From the NCBI RefSeq assembly GCF_900142525.1, contig NZ_FRBD01000004.1, positions 124,001 to 188,000 on the forward strand: 64,000 nt of DNA, in the 5' to 3' direction. Both the position numbers and the translations under genes were made by a program. Below are positions 1-64,000 of this stretch, in pieces. Positions within the stretch are counted from its first letter, which is position 1. Each line of letters begins with the position of its first letter. Below the pieces are notes generated by a model. That model did no database searches, was not told the DNA's origin, and saw only the letters and a program-made list of their open reading frames with translations. Source of the stretch: Xylanibacter ruminicola (lineage in GTDB: Bacteria > Bacteroidota > Bacteroidia > Bacteroidales > Bacteroidaceae).

Positions 1-13
1 GTAATTTTGCACC

Positions 14-1144
14 ATGATAAAGATAAAAAGAGTAGAGACCAAACGAGAACTGAAACAGTTTATACAGTTCTATTACGACCTTTACAGAGGTTGCGACAGT
101 GCTGTACCATTTATCTTTTTAGACGAGATGGCAACTCTGCGTCGCGACAAGAACCCTTCATTCGAATGCTGTGAAGCAGAATATTTCCTTGCCTTTAAGG
201 ACGGTAAGATAGCTGGACGCGTGGCAGCTATCATCAACCACCGTGCCAACGAACGTTGGAATTGCAGACAGGTAAGATTCGGATGGTTCGACTTTATCGA
301 TGATCCGGAAGTAAGTAAAGCCTTGATTAAGGCAGTTGAAGATTGGGGCAAAGCCAAAAGCATGACCGAGATTGCTGGTCCTTTAGGCTTTATCGATACC
401 GATCGCGAAGGCATGCTTATTGATGGGTTCGACCAGTTGGCCACCATGTACATCAACTACAACTATCCTTACTACCCCCAGCACATGGAGCAGATGGGCG
501 GATTCTACAAGGATAACGACTATGTGGAGTGCAAAGTAAAAGTGCCCGAACAGGTTCCTGAAAAGTTTGCAAAGATAACCCAGATGGTTCGCGACCGTTA
601 TGGTCTGAGAGTGCATAAGTTCACCCGCAAGGAACTTGTAAGCGATGGTTGGGGCCGCGAGGTGTTCCACCTGCTCAATGCCACCTATAAGGATCTGTAC
701 GGATTCTCAGAACTATCTCAGCGCCAGATAGATAAACTTGTTAACGATTATATTAAGATAGCCGACCTGAATCTTGTTACCGGTATCATGGATGGCGACA
801 AGATGGTGGGTTTTGGCGTAACCTTCCCTTCGTTCTCTCGCACGCTGCAACGCACTCGCGACGGCAGATTCCTGCCCTTTGGCTGGTGGGAATTGCTCAA
901 GACGCTTAAATGGCATAATACCGATACTGTCGATTTGTTGCTGATTGGCGTTCTGCCCGAATATCGCGGCAAGGGTGCTAATGCTCTTATCTTCGACGAT
1001 TTGATCCGCCAGTTCCAGCGCTACGGTTTTAAATGGGCAGAAACAGGACCACAGATGGAGTCGAACGAAGGCGTACTCTCACAATGGCAATATTTAGATG
1101 CCACTATTCATCGCCGTCATCGTTGTTATCGTAAAAAGCTTTGA
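14..1144 (+). CDS. GNAT-superfamily N-acetyltransferase-like protein
   Basis: A 376-residue soluble protein without signal peptide or membrane segment. The C-terminal third carries a GNAT-like acetyl-CoA pocket: a beta strand (DLLLIGVLPEYRGKGAN, about residues 305-321) ending in the R-G-K-G-A loop that binds the pyrophosphate of acetyl-CoA. The N-terminal half resembles the large uncharacterised Bacteroidales GNAT-like proteins (compare E. coli YghO), whose substrate is unknown. The stop codon sits 2 bp before the ATG of the MgtC-like gene, so the two are probably co-transcribed. The gene begins at the window edge and its promoter is not visible. The fold is inferred from the motif; the substrate cannot be stated. 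Confidence 0.7.
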   Translation: MIKIKRVETKRELKQFIQFYYDLYRGCDSAVPFIFLDEMATLRRDKNPSFECCEAEYFLAFKDGKIAGRVAAIINHRANERWNCRQVRFGWFDFIDDPEVSKALIKAVEDWGKAKSMTEIAGPLGFIDTDREGMLIDGFDQLATMYINYNYPYYPQHMEQMGGFYKDNDYVECKVKVPEQVPEKFAKITQMVRDRYGLRVHKFTRKELVSDGWGREVFHLLNATYKDLYGFSELSQRQIDKLVNDYIKIADLNLVTGIMDGDKMVGFGVTFPSFSRTLQRTRDGRFLPFGWWELLKTLKWHNTDTVDLLLIGVLPEYRGKGANALIFDDLIRQFQRYGFKWAETGPQMESNEGVLSQWQYLDATIHRRHRCYRKKL

Positions 1145-1146
1145 TT

Positions 1147-1608
1147 ATGGATATGACTTGGGAATTTGTATTGCGCATCTTTGTGGCAGCCCTTCTTGGT
1201 GGTGCCATCGGTCTTGAACGTGAGTATCGCGCCAAGGAAGCTGGATTGCGCACCCACTTCCTTGTGGCCTTAGGCTCAGCCCTGTTTATGGTAGTATCTG
1301 CCTATGGTTTCGAAGGAGCCATGCACACCCCAGAGCACCGTTGGGATGTATCGCGTGTAGCCGCCCAAGTCGTTTCAGGTATCGGTTTCATTGGTGCCGG
1401 TACCATCATCTTCCATAAGAGTGAGAATGTGGTGCGCGGACTTACCACAGCAGCAGGCCTTTGGGTTACTGCTGCCATCGGACTGGCCTGCGGAGGTGGA
1501 ATGTATATCCTCTCCATCGCATCTACATTTCTGGTTCTTGTAGGCTTAGAGGCCTTCAACTTCATCCTTCGCAAGTTCGACCGCCATCGCGGAGCCAATA
1601 ACATTTAA
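1147..1608 (+). CDS. MgtC/SapB family membrane protein
   Basis: A small integral membrane protein of about 153 residues with four hydrophobic segments. It shows the MgtC/SapB hallmarks: an N-terminal GGAIGLEREYR motif, GLRTH, and the VSGIGFIGAGTII stretch. Family members are linked to growth at low magnesium and to modulation of membrane ATPase, but most genomic copies have no tested function. An upstream in-frame TTG at 1141 overlaps the previous stop; ATG at 1147 is the more natural start and gives a 2-bp gap to the GNAT-like gene. It is followed after 12 bp by an exported protein, so the three genes probably form one operon. Confidence 0.85.
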   Translation: MDMTWEFVLRIFVAALLGGAIGLEREYRAKEAGLRTHFLVALGSALFMVVSAYGFEGAMHTPEHRWDVSRVAAQVVSGIGFIGAGTIIFHKSENVVRGLTTAAGLWVTAAIGLACGGGMYILSIASTFLVLVGLEAFNFILRKFDRHRGANNI

Positions 1609-1620
1609 AAACTTATAACT

Positions 1621-2289
1621 ATGAAACGAATCTTATTTATCTGTATCGCAGTATTGTGTGCAGTTAATATCCGCGCACAGGTAAAAATCAATGTTGACTC
1701 TTTCAATGAAGCCATTGAACAGTTCAACCAGACCAAGGACAACAACAAGAAAAAGTGGGGCAAGAACCTGCTTGATCTGAACAAGAAGTCTCCTACAATC
1801 ACATACAAGTTCGAATTCCCAATCGAACCAGAAGGCACCAAACTCGACATAGAAAAGGTAAAGACAGCTATAGCCGCCTTTATTGAGGCCAAGCCCTATC
1901 AGCGCCAGATTGCAGTAGACTGGACCGATAATCAGATAACACTTGTCGATGCTTTTGGTGAAGTAGCATCACGTAAGGGTTATGGCGGCAAGACCTTCGA
2001 TATGTACGTTCAGGCCGCAGCACGCATTGATATCACAGCAGAAGCCAACAAGTTTACACTTGCAATGACTATTGATAGGTATTACTATTCAAACACCTTC
2101 AAGAGCATTGAGGATTGCTATTGGACATACATCAATCGCACAGCCCCATTTGTTTCTGTAAACAAACAAGAAGACGCCATCTACACCGATGCCTACATCT
2201 CAACCTGTTCAAGATGTTTCAACGAAGTTTCTGAGTTCATCACCCTCCTGATGCTAGCCTACGACGAAACCCCAGAAGAGGAGGGTTGA
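1621..2289 (+). CDS. Exported protein of unknown function (DUF4468-like)
   Basis: A 222-residue protein with a clear Sec signal peptide (residues 1-19, cleavage near IRAQ). The mature part is a mixed alpha/beta domain of the kind found in DUF4468 proteins of Bacteroidales: a strand with WTDNQITLVDAFGEV, then GKTFDMYVQAAARIDI and a tyrosine-rich strand (TIDRYYYSN). The assignment to DUF4468 is tentative and no enzymatic motif is visible. It lies 12 bp after the MgtC-like gene and is followed by a strong terminator, which makes it the last gene of that operon. A periplasmic location is inferred from the signal peptide, with no lipobox cysteine. Confidence 0.6.
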   Translation: MKRILFICIAVLCAVNIRAQVKINVDSFNEAIEQFNQTKDNNKKKWGKNLLDLNKKSPTITYKFEFPIEPEGTKLDIEKVKTAIAAFIEAKPYQRQIAVDWTDNQITLVDAFGEVASRKGYGGKTFDMYVQAAARIDITAEANKFTLAMTIDRYYYSNTFKSIEDCYWTYINRTAPFVSVNKQEDAIYTDAYISTCSRCFNEVSEFITLLMLAYDETPEEEG

Positions 2290-2321
2290 TATTCAAGCAA
2301 AAGTTGTTTTTATAATATAGG

Positions 2322-2354
2322 AAAGCCATAGACATCGTAGTCTATGGCTTTTTC
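2322..2354 (+). terminator. Rho-independent terminator of the 0-2.3 kb operon
   Basis: A perfect 12-bp stem (aaagccatagac / gtctatggcttt) with a 6-nt loop, followed by a T run. It stands 33 bp after the stop of the exported protein. Confidence 0.85.
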
Positions 2355-2528
2355 GTTGGGAGTATAATAATGTGCATTGAAATTTATTCCCAGTAGGGGA
2401 ATCAATTGTTCTTCGACAAGCGAAGCGGCAAAGCCGAGCGCCCTTACTAGGAACATTTCTGTTCCTTCTGATGTAGTTTCTTTGGTATTAAAAATATGTT
2501 TTTAAAAAGTTTGATAGAAAAATCCCTC

Positions 2529-2594
2529 CATCTCTCAAGAAATTGTTCGAAACGCCTGTATTTAAAGGCATTTCGAGAGATTTCTTGAGAGATG
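2529..2594. repeat. Long imperfect hairpin in the gene-free stretch
   Basis: The arms catctctcaagaaat (2529-2543) and atttcttgagagatg (2580-2594) are perfectly complementary, and the inner parts pair further (tcgaaa..gcct with aggc..tttcga). This gives a stem of about 29 positions with four mismatches around a short loop, followed by a T-rich tail. The stretch 2355-2701 otherwise holds no convincing gene. The short open frames across it are low-complexity and read through these repeats. Confidence 0.6.
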
Positions 2595-2644
2595 AGAGTT
2601 TTTCTGTTAATTTCTTTTTTTATTATAGACCTATGCATCTTTAT

Positions 2645-2687
2645 GCATTACAAATGCACATATTAGATGTTGTCGCATTGCAAATGC
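2645..2687. repeat. Two copies of a short palindrome spaced 30 bp
   Basis: GCATTACAAATGC at 2645-2657 and GCATTGCAAATGC at 2675-2687 are near-identical palindromes (GCATT-N3-AATGC) whose starts are exactly 30 bp apart, about three helical turns. They lie just beyond the terminator at the 3' end of the minus-strand esterase operon. No gene starts next to them. Confidence 0.5.
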
Positions 2688-2701
2688 GACAGAACGGGAA
2701 A

Positions 2702-2739
2702 GTAATAACCCCTCGCGATTGGCGAGGGGTTATTACTTT

Positions 2740-2741
<2 letters not shown>
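2702..2741 (-). terminator. Terminator of the GH3-esterase operon
   Basis: A perfect 15-bp stem (gtaataacccctcgc / gcgaggggttattac) with a 5-nt loop. It abuts the stop of the minus-strand esterase. The T run on the plus side makes it potentially bidirectional. Confidence 0.85.
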
Positions 2742-5112
<2,371 letters not shown>

Positions 5113-5113
<1 letters not shown>

Positions 5114-7455
5114 TATCGCTTAAGCAAATTAAGTTTTACATTGGGTTTCATCACGTTGTTCACCTTCTTGGTCCAGGCCTTTACTTTAGCAGTAGCCTTG
5201 GCCTCAACATCGTTGGCTGATGAACAAATCATGAAGGTATAGACACCAGCATCGGTCTTCCAGGCAGAAGCCTTCTCGTTGAACGAAGCAAGATCTTCAG
5301 TCTTTACCTGCATGGTGATGGTCTCTGTCTGACCAGGCTGCAACAGCTTGGTCTTAGCATAGTTGCGGAGCTCTTTTTCGGGCTTATTTGCCTTCTTGCT
5401 GTTTGGTGCAGCAACAAACAGCTCAACTACATTGCGACCAGCCTTGCTACCAGTATTCTTCACATCAACCTTAACTGTGAACACGCCATTGGCCTCAGTA
5501 ACCTTCAGGTTATCGTAACCAAAAGTGGTATAACTGAGTCCGAAGCCAAATGGATATGCAACAGACTTACCGAAGCTATCGAAATAGCGGTAACCTACAT
5601 AGATATCCTCCTCGTAGTTGGTATAGTCGATATTGGCCTGTGGCTTGCGCTCCTTAGGAGCCTGATCCTTGTTATAACCCCACATGAACATAGCACCAAG
5701 TGTCTTGTCATCAACATTGCTGGGGAAGTTCTTATCAGCATAGGCATCGCCATATTTATTCTGGAAGGTCATAGGCAATTTTCCACTTGGGTTCACCTTG
5801 CCTGAGAGTACATCAGCCAAGCTGAAACCACTCTCCTGACCGCCCTGCCAAGTACAAACCAAAGCGTCAATCTGATTCTGCCAAGAGGCCACATCGATAG
5901 GACTGCAGATGTCGAGCAACACAACTACCTGCTTGCCCTTAGCATGATAAGCCTCGCTAACGGCCTTAATCAACTGCTTCTCACCTTCCTTCAGATAGAA
6001 GTCGGCCTCACTACGATCGGCAGCCTCACCGCTCTTACGACCCAATGAGATGATAGCTACATCGCTACCCTCAATAGCTGCATTGAGCTCATCGGCAGTA
6101 AACTGCTTCTCGTCAGCACGTGCTGGTGGCATCAATGAGAATGGGGGTCGCCCATTGGGGAACAGACGCTTCTCCTCAGCAGCTATATGCTGGGTATAGG
6201 TACGAATCAAGGGCTTGTACACCTCGTAACCAGCAGAGCGCATTCCCTCAACCAGAGATACGGTATAGTGGCCAACTGATGTTCCACCAAAACCAGAACC
6301 ACCTGAGATCCAATCGTAGCTGGTGCATCCAAACAGAGCAACGCGTTTACCTGCGAGAGGCAGAATGCCACTATTCTTCAGCAGTACGATACCATCGGCA
6401 CCAACCTCGCGCACCACCTGAGCATGAGCTTTCAGGTCAGGCTCGTTGCTATACTTATAACCCTTGAAATTATGAGTCTTTACTACATATTCCAATATAC
6501 GCTTCACATTGGCATCGAGCACCTCCATGGGCAATTTGCCGCTTTTGGCAGCCTCGTAGATAGCCTTATACTGCTTGTCCTGACCAGGCTGCAGCATATC
6601 GTTACCAGCCAACATAGCTGCAACGGCATCATCGCCTGCATTCCAGTCGCTAACAAACATACCCTTCCATCCCCACTCGTCGCGAACGATAGTGGTAAGC
6701 AGCTCACCATTCTGAACTGCATAAGGGCCATTCAGCTTGTTATACGATGTCATGATGGTCCAAGGATCACTCTCCTTCACCATAATCTCGAAAGCCTTGA
6801 GATAAATCTCACGCAGCGCACGCTGAGAGACCTGCGAGATATTGTTATTACGGTTTGTTTCCTGGTTGTTAGCCACAAAGTGCTTGGGGCATGCTGCCGT
6901 ACCTTCGCTCTGCACACCTTTTACATAGTCTGCAGCAATAGTTCCTGAGAGATATGGATCTTCAGAGTAATACTCGTGGTTACGGCCACACAGCGGATTA
7001 CGGATCAGGTTCATGGCTGGAGAAAGAATCCAGTCGAGTCCGAATTCTCGAACCTCATTACCAATGCCCTTACCCACCTTGAAAGCAGCCTCGCGATCCC
7101 ATGTTGAAGCCAGCGTCATAGAAGCCACGAAATCAGTAGGATAATAATCATGATGATCCCACGCACGTGTAGCACTCATACGCAAGCCCTGCTGAGAGTC
7201 AGCACAATAGGTTTCAGGAATACCAAGGCGATTAACAGAGAAAGTACTGCCTGCAGTACCAGGAAATTTAGCTTCATCGTTAAAATGCATGCCGCGTCCC
7301 AGCACCATATGACATTTTTCTTCGAGGGTCATCGCCTTAACCACCTCGTCGATATTTTCTGCCCTAAGCTGCTGGGCCGACACGCCAAGGCTGCAGCTGA
7401 ACGACATTGCCACAGCCATTACAACCAAACTAATCTGATGAAACGAAATCTTCAT
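5113..7455 (-). CDS. GH3 beta-glycosidase (beta-glucosidase/xylosidase type)
   Basis: A 780-residue exported glycoside hydrolase family 3 enzyme with a signal peptide (residues 1-28). It has the full three-domain layout: an N-terminal (beta/alpha)8 barrel with KHF (191-193), FVSDWNAG (nucleophile Asp270) and the substrate-binding Asp86; a middle alpha/beta sandwich (about 360-590) with VVVLLDICSP and SGKLPMTF; and a C-terminal fibronectin type III-like domain (about 650-760) beginning after YPFGFGLSYTTF. Family members release non-reducing-end glucose or xylose. The usual DGP-x-GLR loop reads ADSQQGLR here. It is first in an operon with two esterases. Glucose versus xylose preference cannot be told from sequence alone. 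Confidence 0.92.
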
Positions 7456-7502
7456 TGTTTAAATTATACTTTTTAGTTATTACAAATTCTGGTTTGTGGG
7501 TG

Positions 7503-7510
7503 CAAAATTA
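7503..7510 (-). promoter_or_regulatory. -7 box upstream of the GH3 operon
   Basis: TAATTTTG on the minus strand, about 50 bp before the GH3 start, fits the Bacteroidetes -7 consensus TAnnTTTG. A well-spaced -33 TTG is not obvious. Confidence 0.5.
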
Positions 7511-7622
7511 CGCATACCACATCAAACCTTCTTTCTGCTGTGTTCGTTTAATTTTCGCTGTTGTTCAAAAAAAACGCCCCGTTTTCCGATTCGTTCAAAA
7601 CCTTTCCAATATGTTCAAGAAA

Positions 7623-7643
7623 GCAGGGATTTAAGCTCCCTGC
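7623..7643 (-). terminator. Terminator after the alarmone synthetase gene
   Basis: The stem gcaggga / tccctgc with a 7-nt loop is followed on the minus strand by a T-rich tail. It lies 9 bp past the stop at 7652. Confidence 0.6.
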
Positions 7644-7651
7644 CTTCTATA

Positions 7652-8716
7652 TTAAACATGCATAAATTTCAAGGTCTTGGCATGCTCCAGCATATTATCT
7701 GCAAGAGCCATATTCGACTCGCTTTCGCCATTAATGGTATCGTAGACAAACCATAAGCCAGCACGTCCACCTCCACTTTTCAAAACATGAACCAGGCTAA
7801 GATACAACAAGCCAATTGTTTCAGAGAGGATGTCCAGATCGGTTACTGCCAATTGCGACAAAGCCAATTGATAGGCATCTTCACTATTCTCGTCGATAAA
7901 GCGCTGAACATCGCCAAGAGTCTGCAGCCTGAATGTCTCAAGAATAGGAAGGTAAGGCATTAACGATACTGGGAACAATTCGGCCTGATTCACTGCAGCA
8001 ATACGCTGATTGAGGCGATCGAACGGATGCAACTCCAAATAACTGCGGAAGGAATCTGTTGACAAGGGTACATCGTCCAGTTTTCCGTCCTTGACTAATG
8101 TCTGAACCTGTCGGCGATATTCAGCCATCGTTGTACGCAGACGACTGAACTCATCGTCAGCAAGTTCAAGCATACCTGCCAGTCTGCTGAACTGTCGTCT
8201 GTATTCAGGTGGCAGTTTTACCGCCCCCTTATATCCAATATCGTGCTCAATAGCCGACCAGACATGTTGCAATGCTGTACGTACCTGTATCTCAAAGGGG
8301 ATACCACAAAGTGGACCCTCCTTTAAATGACAGATAAAGTGTATCGAGTTATAACCAAAACTGGTTAACTCGTGCAGTTTTCGTTTGTCTACAGAATTAC
8401 CCCAATCTATAACAAACTGCCTCTTCATGATGGCAGCCACCTTGTCAACATCATCGGTATAGAAAGTGATAATGCGCAGGCCTACCAAATCGGTGATATC
8501 CTCCAGACTCTGATATTTCTCACCTTTGCGCTCTAACTTTCCAATGAGCGATTGCTCTGTTTTTACACGGTGCTCGATAGAATTCAACTCTATCCCCTGT
8601 TTATGAAGGACTTCGCACAACTGGTCATAGACCTTAAGCTGAAGTTCCTCCAACTGAGGGAGGTATTTCTGGTACTCCCTCACCAGCTCCTGGCAATGTG
8701 GTGACAGGTGGTTCAT
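7652..8716 (-). CDS. RelA/SpoT-domain (p)ppGpp synthetase
   Basis: A 354-residue cytosolic protein with a single RelA_SpoT nucleotidyltransferase domain (about residues 40-190): DITDLVGLRIITFY, GYNSIHF, and EIQVRTALQHVWSAIEHD. These motifs carry the acidic and His/Arg residues used to move pyrophosphate from ATP to GTP/GDP. There is no HD hydrolase domain, TGS or ACT domain, so it is a small alarmone synthetase-type enzyme. The C-terminal 150 residues are helical and longer than in minimal synthetases. It is preceded 17 bp upstream by the DUF4369 lipoprotein gene in the same direction. Whether it makes ppGpp, pppGpp or another alarmone is not deducible. Confidence 0.85.
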   Translation of the reverse strand: MNHLSPHCQELVREYQKYLPQLEELQLKVYDQLCEVLHKQGIELNSIEHRVKTEQSLIGKLERKGEKYQSLEDITDLVGLRIITFYTDDVDKVAAIMKRQFVIDWGNSVDKRKLHELTSFGYNSIHFICHLKEGPLCGIPFEIQVRTALQHVWSAIEHDIGYKGAVKLPPEYRRQFSRLAGMLELADDEFSRLRTTMAEYRRQVQTLVKDGKLDDVPLSTDSFRSYLELHPFDRLNQRIAAVNQAELFPVSLMPYLPILETFRLQTLGDVQRFIDENSEDAYQLALSQLAVTDLDILSETIGLLYLSLVHVLKSGGGRAGLWFVYDTINGESESNMALADNMLEHAKTLKFMHV

Positions 8717-8733
8717 GTTATTGGGTATTTTAT

Positions 8734-9888
8734 TTATAATAGTTTTTTGATTTCTGCCTCAACATCCTTTATCTGCGCAGCACGCTTTACAAGATTGTTG
8801 CCGCGGTCGATAATAAAGAAATCAGGAACAGCCTGGATATTATACATCACAAGGCGTGAAGAGTTGATACCATCCTCATCGCGAACGCTAATCCAAGGCA
8901 GAGCAGCAGTCTGTTGCTTCCAGAAGTGCTCGTCTGAATCCAGACTAACCTGGAAGATTTCAAGTCCCAGAGAGTGATATTTGTTATAAAGCTCACGCAG
9001 AGTGATAATACGAGCAGGAGAATCGTCCATAGCAAAAACATGGAAGTCGAGCAATACCACCTGACCCTTCAAGTCGGTAAGATGACGCTGAACACCCTTA
9101 TTATCAAGCAGGGCGATATCAAGTACGCCTGCCTCATTGACTTTGCTGGCATCTACCTGAATATCAGCATTCTGCGCTGCAACAATACGCTGATTCTTCA
9201 TGCCCTCGATAGCAATGTTATGCAGGTTCTGTCCACGCTCAGCATGTGGGTAATAGGTATCCCAGCTGGTAGCAACGGCAGCAAACGCTTTGATATCCTC
9301 CTTGTTATTACGAGGATTAAAGATCAGATAGTTGCCAATAGCCTGGAACAGAGCAAAATATGCGTATGCCTTATAAGGCTCTTTGTAGATATAATTACGC
9401 TTAACCTCATCCTTATATGCATCGATAAGGGTCTGTATGCTGTCATTAGCCTTCACAATACCCAGTTCGGTGTTGCCCTGCAAAGCAATAGCCTTAGCCT
9501 GAAGATCCATCTGCTTAAGAGCCAACTCACGAATCTTATCGCAGTTGTCTGAACCACTTACAGTATAGTTCGACGCCATACCTGGATACTGGCCCTTAAT
9601 CTGAACTGTTTCAGTAGAATCAATACTTACATTGATAATCTGATCAGCGATACGAAGGCGATAGAATTCAGGAGCCAGATTAGCGGCCTCACTGAATGAG
9701 AAATCACCATCATCATCCAACTTCACAGAGTCTAAAACATTTATGCCTTCGAGACCTACATTCTCGAAATAAAGCACAGAATCCTTGGCGCCAGAAATCT
9801 GGCCCTCAACGGTAAACTTATTGTTGTTGCACGAGGCAACTGATAATGCAGCAAAGACTACGGCTGCGGCTTTATAGATATGTTTCAT
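8734..9888 (-). CDS. DUF4369/thioredoxin-fold lipoprotein lacking the CxxC site
   Basis: A 384-residue lipoprotein (lipobox LSVASC, Cys20). The N-terminal DUF4369-type beta domain (about 25-120) is followed by a helical linker and a C-terminal TlpA/AhpC-like thioredoxin fold (about 255-384). The strand [18 protein letters not shown] occupies the place where TlpA-like proteins carry W-C-x-x-C. Here both cysteines are gone (A-M-D-D-S-P). The cis-proline region ([11 protein letters not shown]) is kept. Redox catalysis is therefore unlikely; a binding or structural role at the outer or inner membrane is more plausible. The gene has its own -7 box and precedes the alarmone synthetase. Confidence 0.8.
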
Positions 9889-9917
9889 TTTTAATTAGAA
9901 TTTACGTTTTGCGGGTG

Positions 9918-9925
9918 CAAAGATA
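9918..9925 (-). promoter_or_regulatory. -7 box of the DUF4369 lipoprotein gene
   Basis: TATCTTTG on the minus strand, 30 bp before the start codon, fits TAnnTTTG. Confidence 0.55.
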
Positions 9926-9988
9926 TAACTTTTTTCATAAAAAACGAAAAATATTCACTATTTCTTCGTTTATTAATATAATTATGTG

Positions 9989-9996
9989 TAACTTTG
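9989..9996 (+). promoter_or_regulatory. -7 box of pnp
   Basis: TAACTTTG lies 35 bp before the pnp ATG and is divergent from the lipoprotein promoter 64 bp away. No clear -33 TTG was seen. Confidence 0.55.
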
Positions 9997-10031
9997 CGCC
10001 TGTTTTTTATATATTAGATGTTTTATACAAG

Positions 10032-12386
10032 ATGAACGTAATTACGAAGACCCTTCAATTGGCTGATGGAAGAACCATCACCATTGAAACCGGGAAAGTG
10101 GCAAAACAGACCGATGGTGCTGTCATGTTGAAGATGAACAACACCGTACTACTAGCCACTGTTTGTGCCGCAAAAGATGCAGTTCCCGGAACAGATTTTA
10201 TGCCTTTGCAGGTAGATTATCGTGAACAGTACAGCGCAGCCGGACGTTTCCCCGGCGGATTTACCAAGCGTGAAGGCAAAGCCAGTGACAACGAAATCCT
10301 GACATCAAGATTGGTGGACCGTGTACTCCGTCCACTCTTCCCCTCAAACTATCACGCAGAGGTTTTTGTTAACGTCATGCTGTTCTCAGCAGATGGTGTT
10401 GACCAGCCCGATGCTTTGGCAGGTTTTGCTGCCTCTGCAGCTTTGGCTTGCTCAGACATTCCTTTCGAGTGTCCTATCAGTGAGGTTCGTGTAGCTCGTA
10501 TCAACGGTGAGTACGTTATCGATCCTACCTTCGAGCAGATGAAGGAGGCCGATATGGACATCATGGTTGGTGCTTCGGCAGAGAACATCATGATGGTAGA
10601 GGGTGAGATGAAAGAGGTGTCAGAACAGGATATGATTGGCGCCCTCAAGGCTGCTATGGAGGCTATCAAGCCTATGTGCGAACTCCAGGCCGAGCTCTCA
10701 AAGGAGCTGGGTAAGGACGTTAAGCGTGAGTACGATCACGAGGTTAACGACGAGGAGCTGCGCGAGCAGATGAACAAGGAGCTGTATCAGCCCGCCTATG
10801 ATGTTACAAAGCAGGCTCTCGAGAAGCAGCAGCGTGCTGAGGCTTTCGAGAAAATCCTGACCGACTTCAAGGAGAAGTATGCTGCTGAGCATGCTGACCT
10901 GACTGAGGACGAGATGGAAGAGAAGTATGCTATGATGGATCGCTACTACCACGATGTAGAGCGTGACGCTATGCGTCGTTGCATCCTCGACGAGGGTATC
11001 CGCCTCGATGGTCGTAAGACTGACGAGATCCGTCCTATCTGGTGCGAGGTTTCTCCTCTGCCAATGCCTCACGGAAGCTCTATCTTCACTCGTGGTGAGA
11101 CACAGTCACTCTCTACATGTACCCTTGGTACTAAGCTTGACGAGAAGCTGGTTGACGACGTGCTTGAGCACGGATATCAGCGCTTCCTGTTGCACTATAA
11201 CTTCCCACCATTCTGTACTGGTGAGGCTAAGGCTCAGCGCGGCGTAGGCCGTCGTGAGATTGGTCACGGTCACCTGGCATGGCGCGGTCTGAAGGGTCAG
11301 ATTCCTGAGGACTTCCCTTACACCGTACGTCTGGTTTCTCAGATCCTCGAGTCTAACGGTTCTTCTTCAATGGCTACTGTATGTGCTGGTACACTCGCCC
11401 TGATGGACGCTGGTGTTCCTATGAAGAAGCCTGTTTCAGGTATTGCAATGGGTCTGATTAAGAATCCTGGTGAAGATAAGTATGCAGTATTGAGCGATAT
11501 CCTTGGCGACGAGGACCACCTGGGTGATATGGACTTCAAGACCACTGGTACTAAGGACGGTCTGACAGCTACACAGATGGATATCAAGTGCGACGGTCTG
11601 AGCTTCGACATTCTAGAGAAGGCTCTGATGCAGGCTAAGGCTGGTCGTGAGCACATCCTGAAGTGCCTCACCGATACTATCGCTGAGCCACGTGCAGAGA
11701 TGAAGCCACAGGTTCCACGTATCGTACAGCTCGAGATTCCTAAGGAGTTCATCGGCGCTGTGATTGGCCCTGGCGGTAAGATTATCCAGCAGATGCAGGA
11801 GGATACTGGTGCTACCATCACTATCGACGAGGTTGACGGTGTAGGTAAGGTTCAGGTATCAGCTCCTAACAAGGACAGCATCGATGCAGCTATCGGCAAG
11901 ATCAAGGCTATCGTAGCTATTCCTGAGGTTGGCGAGGTTTACGACGGTGTAGTTCGCTCTATCATGCCTTATGGCTGCTTCGTAGAGATCATGCCTGGCA
12001 AGGATGGACTGCTGCACATCTCTGAGATTGACTGGAAGCGCCTTGAAACTGTCGAGGAGGCTGGCATCAAGGAGGGCGACCATATCCAGGTTAAGCTGCT
12101 CGAGATCGATCCAAAGACAGGTAAGTACAAGCTCTCTCATCGTGTACTGATTGAGAAGCCAGCTGATTATGTTGAGCGTCCAGCTCGTGGTGAGCGTCGT
12201 GAGCGCCCTGAGCGTAATGGCGAGCGCCGTGACCGTCGTCCAGACCGTGGCGATCGTCGCAATGGTGAGCGTCGTGAGCGCCCTGAGCGTGGCGAGCATC
12301 GTCCACGTCCTGAGCAGCAGGAAGCTCCAAAAGAGAACCAGGAGCCTAAGGACTTCAGCGACTCATTAGACAACATGGATTTCTAA
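10032..12386 (+). CDS. pnp: Polyribonucleotide nucleotidyltransferase (PNPase)
   Basis: A 784-residue exoribonuclease that degrades RNA 3' to 5' by phosphorolysis. The ATG at 10032 follows the -7 box and starts the conserved [13 protein letters not shown] sequence; the open frame extends further upstream only through the promoter. Domains in order: RNase PH 1 (about 10-145, [10 protein letters not shown]), alpha linker, RNase PH 2 (about 325-555, [13 protein letters not shown] and [14 protein letters not shown]), KH (about 570-625, [14 protein letters not shown]) and S1 (about 640-715, [18 protein letters not shown]). The last 65 residues are a low-complexity Arg/Glu-rich tail not present in E. 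coli PNPase. It is monocistronic, with its own terminator. Confidence 0.97.
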
Positions 12387-12408
12387 GAAAGAAATCTTAA
12401 AAATAAAG

Positions 12409-12445
12409 AAAAGCGTTAAATTTCTCTAAATTTAGCGCTTTTTCT
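12409..12445 (+). terminator. Terminator of pnp
   Basis: The stem aaaagcgttaaattt / aaatttagcgctttt (15 bp, one G-U wobble) has a 4-nt loop and a T run, 22 bp past the pnp stop. Confidence 0.85.
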
Positions 12446-12478
12446 TTTGCGCGTACATTATATAATAAAAATAGTTAG

Positions 12479-12486
12479 TACCTTTG
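12479..12486 (+). promoter_or_regulatory. -7 box of the rplM-rpsI-rpsB-tsf operon
   Basis: TACCTTTG fits TAnnTTTG and lies about 200 bp before rplM, which leaves a long untranslated leader. Confidence 0.6.
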
Positions 12487-12491
12487 CACAC

Positions 12492-12680
12492 CGATTTAGG
12501 GGAGAGACTTAGAATCCCCGTGAAATGTTGTGTGAATAGCGGTGTCTTTGGCCGGGCATGGCGGTTCGTGAATCAGCGTTTCTGCGCAAGTTAGACTGAC
12601 AACCGGGAGTTAGACCCTGGGAGTGAGTTTATGCGCTTACATATTATATAATAAGTTAAACTGTTTTTTAGTAGTAAAAT
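12492..12680 (+). promoter_or_regulatory. Structured 5' leader of the rplM operon (candidate L13 leader)
   Basis: About 190 nt between promoter and rplM are more GC-rich than the flanking spacer and contain several local hairpins: gggga..tcccc near 12498-12518, ccggga..ccctgg near 12603-12620, and gccgggcatggc near 12551. Ribosomal-protein leaders that let a protein repress its own operon are known, and an L13 leader class has, as I recall, been proposed in Bacteroidia. The position directly upstream of rplM fits. The match to that family is inference and was not checked with a covariance model. Confidence 0.5.
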
Positions 12681-12686
12681 TTAAAA

Positions 12687-13148
12687 ATGAACACTTTGAG
12701 TTACAAGACACTTTCTGTAAACAAGGAAACAGCAAAGAAGGAGTGGGTGGTAATCGATGCCACAGACCAGGTTGTTGGTCGTCTCGCTTCAAAGGTAGCT
12801 AAGCTGATCCGCGGAAAGTACAAGCCAACTTTCACTCCACACGTTGATTGTGGTGACAATGTAATCCTTATCAACGCCGATAAGGTAGTTTTCACTGGTA
12901 AGAAAGAGACCGATAAGGTTTATACCCGCTACACAGGTTATCCTGGTGGCCAGCGCTTCAACACTCCAGCTGAGCTTCGCAAGAAGAACGGTGGTGTTGA
13001 CAAGATGCTTCGTCACGCCGTTAAGGGTATGCTGCCAAAGGGTCCTCTGGGCCGCAGCCTGCTGAACAACCTCTTCATCTACGAGGGAACCGAGCATCCA
13101 CATGCCGCTCAGCAGCCAAAGACTATTGATATTAACCAGTATAAATAA
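12687..13148 (+). CDS. rplM: 50S ribosomal protein L13
   Basis: A 153-residue protein with the standard L13 blocks: WVVIDATDQVVGRLAS near the N-terminus, VDCGDNVILINADKV, YTRYTGYPGG, and the C-terminal GMLPKGPLGRSLLNNLFIY. Length is as usual for bacterial L13. It binds 23S rRNA early in assembly of the large subunit. It is the first gene of an operon with rpsI (9-bp gap), rpsB and tsf, the conserved order in Bacteroidales. A long structured leader precedes it and may be the autoregulatory site. Confidence 0.98.
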   Translation: MNTLSYKTLSVNKETAKKEWVVIDATDQVVGRLASKVAKLIRGKYKPTFTPHVDCGDNVILINADKVVFTGKKETDKVYTRYTGYPGGQRFNTPAELRKKNGGVDKMLRHAVKGMLPKGPLGRSLLNNLFIYEGTEHPHAAQQPKTIDINQYK

Positions 13149-13157
13149 TAAGGAAAG

Positions 13158-13544
13158 ATGGAAGTAATTAACGCAATAGGTCGTCGTAAGAGCTCTGTAG
13201 CCCGTGTATATGTAACTGAGGGTACTGGCAAGATTACGATCAACAAGAAAGATTTAGAGGTATATTTCCCATCAGCAATCCTGCAGTACGTGGTTAAGCA
13301 GCCACTTGCACTGCTCGAAGTAGCTGAGAAGTATGACATCAAGGCAAACCTCGACGGTGGTGGTTTCACTGGTCAGAGCCAGGCTCTGCGTCTCGCAATC
13401 GCTCGCGCTCTCGTGAAGATCAACGAAGAGGATAAGAAGAAGCTGAAGGATGCAGGATTCATGACACGTGATAGCCGTGAGGTTGAGCGTAAGAAGCCAG
13501 GTCGTCCAAAGGCACGTCGTCGCTTCCAGTTCAGTAAGCGTTAA
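13158..13544 (+). CDS. rpsI: 30S ribosomal protein S9
   Basis: A 128-residue protein with the canonical S9 N-terminus (INAIGRRKSSVARVY), the central GGGFTGQSQALRLAIARAL block and the basic C-terminus ending RRRFQFSKR, whose last arginine reaches into the P site of the ribosome. It starts 9 bp after rplM and is translated from the same transcript. It is followed by an unusual 197-bp spacer with an inverted repeat before rpsB. Confidence 0.98.
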   Translation: MEVINAIGRRKSSVARVYVTEGTGKITINKKDLEVYFPSAILQYVVKQPLALLEVAEKYDIKANLDGGGFTGQSQALRLAIARALVKINEEDKKKLKDAGFMTRDSREVERKKPGRPKARRRFQFSKR

Positions 13545-13547
13545 TTC

Positions 13548-13673
13548 CATTGAACATTGACCATTGAACATTATATAGTGAGATGTTTATGGTTAATTCA
13601 TGGAAAACTGAACAGTTTAGTATCTAAACCGAGAAGATTCTTGAGGGACTATTTGAATGGTCAATGTTCAATG
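13548..13673. repeat. 18-bp perfect inverted repeat in the rpsI-rpsB spacer
   Basis: cattgaacattgaccatt (13548-13565) and its exact complement aatggtcaatgttcaatg (13656-13673) flank 90 bp that holds a second small hairpin (ctgaacagtttag..ctaaac). The left arm itself repeats the unit ttgaacatt twice. The spacer holds no gene. It could fold as an attenuator-like structure or be a short dispersed repeat. Confidence 0.6.
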
Positions 13674-13741
13674 ACTACCTCTCGGCTGATTCTAACAAAA
13701 AGAATTAAAAAGAAAGTAAACAATTTAAAGGAATTAAGAAA

Positions 13742-14554
13742 ATGTCAAGAACAAATTTTGAACAGTTGCTGCAGGCTGGCTGTCATTTCGGTCACCTGAA
13801 GCGCAAGTGGAACCCAGCAATGGCTCCATACATCTATACCGAGCGTAACGGTATTCATATCATCGACCTGCATAAGACAGTAGCCAAGGTTGACGAGGCT
13901 GCCGATGCACTGAAGCAGATTGCCAAGAGTGGCAAGAAAATTCTGTTCGTCGCTACTAAAAAACAGACAAAGGAAGTGATTGCTGAGAAGGCTGCAAGCA
14001 TCAACATGCCATACGTTATCGAGCGTTGGCCAGGTGGTATGCTTACCAACTTCCCTACAATCCGTAAGGCCGTTAAGAAAATGGCGAACATCGATCGTCT
14101 GATGCAGGATGGTACCTACTCTAACCTCTCTAAGCGCGAGCTGCTGCAGATCACACGTCAGCGTGCTAAGCTGGAGAAGAACCTGGGTTCTATCGCTGAT
14201 CTGACCCGTCTGCCAAGCGCACTCTTCGTTGTAGACGTAATGAAGGAGAACATTGCCGTTCGCGAGGCTAACCGTCTGGGTATCCCCGTATTCGGAATCG
14301 TTGACACCAACTCTGATCCTAACAATATCGACTTCGTTATCCCTGCTAACGACGATGCTAAGGACTCTGTAGAGGCTATCCTGAATGCCTGCTGCACCGC
14401 TATCGCCGAGGGTATCGAGGAGCGTAAGGTAGAGAAGGCAGACGAGAAGGCTGCTGATGCTCAGGCTGAGGGCGAAGAGGCTAAGCCAAAGCGTGCTCCA
14501 CGCAAGGCTCGCAAGGACGCTGAGCCAAAGGCTGAAGAGGCTGCCGCTGAGTAA
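13742..14554 (+). CDS. rpsB: 30S ribosomal protein S2
   Basis: A 270-residue S2 protein: FEQLLQAGCHFGHLKRKWNP at the N-terminus, IYTERNGIHIIDL, RWPGGMLTNFPTI, and PVFGIVDTNSDPN followed by the conserved C-terminal helix. The core ends near residue 230. The last 40 residues are a Lys/Glu/Ala-rich low-complexity tail (KRAPRKARKDAEPKAEE), common in Bacteroidetes S2. It is required for binding of S1 and initiation on the small subunit. It is separated from tsf by 34 bp containing a repeated attaagaatta motif. Confidence 0.98.
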   Translation: MSRTNFEQLLQAGCHFGHLKRKWNPAMAPYIYTERNGIHIIDLHKTVAKVDEAADALKQIAKSGKKILFVATKKQTKEVIAEKAASINMPYVIERWPGGMLTNFPTIRKAVKKMANIDRLMQDGTYSNLSKRELLQITRQRAKLEKNLGSIADLTRLPSALFVVDVMKENIAVREANRLGIPVFGIVDTNSDPNNIDFVIPANDDAKDSVEAILNACCTAIAEGIEERKVEKADEKAADAQAEGEEAKPKRAPRKARKDAEPKAEEAAAE

Positions 14555-14588
14555 TTAAGAATTAATAATTAAGAATTAAGAAATAATT

Positions 14589-15587
14589 ATGGCAATTTCA
14601 ATTGACGATATCAAGAAGCTTCGCGCTATGACTGGTGCTGGTCTGGCTGACGTAAAGAAGGCTCTGACCGAGGCTGAGGGCGACTTCGACAAGGCCAAGG
14701 AGCTTCTCCGTGAGCGTGGCCTCGCTATCGCTGCTAAGCGTAGCGACCGTGAGACATCTAATGGTTGTGTACTCGTAAAGAGCGTTGATGGCTTCGCTGC
14801 TATGATCGCCCTGAAGTGCGAGACCGACTTCGTAGCTAACGGTGCCGATTTCATCGCTCTTACTCAGAGCATCCTCGACGCTGCTATCGCTGCTAAGGCT
14901 AAGGATGTTGAGGCTGTTAAGGAGCTCACTCTGGCTGACGGTCAGAAGGTTCAGGATGCTGTTACACAGCGCTCTGGTATCACTGGTGAGAAGATGGAGC
15001 TTGATGGCTACCTGACTCTCGAGGGTGAGAACATCGAGGTTTACGACCACATGGGTAAGCACACTCTGTGCACCATGGTTCAGACCAACAAGCCCGCTGC
15101 TGAGGAGGGTCACAAGGTTGCTATGCAGGTAGCTGCCATGAAGCCAGTAGCTCTGAACGCAGAGAGCGTTGACCAGAAGATTCTGGACGAGGAGTACAAG
15201 ACAGCTGTTGAGAAGTCTAAGCTCGAGCAGGTTGAGAAGTACGTTGAGGTAGTTCTGAAGAAGGCTGGTATCAATCCTAACCTCGTTGACTCTGAGGATC
15301 ACATCGAAAGCAACATGGCTAAGGGCTGGCTGACACAGGAGCAGGCCGACGAGGCTCGCAAGCTGAAGGAGCAGGCAGCTGCTGAGAAGGCTGCTACTCT
15401 GAACATGAACATGATCGAGAACATCGCTAAGGGTCGTGTTCAGAAGTTCCTGAAGGAGAACTGTCTGGTTGATCAGGAGTTCCAGTTCGGTGATGGCGAC
15501 AAGGCTACTGTTTCTCAGTGGCTCGCTAAGCAGGACAAGGATCTGAAGATCGTTGCTTTCCAGCGCTTCACACTCGTAGCTGATTAA
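14589..15587 (+). CDS. tsf: Elongation factor Ts
   Basis: A 332-residue guanine nucleotide exchange factor for EF-Tu. The N-terminal UBA-like module (DIKKLRAMTGAGLADVKKAL) and the signature ALKCETDFVAN are present, followed by the two core subdomains and the C-terminal QFGDGDKATVSQWL region. It is longer than the 283-residue E. coli protein because of inserts typical of Bacteroidetes. Last gene of the rplM operon, closed by a strong terminator. Confidence 0.98.
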   Translation: MAISIDDIKKLRAMTGAGLADVKKALTEAEGDFDKAKELLRERGLAIAAKRSDRETSNGCVLVKSVDGFAAMIALKCETDFVANGADFIALTQSILDAAIAAKAKDVEAVKELTLADGQKVQDAVTQRSGITGEKMELDGYLTLEGENIEVYDHMGKHTLCTMVQTNKPAAEEGHKVAMQVAAMKPVALNAESVDQKILDEEYKTAVEKSKLEQVEKYVEVVLKKAGINPNLVDSEDHIESNMAKGWLTQEQADEARKLKEQAAAEKAATLNMNMIENIAKGRVQKFLKENCLVDQEFQFGDGDKATVSQWLAKQDKDLKIVAFQRFTLVAD

Positions 15588-15608
15588 TACAAAGCTATAT
15601 AGTTAAGG

Positions 15609-15639
15609 TCGGCATTGCGCAAGCAGTGCCGATTTTTTT
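15609..15639 (+). terminator. Terminator of the rplM-rpsI-rpsB-tsf operon
   Basis: A 10-bp stem (tcggcattgc / gcagtgccga, one wobble), GCAA tetraloop and seven T residues. Confidence 0.92.
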
Positions 15640-15672
15640 GTGCCAACATGCTATAGTTACAATTCTTTTTCG

Positions 15673-15680
15673 TATATTTG
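15673..15680 (+). promoter_or_regulatory. -7 box of the pfkB-flavodiiron operon
   Basis: TATATTTG, 20 bp before the kinase ATG, fits TAnnTTTG. Confidence 0.55.
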
Positions 15681-15700
15681 CAGCGTAAAATCCAAAACAA

Positions 15701-16669
15701 ATGAGAAAAGTAATAGGAATAGGAGAAACAATCCTTGACATCATCTTCAGAGACGAGCAGCCCGTAGGAGCCGTTCCTGGAGGTTCTATGTTCAATGGGC
15801 TCATCTCGCTGGGTCGCACAGGCCTGAACGCCTCGTTTATCAGCGAGACGGGCGATGACCGTGTGGGCAAGCGCATTATCAGTTTTATGGAAGAGAACCA
15901 TGTTGATGCATCGAACATCAGTGTATATCCAGAGGCGAAATCGCCTATATCACTGGCTTTCCTGAACGAGAAAAACGATGCCGAATACATATTCTATAAA
16001 GACCATCCGCACGACCGTCTGGAGTTTGTTACTCCTGATATCAATCCTGATGATATCGTGATGTTTGGCTCGTTCTATGCCATCAATCCCGTTATCCGTC
16101 CACAGATGCAGGCATTCCTTGAGTATGCCCATCAGAAGGGGGCTATACTCTACTACGATGTCAACTATCGTGCATCGCACAAGAACGAGGTGGTAAAGGT
16201 TACAGCCAATATCCTTGAGAACTTTGAGCTGGCCGATATCATTCGTGGTAGTTCGGAGGACTTTGAAGTGCTGTTCAATAAGAAAGATGCAGATAGTGTA
16301 TATCGTGCACAGATCGACTTCTACTGCAAGAATTTCATCTACACTCAGGGTGGAGAACCTATTGAGTTCAGAGCCAAGGGCGGCCTTGCCAAGCAGTATG
16401 CCGTACCTGACACCAAGACCGTTAGCACCATTGGTGCTGGCGACAATTTTAATGCCGGCTTTGTATATGGCCTCATCAAGTATGGCGTAACGCGCGATAT
16501 GCTCGACGAGGGCGTAGCCGAGGACGTTTGGGATGCTGTTATCGGCGAGGCCAACCAGTATGCAGCCAATGTGTGTGCCAGCATTAACAACAGCGTTGAC
16601 CTTGACTTTGCAGGGCAGAAGCAGCATGAACTGGAGGTGGCCCTGAAGAATATGGAAGAGAACAATTAA
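15701..16669 (+). CDS. PfkB-family carbohydrate kinase
   Basis: A 322-residue ribokinase-like sugar kinase. Visible signatures are the N-terminal GETILDIIF strand, the PGGSMFN substrate-binding segment, and the C-terminal PfkB motif TIGAGDNFNAGF with the catalytic Asp and the anion hole. It most resembles fructokinase-type members, which phosphorylate a furanose or hexose with ATP in the cytoplasm; the sugar is not fixed by sequence. It is followed 11 bp later by a flavodiiron protein gene, apparently in the same transcript, with no obvious functional link. Confidence 0.88.
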   Translation: MRKVIGIGETILDIIFRDEQPVGAVPGGSMFNGLISLGRTGLNASFISETGDDRVGKRIISFMEENHVDASNISVYPEAKSPISLAFLNEKNDAEYIFYKDHPHDRLEFVTPDINPDDIVMFGSFYAINPVIRPQMQAFLEYAHQKGAILYYDVNYRASHKNEVVKVTANILENFELADIIRGSSEDFEVLFNKKDADSVYRAQIDFYCKNFIYTQGGEPIEFRAKGGLAKQYAVPDTKTVSTIGAGDNFNAGFVYGLIKYGVTRDMLDEGVAEDVWDAVIGEANQYAANVCASINNSVDLDFAGQKQHELEVALKNMEENN

Positions 16670-16680
16670 TATCTATAAAT

Positions 16681-17841
16681 ATGATAAGTGATACCATTAA
16701 GTACATCGGTGTCGACGATCTTGACATTGATCTGTTTGAGAGTCAGTATGTGGTGCCTGAGGGCATGAGTTATAATTCTTATCTCATTGAAGATGAGAAG
16801 ATTGCAGTCATGGATACTGCCGACCGCCGTAAGGGCGAAGAGTGGAAGGCTAACCTGAAGGCCGCACTCAATGGACGCCAGCCTGATTATCTGGTGGCAC
16901 ACCACATGGAGCCAGACCACTCGGCACTTATTGCCTGGATGTTGGAGACCTATCCTAACCTGCAGCTGGTATGTAGCGCCCAGGCAGTGAAGATGCTGTC
17001 AAACTTCTTCGAGGGTTTCAACTTCGAAGGTCGTGTGCTGACTGTCAAGGAGGGCGATACTCTCTCGCTGGGACATCATGAATTGAAGTTTATTGGGGCT
17101 GCGATGATACACTGGCCAGAGGTCATCATGAGCTACGACAGCTTGGACAAAGTACTCTTCTCTGCTGATGCATTCGGCAAATTCGGAGCCTTGGTCAATG
17201 AGACTGACGACTGGGCCTGCGAGGCACGTCGCTACTATTTTAATATCTGCGGCAAGTATGGCACACAGGTACAGATGGTAATGAAGAAGTTGGCTGCACT
17301 TGATGTTCAGGCCATTTGTCCGCTACACGGTCCTGTGCTCAAGGGCGAACAGTTGGCTGCTGCCATCAAACTATACGATACTTGGAGCAAGTACGAGCCT
17401 GAGAGCGAGGGTATCCTGATAGCCTACGCCAGCATTCATGGTGGCACAGCTGCTGCTGCTGAGCGTCTGGGTGAGATACTGCGCGAGAAAGGCGCTCCAA
17501 AAGTAGTGGTAAGCGACCTGAGCCGCGACGATATGGCCGAAGTCATCGAAGATGCTTTCCGCTATCCTACCGTCGTAGTGGCTGCATCGAGCTACGATGC
17601 AGGTGTATTCCCTGTGATGCACGATTTCCTCTATCACCTGCAGATCAAAAACTATCAGAAGCGCCGCTTCGGTATCGTTGAGAACGGCAGTTGGGCACCA
17701 ACAGCAGGCAAGGTGATGCGCTCGATGATAGAGGGACTGAAGGACTGCGAAATCGTGGAGCCGATGGTAACTATCCGCTCTCGAATGAAGGCTGCCGACG
17801 AAGTCATGCTGGAGCAGCTGGCCGACAGTCTGCTAAAATAA
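16681..17841 (+). CDS. Flavodiiron protein (FprA family)
   Basis: A 386-residue cytosolic A-type flavoprotein. The N-terminal metallo-beta-lactamase-like domain (about 1-250) carries the diiron motif HHMEPDH, a downstream His in HWPE, SADAFG and CPLHGP. The C-terminal flavodoxin domain (about 255-386) binds FMN (YASIHGGTAAAAERLG, VVAASSYDAG, ENGSWAP). Family members reduce O2 to water and/or NO to N2O and protect anaerobes from these gases. It lies downstream of the PfkB gene and ends in a terminator hairpin that overlaps the end of the convergent LOG gene. Confidence 0.93.
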   Translation: MISDTIKYIGVDDLDIDLFESQYVVPEGMSYNSYLIEDEKIAVMDTADRRKGEEWKANLKAALNGRQPDYLVAHHMEPDHSALIAWMLETYPNLQLVCSAQAVKMLSNFFEGFNFEGRVLTVKEGDTLSLGHHELKFIGAAMIHWPEVIMSYDSLDKVLFSADAFGKFGALVNETDDWACEARRYYFNICGKYGTQVQMVMKKLAALDVQAICPLHGPVLKGEQLAAAIKLYDTWSKYEPESEGILIAYASIHGGTAAAAERLGEILREKGAPKVVVSDLSRDDMAEVIEDAFRYPTVVVAASSYDAGVFPVMHDFLYHLQIKNYQKRRFGIVENGSWAPTAGKVMRSMIEGLKDCEIVEPMVTIRSRMKAADEVMLEQLADSLLK

Positions 17842-17849
17842 ATATATGA

Positions 17850-18377
17850 TTATATCAGACGGCTGATTTCTTCCAAGGAATCAGCCGTTTTTATATATTG
17901 CTGCCACTCACCACGAATCATCCCTTTCTGCTGCAAATCGTTAAGCAGCGCAATCAGCTGATTCCAGCATCCCCCCATATTATAAAGAATGACAGACTTG
18001 TGGTGATAGCCAATAGTGGCTGAAGCCGCAACAGTAAACACCTCGTCGAGCGTTCCAAGACCACCTGGCAGGGCGATAAACACATCGCTCTGGTCCATCA
18101 TCAGCTGCTTACGGTCAGTCAAGTTATCGCAAGGGATCTCCACATCCACATAATCACTCATGCGCCCACTCTCCTCAACCTTCATCGGAACAACACCTAT
18201 CGTATGTCCACCTGCTCCTTTCGTAGCCTTAGCTAAACACTCCATCAAACCCTGGTTCACACCACCATACACGATGGTGTGACCATTTTCAACCGCCCAC
18301 TTACCAAGTTCTTCAGTCAAAGCGAAAAACTCAGGGTCAATCTGATTATTGGCGGAACAAAAAACACATATCTTCAT
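17850..18377 (-). CDS. LOG-family protein (TIGR00730; nucleotide phosphoribohydrolase-like)
   Basis: A 175-residue cytosolic protein with the LOG (Lonely Guy) family signatures: ICVFCSANN at the N-terminus, TIVYGGVNQGLM, and PGGLGTLDEVF, the PGGxGTxxE nucleotide-binding motif. Plant and actinobacterial relatives cleave cytokinin-riboside or AMP monophosphates to base plus ribose 5-phosphate. In gut bacteria the role is probably purine nucleotide turnover. It has its own -7 box and is convergent with the flavodiiron operon, whose terminator it contains. Confidence 0.9.
   Translation of the reverse strand: MKICVFCSANNQIDPEFFALTEELGKWAVENGHTIVYGGVNQGLMECLAKATKGAGGHTIGVVPMKVEESGRMSDYVDVEIPCDNLTDRKQLMMDQSDVFIALPGGLGTLDEVFTVAASATIGYHHKSVILYNMGGCWNQLIALLNDLQQKGMIRGEWQQYIKTADSLEEISRLI
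17859..17893 (+). terminator. Terminator of the flavodiiron operon, inside the LOG gene
   Basis: Stem acggctgatt / aatcagccgt, 10-nt loop, T run. The hairpin lies within the last codons of the convergent LOG gene. Confidence 0.8.
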
Positions 18378-18385
18378 ACTGATTG

Positions 18386-18393
18386 CAAAGATA
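18386..18393 (-). promoter_or_regulatory. -7 box of the LOG gene
   Basis: TATCTTTG on the minus strand, 8 bp before the start codon, which implies a very short leader. Confidence 0.5.
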
Positions 18394-18421
18394 GCAAATA
18401 AAATAGAAATACCAAGAAAAA

Positions 18422-18463
18422 AACAAAAAAGCAGATAAGGAACGTCTCACGACGCCCCTTATC
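18422..18463 (-). terminator. Terminator of the mannan locus operon
   Basis: Read on the minus strand, a 13-bp stem (gataaggggcgtc / gacgttccttatc, two G-U wobbles) with a GTGA loop is followed by a T-rich tail. It lies about 100 bp after the GH2 stop, so the operon has a 3' untranslated region. Confidence 0.85.
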
Positions 18464-18564
18464 CTATCCATTATATTATCTAACTTAAATATGAATTTTG
18501 TCCAAATCTCCTATTCTACAATGATCCCTCTAGGATTAACATCAATAATATACTTTTCATATTT

Positions 18565-21135
18565 CTAGTTCTTATTTACATCTGCTAGGGATGTAATCTT
18601 CAATTGTTTAGCTATTTCATCTTCTTTAAAAGGTGTTCGGATATGCACAACCTTCTCTCTAAATGGTAGCAGATCGAAATAGTTGTCTGTGAAATCATTA
18701 TCGATTCCATCTAAAGAAAGGAAAACGCCCCTTGCGACTTTATCGGTCTTTAGTACAACATCATACCCATCACCTACTTTGACAATTTGTGAAGATATTG
18801 ATGGCTTAAAGAAGTTAACATCTTTGGGTGGGCAAAGATAATAGACATTCTTATACACTTTATCACAAGTAAAAGATGCTTCAATTACCACATCTTTTCT
18901 ATCCAAAGCCATTAAAGTCCCATCAACGGGAAAGTTCAGAACATCTTGAGAGGCATTAGCAGAAACACAAACATTTTTCTCTATTCTATTTACCTCATTA
19001 CCATTCATATCAAGTATCATTATAGAAACTTTTCCATTTAGAGCTTTAAGTCTATCGTTGACAATATAGACATGCAACTGTCCGTCGGGCTTTTCAATAG
19101 GTGATATCAACACATCATTAAACGCATTACGACTCATATAATGTGCTGCTTTCCAACGGCCATAGTAGTCACGTGTAGACCAAGAGGCAACTGGCCAACA
19201 ATCATTTATCTGCCAGAACAGAGTTCCCCAACAATAGCCTTTTTCTCTGCGATGAGACTCTATGGCGGTCTTCATTGCATCTCCTTGCATCAGTTGTCCA
19301 ACATATAAAAGAGACTCAAAATTTTTAGGACGATGATATTCGTTCAACAGATAGGTCTCTATCAAATGATTAGCATGAGAACCACCTCGCTGATGAGACA
19401 TCATCACTTCCGAATAAATATCCCAATCGGAACTTTTTCCCGCAAACAATTTGACTGATTCAAATTCAGGAAAACTTTGCATGCCATATTCACTGCAAAA
19501 GCGGAAACGAGTATTATTATACTCTGTAATTGGTTTCTTTGCATGCCAAACAGACCAATAATGATAGTCTCCATTCGTTTCGTTGCTACCATGCCCATAT
19601 CCTCCGAAAGGTGACGAAGGCCAATAACATGTTTCTGGTGAATACTGTTCCACAACGTCCGGAAGCGTTTTATAAAACAAATCCTCAAACTCTTTCCATA
19701 TCTTTTCTGCGTACTTTGGATTCTGGCTTTCATAGTTACGCTTCCACCCCCAATTATACCATCCGTCCTGACACTCATTATTGCCACACCACAATGCAAT
19801 ACAAGAATGATTTCTAAGACGCTTCACATTATCTATGGCCTCTTGTCTGACATTCTCAAGAAAATCCCCTGAAGCTGGATAAAGACTACATGCAAACATA
19901 AAATCCTGCCAAACCAAAATACCATTAGCATCACAAAGATCATAAAAACGATCATCTTCATACACGCCTCCACCCCATACACGGAGCATATTCATATTAA
20001 CATTCACAGCATCATTGATGACTTTCTGATAGACATCATCTGTAACACGAGGAAGAAAATTATCATTTGGTATATAATTAGCTCCCTTAGCAAACACACG
20101 TATTCCATTCAGTTCAAAACAGAATTCCTGCCCTATGCTGTCGTTAGCTGTTAACAGTCTCAGGGAACGTACTCCTATTTTCTGTATTTTATAATCACTT
20201 GTAACATCAGTTCTGACTTCTGTCTTAAAACCGTAAAGATGAGGATCGCCTAGACCATTACTCCACCATAGTTTAGGATTCTTAATTGAAAAATCCAACT
20301 GTATTCTATTCAAGCCTTTTCTGAGCGAAACCTTCTTATTTATATACTTTTTATTTGTGTCGGTATCTATCGTTCGTACAGCAGCGACATAGTCTGAATC
20401 AGAAATCACCTCAATAGTTTGTCGTATCTGTGCTACATATTTGTTAACCTTAAGTTGCTGTGTATGAACATCGGTAATCCTAACTCCATCCCAAGCCTGC
20501 AAATAAACTTTTCGCCAAATACCTGAAGTAACCAGACGAGGCCCCCAGTCCCATCCATAATGATAGCCAGCTTTACGGGCAAAAACGCTAATTTTTCTAT
20601 CCATAAGGCCACCATTCTGTGATTGATCATTCATGGCTTCATAGTGATATGGAATTGCCTCCCATTTGGGCATATCCACCTTGACTGGCGAGTGGAAGTA
20701 AACCCTAAGCAGATTATTCTCTAAACGCAACAAACTACGCACATCAGCGTTCCAGCGTCTGAACATATTATCGGCCTTTATTATCAAAGAGTCATTCAAA
20801 TATACATCGGCATAAGTATCAAGCCCTTCGAACTCAATCTGAATGTTAGTCTTCTTGAGAATTTTTTCATCCACGTTAAAGGTTGTCTGATAAACCCAGT
20901 CTTCCTTGTCTACCCATTGTACACCTCTTTCATTTAAACCAACAAAAGGGTCCTCGATAATACCATTTGCCAACAAATCTGTATGCACAGTACCAGGGAC
21001 TGTCGCAGGATACCAGTTTTCTCCTCTTGCTTGTTTAAATTGCCACCCATGACAGATCTCTATGGAATGTGCAAAGATACTGTTTACTGTCATCGTCATA
21101 AACGATAGGAATAGTATTTTTAATAAATCATTCAT
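18565..21135 (-). CDS. GH2 beta-mannosidase
   Basis: An 856-residue exported family 2 glycosidase of the beta-mannosidase branch. After a signal peptide (1-23) come the N-terminal jelly-roll (GWQFKQARGENWYPATVPGT), an immunoglobulin-like domain, the TIM barrel and C-terminal beta domains. The acid/base Glu454 lies in WCGNNE and the nucleophile Glu549 in FCSEYGMQSFPE; FAKGANYIPND and RVWGGGVYE are typical of beta-mannosidases. It removes single mannose units from the non-reducing end of beta-1,4-manno-oligosaccharides, probably in the periplasm. Last gene of the main operon, ahead of its terminator, and visibly more AT-rich than the ribosomal genes upstream. Confidence 0.93.
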   Translation of the reverse strand: MNDLLKILFLSFMTMTVNSIFAHSIEICHGWQFKQARGENWYPATVPGTVHTDLLANGIIEDPFVGLNERGVQWVDKEDWVYQTTFNVDEKILKKTNIQIEFEGLDTYADVYLNDSLIIKADNMFRRWNADVRSLLRLENNLLRVYFHSPVKVDMPKWEAIPYHYEAMNDQSQNGGLMDRKISVFARKAGYHYGWDWGPRLVTSGIWRKVYLQAWDGVRITDVHTQQLKVNKYVAQIRQTIEVISDSDYVAAVRTIDTDTNKKYINKKVSLRKGLNRIQLDFSIKNPKLWWSNGLGDPHLYGFKTEVRTDVTSDYKIQKIGVRSLRLLTANDSIGQEFCFELNGIRVFAKGANYIPNDNFLPRVTDDVYQKVINDAVNVNMNMLRVWGGGVYEDDRFYDLCDANGILVWQDFMFACSLYPASGDFLENVRQEAIDNVKRLRNHSCIALWCGNNECQDGWYNWGWKRNYESQNPKYAEKIWKEFEDLFYKTLPDVVEQYSPETCYWPSSPFGGYGHGSNETNGDYHYWSVWHAKKPITEYNNTRFRFCSEYGMQSFPEFESVKLFAGKSSDWDIYSEVMMSHQRGGSHANHLIETYLLNEYHRPKNFESLLYVGQLMQGDAMKTAIESHRREKGYCWGTLFWQINDCWPVASWSTRDYYGRWKAAHYMSRNAFNDVLISPIEKPDGQLHVYIVNDRLKALNGKVSIMILDMNGNEVNRIEKNVCVSANASQDVLNFPVDGTLMALDRKDVVIEASFTCDKVYKNVYYLCPPKDVNFFKPSISSQIVKVGDGYDVVLKTDKVARGVFLSLDGIDNDFTDNYFDLLPFREKVVHIRTPFKEDEIAKQLKITSLADVNKN

Positions 21136-21146
21136 TTCTTAGAACA

Positions 21147-22622
21147 TTAATAATCAAAATCAGTAAATACAAAGAGTGACTCGCCTGGCATATCGAGATC
21201 CGTGCCATTTGCAAAATACAACTCGGGTATAACCTTTGCAGGTTCGAGCACACATTCATCCTTGATATTCAGTTTGTGCTCAGCAAAAACGAACTGCTTA
21301 CACGGAGCCAAATAATCAAAACCTTGAATATGAACTGTTTGTGCTTTTTTTGTAGGATTGAGCACGGCTAGCATTGTTTTGCCATCGTGCTTTACTTTGA
21401 GAGCCTTCACCATGGTGTTGCCTTTGACAGACGAAGCATAGACATCACATCCTGTTGGCATGTATCGGCAGAGAAGGCTCCACGCAAAGAACCATGGACG
21501 GATGGCTTCACCGTCGGCGCCGAAATACTCCTCACCAAGAATGTTCCAAAATCCCCACATCTTCAGTTGATCACCTTTATCACCAGCAGCATGCATGGCA
21601 TCATCGAGCATCCATGCCACTGAGCCCGAATAACCAGCATTGGCAGTCTGTATGACAGCATCTGCCATATCTGTTCCATACATATAGTCGAAGATAAACA
21701 TTTGCGAGTCTTCGGTTGATGCAAACGGACGGGCTGCAGCCCGACGTAGCATCTCCTGCTGATAGAGAGAATCTTGAGGTTCAACGAACTTCAGTCCAAT
21801 TTCGCCCATGATAATCTTTCGGCCAGAAGGAGTGGCATCTCTGTAAGCCTTGATGATCTGGCTATACTCACCACTATTCACAGTACATTTTGAAGGATAG
21901 GTATGGATGTCGAAGAGTCCAAATTCGAGCTCTCTGTTGGCCCTCTCAAGCCATGTAACCTCATCTGGAGTCCATATGGCAACGTCTGGACCGACGAGAG
22001 TGACCTTAGACAGCATCTTATTTTTCTTCAAACGGTTGTAGAAACATAGGGTGATGTCATGCCAGAGCGCATAGTTGCCCTCGGTAGTTGACCAGAAGCC
22101 ATTTGGCTCGTTAATCATATTGTAATACTTGATGCAAGTGTAGCCCTTTTCCTCGATGAGCCAAGTAACATAGTCGGCAGCCAATTCCACTTTCTTTTTG
22201 TCATACTCAGGGATTTTTGCATCAGCCAGTCCCCATCCCCAATCACCGAACACAACTATCACTCCACGACTCTGGCAATAATCGAGGATATGTTTAATCT
22301 GGTCGAAGTTGCCTTCAGGAAAGAGTTGGTTGTCGAGTATAAGACTTGACGTATTATGGACCACACGCATGAGTTGTGGACGCATAAAATCCAAACGGCG
22401 ATATATTTTCTGCCAATCTTGTTCGCTAATCTGCAGTTTCACGCTGCCATAATCCAACTGATACGGATCCCACTGTACACCATTACCTATATAACCAGAA
22501 TTGGTTACCTCCTGGCTAAAGGTCACTGTAGTGACTTTATCTTCAGGTTGTACCGCCAAAAGATAATTGCATGTGAAAATCAGAGATGCTACCAAACAAA
22601 ACATTTTTTTCTTCATAAACAT
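21147..22622 (-). CDS. Clan GH-A glycoside hydrolase (GH5/GH39-like)
   Basis: A 491-residue exported glycosidase; the start may be the first ATG or the one two codons later (MKKKMF), before a signal peptide. It is a (beta/alpha)8 barrel of clan GH-A: the acid/base Glu172 is in YYNMINEPNG and the nucleophile Glu274 in KIIMGEIGLK. HTYP and a C-terminal beta domain (about 400-491) are present. The motifs fit GH5 or GH39-like enzymes, and the family could not be fixed by eye. In this locus a role on mannan or glucomannan oligosaccharides is inferred. It lies 11 bp upstream of the GH2 beta-mannosidase gene. Confidence 0.75.
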   Translation of the reverse strand: MFMKKKMFCLVASLIFTCNYLLAVQPEDKVTTVTFSQEVTNSGYIGNGVQWDPYQLDYGSVKLQISEQDWQKIYRRLDFMRPQLMRVVHNTSSLILDNQLFPEGNFDQIKHILDYCQSRGVIVVFGDWGWGLADAKIPEYDKKKVELAADYVTWLIEEKGYTCIKYYNMINEPNGFWSTTEGNYALWHDITLCFYNRLKKNKMLSKVTLVGPDVAIWTPDEVTWLERANRELEFGLFDIHTYPSKCTVNSGEYSQIIKAYRDATPSGRKIIMGEIGLKFVEPQDSLYQQEMLRRAAARPFASTEDSQMFIFDYMYGTDMADAVIQTANAGYSGSVAWMLDDAMHAAGDKGDQLKMWGFWNILGEEYFGADGEAIRPWFFAWSLLCRYMPTGCDVYASSVKGNTMVKALKVKHDGKTMLAVLNPTKKAQTVHIQGFDYLAPCKQFVFAEHKLNIKDECVLEPAKVIPELYFANGTDLDMPGESLFVFTDFDY

Positions 22623-22716
22623 ATTACATTCTATTTGTCAGAACAAGAGACTGTTATTTTGTATTCATCTGAAAAAAGAAATCAAAGAAGAAGTGATGCC
22701 GAAGCAGTGGATTATT

Positions 22717-23853
22717 TTAATGAAACAAAGCCGTTGCAAAGTCACGCAATTGCTCTCTCCAGAATTGCCATTCATGACCATGCTCACTATGATGGAACAC
22801 ATAGTTGATGCCTTTCCTGTCGAGCAGTTGACAGAACTCCTTGTGCCCTTCCCACCGTGTGTCCTTTGTGCCACACGAAATCCAAAGCAGTGAAAGCATA
22901 GAATTCACTCTTGCAGAGTCATCAATACTTACCACACCATATTTAGAATAGTCCCAAGAAGAGTCGCTCAGTAGACCAGAACAGAATTCACCTATCGCGG
23001 AGAACAACTCAAGATGACGCATACCAATGACAAAAGCCTGTCCGCCACCCATTGAAAGACCAGCTATAGCACGCCACTTGCGGTCGGTAAGTACACGATA
23101 GCGGTTTTCAACGAGCGGTATAACATCTTTGAGGAGTTCTTCCTCCAATGCCGCCATACCCTCTACATTACTCCCGCCTGCCCAGGAACCGTCGGTAAGA
23201 CCATTGGTCATAACAACAATCATCGGCCGAGCCTTACCCTCTATAATAAGGTTGTCCATAATTGCATCAGCCGATGCAGAACGAATCCAACTACTCTCGT
23301 CGTCACCTCCACCATGCCGGAGATACAGTACCGGCAGTCTAATTTCCGGATTTTCATAATACGCAGCAGGGATGTATACATATATCTTTCTACGCTGAGA
23401 AAGTGGGGTCGAAATATAACTGATTACATCGACCTCACTGCCCGCATAGACATACTGATCGAAACGAGGAACAGATGCACATACTTCAACAATGCTTCCA
23501 TACACTTCTGTGCCAAATTTAACTTTAGGATTCTTATAATCTAATACCTTCAAACCATCTATCTCGAACTTGTATTCATAGATGCCCGGAGACACAGGAC
23601 CGATTGTTGTTTCCCAGTCACCTTCAGCGTTCTTGTGCATATTGACAATCTTTGCATCCCACTCACCAAATACAAGTTTTACTTCCTTGGCATTGGGGGC
23701 GGGTGTACGAAAAGTAATGTGTCCATCTGCAGTCACCACAGGCGAATAATTCTGCGTTTCAGGCGACCACCAACCTTCTGTTGAGAATGCCTGTCCATTT
23801 ATTGAGACATATGAAAACAGAAAAAGTAAAAGGACGAAAAGTTTTTTTTCCAT
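22717..23853 (-). CDS. CE1-like esterase with N-terminal CBM48/E-set domain (mannan locus)
   Basis: A 378-residue exported esterase (signal peptide 1-20), paralogous to the two esterases at 2.7-5.1 kb. An E-set/CBM48-like module (about 35-125) is followed by an esterase D-type alpha/beta-hydrolase. Motifs are LRHGGGDDESSW, GLSMGGG (Ser266) and the C-terminal His of HSEHGHEWQFW. Since it lies inside a mannan locus and plant mannans are often O-acetylated, an acetyl-mannan esterase role is the simplest inference. Feruloyl or other ester specificity is not excluded. Confidence 0.85.
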   Translation of the reverse strand: MEKKLFVLLLFLFSYVSINGQAFSTEGWWSPETQNYSPVVTADGHITFRTPAPNAKEVKLVFGEWDAKIVNMHKNAEGDWETTIGPVSPGIYEYKFEIDGLKVLDYKNPKVKFGTEVYGSIVEVCASVPRFDQYVYAGSEVDVISYISTPLSQRRKIYVYIPAAYYENPEIRLPVLYLRHGGGDDESSWIRSASADAIMDNLIIEGKARPMIVVMTNGLTDGSWAGGSNVEGMAALEEELLKDVIPLVENRYRVLTDRKWRAIAGLSMGGGQAFVIGMRHLELFSAIGEFCSGLLSDSSWDYSKYGVVSIDDSARVNSMLSLLWISCGTKDTRWEGHKEFCQLLDRKGINYVFHHSEHGHEWQFWREQLRDFATALFH

Positions 23854-23884
23854 TTTTTTAACGCTTTGAATATTATCACTTTGA

Positions 23885-25369
23885 CTATTTGTTCCATTCC
23901 AATGTCACGACACTGCCACTCTCCACCGGAATCTCGCAGTACTTACCATGATATCTAACCCATACCGATTCAGAAAAAGAATGGGTGTTGGCAACAACAA
24001 GAACGATTCTTCCGTCGGGAGTTTCAAATGCCACATTAGGCAACACCCCCGAATGCTCGTACTCGACAGCACGCATTGTTCCTACCGACTGTTCGTCCTC
24101 AAAAAGGATGGTACCTTTGTCGGTTGGTGACGTACTTGAGATGCGATAGGAACCTGCAGGCACAAACTCAGAGGCGTGGGCCAAACCGTAGAATGCAATG
24201 TTCCTGTGCCACTTGTCGCCTGCTATGGTAACAGCACCATGACAGAAAGGACAACCACCATTATCAGTATGCGGACCAGCATCAGTGTCAGCTGCAAGAT
24301 TCCAAAGAATAACGTTGGTCGACCAATTGCGCACAACATTCACCACTACTCTCTCTACCACAGGCGCTATAGTGGCAGTAGCACTGCCAGAACGATCTAT
24401 AATCATTTGTTCTGTGAAGAAGATGTCTTTGTCGGGACGCATCTCATGAACAGTTGTCATGCCAGAGTGGTCGCCCATGTATTGATGGAAAGCAACACCA
24501 GAGGCATACTGCGATGCTTTCGAATTACTGAGTATGGTGAGAGGATAGTCGGGACGGTCACAGTTATGGTCGAACAATACAATATCAGTTGTGATACCAT
24601 TTTTGCGAAACTGAGGCCCGAGATAGTCAGCAATAAACTCGGCCTGTTCCTGAGGAGTCCATGCCATACTGGGAGTGTTGCGAGAATTAAGAGGTTCGTT
24701 CTGAATTGTAAGTGCAGAAATCGTTATGCCATGCTTAGCCATTTCCTGAATGTATCTGACGAAATAACGGGCATAGACATCGTAGCATTCCTTTCGCAGC
24801 TTGCCACCCTGCACTTCGTTATTTGTCTTCATCCATGTTGGGGCAGACCATGGTGATGCCAATATTTCGATGTCAGGGTTGACAGCCAGTATCTCCTTCA
24901 TAACAGGAACAACATCATTCAAGTCCTGAGCCAGCGAGAAATTCTTTAGCTTCCAGTCACTCTTGTCACGAGGCATATCGTCGTAAGAGAATACAAACGA
25001 GTTCATATCAGAGGCTCCAATTGTCAAACGAATATAACTGATGCCAGCCTGCCCCACTCCATTGCCAAAGAGCGAGAGGATAAGATCGTGACGGGCTTCG
25101 GCACTCATTGCCATCATCAGTTCAGCACTGCCGCCAGTGAGAGCATATCCGAAACCACGCATTTTCTGGAAGTGCAGTCGTTCATCGACGGTGATGGGTA
25201 CACATCGGTCGGTCGACTTGTCAGAGAATGAATATACCTGAGGTCTAGGAGCAACACATGACCGACCGTCAGGAGTTGTCTCCCAAACTTTCAAGTTTTG
25301 AGCGATTGCTACTGCTGACAGTTGTAAGCAACCTGTCAAACAAAGTATCTTTACCAAAGTTTTCTTCAT
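23885..25369 (-). CDS. GH30 glycoside hydrolase
   Basis: A 494-residue exported family 30 glycosidase (signal peptide 1-23). The barrel carries MRGFGYALTGGSAELM at its start, ASPWSAPTWMKTN, the acid/base Glu225 in LTIQNEPLNSRNTP and the nucleophile Glu320 in FFTEQMI. A C-terminal side beta-domain (about 400-494) is typical of GH30. Known members include beta-glucosylceramidases, beta-1,6-glucanases and beta-xylosidases. Its presence in a mannan-type operon is not standard and suggests a beta-glucosyl linkage or a mixed substrate. It lies 18 bp after the DUF5060 glycosidase gene. Confidence 0.88.
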   Translation of the reverse strand: MKKTLVKILCLTGCLQLSAVAIAQNLKVWETTPDGRSCVAPRPQVYSFSDKSTDRCVPITVDERLHFQKMRGFGYALTGGSAELMMAMSAEARHDLILSLFGNGVGQAGISYIRLTIGASDMNSFVFSYDDMPRDKSDWKLKNFSLAQDLNDVVPVMKEILAVNPDIEILASPWSAPTWMKTNNEVQGGKLRKECYDVYARYFVRYIQEMAKHGITISALTIQNEPLNSRNTPSMAWTPQEQAEFIADYLGPQFRKNGITTDIVLFDHNCDRPDYPLTILSNSKASQYASGVAFHQYMGDHSGMTTVHEMRPDKDIFFTEQMIIDRSGSATATIAPVVERVVVNVVRNWSTNVILWNLAADTDAGPHTDNGGCPFCHGAVTIAGDKWHRNIAFYGLAHASEFVPAGSYRISSTSPTDKGTILFEDEQSVGTMRAVEYEHSGVLPNVAFETPDGRIVLVVANTHSFSESVWVRYHGKYCEIPVESGSVVTLEWNK

Positions 25370-25387
25370 GAATATATTTTTACTAAA

Positions 25388-27001
25388 CTATTCAATAACA
25401 AAGACTTTCTCTGCATAAGGTTTTACGTAAGTGCTGATTGTGCCTTCAAACTTTCTTCCCTTACCCCATACAGCCTTCTCGATATTTAATTCGCGAAGTG
25501 TACCACAGGCTTCAACCTGTACCTTCTTCATGGCACGCTTTGAGTCATTGAAGAGATAAACATAAGTCTTCGTTCCACACTTTACGGCAAATGCCTGACC
25601 ATTGTCAGCACATACCTCGCAGGGCACAAAACGACCTTTACCGCTTTCTATCATTTCCTTATTGACCAAGGCTGGAGCACGGAAAAAGCGCTGCATATTG
25701 CGATTGTCGAAATATTCCCACCACCAGCTCATAGGGGTTACTGGGGTTGGCGAAAACAAGCCATACCACAGACCACGACGGAAATCCACATCCATACCAT
25801 CTGCAAAATCATCGAAATTCTTCGACCAGTCCCACTCGTAACCAAATTCGCCTATAATATAAGGTTTTCCAAATTTCTGAGTATAGTCCTTGATAGTAGT
25901 TGGGATGACTGATGTTTGGTTATAGATATGCTTCTGGTTAATATCCATATCTGTAATGGAGTTAAGCCCTTCCAGATCACGGTGTGAGATTGACGTTGTG
26001 ACAATATGTTTGAAAGCATCAATGCTCTTGATATAACGAGCCATTTGAGCATGCCAGTCAACAATATCCTTTGCAGGGATAGGATGTTTACTATCGCGAT
26101 ACTGGATGTTGTCAATTTCATTAAAAAACTCCCACATTGCTATGGCCTCACTGTAGCCCCAACGAGCTACGATGTAGCGCAGACGGTTACGATGAGCGGC
26201 CATTGCTTTTTCGCTTACAAAGAATTCGCTATTGGTGTGTGCTTCGCCGGCTCCGATGCAGAGCATAATCTTTATACCGAGTTTTTCACATAACTCAATA
26301 GTCTCGTCCATACGTTTAACTGCGCTAGGGTTGATGTAACCATCACATACCTCATAGCGAATATTGTTGAAGTGGTCTTTCCTGTCTATCGGGAAATTCC
26401 AACTACACATCCATATACGAGCAAAATTTCCACCGTTTTCAGCGAACTTCGGTAGCATTGCCGGATAGTTAAACCTGTCGTGCTGTTCGTGCAACTTTTT
26501 GAAATACTTAGAGTCATCATTCGCTCTTGACTCCCAACAGAGATTCTCACCTATACCACGGAAAGGTGTTCCATCATCATAACGCAGGCTCCAATTGTCG
26601 GCAATATGTAGAATACCGTGACCATTACTTTCTTTCACATTAAGTTTGTAAGATTGTGAGACAGATTCCATCCCCGGCTGAGTATAACGCATTATATAGG
26701 TGTGCTGGCCTGCGGCTTGTGGCGTGTATCTTACAGCCCAATGGCTCGTCTTGCCAGATTCACCTTCTACAAAAAATGCAGGCACTACACTGTTTTTGCC
26801 ATTCGGTGCAGTCACAATCATATCAAGACGTGCCTCTTCCTGTCTGTAAGGATTGGCCCACTCACCTTTCAACTCCACGTCTATATCCATACGCTCATAG
26901 AGAGCGCAGGACATAGATTGCGGATTTACCTTTATAATCTGGGCATCGGTTGTCAGAAACGTAAGAAGACAAACAGTCAACAATAATATATATCTCATCA
27001 T
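25388..27001 (-). CDS. DUF5060-containing clan GH-A glycosidase
   Basis: A 537-residue exported protein (signal peptide 1-20). Residues about 25-125 form a DUF5060-type Ig-like domain. Residues about 140-450 form a clan GH-A barrel with candidate acid/base Glu295 in WEFFNEID and nucleophile Glu385 in YIIGEFGYEWDW. A short C-terminal beta domain follows. DUF5060 proteins are frequent in Bacteroidetes polysaccharide loci and several are annotated as GH5-like enzymes; I do not assign a family number. In this context an action on mannan or glucomannan oligosaccharides is inferred. It follows the SusD gene by 10 bp. Confidence 0.75.
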   Translation of the reverse strand: MMRYILLLTVCLLTFLTTDAQIIKVNPQSMSCALYERMDIDVELKGEWANPYRQEEARLDMIVTAPNGKNSVVPAFFVEGESGKTSHWAVRYTPQAAGQHTYIMRYTQPGMESVSQSYKLNVKESNGHGILHIADNWSLRYDDGTPFRGIGENLCWESRANDDSKYFKKLHEQHDRFNYPAMLPKFAENGGNFARIWMCSWNFPIDRKDHFNNIRYEVCDGYINPSAVKRMDETIELCEKLGIKIMLCIGAGEAHTNSEFFVSEKAMAAHRNRLRYIVARWGYSEAIAMWEFFNEIDNIQYRDSKHPIPAKDIVDWHAQMARYIKSIDAFKHIVTTSISHRDLEGLNSITDMDINQKHIYNQTSVIPTTIKDYTQKFGKPYIIGEFGYEWDWSKNFDDFADGMDVDFRRGLWYGLFSPTPVTPMSWWWEYFDNRNMQRFFRAPALVNKEMIESGKGRFVPCEVCADNGQAFAVKCGTKTYVYLFNDSKRAMKKVQVEACGTLRELNIEKAVWGKGRKFEGTISTYVKPYAEKVFVIE

Positions 27002-27010
27002 AACAGACTA

Positions 27011-28681
27011 TCAATATTTAGGATTTTGTTCCAATGTGCCGTTAGAGTTCTCTATCTCTGAACGGAGCAGTGGCAAATAATAATTTCTCTCATAGAACAC
27101 ACGTGAGGCAACATCGACAACAGAATACGAGTATACTTCACCCGATTTATTGATCTTCACACCTTTCACTGGCTGATTCAATATGGTCATCGCGTCATTC
27201 CAGCGCAATAAGTCCCAATAACGATGATCCTCAAAGGCAAGTTCTATCTGTCGTTCATGCTTGACTGCTTGGCGGAATGCCTCGATGGACGATACGTCGA
27301 CTGCAGGAAGACTAACTGAAGCCCTGTCGCGCACCTTCTGCAGTGCATCCTTTGCCGACATAACATATCCGTCAGGAGCATTCATAGGACCAAAAGCCTC
27401 ATTCATGGCCTCAGCATAATTGAGAAGGATTTCTGCATAGCGGAAAGCCACCCAGTTATGCTGGGCTGTTTGCCCCTGAATCAGATTCAACCCATCAGTA
27501 AGAAACTTCTTAAGGTAGTAACCTGTAGGACTTGCGTTGGCATTAGCCATATCATCGGTTTCACCAGGAGCCTGTGATATGGTTCGTCCGTTCCACAAGC
27601 TACCATTGACTACAACAGAAGCTGCAAGGCGTGGGTCACGGTTTGCATAAGGATTGCTTGGATCAGGCTCGCCTATGTATTCATACTGGCTTACGAGGTT
27701 CTCTGTCGGACAAACACCACTCTTACCACCAGGGGTGGCGATTGGATAGTTAGCCTGTTCAAGACTGTTTGATGCAGCTCTGCGAACCAGATAGATTGTT
27801 TCCGGACTTGTGAGCGATGTTTCACCATTGAAATAGTTCTCATAACTTGAGTCCAGTTCATAGTGGATATCACTATTTGCAAGAAATTCATTAGCAGCCT
27901 GTGCGGCACGCATCCATTTAACATTGTCGCCTGTAGGATTATGCAATGGACTAGCAGCATAGAGCAATACGCGTGACTTTATAGCCAATGCTGCCCCCAA
28001 AGTGAAACGACCTTCACGGTCGGCATAGTTATTCCAATCTTTAGCCAGTTTATCCTTCCAAGTGTCAATCTCTTTTACAATATACTCGACACACTCATCG
28101 TACGAAGAACGGCTGATCATCTGACGATCATTTTGTGACATAGTCTGCTCGACGATAGGCATACCCCCATACATCTTTATTAGTTCGGCATAATAGTAGG
28201 CTCTTGCAATATGCGCCTCTGCTATATACCAATCGAGTGAGAGCAAATCGCGTTTGTAATTTTCCGCGTCAGTCACTAAGTTACGGTTCAGTTCAAGTAA
28301 TGCTTTACCTTTGCCATCAGCTACATAATCGAGGAAGTAATTCGCAGCACGTATACCTTCATAGCAATTGGTATAGAAATAGGACAGAGGATTAACATTG
28401 GTATTGACCATTCCTTTGTTAAAGTAGATGACATTCGAAGCGGCTGATGCCTGCTGAGCCTCGTCAGAGGCTGATGCAAAAATATTACCGTCAATTGCTG
28501 AATAGCCATAGTGTATTGGTGAATAGAATGCATTGGCAAAAGCCCAGATGCTACCTCTGTCAGTAGCCAAAGTCTCATTGGTTTGGTTTGTATCAAGACT
28601 TGTGTCGAGGAAGTCTTCACACGACGACATTGAGAAAATCAATGCAATCGCAATAATAATATGATGTTTCATCTTTTTCAT
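27011..28681 (-). CDS. SusD/RagB-family outer-membrane glycan-binding lipoprotein (copy 1)
   Basis: A 556-residue lipoprotein (lipobox SMSSC, Cys21). It has the SusD layout: the N-terminal conserved segment after the lipid anchor (EDFLDTSLDTNQ), the alpha-helical tetratricopeptide-like scaffold (ARAYYYAELIKMYGGMPIV, AALAIKSRVLLYAASPL) and the C-terminal RagB motif (FEDHRYWDLLRW). SusD acts as a lid over the SusC barrel and binds the glycan at the cell surface. It is paired with the SusC gene 7 bp upstream. Glycan-binding residues cannot be picked out by eye. Confidence 0.93.
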   Translation of the reverse strand: MKKMKHHIIIAIALIFSMSSCEDFLDTSLDTNQTNETLATDRGSIWAFANAFYSPIHYGYSAIDGNIFASASDEAQQASAASNVIYFNKGMVNTNVNPLSYFYTNCYEGIRAANYFLDYVADGKGKALLELNRNLVTDAENYKRDLLSLDWYIAEAHIARAYYYAELIKMYGGMPIVEQTMSQNDRQMISRSSYDECVEYIVKEIDTWKDKLAKDWNNYADREGRFTLGAALAIKSRVLLYAASPLHNPTGDNVKWMRAAQAANEFLANSDIHYELDSSYENYFNGETSLTSPETIYLVRRAASNSLEQANYPIATPGGKSGVCPTENLVSQYEYIGEPDPSNPYANRDPRLAASVVVNGSLWNGRTISQAPGETDDMANANASPTGYYLKKFLTDGLNLIQGQTAQHNWVAFRYAEILLNYAEAMNEAFGPMNAPDGYVMSAKDALQKVRDRASVSLPAVDVSSIEAFRQAVKHERQIELAFEDHRYWDLLRWNDAMTILNQPVKGVKINKSGEVYSYSVVDVASRVFYERNYYLPLLRSEIENSNGTLEQNPKY

Positions 28682-28688
28682 AATAGTT

Positions 28689-31517
28689 TTAGAATGTTAT
28701 ACTTACTCCTGCATTAAATGACTTCATCATAGGATAACAACTTGCTACATTCTCAGGATCGATGTTATAGTCTTTTAATAGCGAACTGATCGTAAAAAGA
28801 TTGTTTGCGTTAAAATAAACACGCAGGTTTCCGATACCAACTTTTTTCAACATCTCTGAACTGAAGTTATATCCAAGTTCTACTGTACGAAGTTTGAGAT
28901 AAGAAGCATCTTTCACCCAGAATGAACTGAGTTGGTAGTTGTTCTCATTGCTCTGTGTTGTCAGACGAGGATAGGTGGCATTTGCACGGTTATCGATACC
29001 CTCAGTAGGATAATATGCCCATGCACCCTTTGCTATGTCAAAGGCATTGCCATTGTCCACAAATGCCACGACCTGATCCCAGTTGTCAAGCAGGTTGGCA
29101 GATACACCGGCAGTTCCTTGAAACAGGACTTCAAGGTCGAAACCTTTATAACCCACCTTGCCACCAAAACTGTAATACCACTCAGGATATTCTGAACGGC
29201 CTATTGCCGTAACATCATTCTGGTCTATCACGTTGTTGCCATCAAGGTCCTTGTACTTGAGATCACCAGGCTGTACTGCTCCAAACGCAGGAGTAATACC
29301 TCCAAGGAGATTGCCATTTGCATCGAAATCGGTAATGTCGTAGAATCCATCTGCAACAAGACCAATGAGAGTACCATAGGCACGGCCAGTCTTTGCACTG
29401 AAGGCATTGGCTGTAGGTACCTCCTGCATATCATCTATTCGATTCTTGTTGTACGACATCATACCATTTACACGATAGTCCACATCTCCACATTTACCGG
29501 TATAGACTGCAGAAAGATCAACACCATAGCTTGTCATCTTGCCGAGATTTGAGAAATAGTATTGTTTGCCATAGTACCCCATGAGGGAGTTGTCAATGGT
29601 CAGAATGTCGTAGCGCTTGTCAAGATAAGCATCTACAGTGAGTTCGAGTCCATGAAACAACGTTGCATCAATGCCAAAATTATACTTCATACTCTTTTCC
29701 GCATGTGCCTTCTCGTTAGGAATGAACATTGGCACGTACGTAGTCTGCCAGTTGCCCTGGTTCTTTCCTGTGTAGAATGAGCCGATGAAACTGTATGTAA
29801 AGAAGTCCTTGAAGAGGTAGCGACCTGATGTATTGAAACTTGAGAGGGCCTCTGTAGTAGACGACTCTGACGAGCCAGTAAGACCTGCTGATGCACGTAT
29901 CTTTAGATAATTGACAACATCATTATCCTTAAGACTATTCTCTTCACTGGCAACCCATGCAAGCGATAGTGCAGGATATGTACTCCAACGATTGCCCTTA
30001 GCATAAGCATCATTACCAAAACGAGAGAAAGCCAATTCTACAATATATCGGTGATCGTATTCATAATGAGCAAAACCATATAGATTCAGCGTGTTGTACT
30101 TGTAACGGTACGAGTCGTGACTTTCGCCTTTGTATGAAGACACATTCCAATTAAGCATTGCTGAGAAAGCATGTTTGGCGAATGTACGGTCATAACCGGC
30201 TGTGAATTGATACTGCTTCCAGTCTTGCAATCCGTTCGAGCCATAACCGCTGGCTGTGAGAGATGTCGTTTCGTCAGTAGTAGTAGTGGCACCTTGATAC
30301 CAACGAGCATAGTTGCGTGTCTTGCTATAGGCGCTGAGCGTGTAGTTATAGAATGAAACCGACTGCTTCAGATACAAGCCCGGCGTCACCATATCCAAAC
30401 GCTCACGTACCGAGAAGTTAGTCTGCAGCGTACGGGCTTTGGATGACTGCCATCCCAAGGCATTTATTGAGCCATATGGGTTGTTTGGATAGATAGCTGT
30501 ACCTGAATAGTTACCTTCCTCCACATTATCGTATATCTGGTATATGTTTGAAGGATATCGTGAGAGGTCGGTAAAGAGCTGAGATATGGAGTAGTTGGGA
30601 CGTTTTATATTCTCAATACGTCCACCCATATCAAGTTTCACGTCAAATATGTCAAGGACATTAAAATCAAGGTTAGCACGAACATTATATTTCGCATATC
30701 CCAGATTCTTAGTCTGGTCTGTATTCGGAACATTCAGTATACCTGAATTGTTCAGGTATCCCAAATCGATATTGTAGCGTGCATTCTTCGAACCTCCATT
30801 GAATACGATATCACCTTCCAGAAACTGACCACTACTTTTCAGCGCCTCGTCATACCAGTCAATATTTATGCCATTCCCATTCTTATAAGCAGCCAACTGA
30901 TCAACAGAGTAGACTGGTGACCATATCATTCCATTGTCGTTTGATACTGCTTGGTTATAGAGCGAAGCATAGTCGTAGGAATTAAGTGGCTTATTGGTCT
31001 GCGTAGGCATTTGTACCCCCATGCGTAGACGTGCGTTGATGGTTGCCATACCAATCTTTCCACGCTTGGTCTTGATTTCAATCACACCATTGGCACCTTT
31101 CTCACCATAAATGGCAAGTGCAGCAGCATCCTTGAGTACAGAGACACTTTCTATCTCTGAAGGAGAAAGCCCCGACAAATACTGGGTGGTAACCTCAAAT
31201 CCATCAACAAAGACTTTTGCTGTATTCCAACTGCCAATGCCAAAGCTACCCATGCCACGTACCAGATACTGAGCATTGTTCGCTCCTATTTCTCCTGTAC
31301 CTTCCTTAACGATCAACCCCGATAGTTTACCCACTAGGGTATTAGTGAAGTTTGATGTAACGGTTTTATATAGATCGTCACCAGTCACGGAAGATGTTGA
31401 AGTGGTCGTGACATTCTCAGCCTTCGACTCTTCTGATGGAGTGTCGTTTTGGGCTTTGAGAGTTACTGGGGCAAATGGCAGCAAACCTATGGCAACAGTT
31501 ATAATTTTCTTTTTCAT
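28689..31517 (-). CDS. SusC/RagA TonB-dependent transporter without the N-terminal carboxypeptidase-like domain (copy 1)
   Basis: A 942-residue outer-membrane transporter that imports oligosaccharides using TonB energy. It has a signal peptide (1-22), a short Ser/Thr-rich linker, then a plug domain starting near residue 48 ([51 protein letters not shown]) and a beta barrel ending NAGVSITF. The usual SusC N-terminal beta-sandwich (CarboxypepD_reg-like) and an obvious TonB box (DEVVV) are absent, which makes it about 150 residues shorter than copy 2. It is paired with the SusD gene that follows after 7 bp. Confidence 0.92.
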
Positions 31518-31563
31518 ATCATTTGACTTTTTTTTATTTCAAATTTCCAATTCTCAATTTGAA

Positions 31564-33390
31564 TTAATATCCAGGGTTCTGAGTAATTGTTCCCTTATTG
31601 ATTTCCGACTGGGGGAATGGTTCCAGATACATGGCAGGACTCCAGAAAGATGTATATGCCACCGCATCCCAATAGGTCTCAATCCAACTTGCGGCGTAAG
31701 GCCATATTGCTTCATCAGTGTCCTTGATGTTGAACTGAAGCATACGCATCTCACCACCACAGATGCCTTTGTCGATGTCAGCGCGTTTCCAGTGCTTCAC
31801 ATCGAAGTAACGATGATTCTCTTGGAAGAATTCTATGGCATCTTCACGCTGAATAATCGAACGAAGCTTGATTTGATTTGTTTCTGTAATTGCAGGCAAA
31901 CCTGCACGGTTGTGCACTGCATTGAGATACTTCAGAGCATTCTGCGAGTCGTCAATCTCGTTGTAGGCCTCAGCAAGATTCATGTAGGTTTCTGCCAGAC
32001 GAAAGATAGGGACCTCCAGCCAAAGTCGTGAACCAGCTTTGTAATAAAACTTTGTTCTCTCACCACAACCTTTATCACCATCAATGGCATTTGGGAACAC
32101 ATCACCTTTTCCCTTGTCGGCAGCATAACCACCACGGTTCCAACCTTGATTCTGCCAGTTGTACTCGCCAGGGTTGTTCATAGCATCGTGTCCTCCCCAC
32201 TTGATATCAGCCAATGCACGGGCTTCAAGTTTGGCTACATTACTCATCCAATCAGAACCACTACGTGGCGAAGATTCACCCACCTTTGGCCAATCTATAT
32301 CGGTGCCATCAGCAGCATAGTAATTCTCGATAAAATTTGTCAGGACACCACTACAGTCAGTGTCGTAACGGTTAGAAGTCTGATAGTTTGAACAGTTCAT
32401 GAAATTCACCATAGGGTCATTACCAGCATTTCTGTCATTTTTGTATGCTAAAATAATCTCACGGTTTCCTGGTGTTGACGCAGCTGTAGCATAGTCATCG
32501 AAAGCATTTGGATTTGGATGTCCTTCTCCAGCACCACCAGTATTGATGAGTTCCACACCATTCGATTTAGCCCAGTTAAGCACGGCGAGGTTAGCCTCAA
32601 TAGCCTGCTGCCAACGCTGTTTGTCGGCACTCCCAAAGCAAATGAGGTTATTCAAATCGCCATTGTCAAGATAAGGAGTGCTGCTGTTGAACAATGGACG
32701 GGCTGCGAAAAGTAATGCACGAGCCTTGATGGCGAGAACAGCTCCTTTTGTCATACGGCCAGTGTTGGCTCCGTCCCACTTATCCGGAACAAGAGCGTAA
32801 GCCTCGTCGCAGAGTTCGAGAATGTAATCGAGCGTACCCTGCAATGACTCACGACCTGCAGTAAGATCATCGCTTGCCACGAACGATTTCTCAACGCGGG
32901 GCACACCACCATAGCGGTAAAACATTCCCATGTAACGGTAAGCGATAAGAGCAGTTACCTCACCTTTGATGCTTGCCTTCTCTGCATCACTCATGTCAGG
33001 TACGTTATCGATATTCTCTTTTACAAGGAAACACTGGCGGATGAACTTCCAGTTATTGCCATAGTGGTCAGCACCGGCATCCGAACCGTCTGTGCCATTC
33101 ACCGACAGACCTTGCTGCACGATATTGTAACTGCCATGCCAACTGTAACCACGACCTACCTCTCCAGAAATAGCTCCCAAAGTACAGTGGCCTATGCCCA
33201 TACCACCAGGCCAACCATGACGCAGCACATTGTCGTAGCATGTCATCAAGGCAGAAAAAGCATTCTTACTCGAACCATAAACGGCCTCTTGGTCTACGGT
33301 TCCTGTAGTATCAGGCTTTTCTAAAAACTCACTGCATGAGGTAAACACCAAAGTTGAAACAATGAGTAGACTTTTTATATTTATTTTCAT
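31564..33390 (-). CDS. SusD/RagB-family outer-membrane glycan-binding lipoprotein (copy 2)
   Basis: A 608-residue lipoprotein (lipobox VFTSC). SusD hallmarks: SEFLEKPDTTGTVDQEAVYGS at the N-terminus (first part after the anchor), helical scaffold segments such as ALIAYRYMGMFYRYGGVPRVEKS and AVLAIKARALLFAARPL, and the C-terminal motif FFQENHRYFDVKHW ending in QNPGY. It forms the lid of the SusC encoded just upstream. It differs clearly from copy 1, so the operon appears to hold two independent SusCD pairs rather than a recent duplication. Confidence 0.93.
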   Translation of the reverse strand: MKINIKSLLIVSTLVFTSCSEFLEKPDTTGTVDQEAVYGSSKNAFSALMTCYDNVLRHGWPGGMGIGHCTLGAISGEVGRGYSWHGSYNIVQQGLSVNGTDGSDAGADHYGNNWKFIRQCFLVKENIDNVPDMSDAEKASIKGEVTALIAYRYMGMFYRYGGVPRVEKSFVASDDLTAGRESLQGTLDYILELCDEAYALVPDKWDGANTGRMTKGAVLAIKARALLFAARPLFNSSTPYLDNGDLNNLICFGSADKQRWQQAIEANLAVLNWAKSNGVELINTGGAGEGHPNPNAFDDYATAASTPGNREIILAYKNDRNAGNDPMVNFMNCSNYQTSNRYDTDCSGVLTNFIENYYAADGTDIDWPKVGESSPRSGSDWMSNVAKLEARALADIKWGGHDAMNNPGEYNWQNQGWNRGGYAADKGKGDVFPNAIDGDKGCGERTKFYYKAGSRLWLEVPIFRLAETYMNLAEAYNEIDDSQNALKYLNAVHNRAGLPAITETNQIKLRSIIQREDAIEFFQENHRYFDVKHWKRADIDKGICGGEMRMLQFNIKDTDEAIWPYAASWIETYWDAVAYTSFWSPAMYLEPFPQSEINKGTITQNPGY

Positions 33391-33409
33391 ATTTTGAATC
33401 TCCTATTTT

Positions 33410-36400
33410 TTAGAAACGGAAGCTAAGACCTATAGTGACCACCTTTGTCAGAGGATAGATGTAAGCACTTCCATCAGTTGTTTCTGGATCAATACCATAA
33501 TCAGAAAGGGCATTCTTGAATGTGTATACGTTATTAGCATTAGCATATACACGCAAACCTTCTATTATCCGAGTCTTCTTTGAAAGATCGAACGTGTAGC
33601 CGACCTCAATATTCTTCAATTTGAAGTGGTTTGTTGACTTCACCCAGTAGTCACTCTGCAGGTAGTTGTTGTGACCGGATGTTGCGTCGTAGGTAGCACG
33701 TGGATAAGTTATCTCCTCACCTGCAAGATATTTCTCTTGCGTCCAACGCCCATCATACTGCCACTTCCAGGCATTACCTGCCGATTTGAAGAATGGGATG
33801 GTGTAACCGCTGCTCAAATAGTACGAACCATTAAGACTACCAGTGAAAAGCAAACGCAGGTCAAAGCCCTTGTATGCTATTTGCGCCTTGAAACCGAAGT
33901 GATACTCCGCATAGTTTGGTTTGCCGATAGGTGCACGGTCGTTCTGATCTATCTTACCATCACCGTCGAGATCCTTGTAACGAATGTCACCAAGGGTTGC
34001 CGCATTACCTGTATAGGTGTTGTAAGGACGGGCATCGAGTTCTTCTTGAGTGTTGAAGAGTCCATCGCTCTGCAGACCGAAACGCTGACCGATAGCATGG
34101 CCTGTCTCGTTCATCCATGGGTAAGGGTTGGAAGCCTCAGCCTTGTAGATAATCTTATTTTTAGCATAGCTGATGTTACCACTGATAGTGTAGAGCAGTT
34201 TGCCTCTGCTCTCCGTCCAGTTGACAACAGCCTCGAAACCATGGTTCTCGGTGATTCCCACATTTGCAGGAGGAACATCGCCCATTGACACACCATATAT
34301 GGCTGGGATGGTTCCGAGAGTAGTAAGGATGTTGTCACGCTTCTCGTAGAACCAGTCATAGTCAATAGAGAGGCGGTTCTTGAAGAACTTTGTCTCTACA
34401 CCTACATCATACTTGCGGGCGCGTTCCCATGTGATATCAGGATTACCCAGACTACCTTCAACAGCTCCAGCGAAATATGTATTTTGTACCGAACCATTGC
34501 TATTGCCAAGGTAATATCCGTTTTGGTTCAGGTTATAGGTATTAGGCAGATAGTAGTAGCGACGACTTCCGCCTAGTTGGTCGTTACCCACCTCTCCGTA
34601 AGAAGCACGAATCTTCATGAAGGTGAGGATGTCGTTTTCAGGGAAGAACTTCTCAGCTGTTGGTACCCAACCGATAGACAGCGCAGGGAAAAGGCCGAAT
34701 CGCTTACCTTCACGAAACTGCTCTGTTCCGTTGTAACCGGCGTTTATCTCTGCCATATATTTATTGTCATAGTTATAAGTTACACGTCCCACAAAACCCA
34801 TGATTCCAGATGGCACATGGTAGGAATCGTTTGGCATGGTATATTTTGAAGCCTTGCCAAGGAACAATGCTCCTACATTGTGCTTGCCAAACGAGCCTGA
34901 CCAGTCTACACTAGCATCGACATATATCTTATTCCAGTTGGAATATCCGTAAGACTCGAAATTGCCACCTCCCATTGATCCTCCAAAGAAGTCGAAGATA
35001 TTTGGATTTTCTGCATTACGCTGAATAGTGTATGAAGGAATGGACGGGGTGAATTTCACCAATCGGTTGTAGTTGTCCTGGTATGACACTGTGGCGTGCG
35101 CATTCAGTCCTGGCAGCAGGTAGTCCATGTTGTAGTTCAGACGGATGCTGTTGTCGAGCAAGCTATTAAAGATTGTATGCGAACCGCTGACAAGCAAGTT
35201 GTAGACAGCATTCTGGTTGCCGATGCTGCTATTCGTCTTTGATGCAAGAGGATTCTGTTCCGAACCAGCAATACCAGAGAAACCATTGATAAGATGATTG
35301 TCTACAATACCTGGACAGGTAAATGGGGTGCTGTCGTAGATGTACTGCATAATAATCTTATAGCGGCCCGACATATCATAAGGTTCGGCATTGTTGCCGG
35401 GGCCTGTGGTCTCACCAAACTGCCCAGCAGAATTTATGGAGAGAGTAAGGTTCTTGGCAATGTTAATATCAAAGTTACTACGGAAATTGTAGCGGTTGAA
35501 GACAGACTGCGTGCTTGCTCCATAATAAGATACTGAATTGGTTATACCCTCCTGACGGAAATAACCGAACGATACGAAGTACTTCACTCTGTCCGTACCA
35601 CCCGACACGTTAATGTTGGCCTGATACTGAGGTGCAGCCCTGTTGAACTGCTCCTTATACAGATCGTGCGAACCATAGTAGATGGCTGGCGATGCATTGA
35701 GCGCAGCCTTCTGCTCAGGTGTGAGATTCATGGCCTCTACCTCCTGAGGGGTGAAGTCACGATTGTTTTTGAATTTCCACAGGTCATAGTCATCATATAT
35801 ATAAGCTGAGAGCGACTCCTTGCCAGGGAAACCATTCTGCTCATTGCGGATAGCTTCATTACGGAAGAGTGCATACTCGTATGATGTCACTCCCTTCTGG
35901 AGTGTTGTTGCCTTTGTCACACCGTAACTGGCTGAGAAATTGATACTCGGCTTGCCTGTTGTACCACGCTTTGTGGTGACGATAATTACACCATTAGCAC
36001 CACGCACACCGTATACTGCAGTAGAAGAGGCATCCTTCAGAATACTGATACCCTGGATTTCATTGGCATCCATCGCGTTGAACTCGGCCATGGCTTGCTC
36101 CGATGACTGTTCCACCCCATCGATGATTATGAGTGGTGCACTCGAACCATAGGTCGAAATACCACGGATATGCAGGTTTGCATCGTTGCGACCAGGCTCA
36201 CCAGAGCTCTGCAGACCCGATACGCCTGCCGCAACACCAAGAAGTGCTGTAGACACGTTTGCTACAGGCGAAGCAAGCACTTCGCTACCATTGATAGACG
36301 AGATGGCACCTGTCACATTCACCTTCTTCTGTTTGGCAAAGGCAGTGACAACAACCTCGTCCATCAGATTTGCATCAGGAAGAAGAGTTACATTGACTAT

Positions 36401-36685
36401 CTGCTGCTTGGCTGTAACAGACTTCTCAGTAGTCTTATAGCCAACATAGCTAAACTCCAACACAATAGTTGATTCTGGAACACTAAGGTTATAGCGTCCA
36501 TCCAAATCAGTTATCGAAGCATTAGTCGTTCCTTTCTGGATGACGGTAGCACCAATAAGAGGCTCTCCGTTCTCATCCAGAACAAGACCACTGACAGCCC
36601 TTGTTTGCGCCATAATTGCCGAAGACAAAGTTCCCAAAAATAAAAGAACTATTGTCGGCAGGATTGTCTTAAGTGTTTTGTTCAT
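33410..36685 (-). CDS. SusC/RagA TonB-dependent transporter (copy 2, full length)
   Basis: A 1091-residue outer-membrane glycan importer with the complete SusC layout: signal peptide (1-26), CarboxypepD_reg-like beta-sandwich (about 30-110, VSGLVLDENGEPLIGATV to SYVGYKTTEKSV), TonB box region (LMDEVVVTAFAKQ), plug (LHIRGISTYG, SILKDASSTAVYGVRGANGVIIVTT) and a 22-strand-type barrel ending VVTIGLSFRF. It is followed by its SusD partner after 19 bp and preceded by the GH26 gene. It is the likely main importer of manno-oligosaccharides released by the GH26 enzyme. Confidence 0.95.
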   Translation of the reverse strand: MNKTLKTILPTIVLLFLGTLSSAIMAQTRAVSGLVLDENGEPLIGATVIQKGTTNASITDLDGRYNLSVPESTIVLEFSYVGYKTTEKSVTAKQQIVNVTLLPDANLMDEVVVTAFAKQKKVNVTGAISSINGSEVLASPVANVSTALLGVAAGVSGLQSSGEPGRNDANLHIRGISTYGSSAPLIIIDGVEQSSEQAMAEFNAMDANEIQGISILKDASSTAVYGVRGANGVIIVTTKRGTTGKPSINFSASYGVTKATTLQKGVTSYEYALFRNEAIRNEQNGFPGKESLSAYIYDDYDLWKFKNNRDFTPQEVEAMNLTPEQKAALNASPAIYYGSHDLYKEQFNRAAPQYQANINVSGGTDRVKYFVSFGYFRQEGITNSVSYYGASTQSVFNRYNFRSNFDINIAKNLTLSINSAGQFGETTGPGNNAEPYDMSGRYKIIMQYIYDSTPFTCPGIVDNHLINGFSGIAGSEQNPLASKTNSSIGNQNAVYNLLVSGSHTIFNSLLDNSIRLNYNMDYLLPGLNAHATVSYQDNYNRLVKFTPSIPSYTIQRNAENPNIFDFFGGSMGGGNFESYGYSNWNKIYVDASVDWSGSFGKHNVGALFLGKASKYTMPNDSYHVPSGIMGFVGRVTYNYDNKYMAEINAGYNGTEQFREGKRFGLFPALSIGWVPTAEKFFPENDILTFMKIRASYGEVGNDQLGGSRRYYYLPNTYNLNQNGYYLGNSNGSVQNTYFAGAVEGSLGNPDITWERARKYDVGVETKFFKNRLSIDYDWFYEKRDNILTTLGTIPAIYGVSMGDVPPANVGITENHGFEAVVNWTESRGKLLYTISGNISYAKNKIIYKAEASNPYPWMNETGHAIGQRFGLQSDGLFNTQEELDARPYNTYTGNAATLGDIRYKDLDGDGKIDQNDRAPIGKPNYAEYHFGFKAQIAYKGFDLRLLFTGSLNGSYYLSSGYTIPFFKSAGNAWKWQYDGRWTQEKYLAGEEITYPRATYDATSGHNNYLQSDYWVKSTNHFKLKNIEVGYTFDLSKKTRIIEGLRVYANANNVYTFKNALSDYGIDPETTDGSAYIYPLTKVVTIGLSFRF

Positions 36686-36700
36686 AATGTTATTTTGTTT

Positions 36701-38173
36701 TTATTTTATTCTTATATTTTCTGGTAATGAGTACATATCAGACAGATCATTGCTGAAGAACGTGCGTTTGTCCGAATACATCTTTCTGAAGTTGTCTTCT
36801 GAAGGATGACTTGGATAGACACTGAAGTAGTGCTTGTCAGACTCATTATTTCCAACATACTTATTACGCCACATTACAACCATCGAGATGCGTTTGTCTT
36901 GTGCCGGCTCAAGTATTGAATAGGTCCAATAGTCAGCACGGGTGAACGACTCTACGCCGTCTTCTGTCACACCACATGGTTTACGCTTCATCAAAGAAAT
37001 CTCAGTGGCAATACGAAGGTAATTCGAGAATGCAGCCGGATTCTCGCCATGATAGCAGTCCATGCCTATGAAGTCCACGAATTCATCGCCTGGCCAACGG
37101 TAGAGCAAACGGTTGCGAATAGTCTGGTCATCATACCAGCTGTCCAACTGTGGCGATACTGCATAGAGAAGGTTATGCACTCCCTTTGTGTCACGCAGGT
37201 ATTTCACCATCATCTGCCAGAGCTCTATGAACTCGGTCTCCGTGGTGCACGACGACCCCCACCATGACCATCCCTGAGTGTGCTCGTGGAGCGGACGAAA
37301 AATCACTGGCACGAGGTCTCCCTTGGAGTCTTTGAGGTTCAAACAGAAATCAGCTAATCGGTCGAGCCATGTAAGGAACTTCTCACGTGTGGGGTTGGCA
37401 GGGGTCAGAATGCTCTTCACCACATCCTTGCGAGAATTATCCCAAGAGTCTCCGCCAGTAAGCGGGTTGTTCAGGTGAGCACAAGCCATGATGACTTCTC
37501 CTCGTTCTCTTGCTTCAAGGATCACTCTGCGTCTGATGGCATTTTCTTCACTTCCGTGACGGTCGTCCATGATAGAAGCAAAATCTACGCTGAACACTCC
37601 CGGATAGTCTCCGCAAACGGCTTTCGTGTCTGAACCGCCTGGTTCGTTGTACCAGTAGCGACCATACCACAAATCGTCGTGATGTCCAAACATAAAACCT
37701 TTGTCTGCAATGGTCCAGAGGTTGGCAAACAGAGCCTTGGTCTGTATTGTGGCTTGCTTGTCCACTATCGACAGTTCTTCTACTGGATTCGGATTTCCAT
37801 TCTGAACAATTTGCACAGATTTCGTATAATAGCGATCATTTTTGTCACTTACAGTTATAGTTGCCGAACGTGAGTTTTTTGTCAGGTTGGTTTCCACATC
37901 AAACGGAACCATTGTAGCCTTTGGTGCAACGCCTTCCCTTTGCTTCAGCCAGTCAGCATCGACCGTAACAATATAATCGAAGTTGGTTTCAACCTTTAGC
38001 TCTATCTGCGTCGCACTTGCATCAAGGGGTATGGCTGGACTGACAGAAAGATTCAGGAAACGTGTATCAGAAGGCTCAGGCGCCAGACTTGAATCGCTTG
38101 CACAACTGCAACTGCCTATACCAAGCATTACTATGACAAGCGATATCATAATACTAAACAAGAAATGTTTCAT
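36701..38173 (-). CDS. GH26 endo-beta-mannanase with BACON-type domain
   Basis: A 490-residue lipoprotein-type enzyme (signal GIGSCSC, lipid Cys22 or 24), so probably outer-membrane anchored and surface exposed. Residues about 40-125 form a BACON-like beta domain (VETNFDYIVTVDADWL, SRSATITVSD). Residues about 140-480 are a family 26 barrel: GHHDDLWYGRYW at the start, the acid/base Glu297 in FRPLHEHTQGWSWWG and the nucleophile Glu404 in GVTEDGVESF. GH26 mannanases cut internal beta-1,4-mannosyl bonds and often release mannobiose. This gene is the best indicator that the locus targets beta-mannan. Confidence 0.93.
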   Translation of the reverse strand: MKHFLFSIMISLVIVMLGIGSCSCASDSSLAPEPSDTRFLNLSVSPAIPLDASATQIELKVETNFDYIVTVDADWLKQREGVAPKATMVPFDVETNLTKNSRSATITVSDKNDRYYTKSVQIVQNGNPNPVEELSIVDKQATIQTKALFANLWTIADKGFMFGHHDDLWYGRYWYNEPGGSDTKAVCGDYPGVFSVDFASIMDDRHGSEENAIRRRVILEARERGEVIMACAHLNNPLTGGDSWDNSRKDVVKSILTPANPTREKFLTWLDRLADFCLNLKDSKGDLVPVIFRPLHEHTQGWSWWGSSCTTETEFIELWQMMVKYLRDTKGVHNLLYAVSPQLDSWYDDQTIRNRLLYRWPGDEFVDFIGMDCYHGENPAAFSNYLRIATEISLMKRKPCGVTEDGVESFTRADYWTYSILEPAQDKRISMVVMWRNKYVGNNESDKHYFSVYPSHPSEDNFRKMYSDKRTFFSNDLSDMYSLPENIRIK

Positions 38174-38179
38174 ATCCTG

Positions 38180-39253
38180 TTATTTTGCCAATTCACCATG
38201 CCCTTCTACTGGATTATCCGAACTTTTATGCATCATCCAGAAAGTATTGTGGATGTTGTCGACCATCCAACGAGTGTCTGGCCAGTTCCAGTCAATCACT
38301 TCCTCCGTCACATGTTCACGCATAAATGCACAGTCACCAATTGTGATATCCTTAGTACTGAAGGTATAGGTGCCAGCTGGAAGGAACTTCACCACATACA
38401 ATTCATTGGCATAGTCGGTGTCGTCAATCGCATACACATGAATGTTTCCATCTGAATCCTTTGCCCAGCGGCTTGCGCCAGCAGGGAAGATACGGTAGAA
38501 GGCATTCACATCATTCGTATTGTTGTAGACATAGTTGGCATACGCTCCATTATCACCAGCAAGGTTCACAGTCGTGCCACGAGTCAGACCTGTCTCTGGG
38601 TCAGCGTCTGTCAGCATGAAACTGAGTGTGTTGTCCATCTCGTCGTTGTGAGTATAGCCCTCTCCCCAGTGCCAGCTCTTATCCATATCAGTCGACATGA
38701 CGATAGCGTCAGTCCATCCACCAATGATAACCATTGAACTTTGAGGCGCACTTGCATCCAGAATTCCTGGAATAGGAGCGTGGATATAGGTACCTTCCAA
38801 TGGGTCGGTAAATTGCTCATAATCCACTGTGTAAACACGTGTCTCACCATTGTAGGCGGTAACAGTTAGCTTAGCGCTACCACTGCTCAGATCGATATAG
38901 TCTCCTGCGTTAACAGACGATTCTGGGCAGAATTCGCTCTGTGGGAACTTGAAATCTACAGCATCGACCTTCACCTTCGACATGTCAAGTCCACCAGTGA
39001 TCAGACTCACATGGATAGTTCCTACCCCATCATCACGCCTATCATTAGTAATGACGGCATTACCTATTTGTGACTCAAGACGGAAATTCACTGGCGTTCG
39101 TTCCCTTGTCCATGGATCGACCAATGACTCCGTGTTGCGTTCATCTTCCGAGCATGCCGTAAACGCACATACCCCCAAGAACACATACACAAACAATTTT
39201 AGTCTTTTTCTTGACAAAATCGACTCCATTGTTAGGTTTTTAATTCTTTTCAT
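38180..39253 (-). CDS. SusE-like surface glycan-binding lipoprotein
   Basis: A 357-residue lipoprotein (lipobox FTACSED). The N-terminal part (about 45-145) looks like a PKD/DUF5018-type beta domain (VNAGDYIDLSSGSAKLTV, AYNGETRVYTVDY). The C-terminal part (about 155-340) is a beta-rich, Trp/Asp-rich domain (GGWTDAIVMSTDMDKSWHWG) of the type that binds glycans. In Sus-like loci a lipoprotein in this place assists substrate capture at the surface. Two in-frame ATGs are possible (39253 or 39229). It is the first gene of the 11-gene operon, behind a -7 box about 80 bp upstream. Confidence 0.75.
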   Translation of the reverse strand: MKRIKNLTMESILSRKRLKLFVYVFLGVCAFTACSEDERNTESLVDPWTRERTPVNFRLESQIGNAVITNDRRDDGVGTIHVSLITGGLDMSKVKVDAVDFKFPQSEFCPESSVNAGDYIDLSSGSAKLTVTAYNGETRVYTVDYEQFTDPLEGTYIHAPIPGILDASAPQSSMVIIGGWTDAIVMSTDMDKSWHWGEGYTHNDEMDNTLSFMLTDADPETGLTRGTTVNLAGDNGAYANYVYNNTNDVNAFYRIFPAGASRWAKDSDGNIHVYAIDDTDYANELYVVKFLPAGTYTFSTKDITIGDCAFMREHVTEEVIDWNWPDTRWMVDNIHNTFWMMHKSSDNPVEGHGELAK

Positions 39254-39331
39254 TTTAAATTGTTTTACGTTTATATTTTAATTGGTCAAGTGCCCCTCAC
39301 CCGGGTTTTGAGTTGGCAAACTTTCACGATG

Positions 39332-39339
39332 CAAAGGTA
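39332..39339 (-). promoter_or_regulatory. Promoter and palindrome of the mannan operon
   Basis: TACCTTTG on the minus strand is the -7 box for the operon. It lies in a palindrome, TGCAAAG-N10-CTTTGCA (39330-39353), whose other arm forms a plus-strand -7-like box TATCTTTG (39344-39351). The palindrome may be an operator. Confidence 0.5.
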
Positions 39340-39426
39340 TATATATCTTTGCACAATTTGATGATAATAATTGTTCTTTGATTATACTTTTTTGAATGCT
39401 ACATAATTTAACATTCCTTCCAGGAC

Positions 39427-40455
39427 TCAAAGCCTGCATTCATCAGATTTCAGGTAATCCAAAAGGTCATTTAACGGACAGGTTGCTAAACCAATATTCA
39501 TATCGGCAGCACCATAATAAACATACAACATGCCATCTACCACAACGTTTCCTGTAGGGAAAACACATCCGTTATACAGTCCATGTAGCTCATAATCACA
39601 CTCTGGCTCCAAGATAGGCTGTGGAGTTCTCGCAATCATCCTCAAAGGATTATTGGCATCAAGCAGTACTGCTCCTACACGATAATATCCGCATCCACCA
39701 TGTTCAACACCATGATAGAGCATCAGCCAACCATCTTCTGTTAAAATAGGAGGGGTGCTACCTCCTATCTTCTCCTCCCAAGCCCCCTCTTTTCCTGTCA
39801 TCAAGAGATGACTCTCTTTGGTTTCCCAATCAAGGAGATCGTCAGAGAACTTAACCCAGATAGAGGGATACTTAACGCCATATTTTTCGCCAACATATTG
39901 CTTGGGGCGATGCAGCATGACATATTGTCCATTTACTTTATCAGGAAACAATATGACGTCGCGATCATCCAATACTGGCGAAGTGAGTCGACCTAAACGT
40001 CTATAAGTTACAAAATCGCTGGTAACGGCGAGGGCTGTACCTCCTAAATTCTGAGATATAGCAAGAGGAGCATGACGTCCACACTCTGGAAGCAGAACGA
40101 CATCGTGAGCAAATTTCCAGTATTGTCCTGGCGAATAAGGACGAAAAGCATAAGTGATGTAGAAATCATCATCAAACTTCACAATACGCGGATCTTCTAC
40201 GCAGCCACTATCATAGCCATCATTGCTGGGGCCAAAGGCATAATAATCAGAAACACGCTGAAAATTAACACCATCTTTACTGGTAGCAAGCCCAAAACGG
40301 ATGACATGTTGCTCGTCGTTTCCTGCTGCTCGATACAGCATATAGAATGTACCCTTATCATATATCACGCCAGGGTTACAAGTTATTAGCGACTCCCAAT
40401 CATTGTGCGCATCAGGTGTCAAAATAGGGTTCTTATCTGATTTTCTCAGTTTCAT
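39427..40455 (-). CDS. GH130 beta-mannoside phosphorylase
   Basis: A 342-residue cytosolic protein with no signal peptide. It is a five-bladed beta-propeller of family GH130: NPGVIYDKGTFYMLYRA, the catalytic Asp89 in GCVEDPRI, HAPLAISQNLGGTAL, GGSTPPILTEDGWLMLYHG and the C-terminal VYYGAADMNIGLA. GH130 enzymes split beta-mannosides with phosphate to give mannose 1-phosphate, which saves ATP. It follows the symporter gene by 21 bp, so import and phosphorolysis are coupled. No mannobiose 2-epimerase is in the window, so direct action on beta-1,4-manno-oligosaccharides (GH130_2-like) is as likely as on mannosyl-glucose. Confidence 0.92.
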   Translation of the reverse strand: MKLRKSDKNPILTPDAHNDWESLITCNPGVIYDKGTFYMLYRAAGNDEQHVIRFGLATSKDGVNFQRVSDYYAFGPSNDGYDSGCVEDPRIVKFDDDFYITYAFRPYSPGQYWKFAHDVVLLPECGRHAPLAISQNLGGTALAVTSDFVTYRRLGRLTSPVLDDRDVILFPDKVNGQYVMLHRPKQYVGEKYGVKYPSIWVKFSDDLLDWETKESHLLMTGKEGAWEEKIGGSTPPILTEDGWLMLYHGVEHGGCGYYRVGAVLLDANNPLRMIARTPQPILEPECDYELHGLYNGCVFPTGNVVVDGMLYVYYGAADMNIGLATCPLNDLLDYLKSDECRL

Positions 40456-40476
40456 ACTTCGTTTTTTTTAATTGAG

Positions 40477-42054
40477 TTATGCAAAAATAATCAGGATAGC
40501 AATACAGCTTACCACCAACAGTAATGCTATATTAAAATAATTAATATACCAGGGCTTGGAATATGCCACAGAAAGTTCATGTCGAAAATCCTGCAGAGAA
40601 AAAGTAGTATCCTGCAGTTTGGCGCTATCAGGTTTGGCAAAGCATAAGCTTGACAGATAAGTGACTAAAGCACTCGACACAAAAAGGAATGGAACAATCA
40701 ACAGGAAATGCAGGTCTCCAAATATGTCTTTTTTAAACACAAGCATCAAGACTGCAATAGCCAAGCCAGCCAACAGACCGATAAAGGCACCTGTGCCATT
40801 AGTCCGCTTGCTGAAGATTCCTAAAAGGAATGTAGCAACAATAGGAGGGGCTATATACGACAGCATCTCTTGATAGTATTTCAGCAGAGAGCCGAACTTG
40901 CCAATTTGCGGAGCCCATAATGCAGCAATCAATACTATAACACAAGCTACAATCTTTCCAACAGCCACAAGTTGTCTGGACGAAGCACCCGTTCTGACCT
41001 TGGCATAGAAATCCATCGTAAAAAGTGTAGATGTGGAATTAAGGATTGCACTCAAAGTTGAGGTGAGGGCAGATAGAAGGGCGGCCAACATCATGCCAAG
41101 CAATCCTGTGGGCACCAGCTGCATCACCATATTCGGATAAACCATATCAGGCTTCTCTAAACCAGGAAACAGGTCACGAGAAATCAAGCCGGGAACAGCT
41201 ATGATAAAGAGCGTTGACAACGTAAGAAAACCTGCAAAGAATACTCCTTTGCGCCCCTGATCAATTGTTCTGGAACTCAACACACGCTGAACCAACGTCT
41301 GATTGTTTGCCCAGAAATAGAGTCCGAGTATTGGCATTCCAACAATAAGTCCAGGCCATGGTGTCGAATTGTCATCAATCGGACGGATCAGCTTTGCTAA
41401 CATATCGTTGCTGGCATACAACTGATATAGATAATCACTTCCACGCTCAAAGCAGAAAAATGTCAGCATGATTGATCCCAAGATAAGGATAACGGCCTGA
41501 ATCAATTCTGTGTTAATAGCAGAAGACAATCCTCCAGGAATTGTATACGATGCACAAATCAGGGCAAAAACGATAATAATCATCTGCAAATCGGCATCTG
41601 GAAAGATCAACTTGATGATAAGAGCTGCTGCATAAAGCGCCCCTGCGGCATCAAGGAATATATTGCCGATGATGCATATCGCTGAAAAATAATATCTGGA
41701 ACGACTGTCAAAACGCTTCTCAAGAAACTCGGGTATGGTAAATATGTGAGATTTGATATAGAGTGGCAACAAGAAAATGGCAAAGAACACCATAACCAAT
41801 ACGCCTGTAAGATTATAGTTGAAGACAGCAAGTCCTGTTGAATACGAATCACCAGACTGCCCAATCAACGTGTTGCTGGAGATACTTGCAGCAAACAAGG
41901 AGAGACCAACAACCCACCAAGGCATACTTCTGCCTGCCAAGAAGTATGATTGCGAATCGTTGCTTTTAGCATTTTTGAGGCCCCACCATACAATGGCTGC
42001 CATATAACATACAACGATGATGATATCTATCCAACTAATTGTAAAATGATTCAC
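40477..42054 (-). CDS. Sodium:solute symporter (SSS family sugar transporter)
   Basis: A 525-residue inner-membrane transporter with 13-14 hydrophobic helices. SSS signatures are FLAGRSMPWWVVGLSLFAASISSNTLIG, the DAAGALYAAALIIKL helix, and TIPGGLSSAINTELIQAVIL, the family signature region. It uses the sodium gradient to take up a solute; its partner gene encodes GH130 and it sits next to the mannan operon, so mannobiose or another manno-oligosaccharide is the inferred cargo. It is divergent from the AraC-type regulator and probably controlled by it. Confidence 0.9.
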   Translation of the reverse strand: MNHFTISWIDIIIVVCYMAAIVWWGLKNAKSNDSQSYFLAGRSMPWWVVGLSLFAASISSNTLIGQSGDSYSTGLAVFNYNLTGVLVMVFFAIFLLPLYIKSHIFTIPEFLEKRFDSRSRYYFSAICIIGNIFLDAAGALYAAALIIKLIFPDADLQMIIIVFALICASYTIPGGLSSAINTELIQAVILILGSIMLTFFCFERGSDYLYQLYASNDMLAKLIRPIDDNSTPWPGLIVGMPILGLYFWANNQTLVQRVLSSRTIDQGRKGVFFAGFLTLSTLFIIAVPGLISRDLFPGLEKPDMVYPNMVMQLVPTGLLGMMLAALLSALTSTLSAILNSTSTLFTMDFYAKVRTGASSRQLVAVGKIVACVIVLIAALWAPQIGKFGSLLKYYQEMLSYIAPPIVATFLLGIFSKRTNGTGAFIGLLAGLAIAVLMLVFKKDIFGDLHFLLIVPFLFVSSALVTYLSSLCFAKPDSAKLQDTTFSLQDFRHELSVAYSKPWYINYFNIALLLVVSCIAILIIFA

Positions 42055-42094
42055 GTTCTACTAACAAAATTATAGTTATTCACTTATTCGGTTG

Positions 42095-42102
42095 CAAAAT
42101 TA
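42095..42102 (-). promoter_or_regulatory. -7 box of the symporter-GH130 unit, with palindrome
   Basis: TAATTTTG on the minus strand, 40 bp before the symporter ATG. It lies in TTGCAAA-N12-TTTGCAA (42092-42117), a palindrome like the one at the mannan operon promoter. Confidence 0.5.
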
Positions 42103-42166
42103 GGTATTAATTTGCAATTCTTGATATTAATTCCTGCTCAATAGTTGTACTTTTTTGAACTAATTA

Positions 42167-42196
42167 TTGTTTTATCGCAGATAATTCATAAATTTG
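42167..42196 (+). promoter_or_regulatory. Promoter of the AraC-type regulator gene
   Basis: -33 TTG (42167-42169), 19-nt spacer, -7 TAAATTTG (42189-42196). The ATG follows 30 bp later. Confidence 0.6.
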
Positions 42197-42225
42197 CAAC
42201 AGAAAATTCAAAAAACTATCATCAT

Positions 42226-43095
42226 ATGCTGAAAGATTTCCAAAAAGAGATTATCCCTATTGCCGATGAAGACTTATTCATAGTTCTGAATCATCCTGAC
42301 GCACAATTCGATTATCCTGTACATTATCATTCTGAATATGAAATCAATTTAGTAATGTACACGCGAGGCGAAAGAGTTATTGGCGACTCTGTCTGCCCAT
42401 TTGGCAATATGGACCTGGTGATGACTGGCCCCAATGTGCTCCATGCATGGAGAGGCGAAATTATTGAGGGTAACCACGTCATAACCATACAGTTTACAGA
42501 AGGACTTCTTAATATGCCTATTATGGACAAACGACTCTTTTCGCCCATCAAGCAACTACTGGTAGACTCGAAACGAGGCATCTGCTTTTCAGAGAAATCA
42601 ACGATGCTGATCAAAGAAAAGATTATCCATCTTACTCAGACCAAGGGTTTTCAGAGCGTTCTGGAGTTCTTTTCCATTCTATACGAACTGGCTGTTGCAG
42701 AGTACACCATACTTACTACAAACCAATACAACACAGCAGATGTGGTTATGACCTCAAAAAGCAGAAGAATTGCAAAAGTATGCGATTATATCGAAAAGAA
42801 ATGCTATGATTCCATCTCGCTTGCTGAGGTGTCATCACTTGTGGGTATGTCAGAATCTGCATTCAGCCACTTTTTCAAGAAAAAAACTGGTGGTACATTT
42901 ATCGACTACCTTAACAATCTGCGCATAGCCAAAGCCTGCCAGCTATTGGCAGAAACAAGCAACACGATTGCCGAGATATGCTATTCAAGTGGTTTTAATA
43001 ATATATCCAACTTCATCAGGATGTTCAAGAAGAGGAAGGGTATTACCCCCAACGAATATCGCACCATGATGAATCAAATGCTGATAAAATATTAG
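42226..43095 (+). CDS. AraC-family transcriptional regulator
   Basis: A 289-residue regulator. The ATG at 42226 was chosen because it follows a well-formed promoter; the 27 upstream in-frame codons span that promoter. The N-terminal half is a cupin-like ligand domain (PVHYHSEYEINLVMYTRGE, GPNVLHAW). The C-terminal 100 residues hold the two helix-turn-helix motifs of AraC/XylS (SLAEVSSLVGMSESAFSHFFKKKTG, then IAEICYSSGFNNISNFIRMFKK). It is divergent from the symporter-GH130 unit and is the only regulator near the mannan locus; no hybrid two-component or SusR-type regulator is present. The effector is presumably an imported manno-oligosaccharide or mannose derivative. Confidence 0.9.
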   Translation: MLKDFQKEIIPIADEDLFIVLNHPDAQFDYPVHYHSEYEINLVMYTRGERVIGDSVCPFGNMDLVMTGPNVLHAWRGEIIEGNHVITIQFTEGLLNMPIMDKRLFSPIKQLLVDSKRGICFSEKSTMLIKEKIIHLTQTKGFQSVLEFFSILYELAVAEYTILTTNQYNTADVVMTSKSRRIAKVCDYIEKKCYDSISLAEVSSLVGMSESAFSHFFKKKTGGTFIDYLNNLRIAKACQLLAETSNTIAEICYSSGFNNISNFIRMFKKRKGITPNEYRTMMNQMLIKY

Positions 43096-43140
43096 AACAG
43101 CAAATAATCCATACAAACAGAAAAGAACCCTTGCAATTAC

Positions 43141-43171
43141 TTGGCCTTTTTGAAAGTTTTTCGTATTTTTG
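43141..43171 (+). promoter_or_regulatory. Promoter of the ion channel gene
   Basis: -33 TTG (43141-43143), 20-nt spacer, -7 TATTTTTG (43164-43171); the ATG is 27 bp downstream. Confidence 0.55.
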
Positions 43172-43198
43172 CCACGTGATTTTAAACATTCATCTCTT

Positions 43199-44014
43199 AT
43201 GAAGAAACCTCATTGGCTTGAGAAAGAAAAACTCTACAATATCATGTTCGAGTCGGATACCCGACTTGGACGCATGTTCGACATCGCCCTGATCATAGCC
43301 ATCTCGCTGAGCATCCTCATCTCATTCGTTGAGACCGTGCCCTCGTTGGCTCGTACTTTTAAGCTGGTACTGGAGATACTGGAATATGCGCTCACCTTCT
43401 TCTTTACACTCGAGTATATTGCCCGTGTTTACTGCTCGCCCAAACCTCGCGACTATGTGCTGAGCTTTTTTGGTGTCATCGACCTATTGTCAATCCTGCC
43501 ACCTTATCTCTCTTATTTCCTGCCCAATGCACGCTACATGATTCTGCTGCGTTCGTTCCGCTTCATCCGTATCTTCCGCATCTTCAAGCTGTTCAGCTTC
43601 ATCAACGAGGGATACCTACTGATGCGCTCGCTCAATAAGAGTCTTACCAAGATAGCCGTCTACTTTTTGTTCGTACTGATACTCGACATCTGTCTGGGCA
43701 CACTGATGTATATGGTTGAGAGTGGCCAACCCAATACCCAATTCACCGATTTGGCCACATCAGTCTATTGGGCCATAGTCACTATGACCACAGTAGGCTA
43801 TGGCGATATCACACCTATTACAGCCATAGGCCGATTGCTTTCTGCATTCGTCATGCTGTTGGGTTACACCATCATTGCCGTACCTACAGGTATTGTTACA
43901 GCCAACATCATCGACGAGGTTAAAGATAAACCAAAAGACGGCCGCTGTCCCCGTTGTGGCGACAAAGTGCGCGACAAAGACCGCTATTGCTCACATTGCG
44001 GCGAGAAGCTATAA
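43199..44014 (+). CDS. Voltage-gated K+ channel (Kv-type) with C-terminal zinc ribbon
   Basis: A 271-residue membrane protein. ATG 43199 is used since the longer frame would start inside the -7 box. It has the six-helix Kv plan: S1-S3 within residues 26-110, an S4 with regularly spaced arginines (RSFRFIRIFRIFK, 118-130), S5, the pore loop with the K+ filter TVGYGD (198-203) and S6 (SAFVMLLGYTIIAVPTG). After S6 a short linker leads to CPRCG-x10-CSHCG (about 250-270), a zinc-ribbon-like four-cysteine module at the very C-terminus. It ends 4 bp before the convergent HU-like gene with no visible terminator. Confidence 0.9.
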   Translation: MKKPHWLEKEKLYNIMFESDTRLGRMFDIALIIAISLSILISFVETVPSLARTFKLVLEILEYALTFFFTLEYIARVYCSPKPRDYVLSFFGVIDLLSILPPYLSYFLPNARYMILLRSFRFIRIFRIFKLFSFINEGYLLMRSLNKSLTKIAVYFLFVLILDICLGTLMYMVESGQPNTQFTDLATSVYWAIVTMTTVGYGDITPITAIGRLLSAFVMLLGYTIIAVPTGIVTANIIDEVKDKPKDGRCPRCGDKVRDKDRYCSHCGEKL

Positions 44015-44018
44015 CTTA

Positions 44019-44243
44019 TCATCCATTTTTGTCTTTCTCGAAGGTGATGCCTTGGTAGAGGGCCTGGGTGCCCTCGTAGCTTTCTGGCAGGAAGTGGAGA
44101 CGGACACCTCGGATATGTTTCTTAGCTTTGAAATCCTTGAGATTGTCGCCTCTTTCAACGGTTTGATAATGTACTGCTACTGCCTTATATTTGCCATAAG
44201 TTGGTAGCGTAGGTTTGGTTTCCTGTTTGATTCTGTACTTCAT
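44019..44243 (-). CDS. Shortened HU-like DNA-binding protein
   Basis: A 74-residue protein. The start is the ATG at 44243; an upstream TTG is less likely. The N-terminus (MKYRIKQ..YGKYKAVAVHYQTV) and the C-terminus (KHIRGVRLHFLPESYEGTQALYQGITFEK) resemble the two ends of the roughly 150-residue HU-like proteins of Bacteroidetes. The helical middle and most of the DNA-binding arm are missing, as if internally deleted. It retains a good promoter (TTTG 44294-44297, 19-nt spacer, TATATTTG 44267-44274). HU-like genes commonly stand beside VirE-type primase genes in Bacteroides, which supports the reading. It may be a remnant or a mini-protein. Confidence 0.5.
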   Translation of the reverse strand: MKYRIKQETKPTLPTYGKYKAVAVHYQTVERGDNLKDFKAKKHIRGVRLHFLPESYEGTQALYQGITFEKDKNG

Positions 44244-44266
44244 AATACGTTTGCTCAAATTTTGTG

Positions 44267-44297
44267 CAAATATACAAATTTTCTAGAGAATAACAAA
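44267..44297 (-). promoter_or_regulatory. Promoter of the shortened HU-like gene
   Basis: Minus-strand -33 TTTG (44294-44297), 19-nt spacer and -7 TATATTTG (44267-44274). Confidence 0.55.
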
Positions 44298-44355
44298 CAT
44301 TTTCTTTAAAATAACTATTTTGATAATCAAAAATATTTCTCTGAATTCAAAATTT

Positions 44356-44820
44356 GCGAAACTACCTACATACCTACATAAATCTAAACTAACTATCTAA
44401 TTTTTAACGGTTTACAAATCAGCACACATACATTGAAACTACATATAACTACATTCTACCTACATAGTTTTGGCCGCTTACAGGCTATTAAGAAAGTAGA
44501 ACTGCCTGATTTGCAAGTTTTATCCTTAATACTCATTGTCAAATTCTCTCGAGAATTTTGCTACTACCTTACTTGTCAGTCATCAATAGTACGTTACTTA
44601 GCAAAAAATTCTCGAGAGAATTTTCTTACTATCCATAATAGTAGCGATTGTAGATACACGTATTTATTACTGAAACTACGTTATAGAGGTGTTTTGATGT
44701 AGGTAGAATGTAGTTATGTGTAGGTAAAATGTAGTTTCGATGTAGGTAAAAACTTTCCAAGATGCCTGTATATATGCGGTTTGCAGGTAAATTTATGTAG
44801 GTATGTAGGTAACTTAGCGA
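44356..44820. repeat. 460-bp imperfect inverted repeat with eight TACCTACA units
   Basis: This gene-free stretch is built around a centre near 44583. Matching arm pieces are 44364-44383 with 44791-44810 (20 of 20), 44435-44444 with 44729-44738 (10 of 10), 44445-44465 with 44697-44717 (21 of 21), and inner arms 44541-44563 with 44599-44624, which contain CTCGAG and differ by a few bases. The octamer TACCTACA occurs three times in the left arm (44363, 44371, 44457) and its complement TGTAGGTA five times in the right (44698, 44719, 44741, 44796, 44804). The variant AACTACAT recurs between them. It looks like an iteron cluster or large operator. Confidence 0.8.
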
Positions 44821-44839
44821 AAAAATGTCTCATATATGT

Positions 44840-44870
44840 TTTGCAGTTTAGCATTTTTGTATTACCTTTG
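44840..44870 (+). promoter_or_regulatory. Promoter of the primase gene
   Basis: -33 TTTG (44840-44843), 19-nt spacer, -7 TACCTTTG (44863-44870); the ATG is 30 bp downstream and the box is 20 bp beyond the right repeat arm. Confidence 0.6.
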
Positions 44871-44900
44871 CAAACCGGAACCATTAATCAAAATAATTAT

Positions 44901-45701
44901 ATGAATATTACATTACTTAAAAAAACAGGCTCTAAAGAAGTCATCAACCGTATTGAACTGGCAGAATTAGCTGCTGCGATTAAAAGCGGGGTGTTTAAGA
45001 ATGCTGTTACCAGAACTCGCGAGGTGTATCATCTGATGAATCCACACCGATTGGAGGATGGACAGATAGACACGCAATGGGAGGGCGGCATCAAGCTGCC
45101 CAGAATCTGCTTTGCAGCTGATTATCTTAAGCGCAAAGGTGAATGGGCAATGATTAGCTATAACGGCTTGGCGATGCTGGAGGTTAACGATCTGCAGACG
45201 TATGAGAAAGCTGTAGAAATCAGGGAATTGGCAAAGAAACTGCCTGAAACCATGATGTGTTTCCTGGGTGGATCGGGCCGTAGCGTAAAGATTGTGTGTC
45301 GAGGCCAGATGTTTGGAGAATACAAATCCGCTACAAAGGCACTACCTACTGAGCCAGATAACATCAAGCAGTTCCACCTCAATCTTTATAACACAGCCAG
45401 AAGGGCCTATCAGAATCAGTTTGGTTTTGACATCGAGTTTTTGGATCCTCGACTGGATCGCACCATCTATATGAGTGCCGATCCTGAGATGTGGTTCAAC
45501 CCAGAGGCGCGTCCGTTCTATGCCGACACAGAAAACCATGAGTTGCCTCAGCCTGTAGTCATCACTCGCGAGGAGGATCATCTGATGCCTGGTCGCACCG
45601 TTACTCGCACCTATCACCTGAACTGGACTTTTATCGTTGAGACCGTGATGGGGCACACTATTTCGAACTGCCCGATGAAAATAAAGAGGCCACTTTGCTG
45701 A
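44901..45701 (+). CDS. BT4734-like primase domain (N-terminal part of a frameshifted VirE-type protein)
   Basis: A 266-residue frame starting at the ATG after a good promoter. The body (about 1-215) resembles the BT4734-like N-terminal domain of Bacteroidetes VirE-type proteins: ICFAADYLKRKGEWAMISYNGL, then GGSGRSVKIVCRG, a strand-loop like that of primase folds, and FDIEFLDPRLDRTIYMS. From about residue 247 (after NWTFIVE) the frame loses coherence and ends PMKIKRPLC. In the -1 frame the sequence continues as DRDGAHYFELPDENKEA directly into the VirE helicase frame. The two frames therefore look like one gene broken by a single-base loss near 45640. Confidence 0.7.
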   Translation: MNITLLKKTGSKEVINRIELAELAAAIKSGVFKNAVTRTREVYHLMNPHRLEDGQIDTQWEGGIKLPRICFAADYLKRKGEWAMISYNGLAMLEVNDLQTYEKAVEIRELAKKLPETMMCFLGGSGRSVKIVCRGQMFGEYKSATKALPTEPDNIKQFHLNLYNTARRAYQNQFGFDIEFLDPRLDRTIYMSADPEMWFNPEARPFYADTENHELPQPVVITREEDHLMPGRTVTRTYHLNWTFIVETVMGHTISNCPMKIKRPLC

Positions 45702-47035
45702 TGCAGATAGCCTCGATGTGTCTCGACCAGGGTATTCCCCAAGCCCATGCCAAGGGGTTGACGTTGCTGCATCCCGTGCTTAATCGCGACAAGATGCTGG
45801 TAGAAAAAATCTTCCAATGCGTTTACAGCGTATTGGAGCAGGAGGACTATTGCGAAAAGCATAAGTTCCATCCGCTAAAAAGCGTTCCTGATGACACTAT
45901 CCAGGCGATGAAGACAGAGATATTCTTGAACTCCAACTTCGATATGCGCAAGAATCTGTTGACAGGTGTGGCTGAATATCGCGAAAAATTCAGCGACGAC
46001 CAGCGATTCAAGCCACTTACTGACGAGGTGCGCAACGATATGACGCTGAGAGCCACCGAGTTAGGCCTGAAAGCGTGGGACAGAAACGTGAACCGTTTTA
46101 TCGATTCAACCCGTATCGAGCAATTCGATCCTGTGAACTCCTGGCTCGACAAGCTGCCTGCTTGGGACGGGCACGACTATATCGCTGAGCTGGCAGCCCG
46201 CGTACCAACCTCTCAGCCCCATTGGCCTAAGTATCTGAAGTTCTGGTTGACAGGTATGGTTGGCCAATGGCGCGAGAGTGATAAGCAGTTGACAGGCAAT
46301 GCGTTAACGCCACTTTTGATTGGTCGTCAAGGTTGCGGAAAGACGCGATTCTGCAAGATTATCCTGCCCCCAGAACTACGCGATTATTATAACGACAAAC
46401 TGAACTTCAAGAACGAGTTCGACTTGAACATCGCCCTGACCAGCTTTGCGCTCATCAATATCGACGAGTTTGATAAGACCACCAACTCTCAGCAGATTGT
46501 GCTGAAATACCTATTGTCGTCAAGCGATGTAAAGTTCCGTCCACCATACGGTAAGACCATCAAACTCTATCGCCGCTATACCTCTTTCATTGGTACTACC
46601 AATCAGTTGAAACCACTTGTGGATCCTACTGGTTCGCGACGATTCGTATGCGTTGGAGTTAATGGCAACATCAACTTCGAGGACAACCTCTACCATGAGC
46701 AACTCTTTGCCCAAGCCCTACACCTATTTAATAGTGGCGAACGATTCTGGCTGAACGACGATGAAATCAAGACGCTGATAGCCGAAAACGAGCCCTATCA
46801 GCACCTGAACGACTTGGTAGAGATGATTGGCGAGACCTTCAGCGCTCCCAAGGATAATGAATCAGGCAAGTGGTGGAGCTTAGGCGACATCAGCGCCCTA
46901 CTCGCCTCGCGCTATCCCAACTTCGACTCAGAAACCCCATTCAAGAAAATTGGCAACGCCCTCAACGACATCCAGTTCAATTTCAAGAGCAAGCGCACCA
47001 CCAAGCACATGGAGTACTGGCTGATGGAGAAATAA
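45695..47035 (+). CDS. VirE-domain P-loop helicase/ATPase (C-terminal part of the frameshifted protein)
   Basis: A 446-residue frame counted from the first ATG; coherent coding begins earlier, at 45641, just after an in-frame TGA at 45638. It carries a VirE-type (phage primase/helicase-like) ATPase: Walker A GRQGCGKT (210-217), Walker B FALINIDEFD, a sensor-like SFIGTTNQLKPL and the arginine finger region DPTGSRRF. Such domains are normally fused to the BT4734-like primase domain in one protein of about 700-800 residues, the summed length here. It overlaps the upstream frame by 7 bp. It could be expressed by frameshifting or be a recently broken gene. Confidence 0.75.
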   Translation: MLMQIASMCLDQGIPQAHAKGLTLLHPVLNRDKMLVEKIFQCVYSVLEQEDYCEKHKFHPLKSVPDDTIQAMKTEIFLNSNFDMRKNLLTGVAEYREKFSDDQRFKPLTDEVRNDMTLRATELGLKAWDRNVNRFIDSTRIEQFDPVNSWLDKLPAWDGHDYIAELAARVPTSQPHWPKYLKFWLTGMVGQWRESDKQLTGNALTPLLIGRQGCGKTRFCKIILPPELRDYYNDKLNFKNEFDLNIALTSFALINIDEFDKTTNSQQIVLKYLLSSSDVKFRPPYGKTIKLYRRYTSFIGTTNQLKPLVDPTGSRRFVCVGVNGNINFEDNLYHEQLFAQALHLFNSGERFWLNDDEIKTLIAENEPYQHLNDLVEMIGETFSAPKDNESGKWWSLGDISALLASRYPNFDSETPFKKIGNALNDIQFNFKSKRTTKHMEYWLMEK

Positions 47036-47193
47036 TAGAAGTATTAAGGCTAACATTTAAGTATAAAACAGGATCAAAAAGTCTCTAATTTTACGCTTGA
47101 ATAACGATAGCGAATATCGTATTTATCACAGAATGTTTTATTCCCAAGATGGGAATAATTTCTATAAAGTTAGTTTATGTGCATAAGTTTTTG

Positions 47194-47201
47194 TACTTTT
47201 G
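47194..47201 (+). promoter_or_regulatory. -7 box of the AlbA_2 gene
   Basis: TACTTTTG, 20 bp before the GTG start; this supports that start and a short leader. Confidence 0.5.
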
Positions 47202-47221
47202 TACCATAATTAGATTGTTAA

Positions 47222-47851
47222 GTGGACGATAAGCGTTATATCCAAAGCCTCATTAAAGAGGGTGAGCATCAGCAGCAGGACTTCAAGTATCGAGTATCCA
47301 ATGCAATAAAGTTGGCCAAATCGGTATCGGCATTTGCCAATACTGATGGGGGACGACTGCTGATTGGTGTTCGCGACGATGGACACATGTCTGGCGTTCG
47401 CGATGAGGAGGAAATCTACATGATGCACCAGGCAGCTTATCGTTACTGTCGCCCACAAGCAAGTATCAAATTTGATACCTATCATGTTGAGGGCAGAACC
47501 ATTGTTATTGCTACCGTTCCTCCCTCAGATAAACGCCCTATCTGCGCTATCGATGATGAAGGCCACCAGCGTGCTTATATCCGTATTGCTGACGAGAACA
47601 TCGTGGCTTCTCCTGTACACCTTGCTATCTGGCGGGAGGCCCAAAAGCCTCAAGGCGCTATGATGACCTACACGGATACCGTCCGCAAGCTTATCGATAC
47701 CTTGCAAAATCAACAGATCACTCTGAACCAAGTAGTGCGACTTTCAAAAATCCCTCGTCATAAGGTCATTACCCTTCTGGCTCGCCTCATCCGCTTCCAC
47801 GTTGCCAAATGGGAATACATCAATCAACAATTCCTGTTTAGCAATGATTAA
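47222..47851 (+). CDS. AlbA_2 (Schlafen-type) domain protein
   Basis: A 209-residue cytosolic protein starting at GTG 47222, chosen because it lies just downstream of a -7 box. The N-terminal 125 residues form an AlbA_2/Schlafen-like domain: EGEHQQQDFKYRV, then SVSAFANTDGGRLLIGVRDDG, the conserved core often annotated as ATP-binding. The C-terminal 60 residues look like a winged helix (ITLNQVVRLSKIPRHKVITLLARLIRF). Proteins of this build act as DNA- or RNA-binding regulators and are common near mobile and defence genes. Here it follows the VirE-type gene by 187 bp on the same strand. Confidence 0.8.
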   Translation: MDDKRYIQSLIKEGEHQQQDFKYRVSNAIKLAKSVSAFANTDGGRLLIGVRDDGHMSGVRDEEEIYMMHQAAYRYCRPQASIKFDTYHVEGRTIVIATVPPSDKRPICAIDDEGHQRAYIRIADENIVASPVHLAIWREAQKPQGAMMTYTDTVRKLIDTLQNQQITLNQVVRLSKIPRHKVITLLARLIRFHVAKWEYINQQFLFSND

Positions 47852-47998
47852 CAGCCATAAGCGAAATAATCACCCAATTTGAGCGTATATATTAATAAGA
47901 GTGCCACATTCCATTACAGCCCATGCATCTACGTCTTTGGCATTACGATAAAGAAGACTTAATAAGAAAATTTAAAGACAAGAAACAGAAGGAGTTTC

Positions 47999-48042
47999 AG
48001 GGCTCGGTATATCTTGACATATATCGAGCCCTGCGTTTTTTT
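47999..48042 (+). terminator. Terminator between the AlbA_2 and flavodoxin genes
   Basis: Stem agggctcggtatat / atatatcgagccct (14 bp, one wobble), 6-nt loop and T run. It stands 148 bp after the AlbA_2 stop; the stretch 47852-47998 holds no gene I can support. Confidence 0.85.
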
Positions 48043-48052
48043 GGCAAATTAC

Positions 48053-48083
48053 TTGCATTATCCAATAAAAAAAGGTAACTTTG
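48053..48083 (+). promoter_or_regulatory. Promoter of the flavodoxin-helicase operon
   Basis: -33 TTG (48053-48055), 20-nt spacer, -7 TAACTTTG (48076-48083), 43 bp before the ATG. Confidence 0.6.
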
Positions 48084-48126
48084 CAGCAAAAATAGAATAG
48101 GTATACATTTTTAGACATAACGACTT

Positions 48127-48921
48127 ATGAAAAAACTATTTTTATCAATGGCAATGATTACTTGTGTGGCAACATCGTTTGCACAAAAGAAACTGGTTCT
48201 CTATTTTTCAGAGAATGGTACAACCAAGACCGTAGCAGAAGAAATTCAGAAGCAGGTAGGTGCTGACATCGAGGCTGTGGAGGCTATTGAGGCCTATACA
48301 GGCGATTTTCAGGCTACTGTTCAGCGTGGAAATAAGGAGCGCGAGAGCGGCCAGTGGCCTGCTATCAAGCCCCTCAAGAAGAAGATTGCAGACTATGATG
48401 TGATTTTCTTAGGATACCCCATCTGGTATGGCACATATGCCAACCCGATGGTTACTCTCATAAAAGAGCAGGATTTTGCAGGAAAGACCATCGTGCCTTT
48501 CTGCACTTTCGGAAGCGGTGGTCTGAATACATCGTCTGCCGACCTGAAGAAGGCCCTGCCCAAAGCAAAAATCGAGAAGGGGTACGGCATACGTACAGCC
48601 AGGGTGGCTAAGGCTGCTAAGGAGCTGAACCGCTTCTTGATAGAGAATGGATATAAGAAAGGTAGCGTAGAGAAGTTGGCCGATTACTCAGAACAGAAGC
48701 CTGTAACTGCTGCTGAGAAGGCGCTGTTTGATGAGGCTTGCTCAAGCTACCAGTTCCCCTTAGGCACCCCCGAGACGGTGGGTAAGCGCGCGACTGCCGA
48801 CGGCACTGACTATAAGTTCAGCGTGAAGAGTCGCGGCATGGACGGCAAAGAGGCAACCTCGACTATCTACGTGACGGTAGAGAAGGGCGCCAAAGCCGAA
48901 TTTACTGAAGTTGTAAGATAA
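48127..48921 (+). CDS. Exported flavodoxin-like protein
   Basis: A 264-residue protein with a Sec signal peptide (1-19, cleavage near SFAQ) followed by a flavodoxin fold (about 21-175): the FMN phosphate loop FSENGTTKTVAEEI, YPIWYGTYANPM and TFGSGGLNTSS, the latter two lining the isoalloxazine ring. About 85 further residues at the C-terminus (from about 180) form a small extra domain of unknown function. Flavodoxins are normally cytosolic electron carriers; an exported one must receive FMN and electrons outside the cytoplasm. It is followed 5 bp later by a DEAD-box helicase gene, probably in one transcript. Confidence 0.85.
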   Translation: MKKLFLSMAMITCVATSFAQKKLVLYFSENGTTKTVAEEIQKQVGADIEAVEAIEAYTGDFQATVQRGNKERESGQWPAIKPLKKKIADYDVIFLGYPIWYGTYANPMVTLIKEQDFAGKTIVPFCTFGSGGLNTSSADLKKALPKAKIEKGYGIRTARVAKAAKELNRFLIENGYKKGSVEKLADYSEQKPVTAAEKALFDEACSSYQFPLGTPETVGKRATADGTDYKFSVKSRGMDGKEATSTIYVTVEKGAKAEFTEVVR

Positions 48922-48926
48922 AATTA

Positions 48927-50714
48927 ATGAAGACATTCGAAGAATTAGGTGTTTGTGAATCGATACGCAAGGCTATCGATGAGTTAGGTTTTGTACATCC
49001 CATGCCAGTTCAGGAGGCGGTGATTCCGTATCTGCTGGCTAACGAAAATGATGTGATAGCCCTGGCCCAGACGGGTACAGGAAAAACAGCCGCATTCGGC
49101 ATACCCCTGCTGGAGCGCATAGATACATCGCGCCGCGAGACCCAGGCGTTGGTGCTATCGCCAACACGTGAGCTCTGCTTGCAGATTGCCGACGACCTGC
49201 GCGACTTTGCCAAATATATGGATGGTGTGCATGTAGAGGCTGTTTATGGTGGTGCTGCGATAGAACCACAGATGAGAGCCCTGAAGAAGGGCGTAGAGAT
49301 TATTGTGGCCACTCCAGGACGACTGGTAGACTTGATGCATCGTGGCTATGCCAAACTGGAGCAGGTAACGAATATCGTGCTCGACGAGGCCGACGAGATG
49401 CTGAACATGGGCTTCTCGGATAGCATCAACGAGATATTCGAATCGCTATCAGAGGATCATCACACGCTGATGTTCTCGGCCACCATGAGCAAAGAGGTGG
49501 AGCGTGTGGCAAAGAAATACCTGCACGACTACAAGGAGATAGTGGTGGGTAGCCGCAACGAGGGCGCTGAGAGCGTAAACCACATCTATTATATGGTGAA
49601 CGCCAAGGATAAGTATCTGGCGCTGAAACGTATCGTTGACTACTATCCACGCATTTTTGCCATCATCTTCTGTCGCACCAAGGTAGAGACGCAGGAGGTG
49701 GCTGACAAGCTGATAAAGGATGGCTATAATGCCGAATCGCTGCATGGCGACCTGAGTCAGCAACAACGCGACCTGACGATGCAGAAGTTCCGTAACCACC
49801 TGACACAGTTGCTGGTGGCAACAGATGTGGCTGCACGAGGACTGGATGTAGACGATCTGACACACGTCATCAACTTCGGATTGCCTGATGATATCGAGAG
49901 CTATACCCATCGCTCTGGTCGTACAGGACGAGCAGGAAAGAAGGGTACATCAATCTCTATTGTACATAGTCGCGAGAAGTTCAAAATCCGCAATATCGAG
50001 AAGATTATCTGTAAGGAGTTTGTAAAGGCAGAGATTCCATCGGCTGAGGAAATCTGCAAGAAGCAGCTCTACAAGGTGATGGACCAAATAGTGAAGACGG
50101 ATGTGGACGATGAGGAGATTGCTCCATTCATGCAGGATATCAATCGCTACTTTGAGTATATCGACAAAGAGGAGCTGATCAAGAAGATTGTATCGCTTGA
50201 GTTTGGAAAGTTCCTGGCTTACTATGCCGAGGCTCCTGAGATTGAGGCAGTTGTGCCCGACAAGAAGGAGAAGAGGCCCCAGAGCGACAAGCAGAAGCTG
50301 CAGAATAAGGCCCAGAAGGGCTATCGCCGATTATTTATCAATCTTGGTAAGCGCGATGGTTTCTACCCTGGCGAGCTGATGCAGACACTGAATCGCTTTG
50401 TTGGCGGACGTCAGGAAGTAGGTCACATCGACCTGCTGGACTCTATCTCATATTTCGAAGTGCCTGAGAAGGATGCCAAGAAGGTGATGATTCAGCTGAC
50501 AGGTATCAGGCATAAGGGTAAAACGGTGCGTTGTAACGATGCTGACGAAGGCGGGAAGGCACCTGAAGGCAAGAAGCAGTCAAAGCAGCGCCGCCCTAAG
50601 AAGGATAACTGGCGCGAGTTGATGAATAAGGTTCCAAGAGACCTGAAAGGTTCTGAGCCCGACTTCAGCGAAGAGGGTTGGGCTATGCGCAAACCTCGTA
50701 AAAAGAAGAAATAG
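48927..50714 (+). CDS. DEAD-box RNA helicase (DbpA/CsdA-like)
   Basis: A 595-residue RNA helicase. Motifs in order are the Q-motif (VHPMPVQEAVIP), motif I AQTGTGKTAAF, motif Ia PTRELCLQ, motif II DEADEML, motif III SAT, motif V ATDVAARGLDVDDL and motif VI HRSGRTGRAG. The C-terminal region (about 465-545, YRRLFINLGKRDGFYPGEL to GKTVRC) is a DbpA-type RNA-binding domain, and a Lys/Arg-rich tail follows. It unwinds short RNA duplexes in ribosome assembly or mRNA decay, often in the cold. It is downstream of the exported flavodoxin gene and closed by a bidirectional terminator. Confidence 0.93.
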   Translation: MKTFEELGVCESIRKAIDELGFVHPMPVQEAVIPYLLANENDVIALAQTGTGKTAAFGIPLLERIDTSRRETQALVLSPTRELCLQIADDLRDFAKYMDGVHVEAVYGGAAIEPQMRALKKGVEIIVATPGRLVDLMHRGYAKLEQVTNIVLDEADEMLNMGFSDSINEIFESLSEDHHTLMFSATMSKEVERVAKKYLHDYKEIVVGSRNEGAESVNHIYYMVNAKDKYLALKRIVDYYPRIFAIIFCRTKVETQEVADKLIKDGYNAESLHGDLSQQQRDLTMQKFRNHLTQLLVATDVAARGLDVDDLTHVINFGLPDDIESYTHRSGRTGRAGKKGTSISIVHSREKFKIRNIEKIICKEFVKAEIPSAEEICKKQLYKVMDQIVKTDVDDEEIAPFMQDINRYFEYIDKEELIKKIVSLEFGKFLAYYAEAPEIEAVVPDKKEKRPQSDKQKLQNKAQKGYRRLFINLGKRDGFYPGELMQTLNRFVGGRQEVGHIDLLDSISYFEVPEKDAKKVMIQLTGIRHKGKTVRCNDADEGGKAPEGKKQSKQRRPKKDNWRELMNKVPRDLKGSEPDFSEEGWAMRKPRKKKK

Positions 50715-50721
50715 AAAAGAA

Positions 50722-50752
50722 AAAGCCTCGCGATTTGCGAGGCTTTACTTTT
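50722..50752 (+). terminator. Bidirectional terminator between helicase and S46 peptidase genes
   Basis: Stem aaagcctcgc / gcgaggcttt, 5-nt loop and T runs on both sides; it serves the two convergent operons. Confidence 0.88.
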
Positions 50753-52876
50753 TTATTTTGCGTTAATCTCTTTAATCAGACGATCGGCTTTACCCCAAGT
50801 CTCCATCATATAGAGTACGTAGCGGATGTCGACGCCGATACAACGAGCCAGCTGCTTGTCGAAGAAGATATCTGAACTCAGGCTATCCCAGTTGCCATCG
50901 AAGGCCAGACCAATCAGCTCGCCCTTACCGTTGAACATAGGTGATCCAGAGTTACCACCAGTAATATCGTTGTTCGACAGGAAGCAGAGGTGCATCTTGC
51001 CTGTGGTCTTATCGGTATACTTACCAAAGTCCTTCTTAGAGAGCAGCTCCTTCATGATAGGCTCAGCCTCATAGTCGATAACACCCTTCTCGCCCTGCTC
51101 CATCTTCTCAACGATGCTCTCAGCTGTTGTATAGTAACCTGAAGGCTTGCCAGCCAGCAGATACTCGCCTACCTGACCGTAGCTGAGACGCATAGTGAAG
51201 TTGGCATCGCTATAGTTAGGCATATCCTCTTCCATACGCAGCTTGGCAGCACAGAGGTAACGCTCCTGAACAGCTATAGAATCATAAACCTCAGTAGCTT
51301 CACCTATGATAGTATACAAGACATTTTGCAGACTTTCACCAAAGGCCACACCAGGATCCTTCTGGAAGCTCTTCTTGTTGATATAGATCTTCTTTCCGTT
51401 CTTCATCAGCTTAGACTTCTTGAACAGATAGTCAATATACTTCTGATAGTCACCTCCAAAGTCACGGTCAACTACCTGATAGAAATCGGGCAGATATTTC
51501 TCCTCAACCTGTTTGCGATAGAACTTCATCGCTGCAGCCTGAACCTCCTTGTCAGTAGCCTCGTCCCACTCATTGCTGTTATCTTCGAACTCGATATACT
51601 GGCTCTTTGGCTTATCCTTATCACCCTTCACTACAGAACCATTATGAGCACGATAAGCACGACGTGTCAACTCGTCAGCACTACGCCCGCCAAAGGTCTC
51701 AGTGAAGTAAGTCAACGCTCTAACAGCCTTGAACTGCTTGGCATACAAACGCTCCAAAAGATCAAAATCGAGTTTGTCTTTCAGGAATCCTGTTGAATCC
51801 TGCCACTGGCGAATCTTCTGCTCAAACTGAGCTTTCTGCTGGATAAGACCGATAGAATCGATACACTTGTTCATACCGATAGAGTTCTTCCAGTAGTTAG
51901 AGCTCTGAGCGTATTTAGAATCGTACTTGATACGTACGGCCTCATCAGCACGCATGTGGCGAATCATCACATTCTGCTTTACCTCGCGAGTCTTGTACAT
52001 AGGCTCATTCTGAGCATCACGACGCTCGCGGATACCATAGCTTGACAGATAGCGATTGGTAGAACCAGGATATCCGATGGTCATTGAGAACGAACCTGGC
52101 ACATAGCCCTGAAGCGATACAGGTGCCCACTTTTTGGGGTGATAAGGCACGTTGTCCTTAGAGTACTTGGCTGGAGCACCAGTCTTGGGGTCGACATAGA
52201 TACGGAATACAGAGAAGTCACAAGTCTGGCGAGGCCACATCCAGTTGTCAGTCTCGCCACCGAACTTACCCATAGACTTAGGTAAGGCAAATACCAAACG
52301 GACATCCTTGTAGTCGCGATAGGTGGTCATGTAATACTGGTTACCCTCATAGAAAGGCTTAATCTCAACGCGGAGTGTAGAGTCCTGCTTACGAATCTCC
52401 TTGCTCATAGCGTTCTCTACAGAATCAACGAAATGAGAGCGCTTGCCCTGTGCCAAATTATTCAGACCTAATGAGTCGAGATAAGAGGTTACATCTTTCT
52501 GCTCAATCATAAAGCTAACAAAAAGGCGCTCGTTTGGCAATTCCTCTTCATAAGAATTAGCAACAAATCCATTCAGCATATAGTCATGCTCAACAGTAGA
52601 GTGACTACGGATGGCCTCAAAACCACAGTGGTGGTTGGTAAACACCAGTCCATCAGGCGAAACAACAACACCTGAGCAATAGCCGCCAAAGTTAACTACG
52701 CAGTTCTTTACAGCATCGTCGCCATAATAGAGTGCTCCATAAGGCAGCTGATAATTCTCCTGCTTCATGGTTTCATAAACCGCATTTGGCAGGTTGTACA
52801 ATGTCCACATACCCTCATCGGCCTTAGCTGATGTAAGGGCACATGCGGCAAGTAAAGTAATAAAAAGTTTTTTCAT
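50753..52876 (-). CDS. S46 dipeptidyl-peptidase (DPP7-like)
   Basis: A 707-residue exported serine peptidase (signal peptide 1-19). It has the chymotrypsin-like double barrel with a helical insert typical of S46: the catalytic His in TNHHCG (82-83), the Asp in the GKFGGETDNWMWPRQTCDF region and the Ser in ITGGNSGSP. Eighteen residues after that Ser is Gly (AFDGNW); DPP11 has Arg at this position and prefers Asp/Glu, so the Gly points to DPP7-type preference for hydrophobic P1 residues. It releases dipeptides from oligopeptides in the periplasm. Third gene of an operon behind SpmAB and the flippase. Confidence 0.93.
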   Translation of the reverse strand: MKKLFITLLAACALTSAKADEGMWTLYNLPNAVYETMKQENYQLPYGALYYGDDAVKNCVVNFGGYCSGVVVSPDGLVFTNHHCGFEAIRSHSTVEHDYMLNGFVANSYEEELPNERLFVSFMIEQKDVTSYLDSLGLNNLAQGKRSHFVDSVENAMSKEIRKQDSTLRVEIKPFYEGNQYYMTTYRDYKDVRLVFALPKSMGKFGGETDNWMWPRQTCDFSVFRIYVDPKTGAPAKYSKDNVPYHPKKWAPVSLQGYVPGSFSMTIGYPGSTNRYLSSYGIRERRDAQNEPMYKTREVKQNVMIRHMRADEAVRIKYDSKYAQSSNYWKNSIGMNKCIDSIGLIQQKAQFEQKIRQWQDSTGFLKDKLDFDLLERLYAKQFKAVRALTYFTETFGGRSADELTRRAYRAHNGSVVKGDKDKPKSQYIEFEDNSNEWDEATDKEVQAAAMKFYRKQVEEKYLPDFYQVVDRDFGGDYQKYIDYLFKKSKLMKNGKKIYINKKSFQKDPGVAFGESLQNVLYTIIGEATEVYDSIAVQERYLCAAKLRMEEDMPNYSDANFTMRLSYGQVGEYLLAGKPSGYYTTAESIVEKMEQGEKGVIDYEAEPIMKELLSKKDFGKYTDKTTGKMHLCFLSNNDITGGNSGSPMFNGKGELIGLAFDGNWDSLSSDIFFDKQLARCIGVDIRYVLYMMETWGKADRLIKEINAK

Positions 52877-52884
52877 AATCTTAT

Positions 52885-54342
52885 CTAGTTTTTCTTAAAT
52901 TTCTTTCCAATAACTGGCAAGCTGCTCAATGGCATATCGCACTTGATGATTCTGTAAACGAAGCCACAGATCAGGAAGTTGTTGATAAGGAACAATGCCC
53001 ACTCAGGCCAATCGGTTTTAATGGCAAACCACTTCATCATGCCGAAGAGAGTCATAGAGGCGATAAAATAGTATACGATATCCCTTATAGGATATGGGAT
53101 AGGATTCTTTTTCTGTCCAACGACGTAGCTCAGCACCATAGCTGTGCCATAGCCGGCAAGACCTCCCCAAGCACAAGCCCAATAACCCATCTTAGGGATG
53201 AAGATGATGTTTACAGCCAGAAGTACGATACAGCCAGCCAGCGAGAACCAAGCACCATAGATGGTCTTGTCGATGAGCTTATACCAGAACGACAGATTGA
53301 AATAGATGCCCATAAAAATTTCAGCCATCATCACAATAGGTACTACACCAAGGCCTTCGCGATAGTCGGCACCAATGATAAGTTTTAATACAGGCATCCA
53401 ACCCATCACACAGAGGAAGGCCAGAAGCGTAAAGATAATAAAGTACTTCATGGCCGAAGCATAATACTGTGTCTTATCAGAATCCTTGCTCTTTGCAAAC
53501 ACGATGGGCTCGTAAGCATAGCGGAAAGCCTGGGTAATCATAGCCATAATCATCGCTATCTTTACACACGAGCCATAGATACCCAACTGTACATTGGCAT
53601 CGGCCTCGTCAGGATAAACCAATGGGAAGATAATCTTATCAGCCACCTGGTTCAGAATACCAGCAATACCCAGAATCAAAATGGGCCATGAATAACCCAG
53701 CATCTCACTCAGCAACTTCCCATCGAACTTCCACTTGATGCGGAACAAATCAGGCAGGAAGAAGAAGGTGATGAGACCCGTACACAACAGGTTGATAAAG
53801 AATACATAGAATACTGATGTCTTACCCAACAATACAAAGTAGATAACGTTCAAGGCGATATTTATCACGATGAACAGCATCTTGAGCGATGCAAAGCGGA
53901 TGGGACGTTTTTGGTATCGCAGGTAGCTGAAAGGTAGGGCCTGAATGGCATCGAGTGCCACAACCACAGCCATCATCAACAGATAGTCTGGATGCTCGGT
54001 ATAGCCCAAAGCATGACTGATAGGACTGATAAAGCCGAATATCAACAGCAGGAAAACTGCTGTGAGCGAACCAACGGTAGCAAAGGCTGTTGAAAAAACG
54101 GTATCTGATTTATACTTCTCGTCGTTGGCAAAACGAAACAACGTTGTCTCCATGCCGAATGTCAGTATCACCAAAATCAGAGCAGTATAGGCATACACAT
54201 TGGTGCTAATGCCATAGTCGCCAGAATCTTTGGGCATATAGTGGGTATACAGCGGTACCAGCAGATAGTTCAAAAATCTGCCAACGATACTCGAAAGGCC
54301 ATAGATAGCCGTGTCTTTTGCTAATGATTTCAGATTTGCCAT
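52885..54342 (-). CDS. Wzx-like polysaccharide flippase (MOP superfamily)
   Basis: A 485-residue inner-membrane protein with 12-14 hydrophobic helices and a typical polysaccharide-synthase N-terminus (LAKDTAIYGLSSIVGRFLNYLLVPLYT). This family moves lipid-linked sugar units for O-antigen, capsule or exopolysaccharide across the membrane. It is not surrounded by glycosyltransferases; it lies 3 bp after the SpmAB gene and 8 bp before the S46 peptidase gene, so its exact cargo is open. Confidence 0.88.
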   Translation of the reverse strand: MANLKSLAKDTAIYGLSSIVGRFLNYLLVPLYTHYMPKDSGDYGISTNVYAYTALILVILTFGMETTLFRFANDEKYKSDTVFSTAFATVGSLTAVFLLLIFGFISPISHALGYTEHPDYLLMMAVVVALDAIQALPFSYLRYQKRPIRFASLKMLFIVINIALNVIYFVLLGKTSVFYVFFINLLCTGLITFFFLPDLFRIKWKFDGKLLSEMLGYSWPILILGIAGILNQVADKIIFPLVYPDEADANVQLGIYGSCVKIAMIMAMITQAFRYAYEPIVFAKSKDSDKTQYYASAMKYFIIFTLLAFLCVMGWMPVLKLIIGADYREGLGVVPIVMMAEIFMGIYFNLSFWYKLIDKTIYGAWFSLAGCIVLLAVNIIFIPKMGYWACAWGGLAGYGTAMVLSYVVGQKKNPIPYPIRDIVYYFIASMTLFGMMKWFAIKTDWPEWALFLINNFLICGFVYRIIKCDMPLSSLPVIGKKFKKN

Positions 54343-54345
54343 AGT

Positions 54346-55578
54346 TTATCCAAAGAATAAGTATGCTATTGCGATAGCTGCAATGATACCTGCCAAGTCG
54401 GCAAGCAGTCCGCAAGCCACAGCGTGACGAGTCTTCACGATGCCCACGCTACCAAAATAAACTGCTAATATATAAAAGGTGGTATCAGTAGAGCCCTGGA
54501 AAATACAACTCAGTCGACCTACGAATGAGTCAGCGCCATAGGTGGTCATCGCATCCACCATCATGCCTCGTGCACCACTTCCTGATAGCGGTTTCATTAG
54601 CGCTGTAGGTAGAGCACCTACAAAATCGGTATTGCCGCCACAAGCCTCAACACCGTATTTGATGCCATCAATCAGCATATCCATAGCTCCTGAAGCACGG
54701 AATACGCCAATGCCAACAAGTATAGCTACCAGATATGGGATGATGCGAACGGCTGTAGTGAATCCCTCTTTGGCACCCTCAATAAAGGCATCATACACGT
54801 TTATCTTCTTGCGCACTCCAGCCAGAATAAAGGCTATGATTATCAGCATCAGCATAATGTTAGCTGCGCTAGTACTTACCTTGTTCATCAGTATAGAATC
54901 CATCTGTCCGAATCCCCAGATAACTGCAGCCACTACCAATGCTGCTCCACCAAGAGTAAGCAGGATGGTGCGATTAAACAGATTGATTTTCTGGAAGATA
55001 CTTGTGATGGTAATACCTGCAATGGTCGAGAAGAAAGTGGCCAACAAGATAGGGATAAAGATATCCGTAGGCTGTGCAGCTCCCATCTGAGCGCGATACA
55101 CTAATATAGAAATAGGTATTAGCGTGAGTCCGCTGGTATTCAGCACCAAGAACATAATCATTGGATTGGAGGCCGTATCCTTTTTCTGGTTCAGCTCCTG
55201 CAGTTGCTCCATAGCCTTCAGTCCTAATGGGGTTGCAGCATTATCAAGCCCCAACATGTTGGCTGCTATGTTCATAAATATCGAACCTGTAACAGGATGC
55301 CCCTTGGGAATGTCAGGAAACAGTTTGGTAAAGATAGGACTAAGTGCTTTGGCCAACACATTTACCACACCGCCCTTTTCACCTATCTTCATGATGCCAA
55401 GCCATAGAGACAGAACACCAGTTAATCCCAATGATATTTCAAAGGCAGTTTTAGATGATGAGAATGTAGAATCCATCATAGCTGGGAATACATCGAAGTC
55501 GCCCCAGAATATCAATTTTACCAAAGCTATAACGAAAGCTATGATAAAAAATCCTACCCAAATCCAATTTAGTACCAT
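54346..55578 (-). CDS. SpmA-SpmB fusion (nucleoside-recognition-domain membrane protein)
   Basis: A 410-residue membrane protein that joins two Gate/nucleoside-recognition domains, equivalent to spore maturation proteins A and B. The N-terminal half contains NIAANMLGLDNAATPLGLKAME and NTSGLTLIP (SpmA); the C-terminal half contains GVFRASGAMDMLIDG, PLSGSGARGMMVDAM and GSTDTTFYILAVYFG (SpmB). In sporulating Firmicutes they aid core dehydration, but the fused form is widespread in non-sporulating Bacteroidetes with unknown role. Start ATG 55578; a TTG four codons upstream falls in the -7 box. First gene of an operon with the flippase and S46 peptidase. Confidence 0.92.
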   Translation of the reverse strand: MVLNWIWVGFFIIAFVIALVKLIFWGDFDVFPAMMDSTFSSSKTAFEISLGLTGVLSLWLGIMKIGEKGGVVNVLAKALSPIFTKLFPDIPKGHPVTGSIFMNIAANMLGLDNAATPLGLKAMEQLQELNQKKDTASNPMIMFLVLNTSGLTLIPISILVYRAQMGAAQPTDIFIPILLATFFSTIAGITITSIFQKINLFNRTILLTLGGAALVVAAVIWGFGQMDSILMNKVSTSAANIMLMLIIIAFILAGVRKKINVYDAFIEGAKEGFTTAVRIIPYLVAILVGIGVFRASGAMDMLIDGIKYGVEACGGNTDFVGALPTALMKPLSGSGARGMMVDAMTTYGADSFVGRLSCIFQGSTDTTFYILAVYFGSVGIVKTRHAVACGLLADLAGIIAAIAIAYLFFG

Positions 55579-55587
55579 ATCAGCGTG

Positions 55588-55618
55588 CAAAGTTACATCA
55601 TTTTTCTGATATAAACAA
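55588..55618 (-). promoter_or_regulatory. Promoter of the SpmAB operon
   Basis: Minus-strand -33 TTG (55616-55618), 20-nt spacer and -7 TAACTTTG (55588-55595). Only 9 bp separate the box from the ATG, so the transcript would be almost leaderless. The remaining gap to 55826 holds no gene; a small hairpin (agcgttta..tagacgct, near 55646) is present. Confidence 0.55.
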
Positions 55619-55826
55619 GCAATTAAGGCAATAATAAAAAAAGTAAGCGTTTACTCACGTAGACGCTCACTCCCTTAATTTAGCTCGTTTAAGTATTTGA
55701 TGCAAAGTATTTGGTAAAAAACCAAATCACTCATTTTCACGTTGCAAAAATACGAAAAATAGTTTGCCATTAACGAATATTACTGTTAATAATCCTTAAT
55801 TGCGCGATTTTTATCCCAAACAAGAA

Positions 55827-55850
55827 GGACATCTGCTCCCGCAGATGCCC
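55827..55850 (-). terminator. Terminator of the first LruC lipoprotein gene
   Basis: Stem ggacatctgc / gcagatgccc (10 bp, one wobble) with a 4-nt loop, 49 bp past the stop on the minus strand; the T tail is weak. Confidence 0.6.
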
Positions 55851-55898
55851 TCCCCAACAATTTATTAAAGTCTTATTTTGAATTTGAAGTTTAAATTT

Positions 55899-58262
55899 TT
55901 AAGGAATAAGAGTTATCTTATTTAAGATAAACTTCTCGCCTTGTATTTGCAGACTAGAACTTGGAGTCCAACCTAAATTCTTCTCCATAGCGAGAACTTG
56001 TGCATCATCGCTGGTCAGTACATAATCGAAGTAACCTTTACTTATATCAGTATTATAACCATTCTTATCACAATCATTCATTGTCCAACCTTGTTCGTAG
56101 CCGGTAAATATCTTAAAGTTCCAGTCATTTACAGAACCATTATAGCTTGTTGCACTACTTTGCATATAGAAACGAATAATACTGCCAGCTTTTAGTCCCT
56201 TATTCATGAATGCGCCATAAGCAAGGGAAATCTTGTTGCTCCATCCGAAATCCAACGGACCGGTCCATAGGGTTTCTTCTGCAGCAGGAGTTGGCTGATT
56301 ACTATTATCATAGGTAACACTGAGAAGCTTAAAATTGTTGCCATATACACGCATTCCTTGACTCTTGAATCTTTCAGCAGTAGTGGCATTAAGTTTCAAC
56401 TCAATATAGCTATTTAGTGCGGTGTTTTCATAATTACACTTATCATTTCCTGTTACCCAACGAGTATCGCCCAAATCAACATCTGTCCAAGTATTGGCTA
56501 AATAGATTGCTTTTACATTGAATGAACTATTTGCCACGCCATAGAAGCGCACAATGGTTCCATCGCCAACTTCTGCGAAATTACTAGCAGCTATTTCAAC
56601 AGAATTACTATAATTTACAAAATTAGTTTCACCAGTCCAGATAGATGTCTCACTCGCTGACGGTGTAACGGTATAGGTTGTATTCTCTGTACTATTTGCA
56701 CTATCCTTTATATAGAAATACTGACCATACTGATCTATTTTCAAGCTATCAGGTACTCCATCGAGTGGATAAAGGTTTGCCTCAACACCATCATTCCATG
56801 GATCAATTCTGTTCACTACATAATCTGAAAAGCCTGTATAAGCCTCCTTGATATCAGTACGTTCGTAAGCCCAGCGTGTACCTGGTGGAACACAAAGCTT
56901 ATGAGGTGCTTCACCCTCCTCGGCAGTAAGATCATAGGTAGAAGAAGAATATCTCACAAAGATTGTAATATTGTTAATCGTTGCATCATTAAGCGAATTG
57001 AAGTTATATATGAAAGTCTTAGCAGAAAGACCCTCCATATGCGACATACTGATTTCCTGATCAGGATTGCAAGTATTAATCAATACATTGTTAGCTACGC
57101 CATAAGCAAAGAGTGAGTGAACAGGAGTGTTATCCTGATCGAACCACATAGCAAGTTCACCTCCCGCTGCCAGCGGAGTAATTTTGGCATAGTACTTATG
57201 AGTATTATCACCAGGATAATCGCTCTCGGTACCATCTGCATTCTTGATTACCTTATATTCGTCTACAATTCGAGCATCAAAGACTAAGTCATTGTAGTCG
57301 TAATCCTTCCTATTTGATGAGCTTCCAAGGTCCTCACAGAACACCCACTTGTGTACCAGCACATGCTGCTTAGTATAAACCTCGGTTCCATCAGTGTCTG
57401 TACTAATACCTCCACCAGTACTACTGCCTGAGCCAGAAGATGTAGCAGGACTGATTCTCACAATCCAGTCGTTATAAATCCAATCACGACCCACGTACAT
57501 ATTCTTATTATTCGCCTGTTCTGCAGAAGGAGAGGCACAGAAGTCGAAACCAACATAATAGTAACCAGCAAGCGATGCATCGATATCTGCACCAGCAATA
57601 ATATAATACTCAAAGTGATCTTTACTATCACGGGTATTATGATATCCAAACTGATTTGTATTAGATGCATTAGTTCCCATATCAAGCATCAACGTGGTAC
57701 CAATGTACTGCTGTTTCGTTTCATCATCAGTATAAACGGTTGTATTGGTGCCATTATTGAAGTTGTTTACATGCTCATAATAATAACTGCTTCCACTTGT
57801 ATTATAAGCAATGATTTTATTCATACTTGCATGGATATCGCCCGTACTCTGACCAAAACCATCATAATATGAATTATTACTCTGATGAACCTGATGTACC
57901 CAATAATTATTCCAATTGATAGTGATAGTATTGGTCTGGTTCTCGCGTTTTTTGCTGAACTCTGCTAATACCTTAGCAGCCTCATCAGCGGTAACATTTA
58001 CAGGACGATTCCAATTTTGATACCATAGATTACCATTCACATTCACAGAACGTGTTTTGGCATGTACAGCAGAAAGTGCTGCATCACCAAATCCCCAATC
58101 CTGGGTAGAACTAATCTGACCATAGAACTTTTCGAAATTCTGTGCGAATTGGGCTTTCTTTTCTTCTTCAAGGGAATTGTAATTCCCCAGATCCTCACCG
58201 CAACTACTCATAAAAACGTTGCAGATAAGAACCAATGCCCCTGCTATCAAATACTTCTTCAT
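55899..58262 (-). CDS. LruC-domain surface lipoprotein with repeated C-terminal domain
   Basis: A 787-residue lipoprotein (lipobox FMSSC). The N-terminal 280 residues are Asn/Tyr/Ser-rich. A Gly/Ser linker (SSGSGSSTGGGIS) leads to an LruC/DUF4842-type domain with the motif RKDYDYNDLVFDARI, whose alternating Asp/Asn resembles a calcium-binding loop. After about residue 530 two related beta modules follow: one from SIWTGETNFVNYSN, one from LWTGPLDFGWSNK, each containing an IVRFY or IIRFY strand and ending near a LLSVTY or LNKITL strand. Function is unknown; the build suggests a surface adhesin or ligand-binding protein. It is divergent from a second LruC gene. Confidence 0.75.
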   Translation of the reverse strand: MKKYLIAGALVLICNVFMSSCGEDLGNYNSLEEEKKAQFAQNFEKFYGQISSTQDWGFGDAALSAVHAKTRSVNVNGNLWYQNWNRPVNVTADEAAKVLAEFSKKRENQTNTITINWNNYWVHQVHQSNNSYYDGFGQSTGDIHASMNKIIAYNTSGSSYYYEHVNNFNNGTNTTVYTDDETKQQYIGTTLMLDMGTNASNTNQFGYHNTRDSKDHFEYYIIAGADIDASLAGYYYVGFDFCASPSAEQANNKNMYVGRDWIYNDWIVRISPATSSGSGSSTGGGISTDTDGTEVYTKQHVLVHKWVFCEDLGSSSNRKDYDYNDLVFDARIVDEYKVIKNADGTESDYPGDNTHKYYAKITPLAAGGELAMWFDQDNTPVHSLFAYGVANNVLINTCNPDQEISMSHMEGLSAKTFIYNFNSLNDATINNITIFVRYSSSTYDLTAEEGEAPHKLCVPPGTRWAYERTDIKEAYTGFSDYVVNRIDPWNDGVEANLYPLDGVPDSLKIDQYGQYFYIKDSANSTENTTYTVTPSASETSIWTGETNFVNYSNSVEIAASNFAEVGDGTIVRFYGVANSSFNVKAIYLANTWTDVDLGDTRWVTGNDKCNYENTALNSYIELKLNATTAERFKSQGMRVYGNNFKLLSVTYDNSNQPTPAAEETLWTGPLDFGWSNKISLAYGAFMNKGLKAGSIIRFYMQSSATSYNGSVNDWNFKIFTGYEQGWTMNDCDKNGYNTDISKGYFDYVLTSDDAQVLAMEKNLGWTPSSSLQIQGEKFILNKITLIP

Positions 58263-58308
58263 ATAGACTTTAATAAAATTGTTACGTAACTATATAGATT
58301 TTCGGGTG

Positions 58309-58316
58309 CAAAGTTA
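58309..58316 (-). promoter_or_regulatory. -7 box of the first LruC gene
   Basis: TAACTTTG on the minus strand, 47 bp before the start. Confidence 0.5.
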
Positions 58317-58401
58317 CCACTTTTTTCGAATTCTTGTATGAATTTTATGGTTAAAATCTGTAAATATTTAGAAAATATGCATCACTTATCAGATTATTTT
58401 G

Positions 58402-58409
58402 TAATTTTG
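58402..58409 (+). promoter_or_regulatory. -7 box of the second LruC gene
   Basis: TAATTTTG, 20 bp before the ATG at 58430. Confidence 0.5.
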
Positions 58410-58429
58410 GCCACAAAAACAGAAAAGAA

Positions 58430-59716
58430 ATGCATAAAAGTCTGATTACTACCATCATAGCAGGCATCGCCATCACCTTAGGAATGATGGCATGCAACAA
58501 GAATGTTTACGATGAAAAGATACATGAAGAGTTAATACATTATTATTCTAAGGTAGATAGTGTAGACCAGCAACACATGTGGCAACTCTCACAAGATAAA
58601 ACCCTGCGCTTTCAGGTTCCTTCGGGCTCAAGTTATAAACAGTTACGTGTTTATACAGCCAACCCTCTAACCGATTCAAATGCAGAATTGATGAGTCAGA
58701 TTTATGTTTCCTCAGGAAAGTCGGGTTCACTAACTGTCAATGTACCTTATCAGTTGTCAACTATTTATGCAGCGCTGGTTGATGCAAGCGGCCTTCTCTA
58801 TGTATCATCCCTGCCTACGTCTTCATCACCACTTTCAATAGATTTCACTGATGTTACAAAAGGCGTGGCAATCACATCACATAAACCTCAGACCTATACT
58901 TACCTTTTTGAAGAAAATTATCCAGAAGCTGGCGACTACGATTATAATGATATAGTTCTACGTGTATCTCAGCAGCGTACAGCCGAAAACGAAATAACCG
59001 TCAATGTTACTATTTCGGCGATTGGAGCCGATAAGCAGATTGCAGGCTGTATCCGACTAGTAGGTTATCTTTACGAGAACATCGACTCGGTATATACAAC
59101 AAATGGAGATTCGTTTAATGAAGGCTTCAATCCCCAGAAACAGTATTACTTCCATAAAGACACCACCCTTCTTATTGAAGGCCAGAACCATGAGGCAGTG
59201 TTGAATATGTTTTGTGATGCGCATTGGGCAATGGCATTTAATATGAGTCTCGACTACGGGCTCTTCCAGCGTAAGAAATACAATGTTTTGACTTCTGTTG
59301 GCGATAACTACCAGATACGTACTCCACGTACTATCAGCTACGTAATAAGATTTAAGGACGGTTTCAGTTCAGTACTAGATAACTTTACTCTCGACACGCT
59401 TGATCCATTTATCCTTACCGAGTACAATGGCGGTGTTTGGGAGACTCACACCGAGCAGTTCAAATCAGCCAAAGTGCTCCACGAGTATTTCGTACCATCC
59501 TTTAAGGATCTACCCTGGGCACTAATGGTTCCCGAAGCAGATTTCCTGTATCCGCTTGAGGGTCATGAAATAGGATATCGGAAAAAGACAGAAGATGGCA
59601 AGGTCGCTATGTATGGCGCATACGCCACAGTAGGTCACTCATTCGGAGAGTGGGCTGAGGATCATAACAATTATCTTGACTGGTATCTCTATCCCAACAA
59701 ACAGCTTACGTATTAA
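58430..59716 (+). CDS. LruC-domain lipoprotein (DUF4842-type)
   Basis: A 428-residue lipoprotein (lipobox GMMACN). The N-terminal 150 residues form a small beta domain (LRFQVPSGSSYKQLRVYTANPL). The rest is an LruC/DUF4842 domain opened by YLFEENYPEAGDYDYNDIVLRV, the same Asp/Asn-rich motif as in its neighbours, and closed by a conserved GHSFGEWAEDHNNYLDWYLYP segment typical of this family. No enzyme signature is visible. It is divergent from the first LruC gene (167-bp shared promoter region) and convergent with the third, and all three are probably surface or periplasmic structural/binding proteins. Confidence 0.8.
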   Translation: MHKSLITTIIAGIAITLGMMACNKNVYDEKIHEELIHYYSKVDSVDQQHMWQLSQDKTLRFQVPSGSSYKQLRVYTANPLTDSNAELMSQIYVSSGKSGSLTVNVPYQLSTIYAALVDASGLLYVSSLPTSSSPLSIDFTDVTKGVAITSHKPQTYTYLFEENYPEAGDYDYNDIVLRVSQQRTAENEITVNVTISAIGADKQIAGCIRLVGYLYENIDSVYTTNGDSFNEGFNPQKQYYFHKDTTLLIEGQNHEAVLNMFCDAHWAMAFNMSLDYGLFQRKKYNVLTSVGDNYQIRTPRTISYVIRFKDGFSSVLDNFTLDTLDPFILTEYNGGVWETHTEQFKSAKVLHEYFVPSFKDLPWALMVPEADFLYPLEGHEIGYRKKTEDGKVAMYGAYATVGHSFGEWAEDHNNYLDWYLYPNKQLTY

Positions 59717-59739
59717 CCCAATATAGCTAAACAGAAAAC

Positions 59740-59772
59740 GGAGGGGCATTCACATCACGCGAACACCCCTCC
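59740..59772 (+). terminator. Terminator shared by two convergent LruC genes
   Basis: Stem ggagggg / cccctcc with a 19-nt loop, centred in the 88-bp gap between the convergent stops at 59716 and 59805. Confidence 0.6.
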
Positions 59773-59804
59773 TAAATTTAACTATAATAGAGTATTAAAA
59801 AATC

Positions 59805-62219
59805 TTATTCACCATAAACAAGTCCTGATGTAGGATTCTCATACCAGCCACTCAATTCTGGTCTGAGTGTAAGATCAGCTTCCTTACCCCAACTTGTAAA
59901 CTCAGGATAAGCATAGTTAACAGTATAGCGCTCCTTTGGCCATTTCCATCTGCCAGGAATAGCAAGACCTAATGGTCCCCAAAGGCCATCTGTATTACCA
60001 GCTTTCTGAATGGTGATATATCCATCAACAGCTCCTGTCTCCTCATCTGGATTCGAACCGATTCTGAATGGACGAATCTTGAAGTCGGCACTTTGGAAAT
60101 CGAAATTCGAGGGCTTATCAATAGTCACGGATACAGGAGTAGCATCAACGCCCTTACCATTGCCCGTATTAATCATGACGCCAGAAGACTGACCTAAGGC
60201 TGCGTGTACCTCAGATCCATTTGCCCATGCAATGCGAGTGTCACCTAGATAAACATAGTTATCGTATTCACAACCAGCAGCAACCAAGGTTACAATAAGC
60301 TTAGAAGCATCGGCATCACTCTCTCTAACCTGGATAACCACATCGTTCAAATCAAAGTCGCAACGCGTCTTGTTATCCTCGAAAGCGTATGTCCAGCTCT
60401 GATTCTCCTCCACAATACTTGGTTCGCCGGGAATAGTCCATGTAGCAGCACACTGACCACTCTTAGTCTCGACTTTAACGTTAGCAAAATCATCACCAGT
60501 TACAAACTTGGTAACATTATGAGTATTCCATGTTTTATCGCCATCTTGGTTGGCTGCCAACTGTTCGGCAGTTGTCTCACTCCAATAACTTACATTGCTA
60601 TAAGTGCTATACATATCAATACTATTAAAACCTTTATAGAACTTAATGCTATTGTAGGCAAGAGTCAGATTAGCTCCTTGAACATTGAATGCATATCCGG
60701 TATAGACAGGAACCTGCGTCTCACCACCAAGACGAACAAAACACTTAGCATTATCGTCTGATGCAACAAATCCCTGCATCAGGTTCTTACCAATAAAGTC
60801 AGCACCCTGACGCCCCCACTTAGAACCATTCTTCACATTAAAGCCAGAGTTATTAGCCATGTTTACACGGAAGTTATTAAATACGGCAGTATTCAATTCT
60901 GCATAACTGTTCTGCATCATATTAAACGATCCATCGGTAAAATTGCATTGCTCTGTAACAATAAGCTGGCAATAATTATAGAAAGTTCCGTTGTGAGCAC
61001 TAAACACCATCGTTCTGGTTGTATAATGACCATTGTTAATCCATGTTATACCTGCTTGCGTTACCTTGGTTTCGCCAGCAATGTTCACTGTTCCATCGCT
61101 ATAGAAATTACAAGTAGAGTTCATTGTCATTGATGGTGCAGTAAGTTCACAACCATCACCCATATTCATAAAGTAAGATGTATTGCTAGAACCAGCACTA
61201 TAGCTTAATGGCCCCGTAACTGCAAATGCACCTTCATTATAAACAGCAGCATTATTGCCTATATCATAGCCCCCCGCATTTTGGGCATTTACCGTACCTC
61301 TGTTATAAAGCCTAATACCGCCATTGTGTGCGATGTGGTCACGTTTATCATTCAATGTGGCACCTGCTGCTACAGAAATAAGACCTCCGCATTCTCCATA
61401 ATTACTATCAAGGGTTACATTTCCTCTCAATATATAAATATTAGCAAACTCCATTCCATCACGTTTAATGGTGACATCGCCATCTACATCAACGTATATA
61501 TTATTAGCTTTTGACTTATTATAATCATTACTCCATGTTCCGCCGATTGTCACTTCGCCAGATCTGGTTACTTTATAATTTCGGCCAGTACTATTGTCCT
61601 TGTATACAAAATACAAATTTCCGGTCAAATCGGCAACCTCTAATGCTGTAGAAGGAATTGATGTGGGAAAAGCATCTGCTATTTCAGAAGAAGTAGGTGC
61701 AGTAAATGCACTATAAGTATCACCATTAACCGTAATAGAACGTGTTCTTGATGCACTTACTTCCACCTCATCGTATACTATTTCTTTATCCTCGTTAAAC
61801 TCCTTTAATTCTCCATCTTCAATATTTGCCGAGCGATATACTGTTTCCCCCTCGTTATTGGTCAAACCGAAAAAATAAACATGTTTATACGATGGGGCAC
61901 GGAATGTTGCCGTAAAATTCTGTCCATTATTCACAACATCTGTTGCCAACACATAGCCAACACCATCCATTAAAGGATCGTTAGAGTACACTTTCACCGT
62001 ATAAACCTCACCATCCTTAATATCAACAGGAATATTTGCAGTAATCATTGCAGACATCACCCAATCTTGGTTCTCTGGGATATAGAAACCAAGTGTTTGT
62101 TGAGCATTGTTGAGGGAGGCTTCTTGTTCCTGCTGCTCGTAATTAAAATCCTGTGTACAGGCTGTCATTGCACAACCCATAGCAAGGGCTGCAACTCCAT
62201 TCAAAAGGCATTTTCTCAT
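59805..62219 (-). CDS. LruC-domain lipoprotein with beta-helix-like middle
   Basis: An 804-residue lipoprotein (lipobox AMTAC). The first 180 residues are a beta domain like the N-terminal part of the second LruC protein (GEVYTVKVYSNDPLMDG). Residues about 235-480 are a run of short Asn/Gly-rich strands (NIYVDVDGDVTI, GGIRLYNRGTVNAQNAGGYDIG, AAVYNEGAFAVTG) that look like a right-handed beta-helix or autotransporter-type passenger. The C-terminal part holds the LruC/DUF4842 motif YAFEDNKTRCDFDLNDVVIQV and the closing GRWKWPKERYTVNYAYPEFTSW segment. It is probably a surface adhesin; no ligand can be named. Confidence 0.75.
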   Translation of the reverse strand: MRKCLLNGVAALAMGCAMTACTQDFNYEQQEQEASLNNAQQTLGFYIPENQDWVMSAMITANIPVDIKDGEVYTVKVYSNDPLMDGVGYVLATDVVNNGQNFTATFRAPSYKHVYFFGLTNNEGETVYRSANIEDGELKEFNEDKEIVYDEVEVSASRTRSITVNGDTYSAFTAPTSSEIADAFPTSIPSTALEVADLTGNLYFVYKDNSTGRNYKVTRSGEVTIGGTWSNDYNKSKANNIYVDVDGDVTIKRDGMEFANIYILRGNVTLDSNYGECGGLISVAAGATLNDKRDHIAHNGGIRLYNRGTVNAQNAGGYDIGNNAAVYNEGAFAVTGPLSYSAGSSNTSYFMNMGDGCELTAPSMTMNSTCNFYSDGTVNIAGETKVTQAGITWINNGHYTTRTMVFSAHNGTFYNYCQLIVTEQCNFTDGSFNMMQNSYAELNTAVFNNFRVNMANNSGFNVKNGSKWGRQGADFIGKNLMQGFVASDDNAKCFVRLGGETQVPVYTGYAFNVQGANLTLAYNSIKFYKGFNSIDMYSTYSNVSYWSETTAEQLAANQDGDKTWNTHNVTKFVTGDDFANVKVETKSGQCAATWTIPGEPSIVEENQSWTYAFEDNKTRCDFDLNDVVIQVRESDADASKLIVTLVAAGCEYDNYVYLGDTRIAWANGSEVHAALGQSSGVMINTGNGKGVDATPVSVTIDKPSNFDFQSADFKIRPFRIGSNPDEETGAVDGYITIQKAGNTDGLWGPLGLAIPGRWKWPKERYTVNYAYPEFTSWGKEADLTLRPELSGWYENPTSGLVYGE

Positions 62220-62264
62220 ACTCTATAAATAGTTAAATTTCAGCTAAACGAATTAATTCTGCTG

Positions 62265-62296
62265 CAAAATTACATATTTTATCAGAATAAACCAAA
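62265..62296 (-). promoter_or_regulatory. Promoter of the third LruC gene
   Basis: Minus-strand -33 TTTG (62293-62296), 20-nt spacer, -7 TAATTTTG (62265-62272), 45 bp before the start. Confidence 0.6.
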
Positions 62297-62346
62297 TACT
62301 TTTGCAAATATTATACGTTTTTGTGTATAGTTTTAACAAATAAATA

Positions 62347-62640
62347 TCAATACTTCCTCTTAGGATTCTTGGGAAACCAACCTTTCTCCACTCTCTTTTT
62401 CTGTGCAAAGAGTTCTCCTATCCCCCAAAGGGCAGAAGCTCCAAACACTCCTACTATTGAAGAAAGGATAGCATCCTCAATAAAAAGTGCGCCAAACACA
62501 CAAGCCAAACCTATGATGAGATATAGTATCCAAGGACGAGTGCCCCAATAATATTCAGTTTTTATAACAATAGGATGCCAAATACCTATGGCAAGAAAAG
62601 TGCAGACAGCAATTATAATTCCAGTAAAATACATATTCAA
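62347..62640 (-). CDS. DUF4491 membrane protein
   Basis: A 97-residue inner-membrane protein with three hydrophobic helices and the signature IGIWHPIVIKTEYYWGTRPW of the DUF4491 family, which is confined mostly to Bacteroidales and related gut bacteria. Function is unknown. A basic C-terminal tail (FPKNPKRKY) follows the last helix. It starts 3 bp after the stop of the alpha/beta-hydrolase gene and shares its transcript. Confidence 0.85.
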   Translation of the reverse strand: MNMYFTGIIIAVCTFLAIGIWHPIVIKTEYYWGTRPWILYLIIGLACVFGALFIEDAILSSIVGVFGASALWGIGELFAQKKRVEKGWFPKNPKRKY

Positions 62641-62643
62641 ATT

Positions 62644-63480
62644 TTAAAAACTTTTCAACCATGCTTTAAGTTCAAAAACCATTTGATAGTGATATTCAAA
62701 TGTTTCACGATATCCCCATCCGTGCCCACCTGTAGGATAGATATGAATAGAGGCAGGAACATCGTGTTTATACAACTGCTGATAATAGCTAAAGCCATTG
62801 CAGGCAGGCACCGCTTTATCATCGTCACTCAAGGCAAGGAATGCTCGAGGAGTAACACGATTGACCTGAAGGTCATTACTAAATTCAACTTCAAGTTTTT
62901 TCAGTTCCTTTTTACTCTCTATCACACCTAAAAAATTATCATGCGACCCTTTATGGGTAAAACCAGGATCCATCGTAATCACTGGATAGAAGAGAATCTG
63001 GAAGTTTGGCGCAGCATCGCCTTTGGAATGAGTAGCGATGGTAGAAGCCAGATGACCGCCAGCCGAGAAGCCCATAATACCTACATCATTGGGGTTAATA
63101 TGCCACTCTGCTGCATGGCGACGAACAATCTTTACTGCCTCTTCGGCATCAGATATGGGCACTAAACGATTACCATGAGGCATACGATACTTAAGCACAA
63201 TGAGTGCAATACCCTGAGTATTGAAAAACGGGGCCCACTGATGCCCCTCATGATCCATAGCCAGATGACTATATCCACCACCAGGGCAACATACCACAGC
63301 TCTACCTGTTGCTTTCTTAGCATCTGGTAGATATACTGTTATTTCTGCCTGATCTTTCTCATCAGCGCTCACCACCTCGGGAGCATTTGGCCATAATTTC
63401 ATTGTTGTACCTTTTTGTGCAAAAGCTGTGGCTGTGAAGGCCAACAGCAGGGTAGATAATATCGTTTTCAAACTTTTCAT
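62644..63480 (-). CDS. Exported alpha/beta-hydrolase (acetyl-xylan-esterase-like)
   Basis: A 278-residue exported hydrolase (signal peptide 1-21). Catalytic elements are the oxyanion motif CPGGGYSHL, the nucleophile GFSAGGH, the Asp in LSDDDKAVP and the His in PTGGHGWG. It belongs to the BD-FAE/endo-xylanase-associated esterase group that removes acetyl or feruloyl groups from plant glycans. It is divergent from a sialate O-acetylesterase gene and co-transcribed with the DUF4491 gene. It is distinct in sequence from the three CE1-like esterases in the window. Confidence 0.85.
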   Translation of the reverse strand: MKSLKTILSTLLLAFTATAFAQKGTTMKLWPNAPEVVSADEKDQAEITVYLPDAKKATGRAVVCCPGGGYSHLAMDHEGHQWAPFFNTQGIALIVLKYRMPHGNRLVPISDAEEAVKIVRRHAAEWHINPNDVGIMGFSAGGHLASTIATHSKGDAAPNFQILFYPVITMDPGFTHKGSHDNFLGVIESKKELKKLEVEFSNDLQVNRVTPRAFLALSDDDKAVPACNGFSYYQQLYKHDVPASIHIYPTGGHGWGYRETFEYHYQMVFELKAWLKSF

Positions 63481-63505
63481 TGCTTTAAATATGTTAATCG
63501 CGGTG

Positions 63506-63513
63506 CAAAGGTA
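63506..63513 (-). promoter_or_regulatory. -7 box of the alpha/beta-hydrolase operon
   Basis: TACCTTTG on the minus strand, 26 bp before the start codon at 63480. Confidence 0.5.
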
Positions 63514-63534
63514 ATATTTTTATTTTTATTTTTG

Positions 63535-63542
63535 TATCTTTG
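63535..63542 (+). promoter_or_regulatory. -7 box of the sialate O-acetylesterase gene
   Basis: TATCTTTG, 31 bp before the ATG at 63573. Confidence 0.5.
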
Positions 63543-63572
63543 TCGCCATAAACTTGAAATTATCAACAAAAA

Positions 63573-64000
63573 ATGAAGAGAAACCTAATTTTAGCTGCAA
63601 TTGTTGCAATATCACTTGGAACCCAGGCAAAGGTTAAGTTACCACATCTGATTGGCGACAACATGGTGATACAACAACAGACAGAAGCTCGTCTGTGGGG
63701 CTGGGCCAAACCTGGTCAAACAGTAAAGATATCCAATTCCTGGAGCAATGAAGTAAAAACAACCAAAGCCAACAAGCAAGGTGAGTGGTTGATAAAAGTA
63801 AGAACCCCGAAAGCCAGTTACACCCCACTATCTATCACTTTCGACGATGGTGAGAAAGTAACCATCAACAATATTCTTGCGGGCGAAGTATGGGTATGTG
63901 CAGGACAGTCGAATATGGAGATGCCTGTTAAGGGGTTCTGGATGTGTCCTGTAAAAGACTACAATCAAGTAGTCATCGATTCAAAAAAACACGAAGGAGT
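63573..64000 (+). CDS. Sialate O-acetylesterase (5' part, cut by the window edge)
   Basis: The first 142 codons of an exported esterase (signal peptide 1-19, cleavage near GTQAK). LPHLIGDNMVIQQQ and LWGWAKPGQTVKI are the typical N-terminal beta domain of Bacteroidetes sialate O-acetylesterase/SGNH-type proteins. NILAGEVWVCAGQSNMEMPV holds the GQSN block with the nucleophile Ser. These enzymes remove acetyl groups from sialic acids or, in many gut species, from plant glycans. The gene continues past base 64000, so length and remaining catalytic residues are unseen. Confidence 0.88.
   Translation, partial: MKRNLILAAIVAISLGTQAKVKLPHLIGDNMVIQQQTEARLWGWAKPGQTVKISNSWSNEVKTTKANKQGEWLIKVRTPKASYTPLSITFDDGEKVTINNILAGEVWVCAGQSNMEMPVKGFWMCPVKDYNQVVIDSKKHEG

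Follow-up and report, generated by a model that had tools for sequence, protein, structure and literature searches.

What is the long inverted repeat that separates an HU-like gene from a primase gene in Xylanibacter ruminicola: a replication origin, an operator, a mobile repeat or a fold? The DNA analyzed here, referred to as the window, is a 64,000-nucleotide stretch of contig NZ_FRBD01000004.1 (positions 124,001 to 188,000). The first-pass annotation, made from the letters of the window, had claimed an inverted repeat, and self-alignment and shuffling place it far above chance. Aligned to its own reverse complement, the imperfect palindrome at 44353–44821 (assigned to neither strand) gave 486 columns at 59% identity around a centre at 44587, and its palindrome score of 54 compares with a mean of 14.1 and a maximum of 22 in 40 dinucleotide shuffles. 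Paired arms match over 34 nt at 85% (44353–44386 with 44788–44821), over 37 nt at 89% (44429–44465 with 44697–44733) and, for the inner pair, over 19 nt at 100% (44541–44559 with 44605–44623). The eight copies of TACCTACA described earlier, three one way and five the other, were recovered as three forward and five reverse copies within 44363–44811; the whole window holds 13 copies compared with 1.47 expected, and at least 13 were reached in 0 of 100 shuffles.

These iterons are arranged as a left outer pair with 8-bp spacing (44363–44378, plus strand), a left inner block with 10/11-bp spacing and one degenerate iteron (44429–44465, plus strand), a right inner block with 10/11-bp spacing (44697–44748, minus strand) and a right outer pair with 8-bp spacing (44796–44811, minus strand). 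Between the inner blocks sits a 79-bp core (44543–44621, neither strand) containing two ATTCTCnnGAGAAT palindromes 65 bp apart. At the window's palindrome, a 501-bp stretch has a GC content of 32%. A plasmid search with DNA from around the repeat gave no match.

The identities proposed for the two flanking genes held up. The HU-like gene (44019–44258, minus strand; its relatives put the likely ATG start at 44243) had been called a remnant; its 79 amino acids align over approximately 130 residues of its relatives with an internal gap, and it is internally deleted relative to these approximately 130-aa proteins. The primase gene encodes PF08800 followed by PF05272, though split over two frames. 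The first frame (44901–45701, plus strand) holds the BT4734-like N-terminal (AEP primase) domain (PF08800, E 5.6e-38), which places the protein among the BT4734-like AEP primases and agrees with its NCBI name, "BT4734/BF3469 family protein". The second (45695–47035, plus strand) holds the VapE helicase and C-terminal domain (PF05272, E 4.8e-32; PF12990, bits below the cut-off). The frame changes near 45650, and the primase of close relatives is a single frame of approximately 710–780 aa. Because the primase is frameshifted and the HU-like gene internally deleted, the window module looks decayed or inactive, with its palindrome kept.

The available part of PMC5862659 links the BT4734-like family to no AEP clade. 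By eye, the consensus of the primase alignment reads L-E-V-N and S-V-K (residues ~90–96 and ~128–130 of one relative, L104) at the places where one might look for AEP motifs I (DhD/E) and II (sxH); E94, N96, S128 and K130 are invariant in the 36 aligned sequences, and the AEP primase domain may be degenerate. A Schlafen/AlbA_2 gene (47222–47851, plus strand; PF04326) lies on the primase side in the window and on the HU side in genomes G131 and G279 (92% protein identity), which points to a local inversion.

The first-pass annotation had suggested looking beside other VirE/BT4734 genes, and palindromes were found upstream of most of those examined. The best 80 of 307 relatives were fetched, mostly Prevotella-type metagenome assemblies and Xylanibacter, and 76 had 650 bp of upstream sequence; the other four had too little upstream DNA. 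The palindrome score was above the 99th percentile of controls in 59 of 76 loci and above the control maximum in 27, with 17 not above the 99th percentile, and its median was 44.5 compared with 13 for the upstream regions of 235 other genes in these loci. A first survey had sought the palindrome beside 24 primase genes with approximately 38–88% N-terminal identity; 23 of 24 palindromes, primase-linked and solo and including the window's, beat all 40 of their own shuffles (the exception was L076). Palindromic upstream stretches, some with repeated words, were also present in six Bacteroides, Parabacteroides and faecal-contig relatives (no matched control). The window palindrome is one member of a large family, not an isolated feature, and by these comparisons it is the cis-site of a Prevotella module composed of (HU-like gene)-palindrome-BT4734/VapE primase-helicase.

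Layout was compared in 14 palindromes of the CTACAT class, namely the window and 13 relatives, the latter being those among 19 whose outer pairs were caught by a regular expression. The outer pair has 8-bp spacing, with one of 28 pairs degenerate (L110), and was partly a selection criterion because the relatives were picked for showing one. Core spacing played no part in the selection, and two TTCTC..GAGAA sites 65 bp apart were found in 14 of 14. Inner blocks mostly have 10/11-bp spacing and lie 54–56 bp from the outer pair, or 63–67 bp where a site is absent. With a pattern that permitted 73–85 bp, the 103 distinct cores in the fetched loci measured 79 bp in 90 cases, 80 bp in 11 and 78 bp in two. 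ATTCTC..GAGAAT occurs at 2.09/kb upstream of the primase compared with 0.0051/kb elsewhere in the same loci. The core motif is present at least once in 58 and at least twice in 45 of 76 loci, and it is missing from some lineages. It accompanies the HU-like gene, occurring in 37 of 38 loci with HU versus 24 of 42 without (hand count; Fisher p 1.3e-5); with a minimum of 1,200 bp of upstream sequence, the counts are 37 of 38 versus 21 of 35. The p values serve as guides here because related loci share ancestry. At one place (G242:C134:57283-57426), three successive core sites follow at 65-bp steps as a tandem of a 65-bp unit.

The core motif, where present, is nearly constant, and the iteron word varies by lineage. 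Word similarity followed protein identity with a Spearman coefficient of 0.70 (75 of 80 loci). When the other regions were taken into account, the partial correlation with the word was highest for C-terminal residues 641–704 (0.347, p 0.001), compared with 0.204 for the N terminus, 0.188 for the AEP part and −0.106 for the helicase; the correlation is no proof of contact, because word and protein share ancestry and the N terminus and AEP part correlate too. The model of residues 641–704 has a strand-helix-helix-strand-strand order (block pLDDT 75–89; the helicase core was poorly predicted), which we read as a winged helix.

The structure alignment covered 36 of the 80 loci. A profile run against PDB sequences had 7pds as its sole match at E ≤ 0.01 (E 5.6e-12), and Foldseek ranked the chains of 7pds, entitled "PriRep1 with dsDNA", first (E 1.6e-6) with low TM values of 0.2–0.36. 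By these matches the VapE helicase is homologous to PriRep1, an initiator-type primase-helicase, which we take to be a SaPI protein. SaPI Rep and Cch2 recognize iteron origins via the C terminus, according to the available part of PMC7581432, and in the accessible portion of PMC6092414 every mapped E. coli PICI origin has an AT-rich region with an iteron set on either side. It is mainly because of the homology to PriRep1, the binding of iteron origins by SaPI Rep and Cch2 and the two-set form of PICI origins that we infer the palindrome is likely to be an origin.

The module often stands alone. Among the 90 closest pairs in a pairwise comparison of the 80 loci, many of those listed have only HU-palindrome-primase or palindrome-primase in common and little else; homology often ends a few bases past the primase stop and, upstream, near the HU end or the outer iteron pair. 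Other pairs also share neighbours, including LOG, dnaK-side genes and longer stretches. HU is the widest companion, in 26 loci by clustering and 38 by tblastn, and it alone recurs widely among the 28 largest neighbour clusters of the 80 loci. The window sequence 44134–47037 matches the modules of G131, G279 and G153 at 80–81%. Ten of the 11 genomes searched have the potassium-channel gene that adjoins the window module, and module sequence followed it in 0 of 10 fetched stretches (in G018, only approximately 165 bp follow). In G088, a Schlafen/AlbA_2 relative (70%) lies approximately 1.8 kb beyond this gene.

At six loci (L112, L115, L132, L138, L163 and L166), the primase stop is followed, by eye, by only the last dnaK codons (TTACTT.ACCTCCTC...) and then other DNA, and dnaK itself comes after the module in L111, L120, L129, L134, L137, L139 and L171. 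At some loci the 3′ end of dnaK may serve for attachment; the dnaK side as the insertion site was set aside, its surroundings being shuffled.

Palindromes also occur without genes, and we refer to these copies as solos. The arm model matched at E ≤ 0.01 in 35 of 100 genomes. Among the matches listed, paired inverted arms, counted when at least one arm reached E ≤ 1e-9, numbered at least 17 without an adjoining primase match and at least seven with one. Copy numbers summed by hand come to 213 for the core pattern, spread over 58 of the 299 genus genomes and including 30 in G034, 22 in G151 and 15 in G108, and its reversed control had no match in the 299 genus genomes; a class-wide sample contained the core in one of 395, the window's own genome. 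Judged on ORF maps, these are dispersed inverted-repeat units outside genes. Viral contigs searched by protein alignment yielded 23 pattern stretches with no relative among them, and the core pattern matched one 4.5-kb viral-labelled contig (L337) that carries a full palindrome and no primase match.

Other forms of repeat were encountered. One solo each from G034 and G108 (L338 and L343) looks one-armed, with the core, one inner block and an outer pair, and the words GTCACCC and GTCAACC in the two sequences read. G071 and G080 (L234–L249), genomes with no or a weak primase match, contain many closely spaced inverted arm pairs without the core pattern; the pairs listed span approximately 200–430 bp. 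The repeats of G024 (5.2-kb near-identical units and approximately 800-bp repeats) were set aside as a different class; the 5.2-kb unit occupies four places (L214–L217, approximately 94–95% identity, one interrupted). Named by sight, its genes are one of VapE type and two that encode 621 aa and 357/383 aa, and some copies have a peptidase-like gene next to them.

The words of the solos were compared with those of the primase palindromes resident in the same genomes. Five cores are present in the genome that the window comes from. One is the window's, another adjoins a second primase gene (C32) and the remaining three belong to solos; each of these solos has the word ACACTAC, as does the palindrome of the C32 primase, and not the window's TACCTACA. 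Over 10 genomes, the similarity of solo words to the resident primase palindrome was 0.460 compared with 0.242 under random assignment (p 0.00035), in a test that used the fetched primase palindromes only (12 genomes), not every primase copy per genome. Half of the solos (12 of 24) were closest to their own resident palindrome among the 12 genomes compared. No word match was seen in three of 10 genomes (G073, G018 and G099, for the palindrome tested there), G034 was weak (0.11–0.17) and G098, with three solos, had no primase match; one solo site is common to G131 and G279, which are closely related. Of the 24 genomes that had a primase match at E ≤ 1e-30, 18 contained the core, compared with three of the 76 others (first 100 genomes; hand count), a contrast that is partly built in because cores beside the gene are included. 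By their words, solo palindromes are related to primase genes above chance, with exceptions. The first-pass annotation had set against its own proposal a dispersed repeat unrelated to primase genes: dispersed gene-less copies do exist, but they are related to those genes.

Some solos have the form of discrete units. In five of 13 same-genome solo pairs, the copies are alike as whole palindromes (83% in G073, 90% in G088 and 88–92% in G098), and their homology stops within approximately 30 bp of the outer iterons, with unrelated contexts in some; seven pairs match only partly. In the G032 pair (L080 and L081, on C63 and C78), the solos are approximately 1.05–1.09 kb and 93% identical over 1,398 bp, beyond the palindrome by up to +231 bp. 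G153 is without the solo common to G131 and G279, and its sequence past the edge is unrelated. Both flanks of a G088 solo site are kept in four of five relatives fetched, with different sequence between them, and G009 has the left flank only. These solo-site comparisons and that of the potassium-channel gene show that contexts change between genomes; no clean empty site or before/after pair was found among the sites compared.

These comparisons make a strong sequence-based case for a conserved, protein-matched, dispersed initiation-type site. Our preferred reading, with a probability of roughly one-half, is that the palindrome is an iteron initiation site for the BT4734/VapE primase-helicase that is also an operator and that the gene-less copies are non-autonomous. 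The first-pass annotation had likened the layout to an integrated element's replication origin or to a large operator. This is the best-supported class, given the 59 of 76 loci, the word that tracks the protein and the PriRep1 homology. No integrase-bearing element was recognized by clustering and sight.

The array could instead be an operator and nothing else, a repressor or activator site for the HU-like and primase genes, with solos as extra operators or decoys. The Bacteroidetes-type promoter consensus is TTTG-N19-TAnnTTTG, and the window array lies between two divergent promoter-like sites of this type, one for the HU-like gene (44267–44297, minus strand) and one for the primase gene (44840–44870, plus strand). 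A third core-like site (approximately 44278–44291) is located inside the former, between both promoter boxes, as in several relatives. With up to three mismatches allowed, 28 of 38 loci have a core-like site in the 110 bp preceding HU, compared with 0 of 38 shuffles, and one of 80 has such a site in the 120 bp preceding the primase; the promoter pattern was recognized upstream of HU in 14 of 38 loci and of the primase in 40 of 80. However, approximately 500 bp with about ten iterons exceeds what the control of two genes needs, and regulation alone does not explain why certain solos occur as discrete units in several copies, with identical ends but unrelated surroundings; we consider a pure operator unlikely.

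The way homology stops near the outer iterons in the five alike pairs (G073, G088 and G098) would also suit transposon ends, with MITE-like solos whose arms are read by a transposase and a primase-helicase that is part of the machine or a passenger. This too seems improbable, because the module genes flank the palindrome instead of lying between its arms, inspection of the ends of 15 solos by eye revealed no target-site duplication and no integrase or transposase was recognized, by sight, as recurring beside the module in the 28 largest neighbour clusters (80 loci, flanks of up to 5 kb).

The decaying window module with its retained palindrome, and a palindrome piece retained with a C-terminal gene fragment in G291, are what would be expected if each solo were the remainder of a full module with decayed genes. 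Yet primase or HU protein traces at E 1e-3 were found in 0 of 39 solo loci. About half of the 39 were picked for having none, whereas the other 19 (L338–L356) were picked by core match, excluding core places known beside a primase. As units without genes, three copies in G098 resemble one another, and so do two in G088. Relics are, in our judgement, a distinctly poor candidate as the general origin of solos.

The iterons of the two arms are 97.1% alike, whereas spacers are 42.1% alike within a palindrome versus 38.8% between unrelated palindromes; because the spacers hardly exceed the unrelated level, it is the binding sites and distances that are kept, not base pairing. On this spacer comparison a structured RNA or DNA hairpin (terminator, cruciform or non-coding RNA), which the long inverted repeat itself would suggest, was rejected as highly implausible.

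Under the preferred reading of an initiation site with operator function, the palindrome would be an iteron-based origin and operator between the divergent HU-like and primase promoters and would autoregulate. The winged-helix-like C-terminal domain would read the iterons, and hexamers would load on the two arms in mirror image, so that the DNA between them would open at the 79-bp core or close to it. The ATTCTCTAGAGAAT sites, both those of the core and the one next to the HU promoter, would be read by a second factor, a constant one that may be the HU-like protein. The gene-less copies would be non-autonomous derivatives dependent on a resident primase-helicase. A further-reaching and more doubtful possibility is that they represent a new kind of mobile DNA, in which gene-less initiation palindromes of approximately 0.5 kb multiply as the resident primase-helicase starts copying in trans. 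Word and C-terminal reader would co-evolve into separate specificities, insertion would involve no integrase or transposase and the HU-like protein would fold the two core sites 65 bp apart.

Several known systems resemble parts of this arrangement. The phage P4 alpha protein is a primase-helicase-initiator with octameric repeats in two sites (ori/crr), similar to the combination described here, and P4 is a phage satellite; we know of no dispersed gene-less copies for it. The SaPI/PICI pri-rep-ori systems (PriRep1, PDB: 7pds; Cch2 of SCCmec) share a homologous helicase, the primase-helicase fusion and, in the available parts of PMC6092414 and PMC7581432, an iteron site adjoining the gene with two iteron sets, here inverted. 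In contrast to the PICI origin, located 3′ of rep in the accessible portion of PMC6092414, the palindrome lies 5′ of the gene between divergent promoters. It also differs from SaPI/PICI in having two extra palindromic core sites that are always 65 bp apart and dispersed gene-less chromosomal copies, and beside the module no integrase, att or packaging genes were recognized. REPIN/RAYT systems, in the part of PMC3116915 available, likewise consist of inverted-repeat units scattered outside genes, with the gene of a related protein close by, and here too the repeat matches the resident partner (p 0.00035 over 10 genomes, three unmatched and one weak). Unlike REPINs, the units here are approximately 0.5 kb rather than short hairpins, their symmetry is one of binding sites and the partner is a primase-helicase, not a Y1 (RAYT) transposase.

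BT4734/VapE genes are multi-copy in many of the genomes searched. In the titles and abstract openings covered by our literature search, whose scope left out preprints and most subscription papers, nothing was found on a cis-site or mobility of the BT4734 family, nor a role assigned to BT4734/VapE genes. A cis-site with a readable word would link these genes to origin-type initiation. If gene-less copies do move via the primase-helicase, this would be a route of spread through genomes that needs no known transposase, and the word-to-protein pairs from dozens of loci are naturally occurring data from which a DNA recognition code might be derived.
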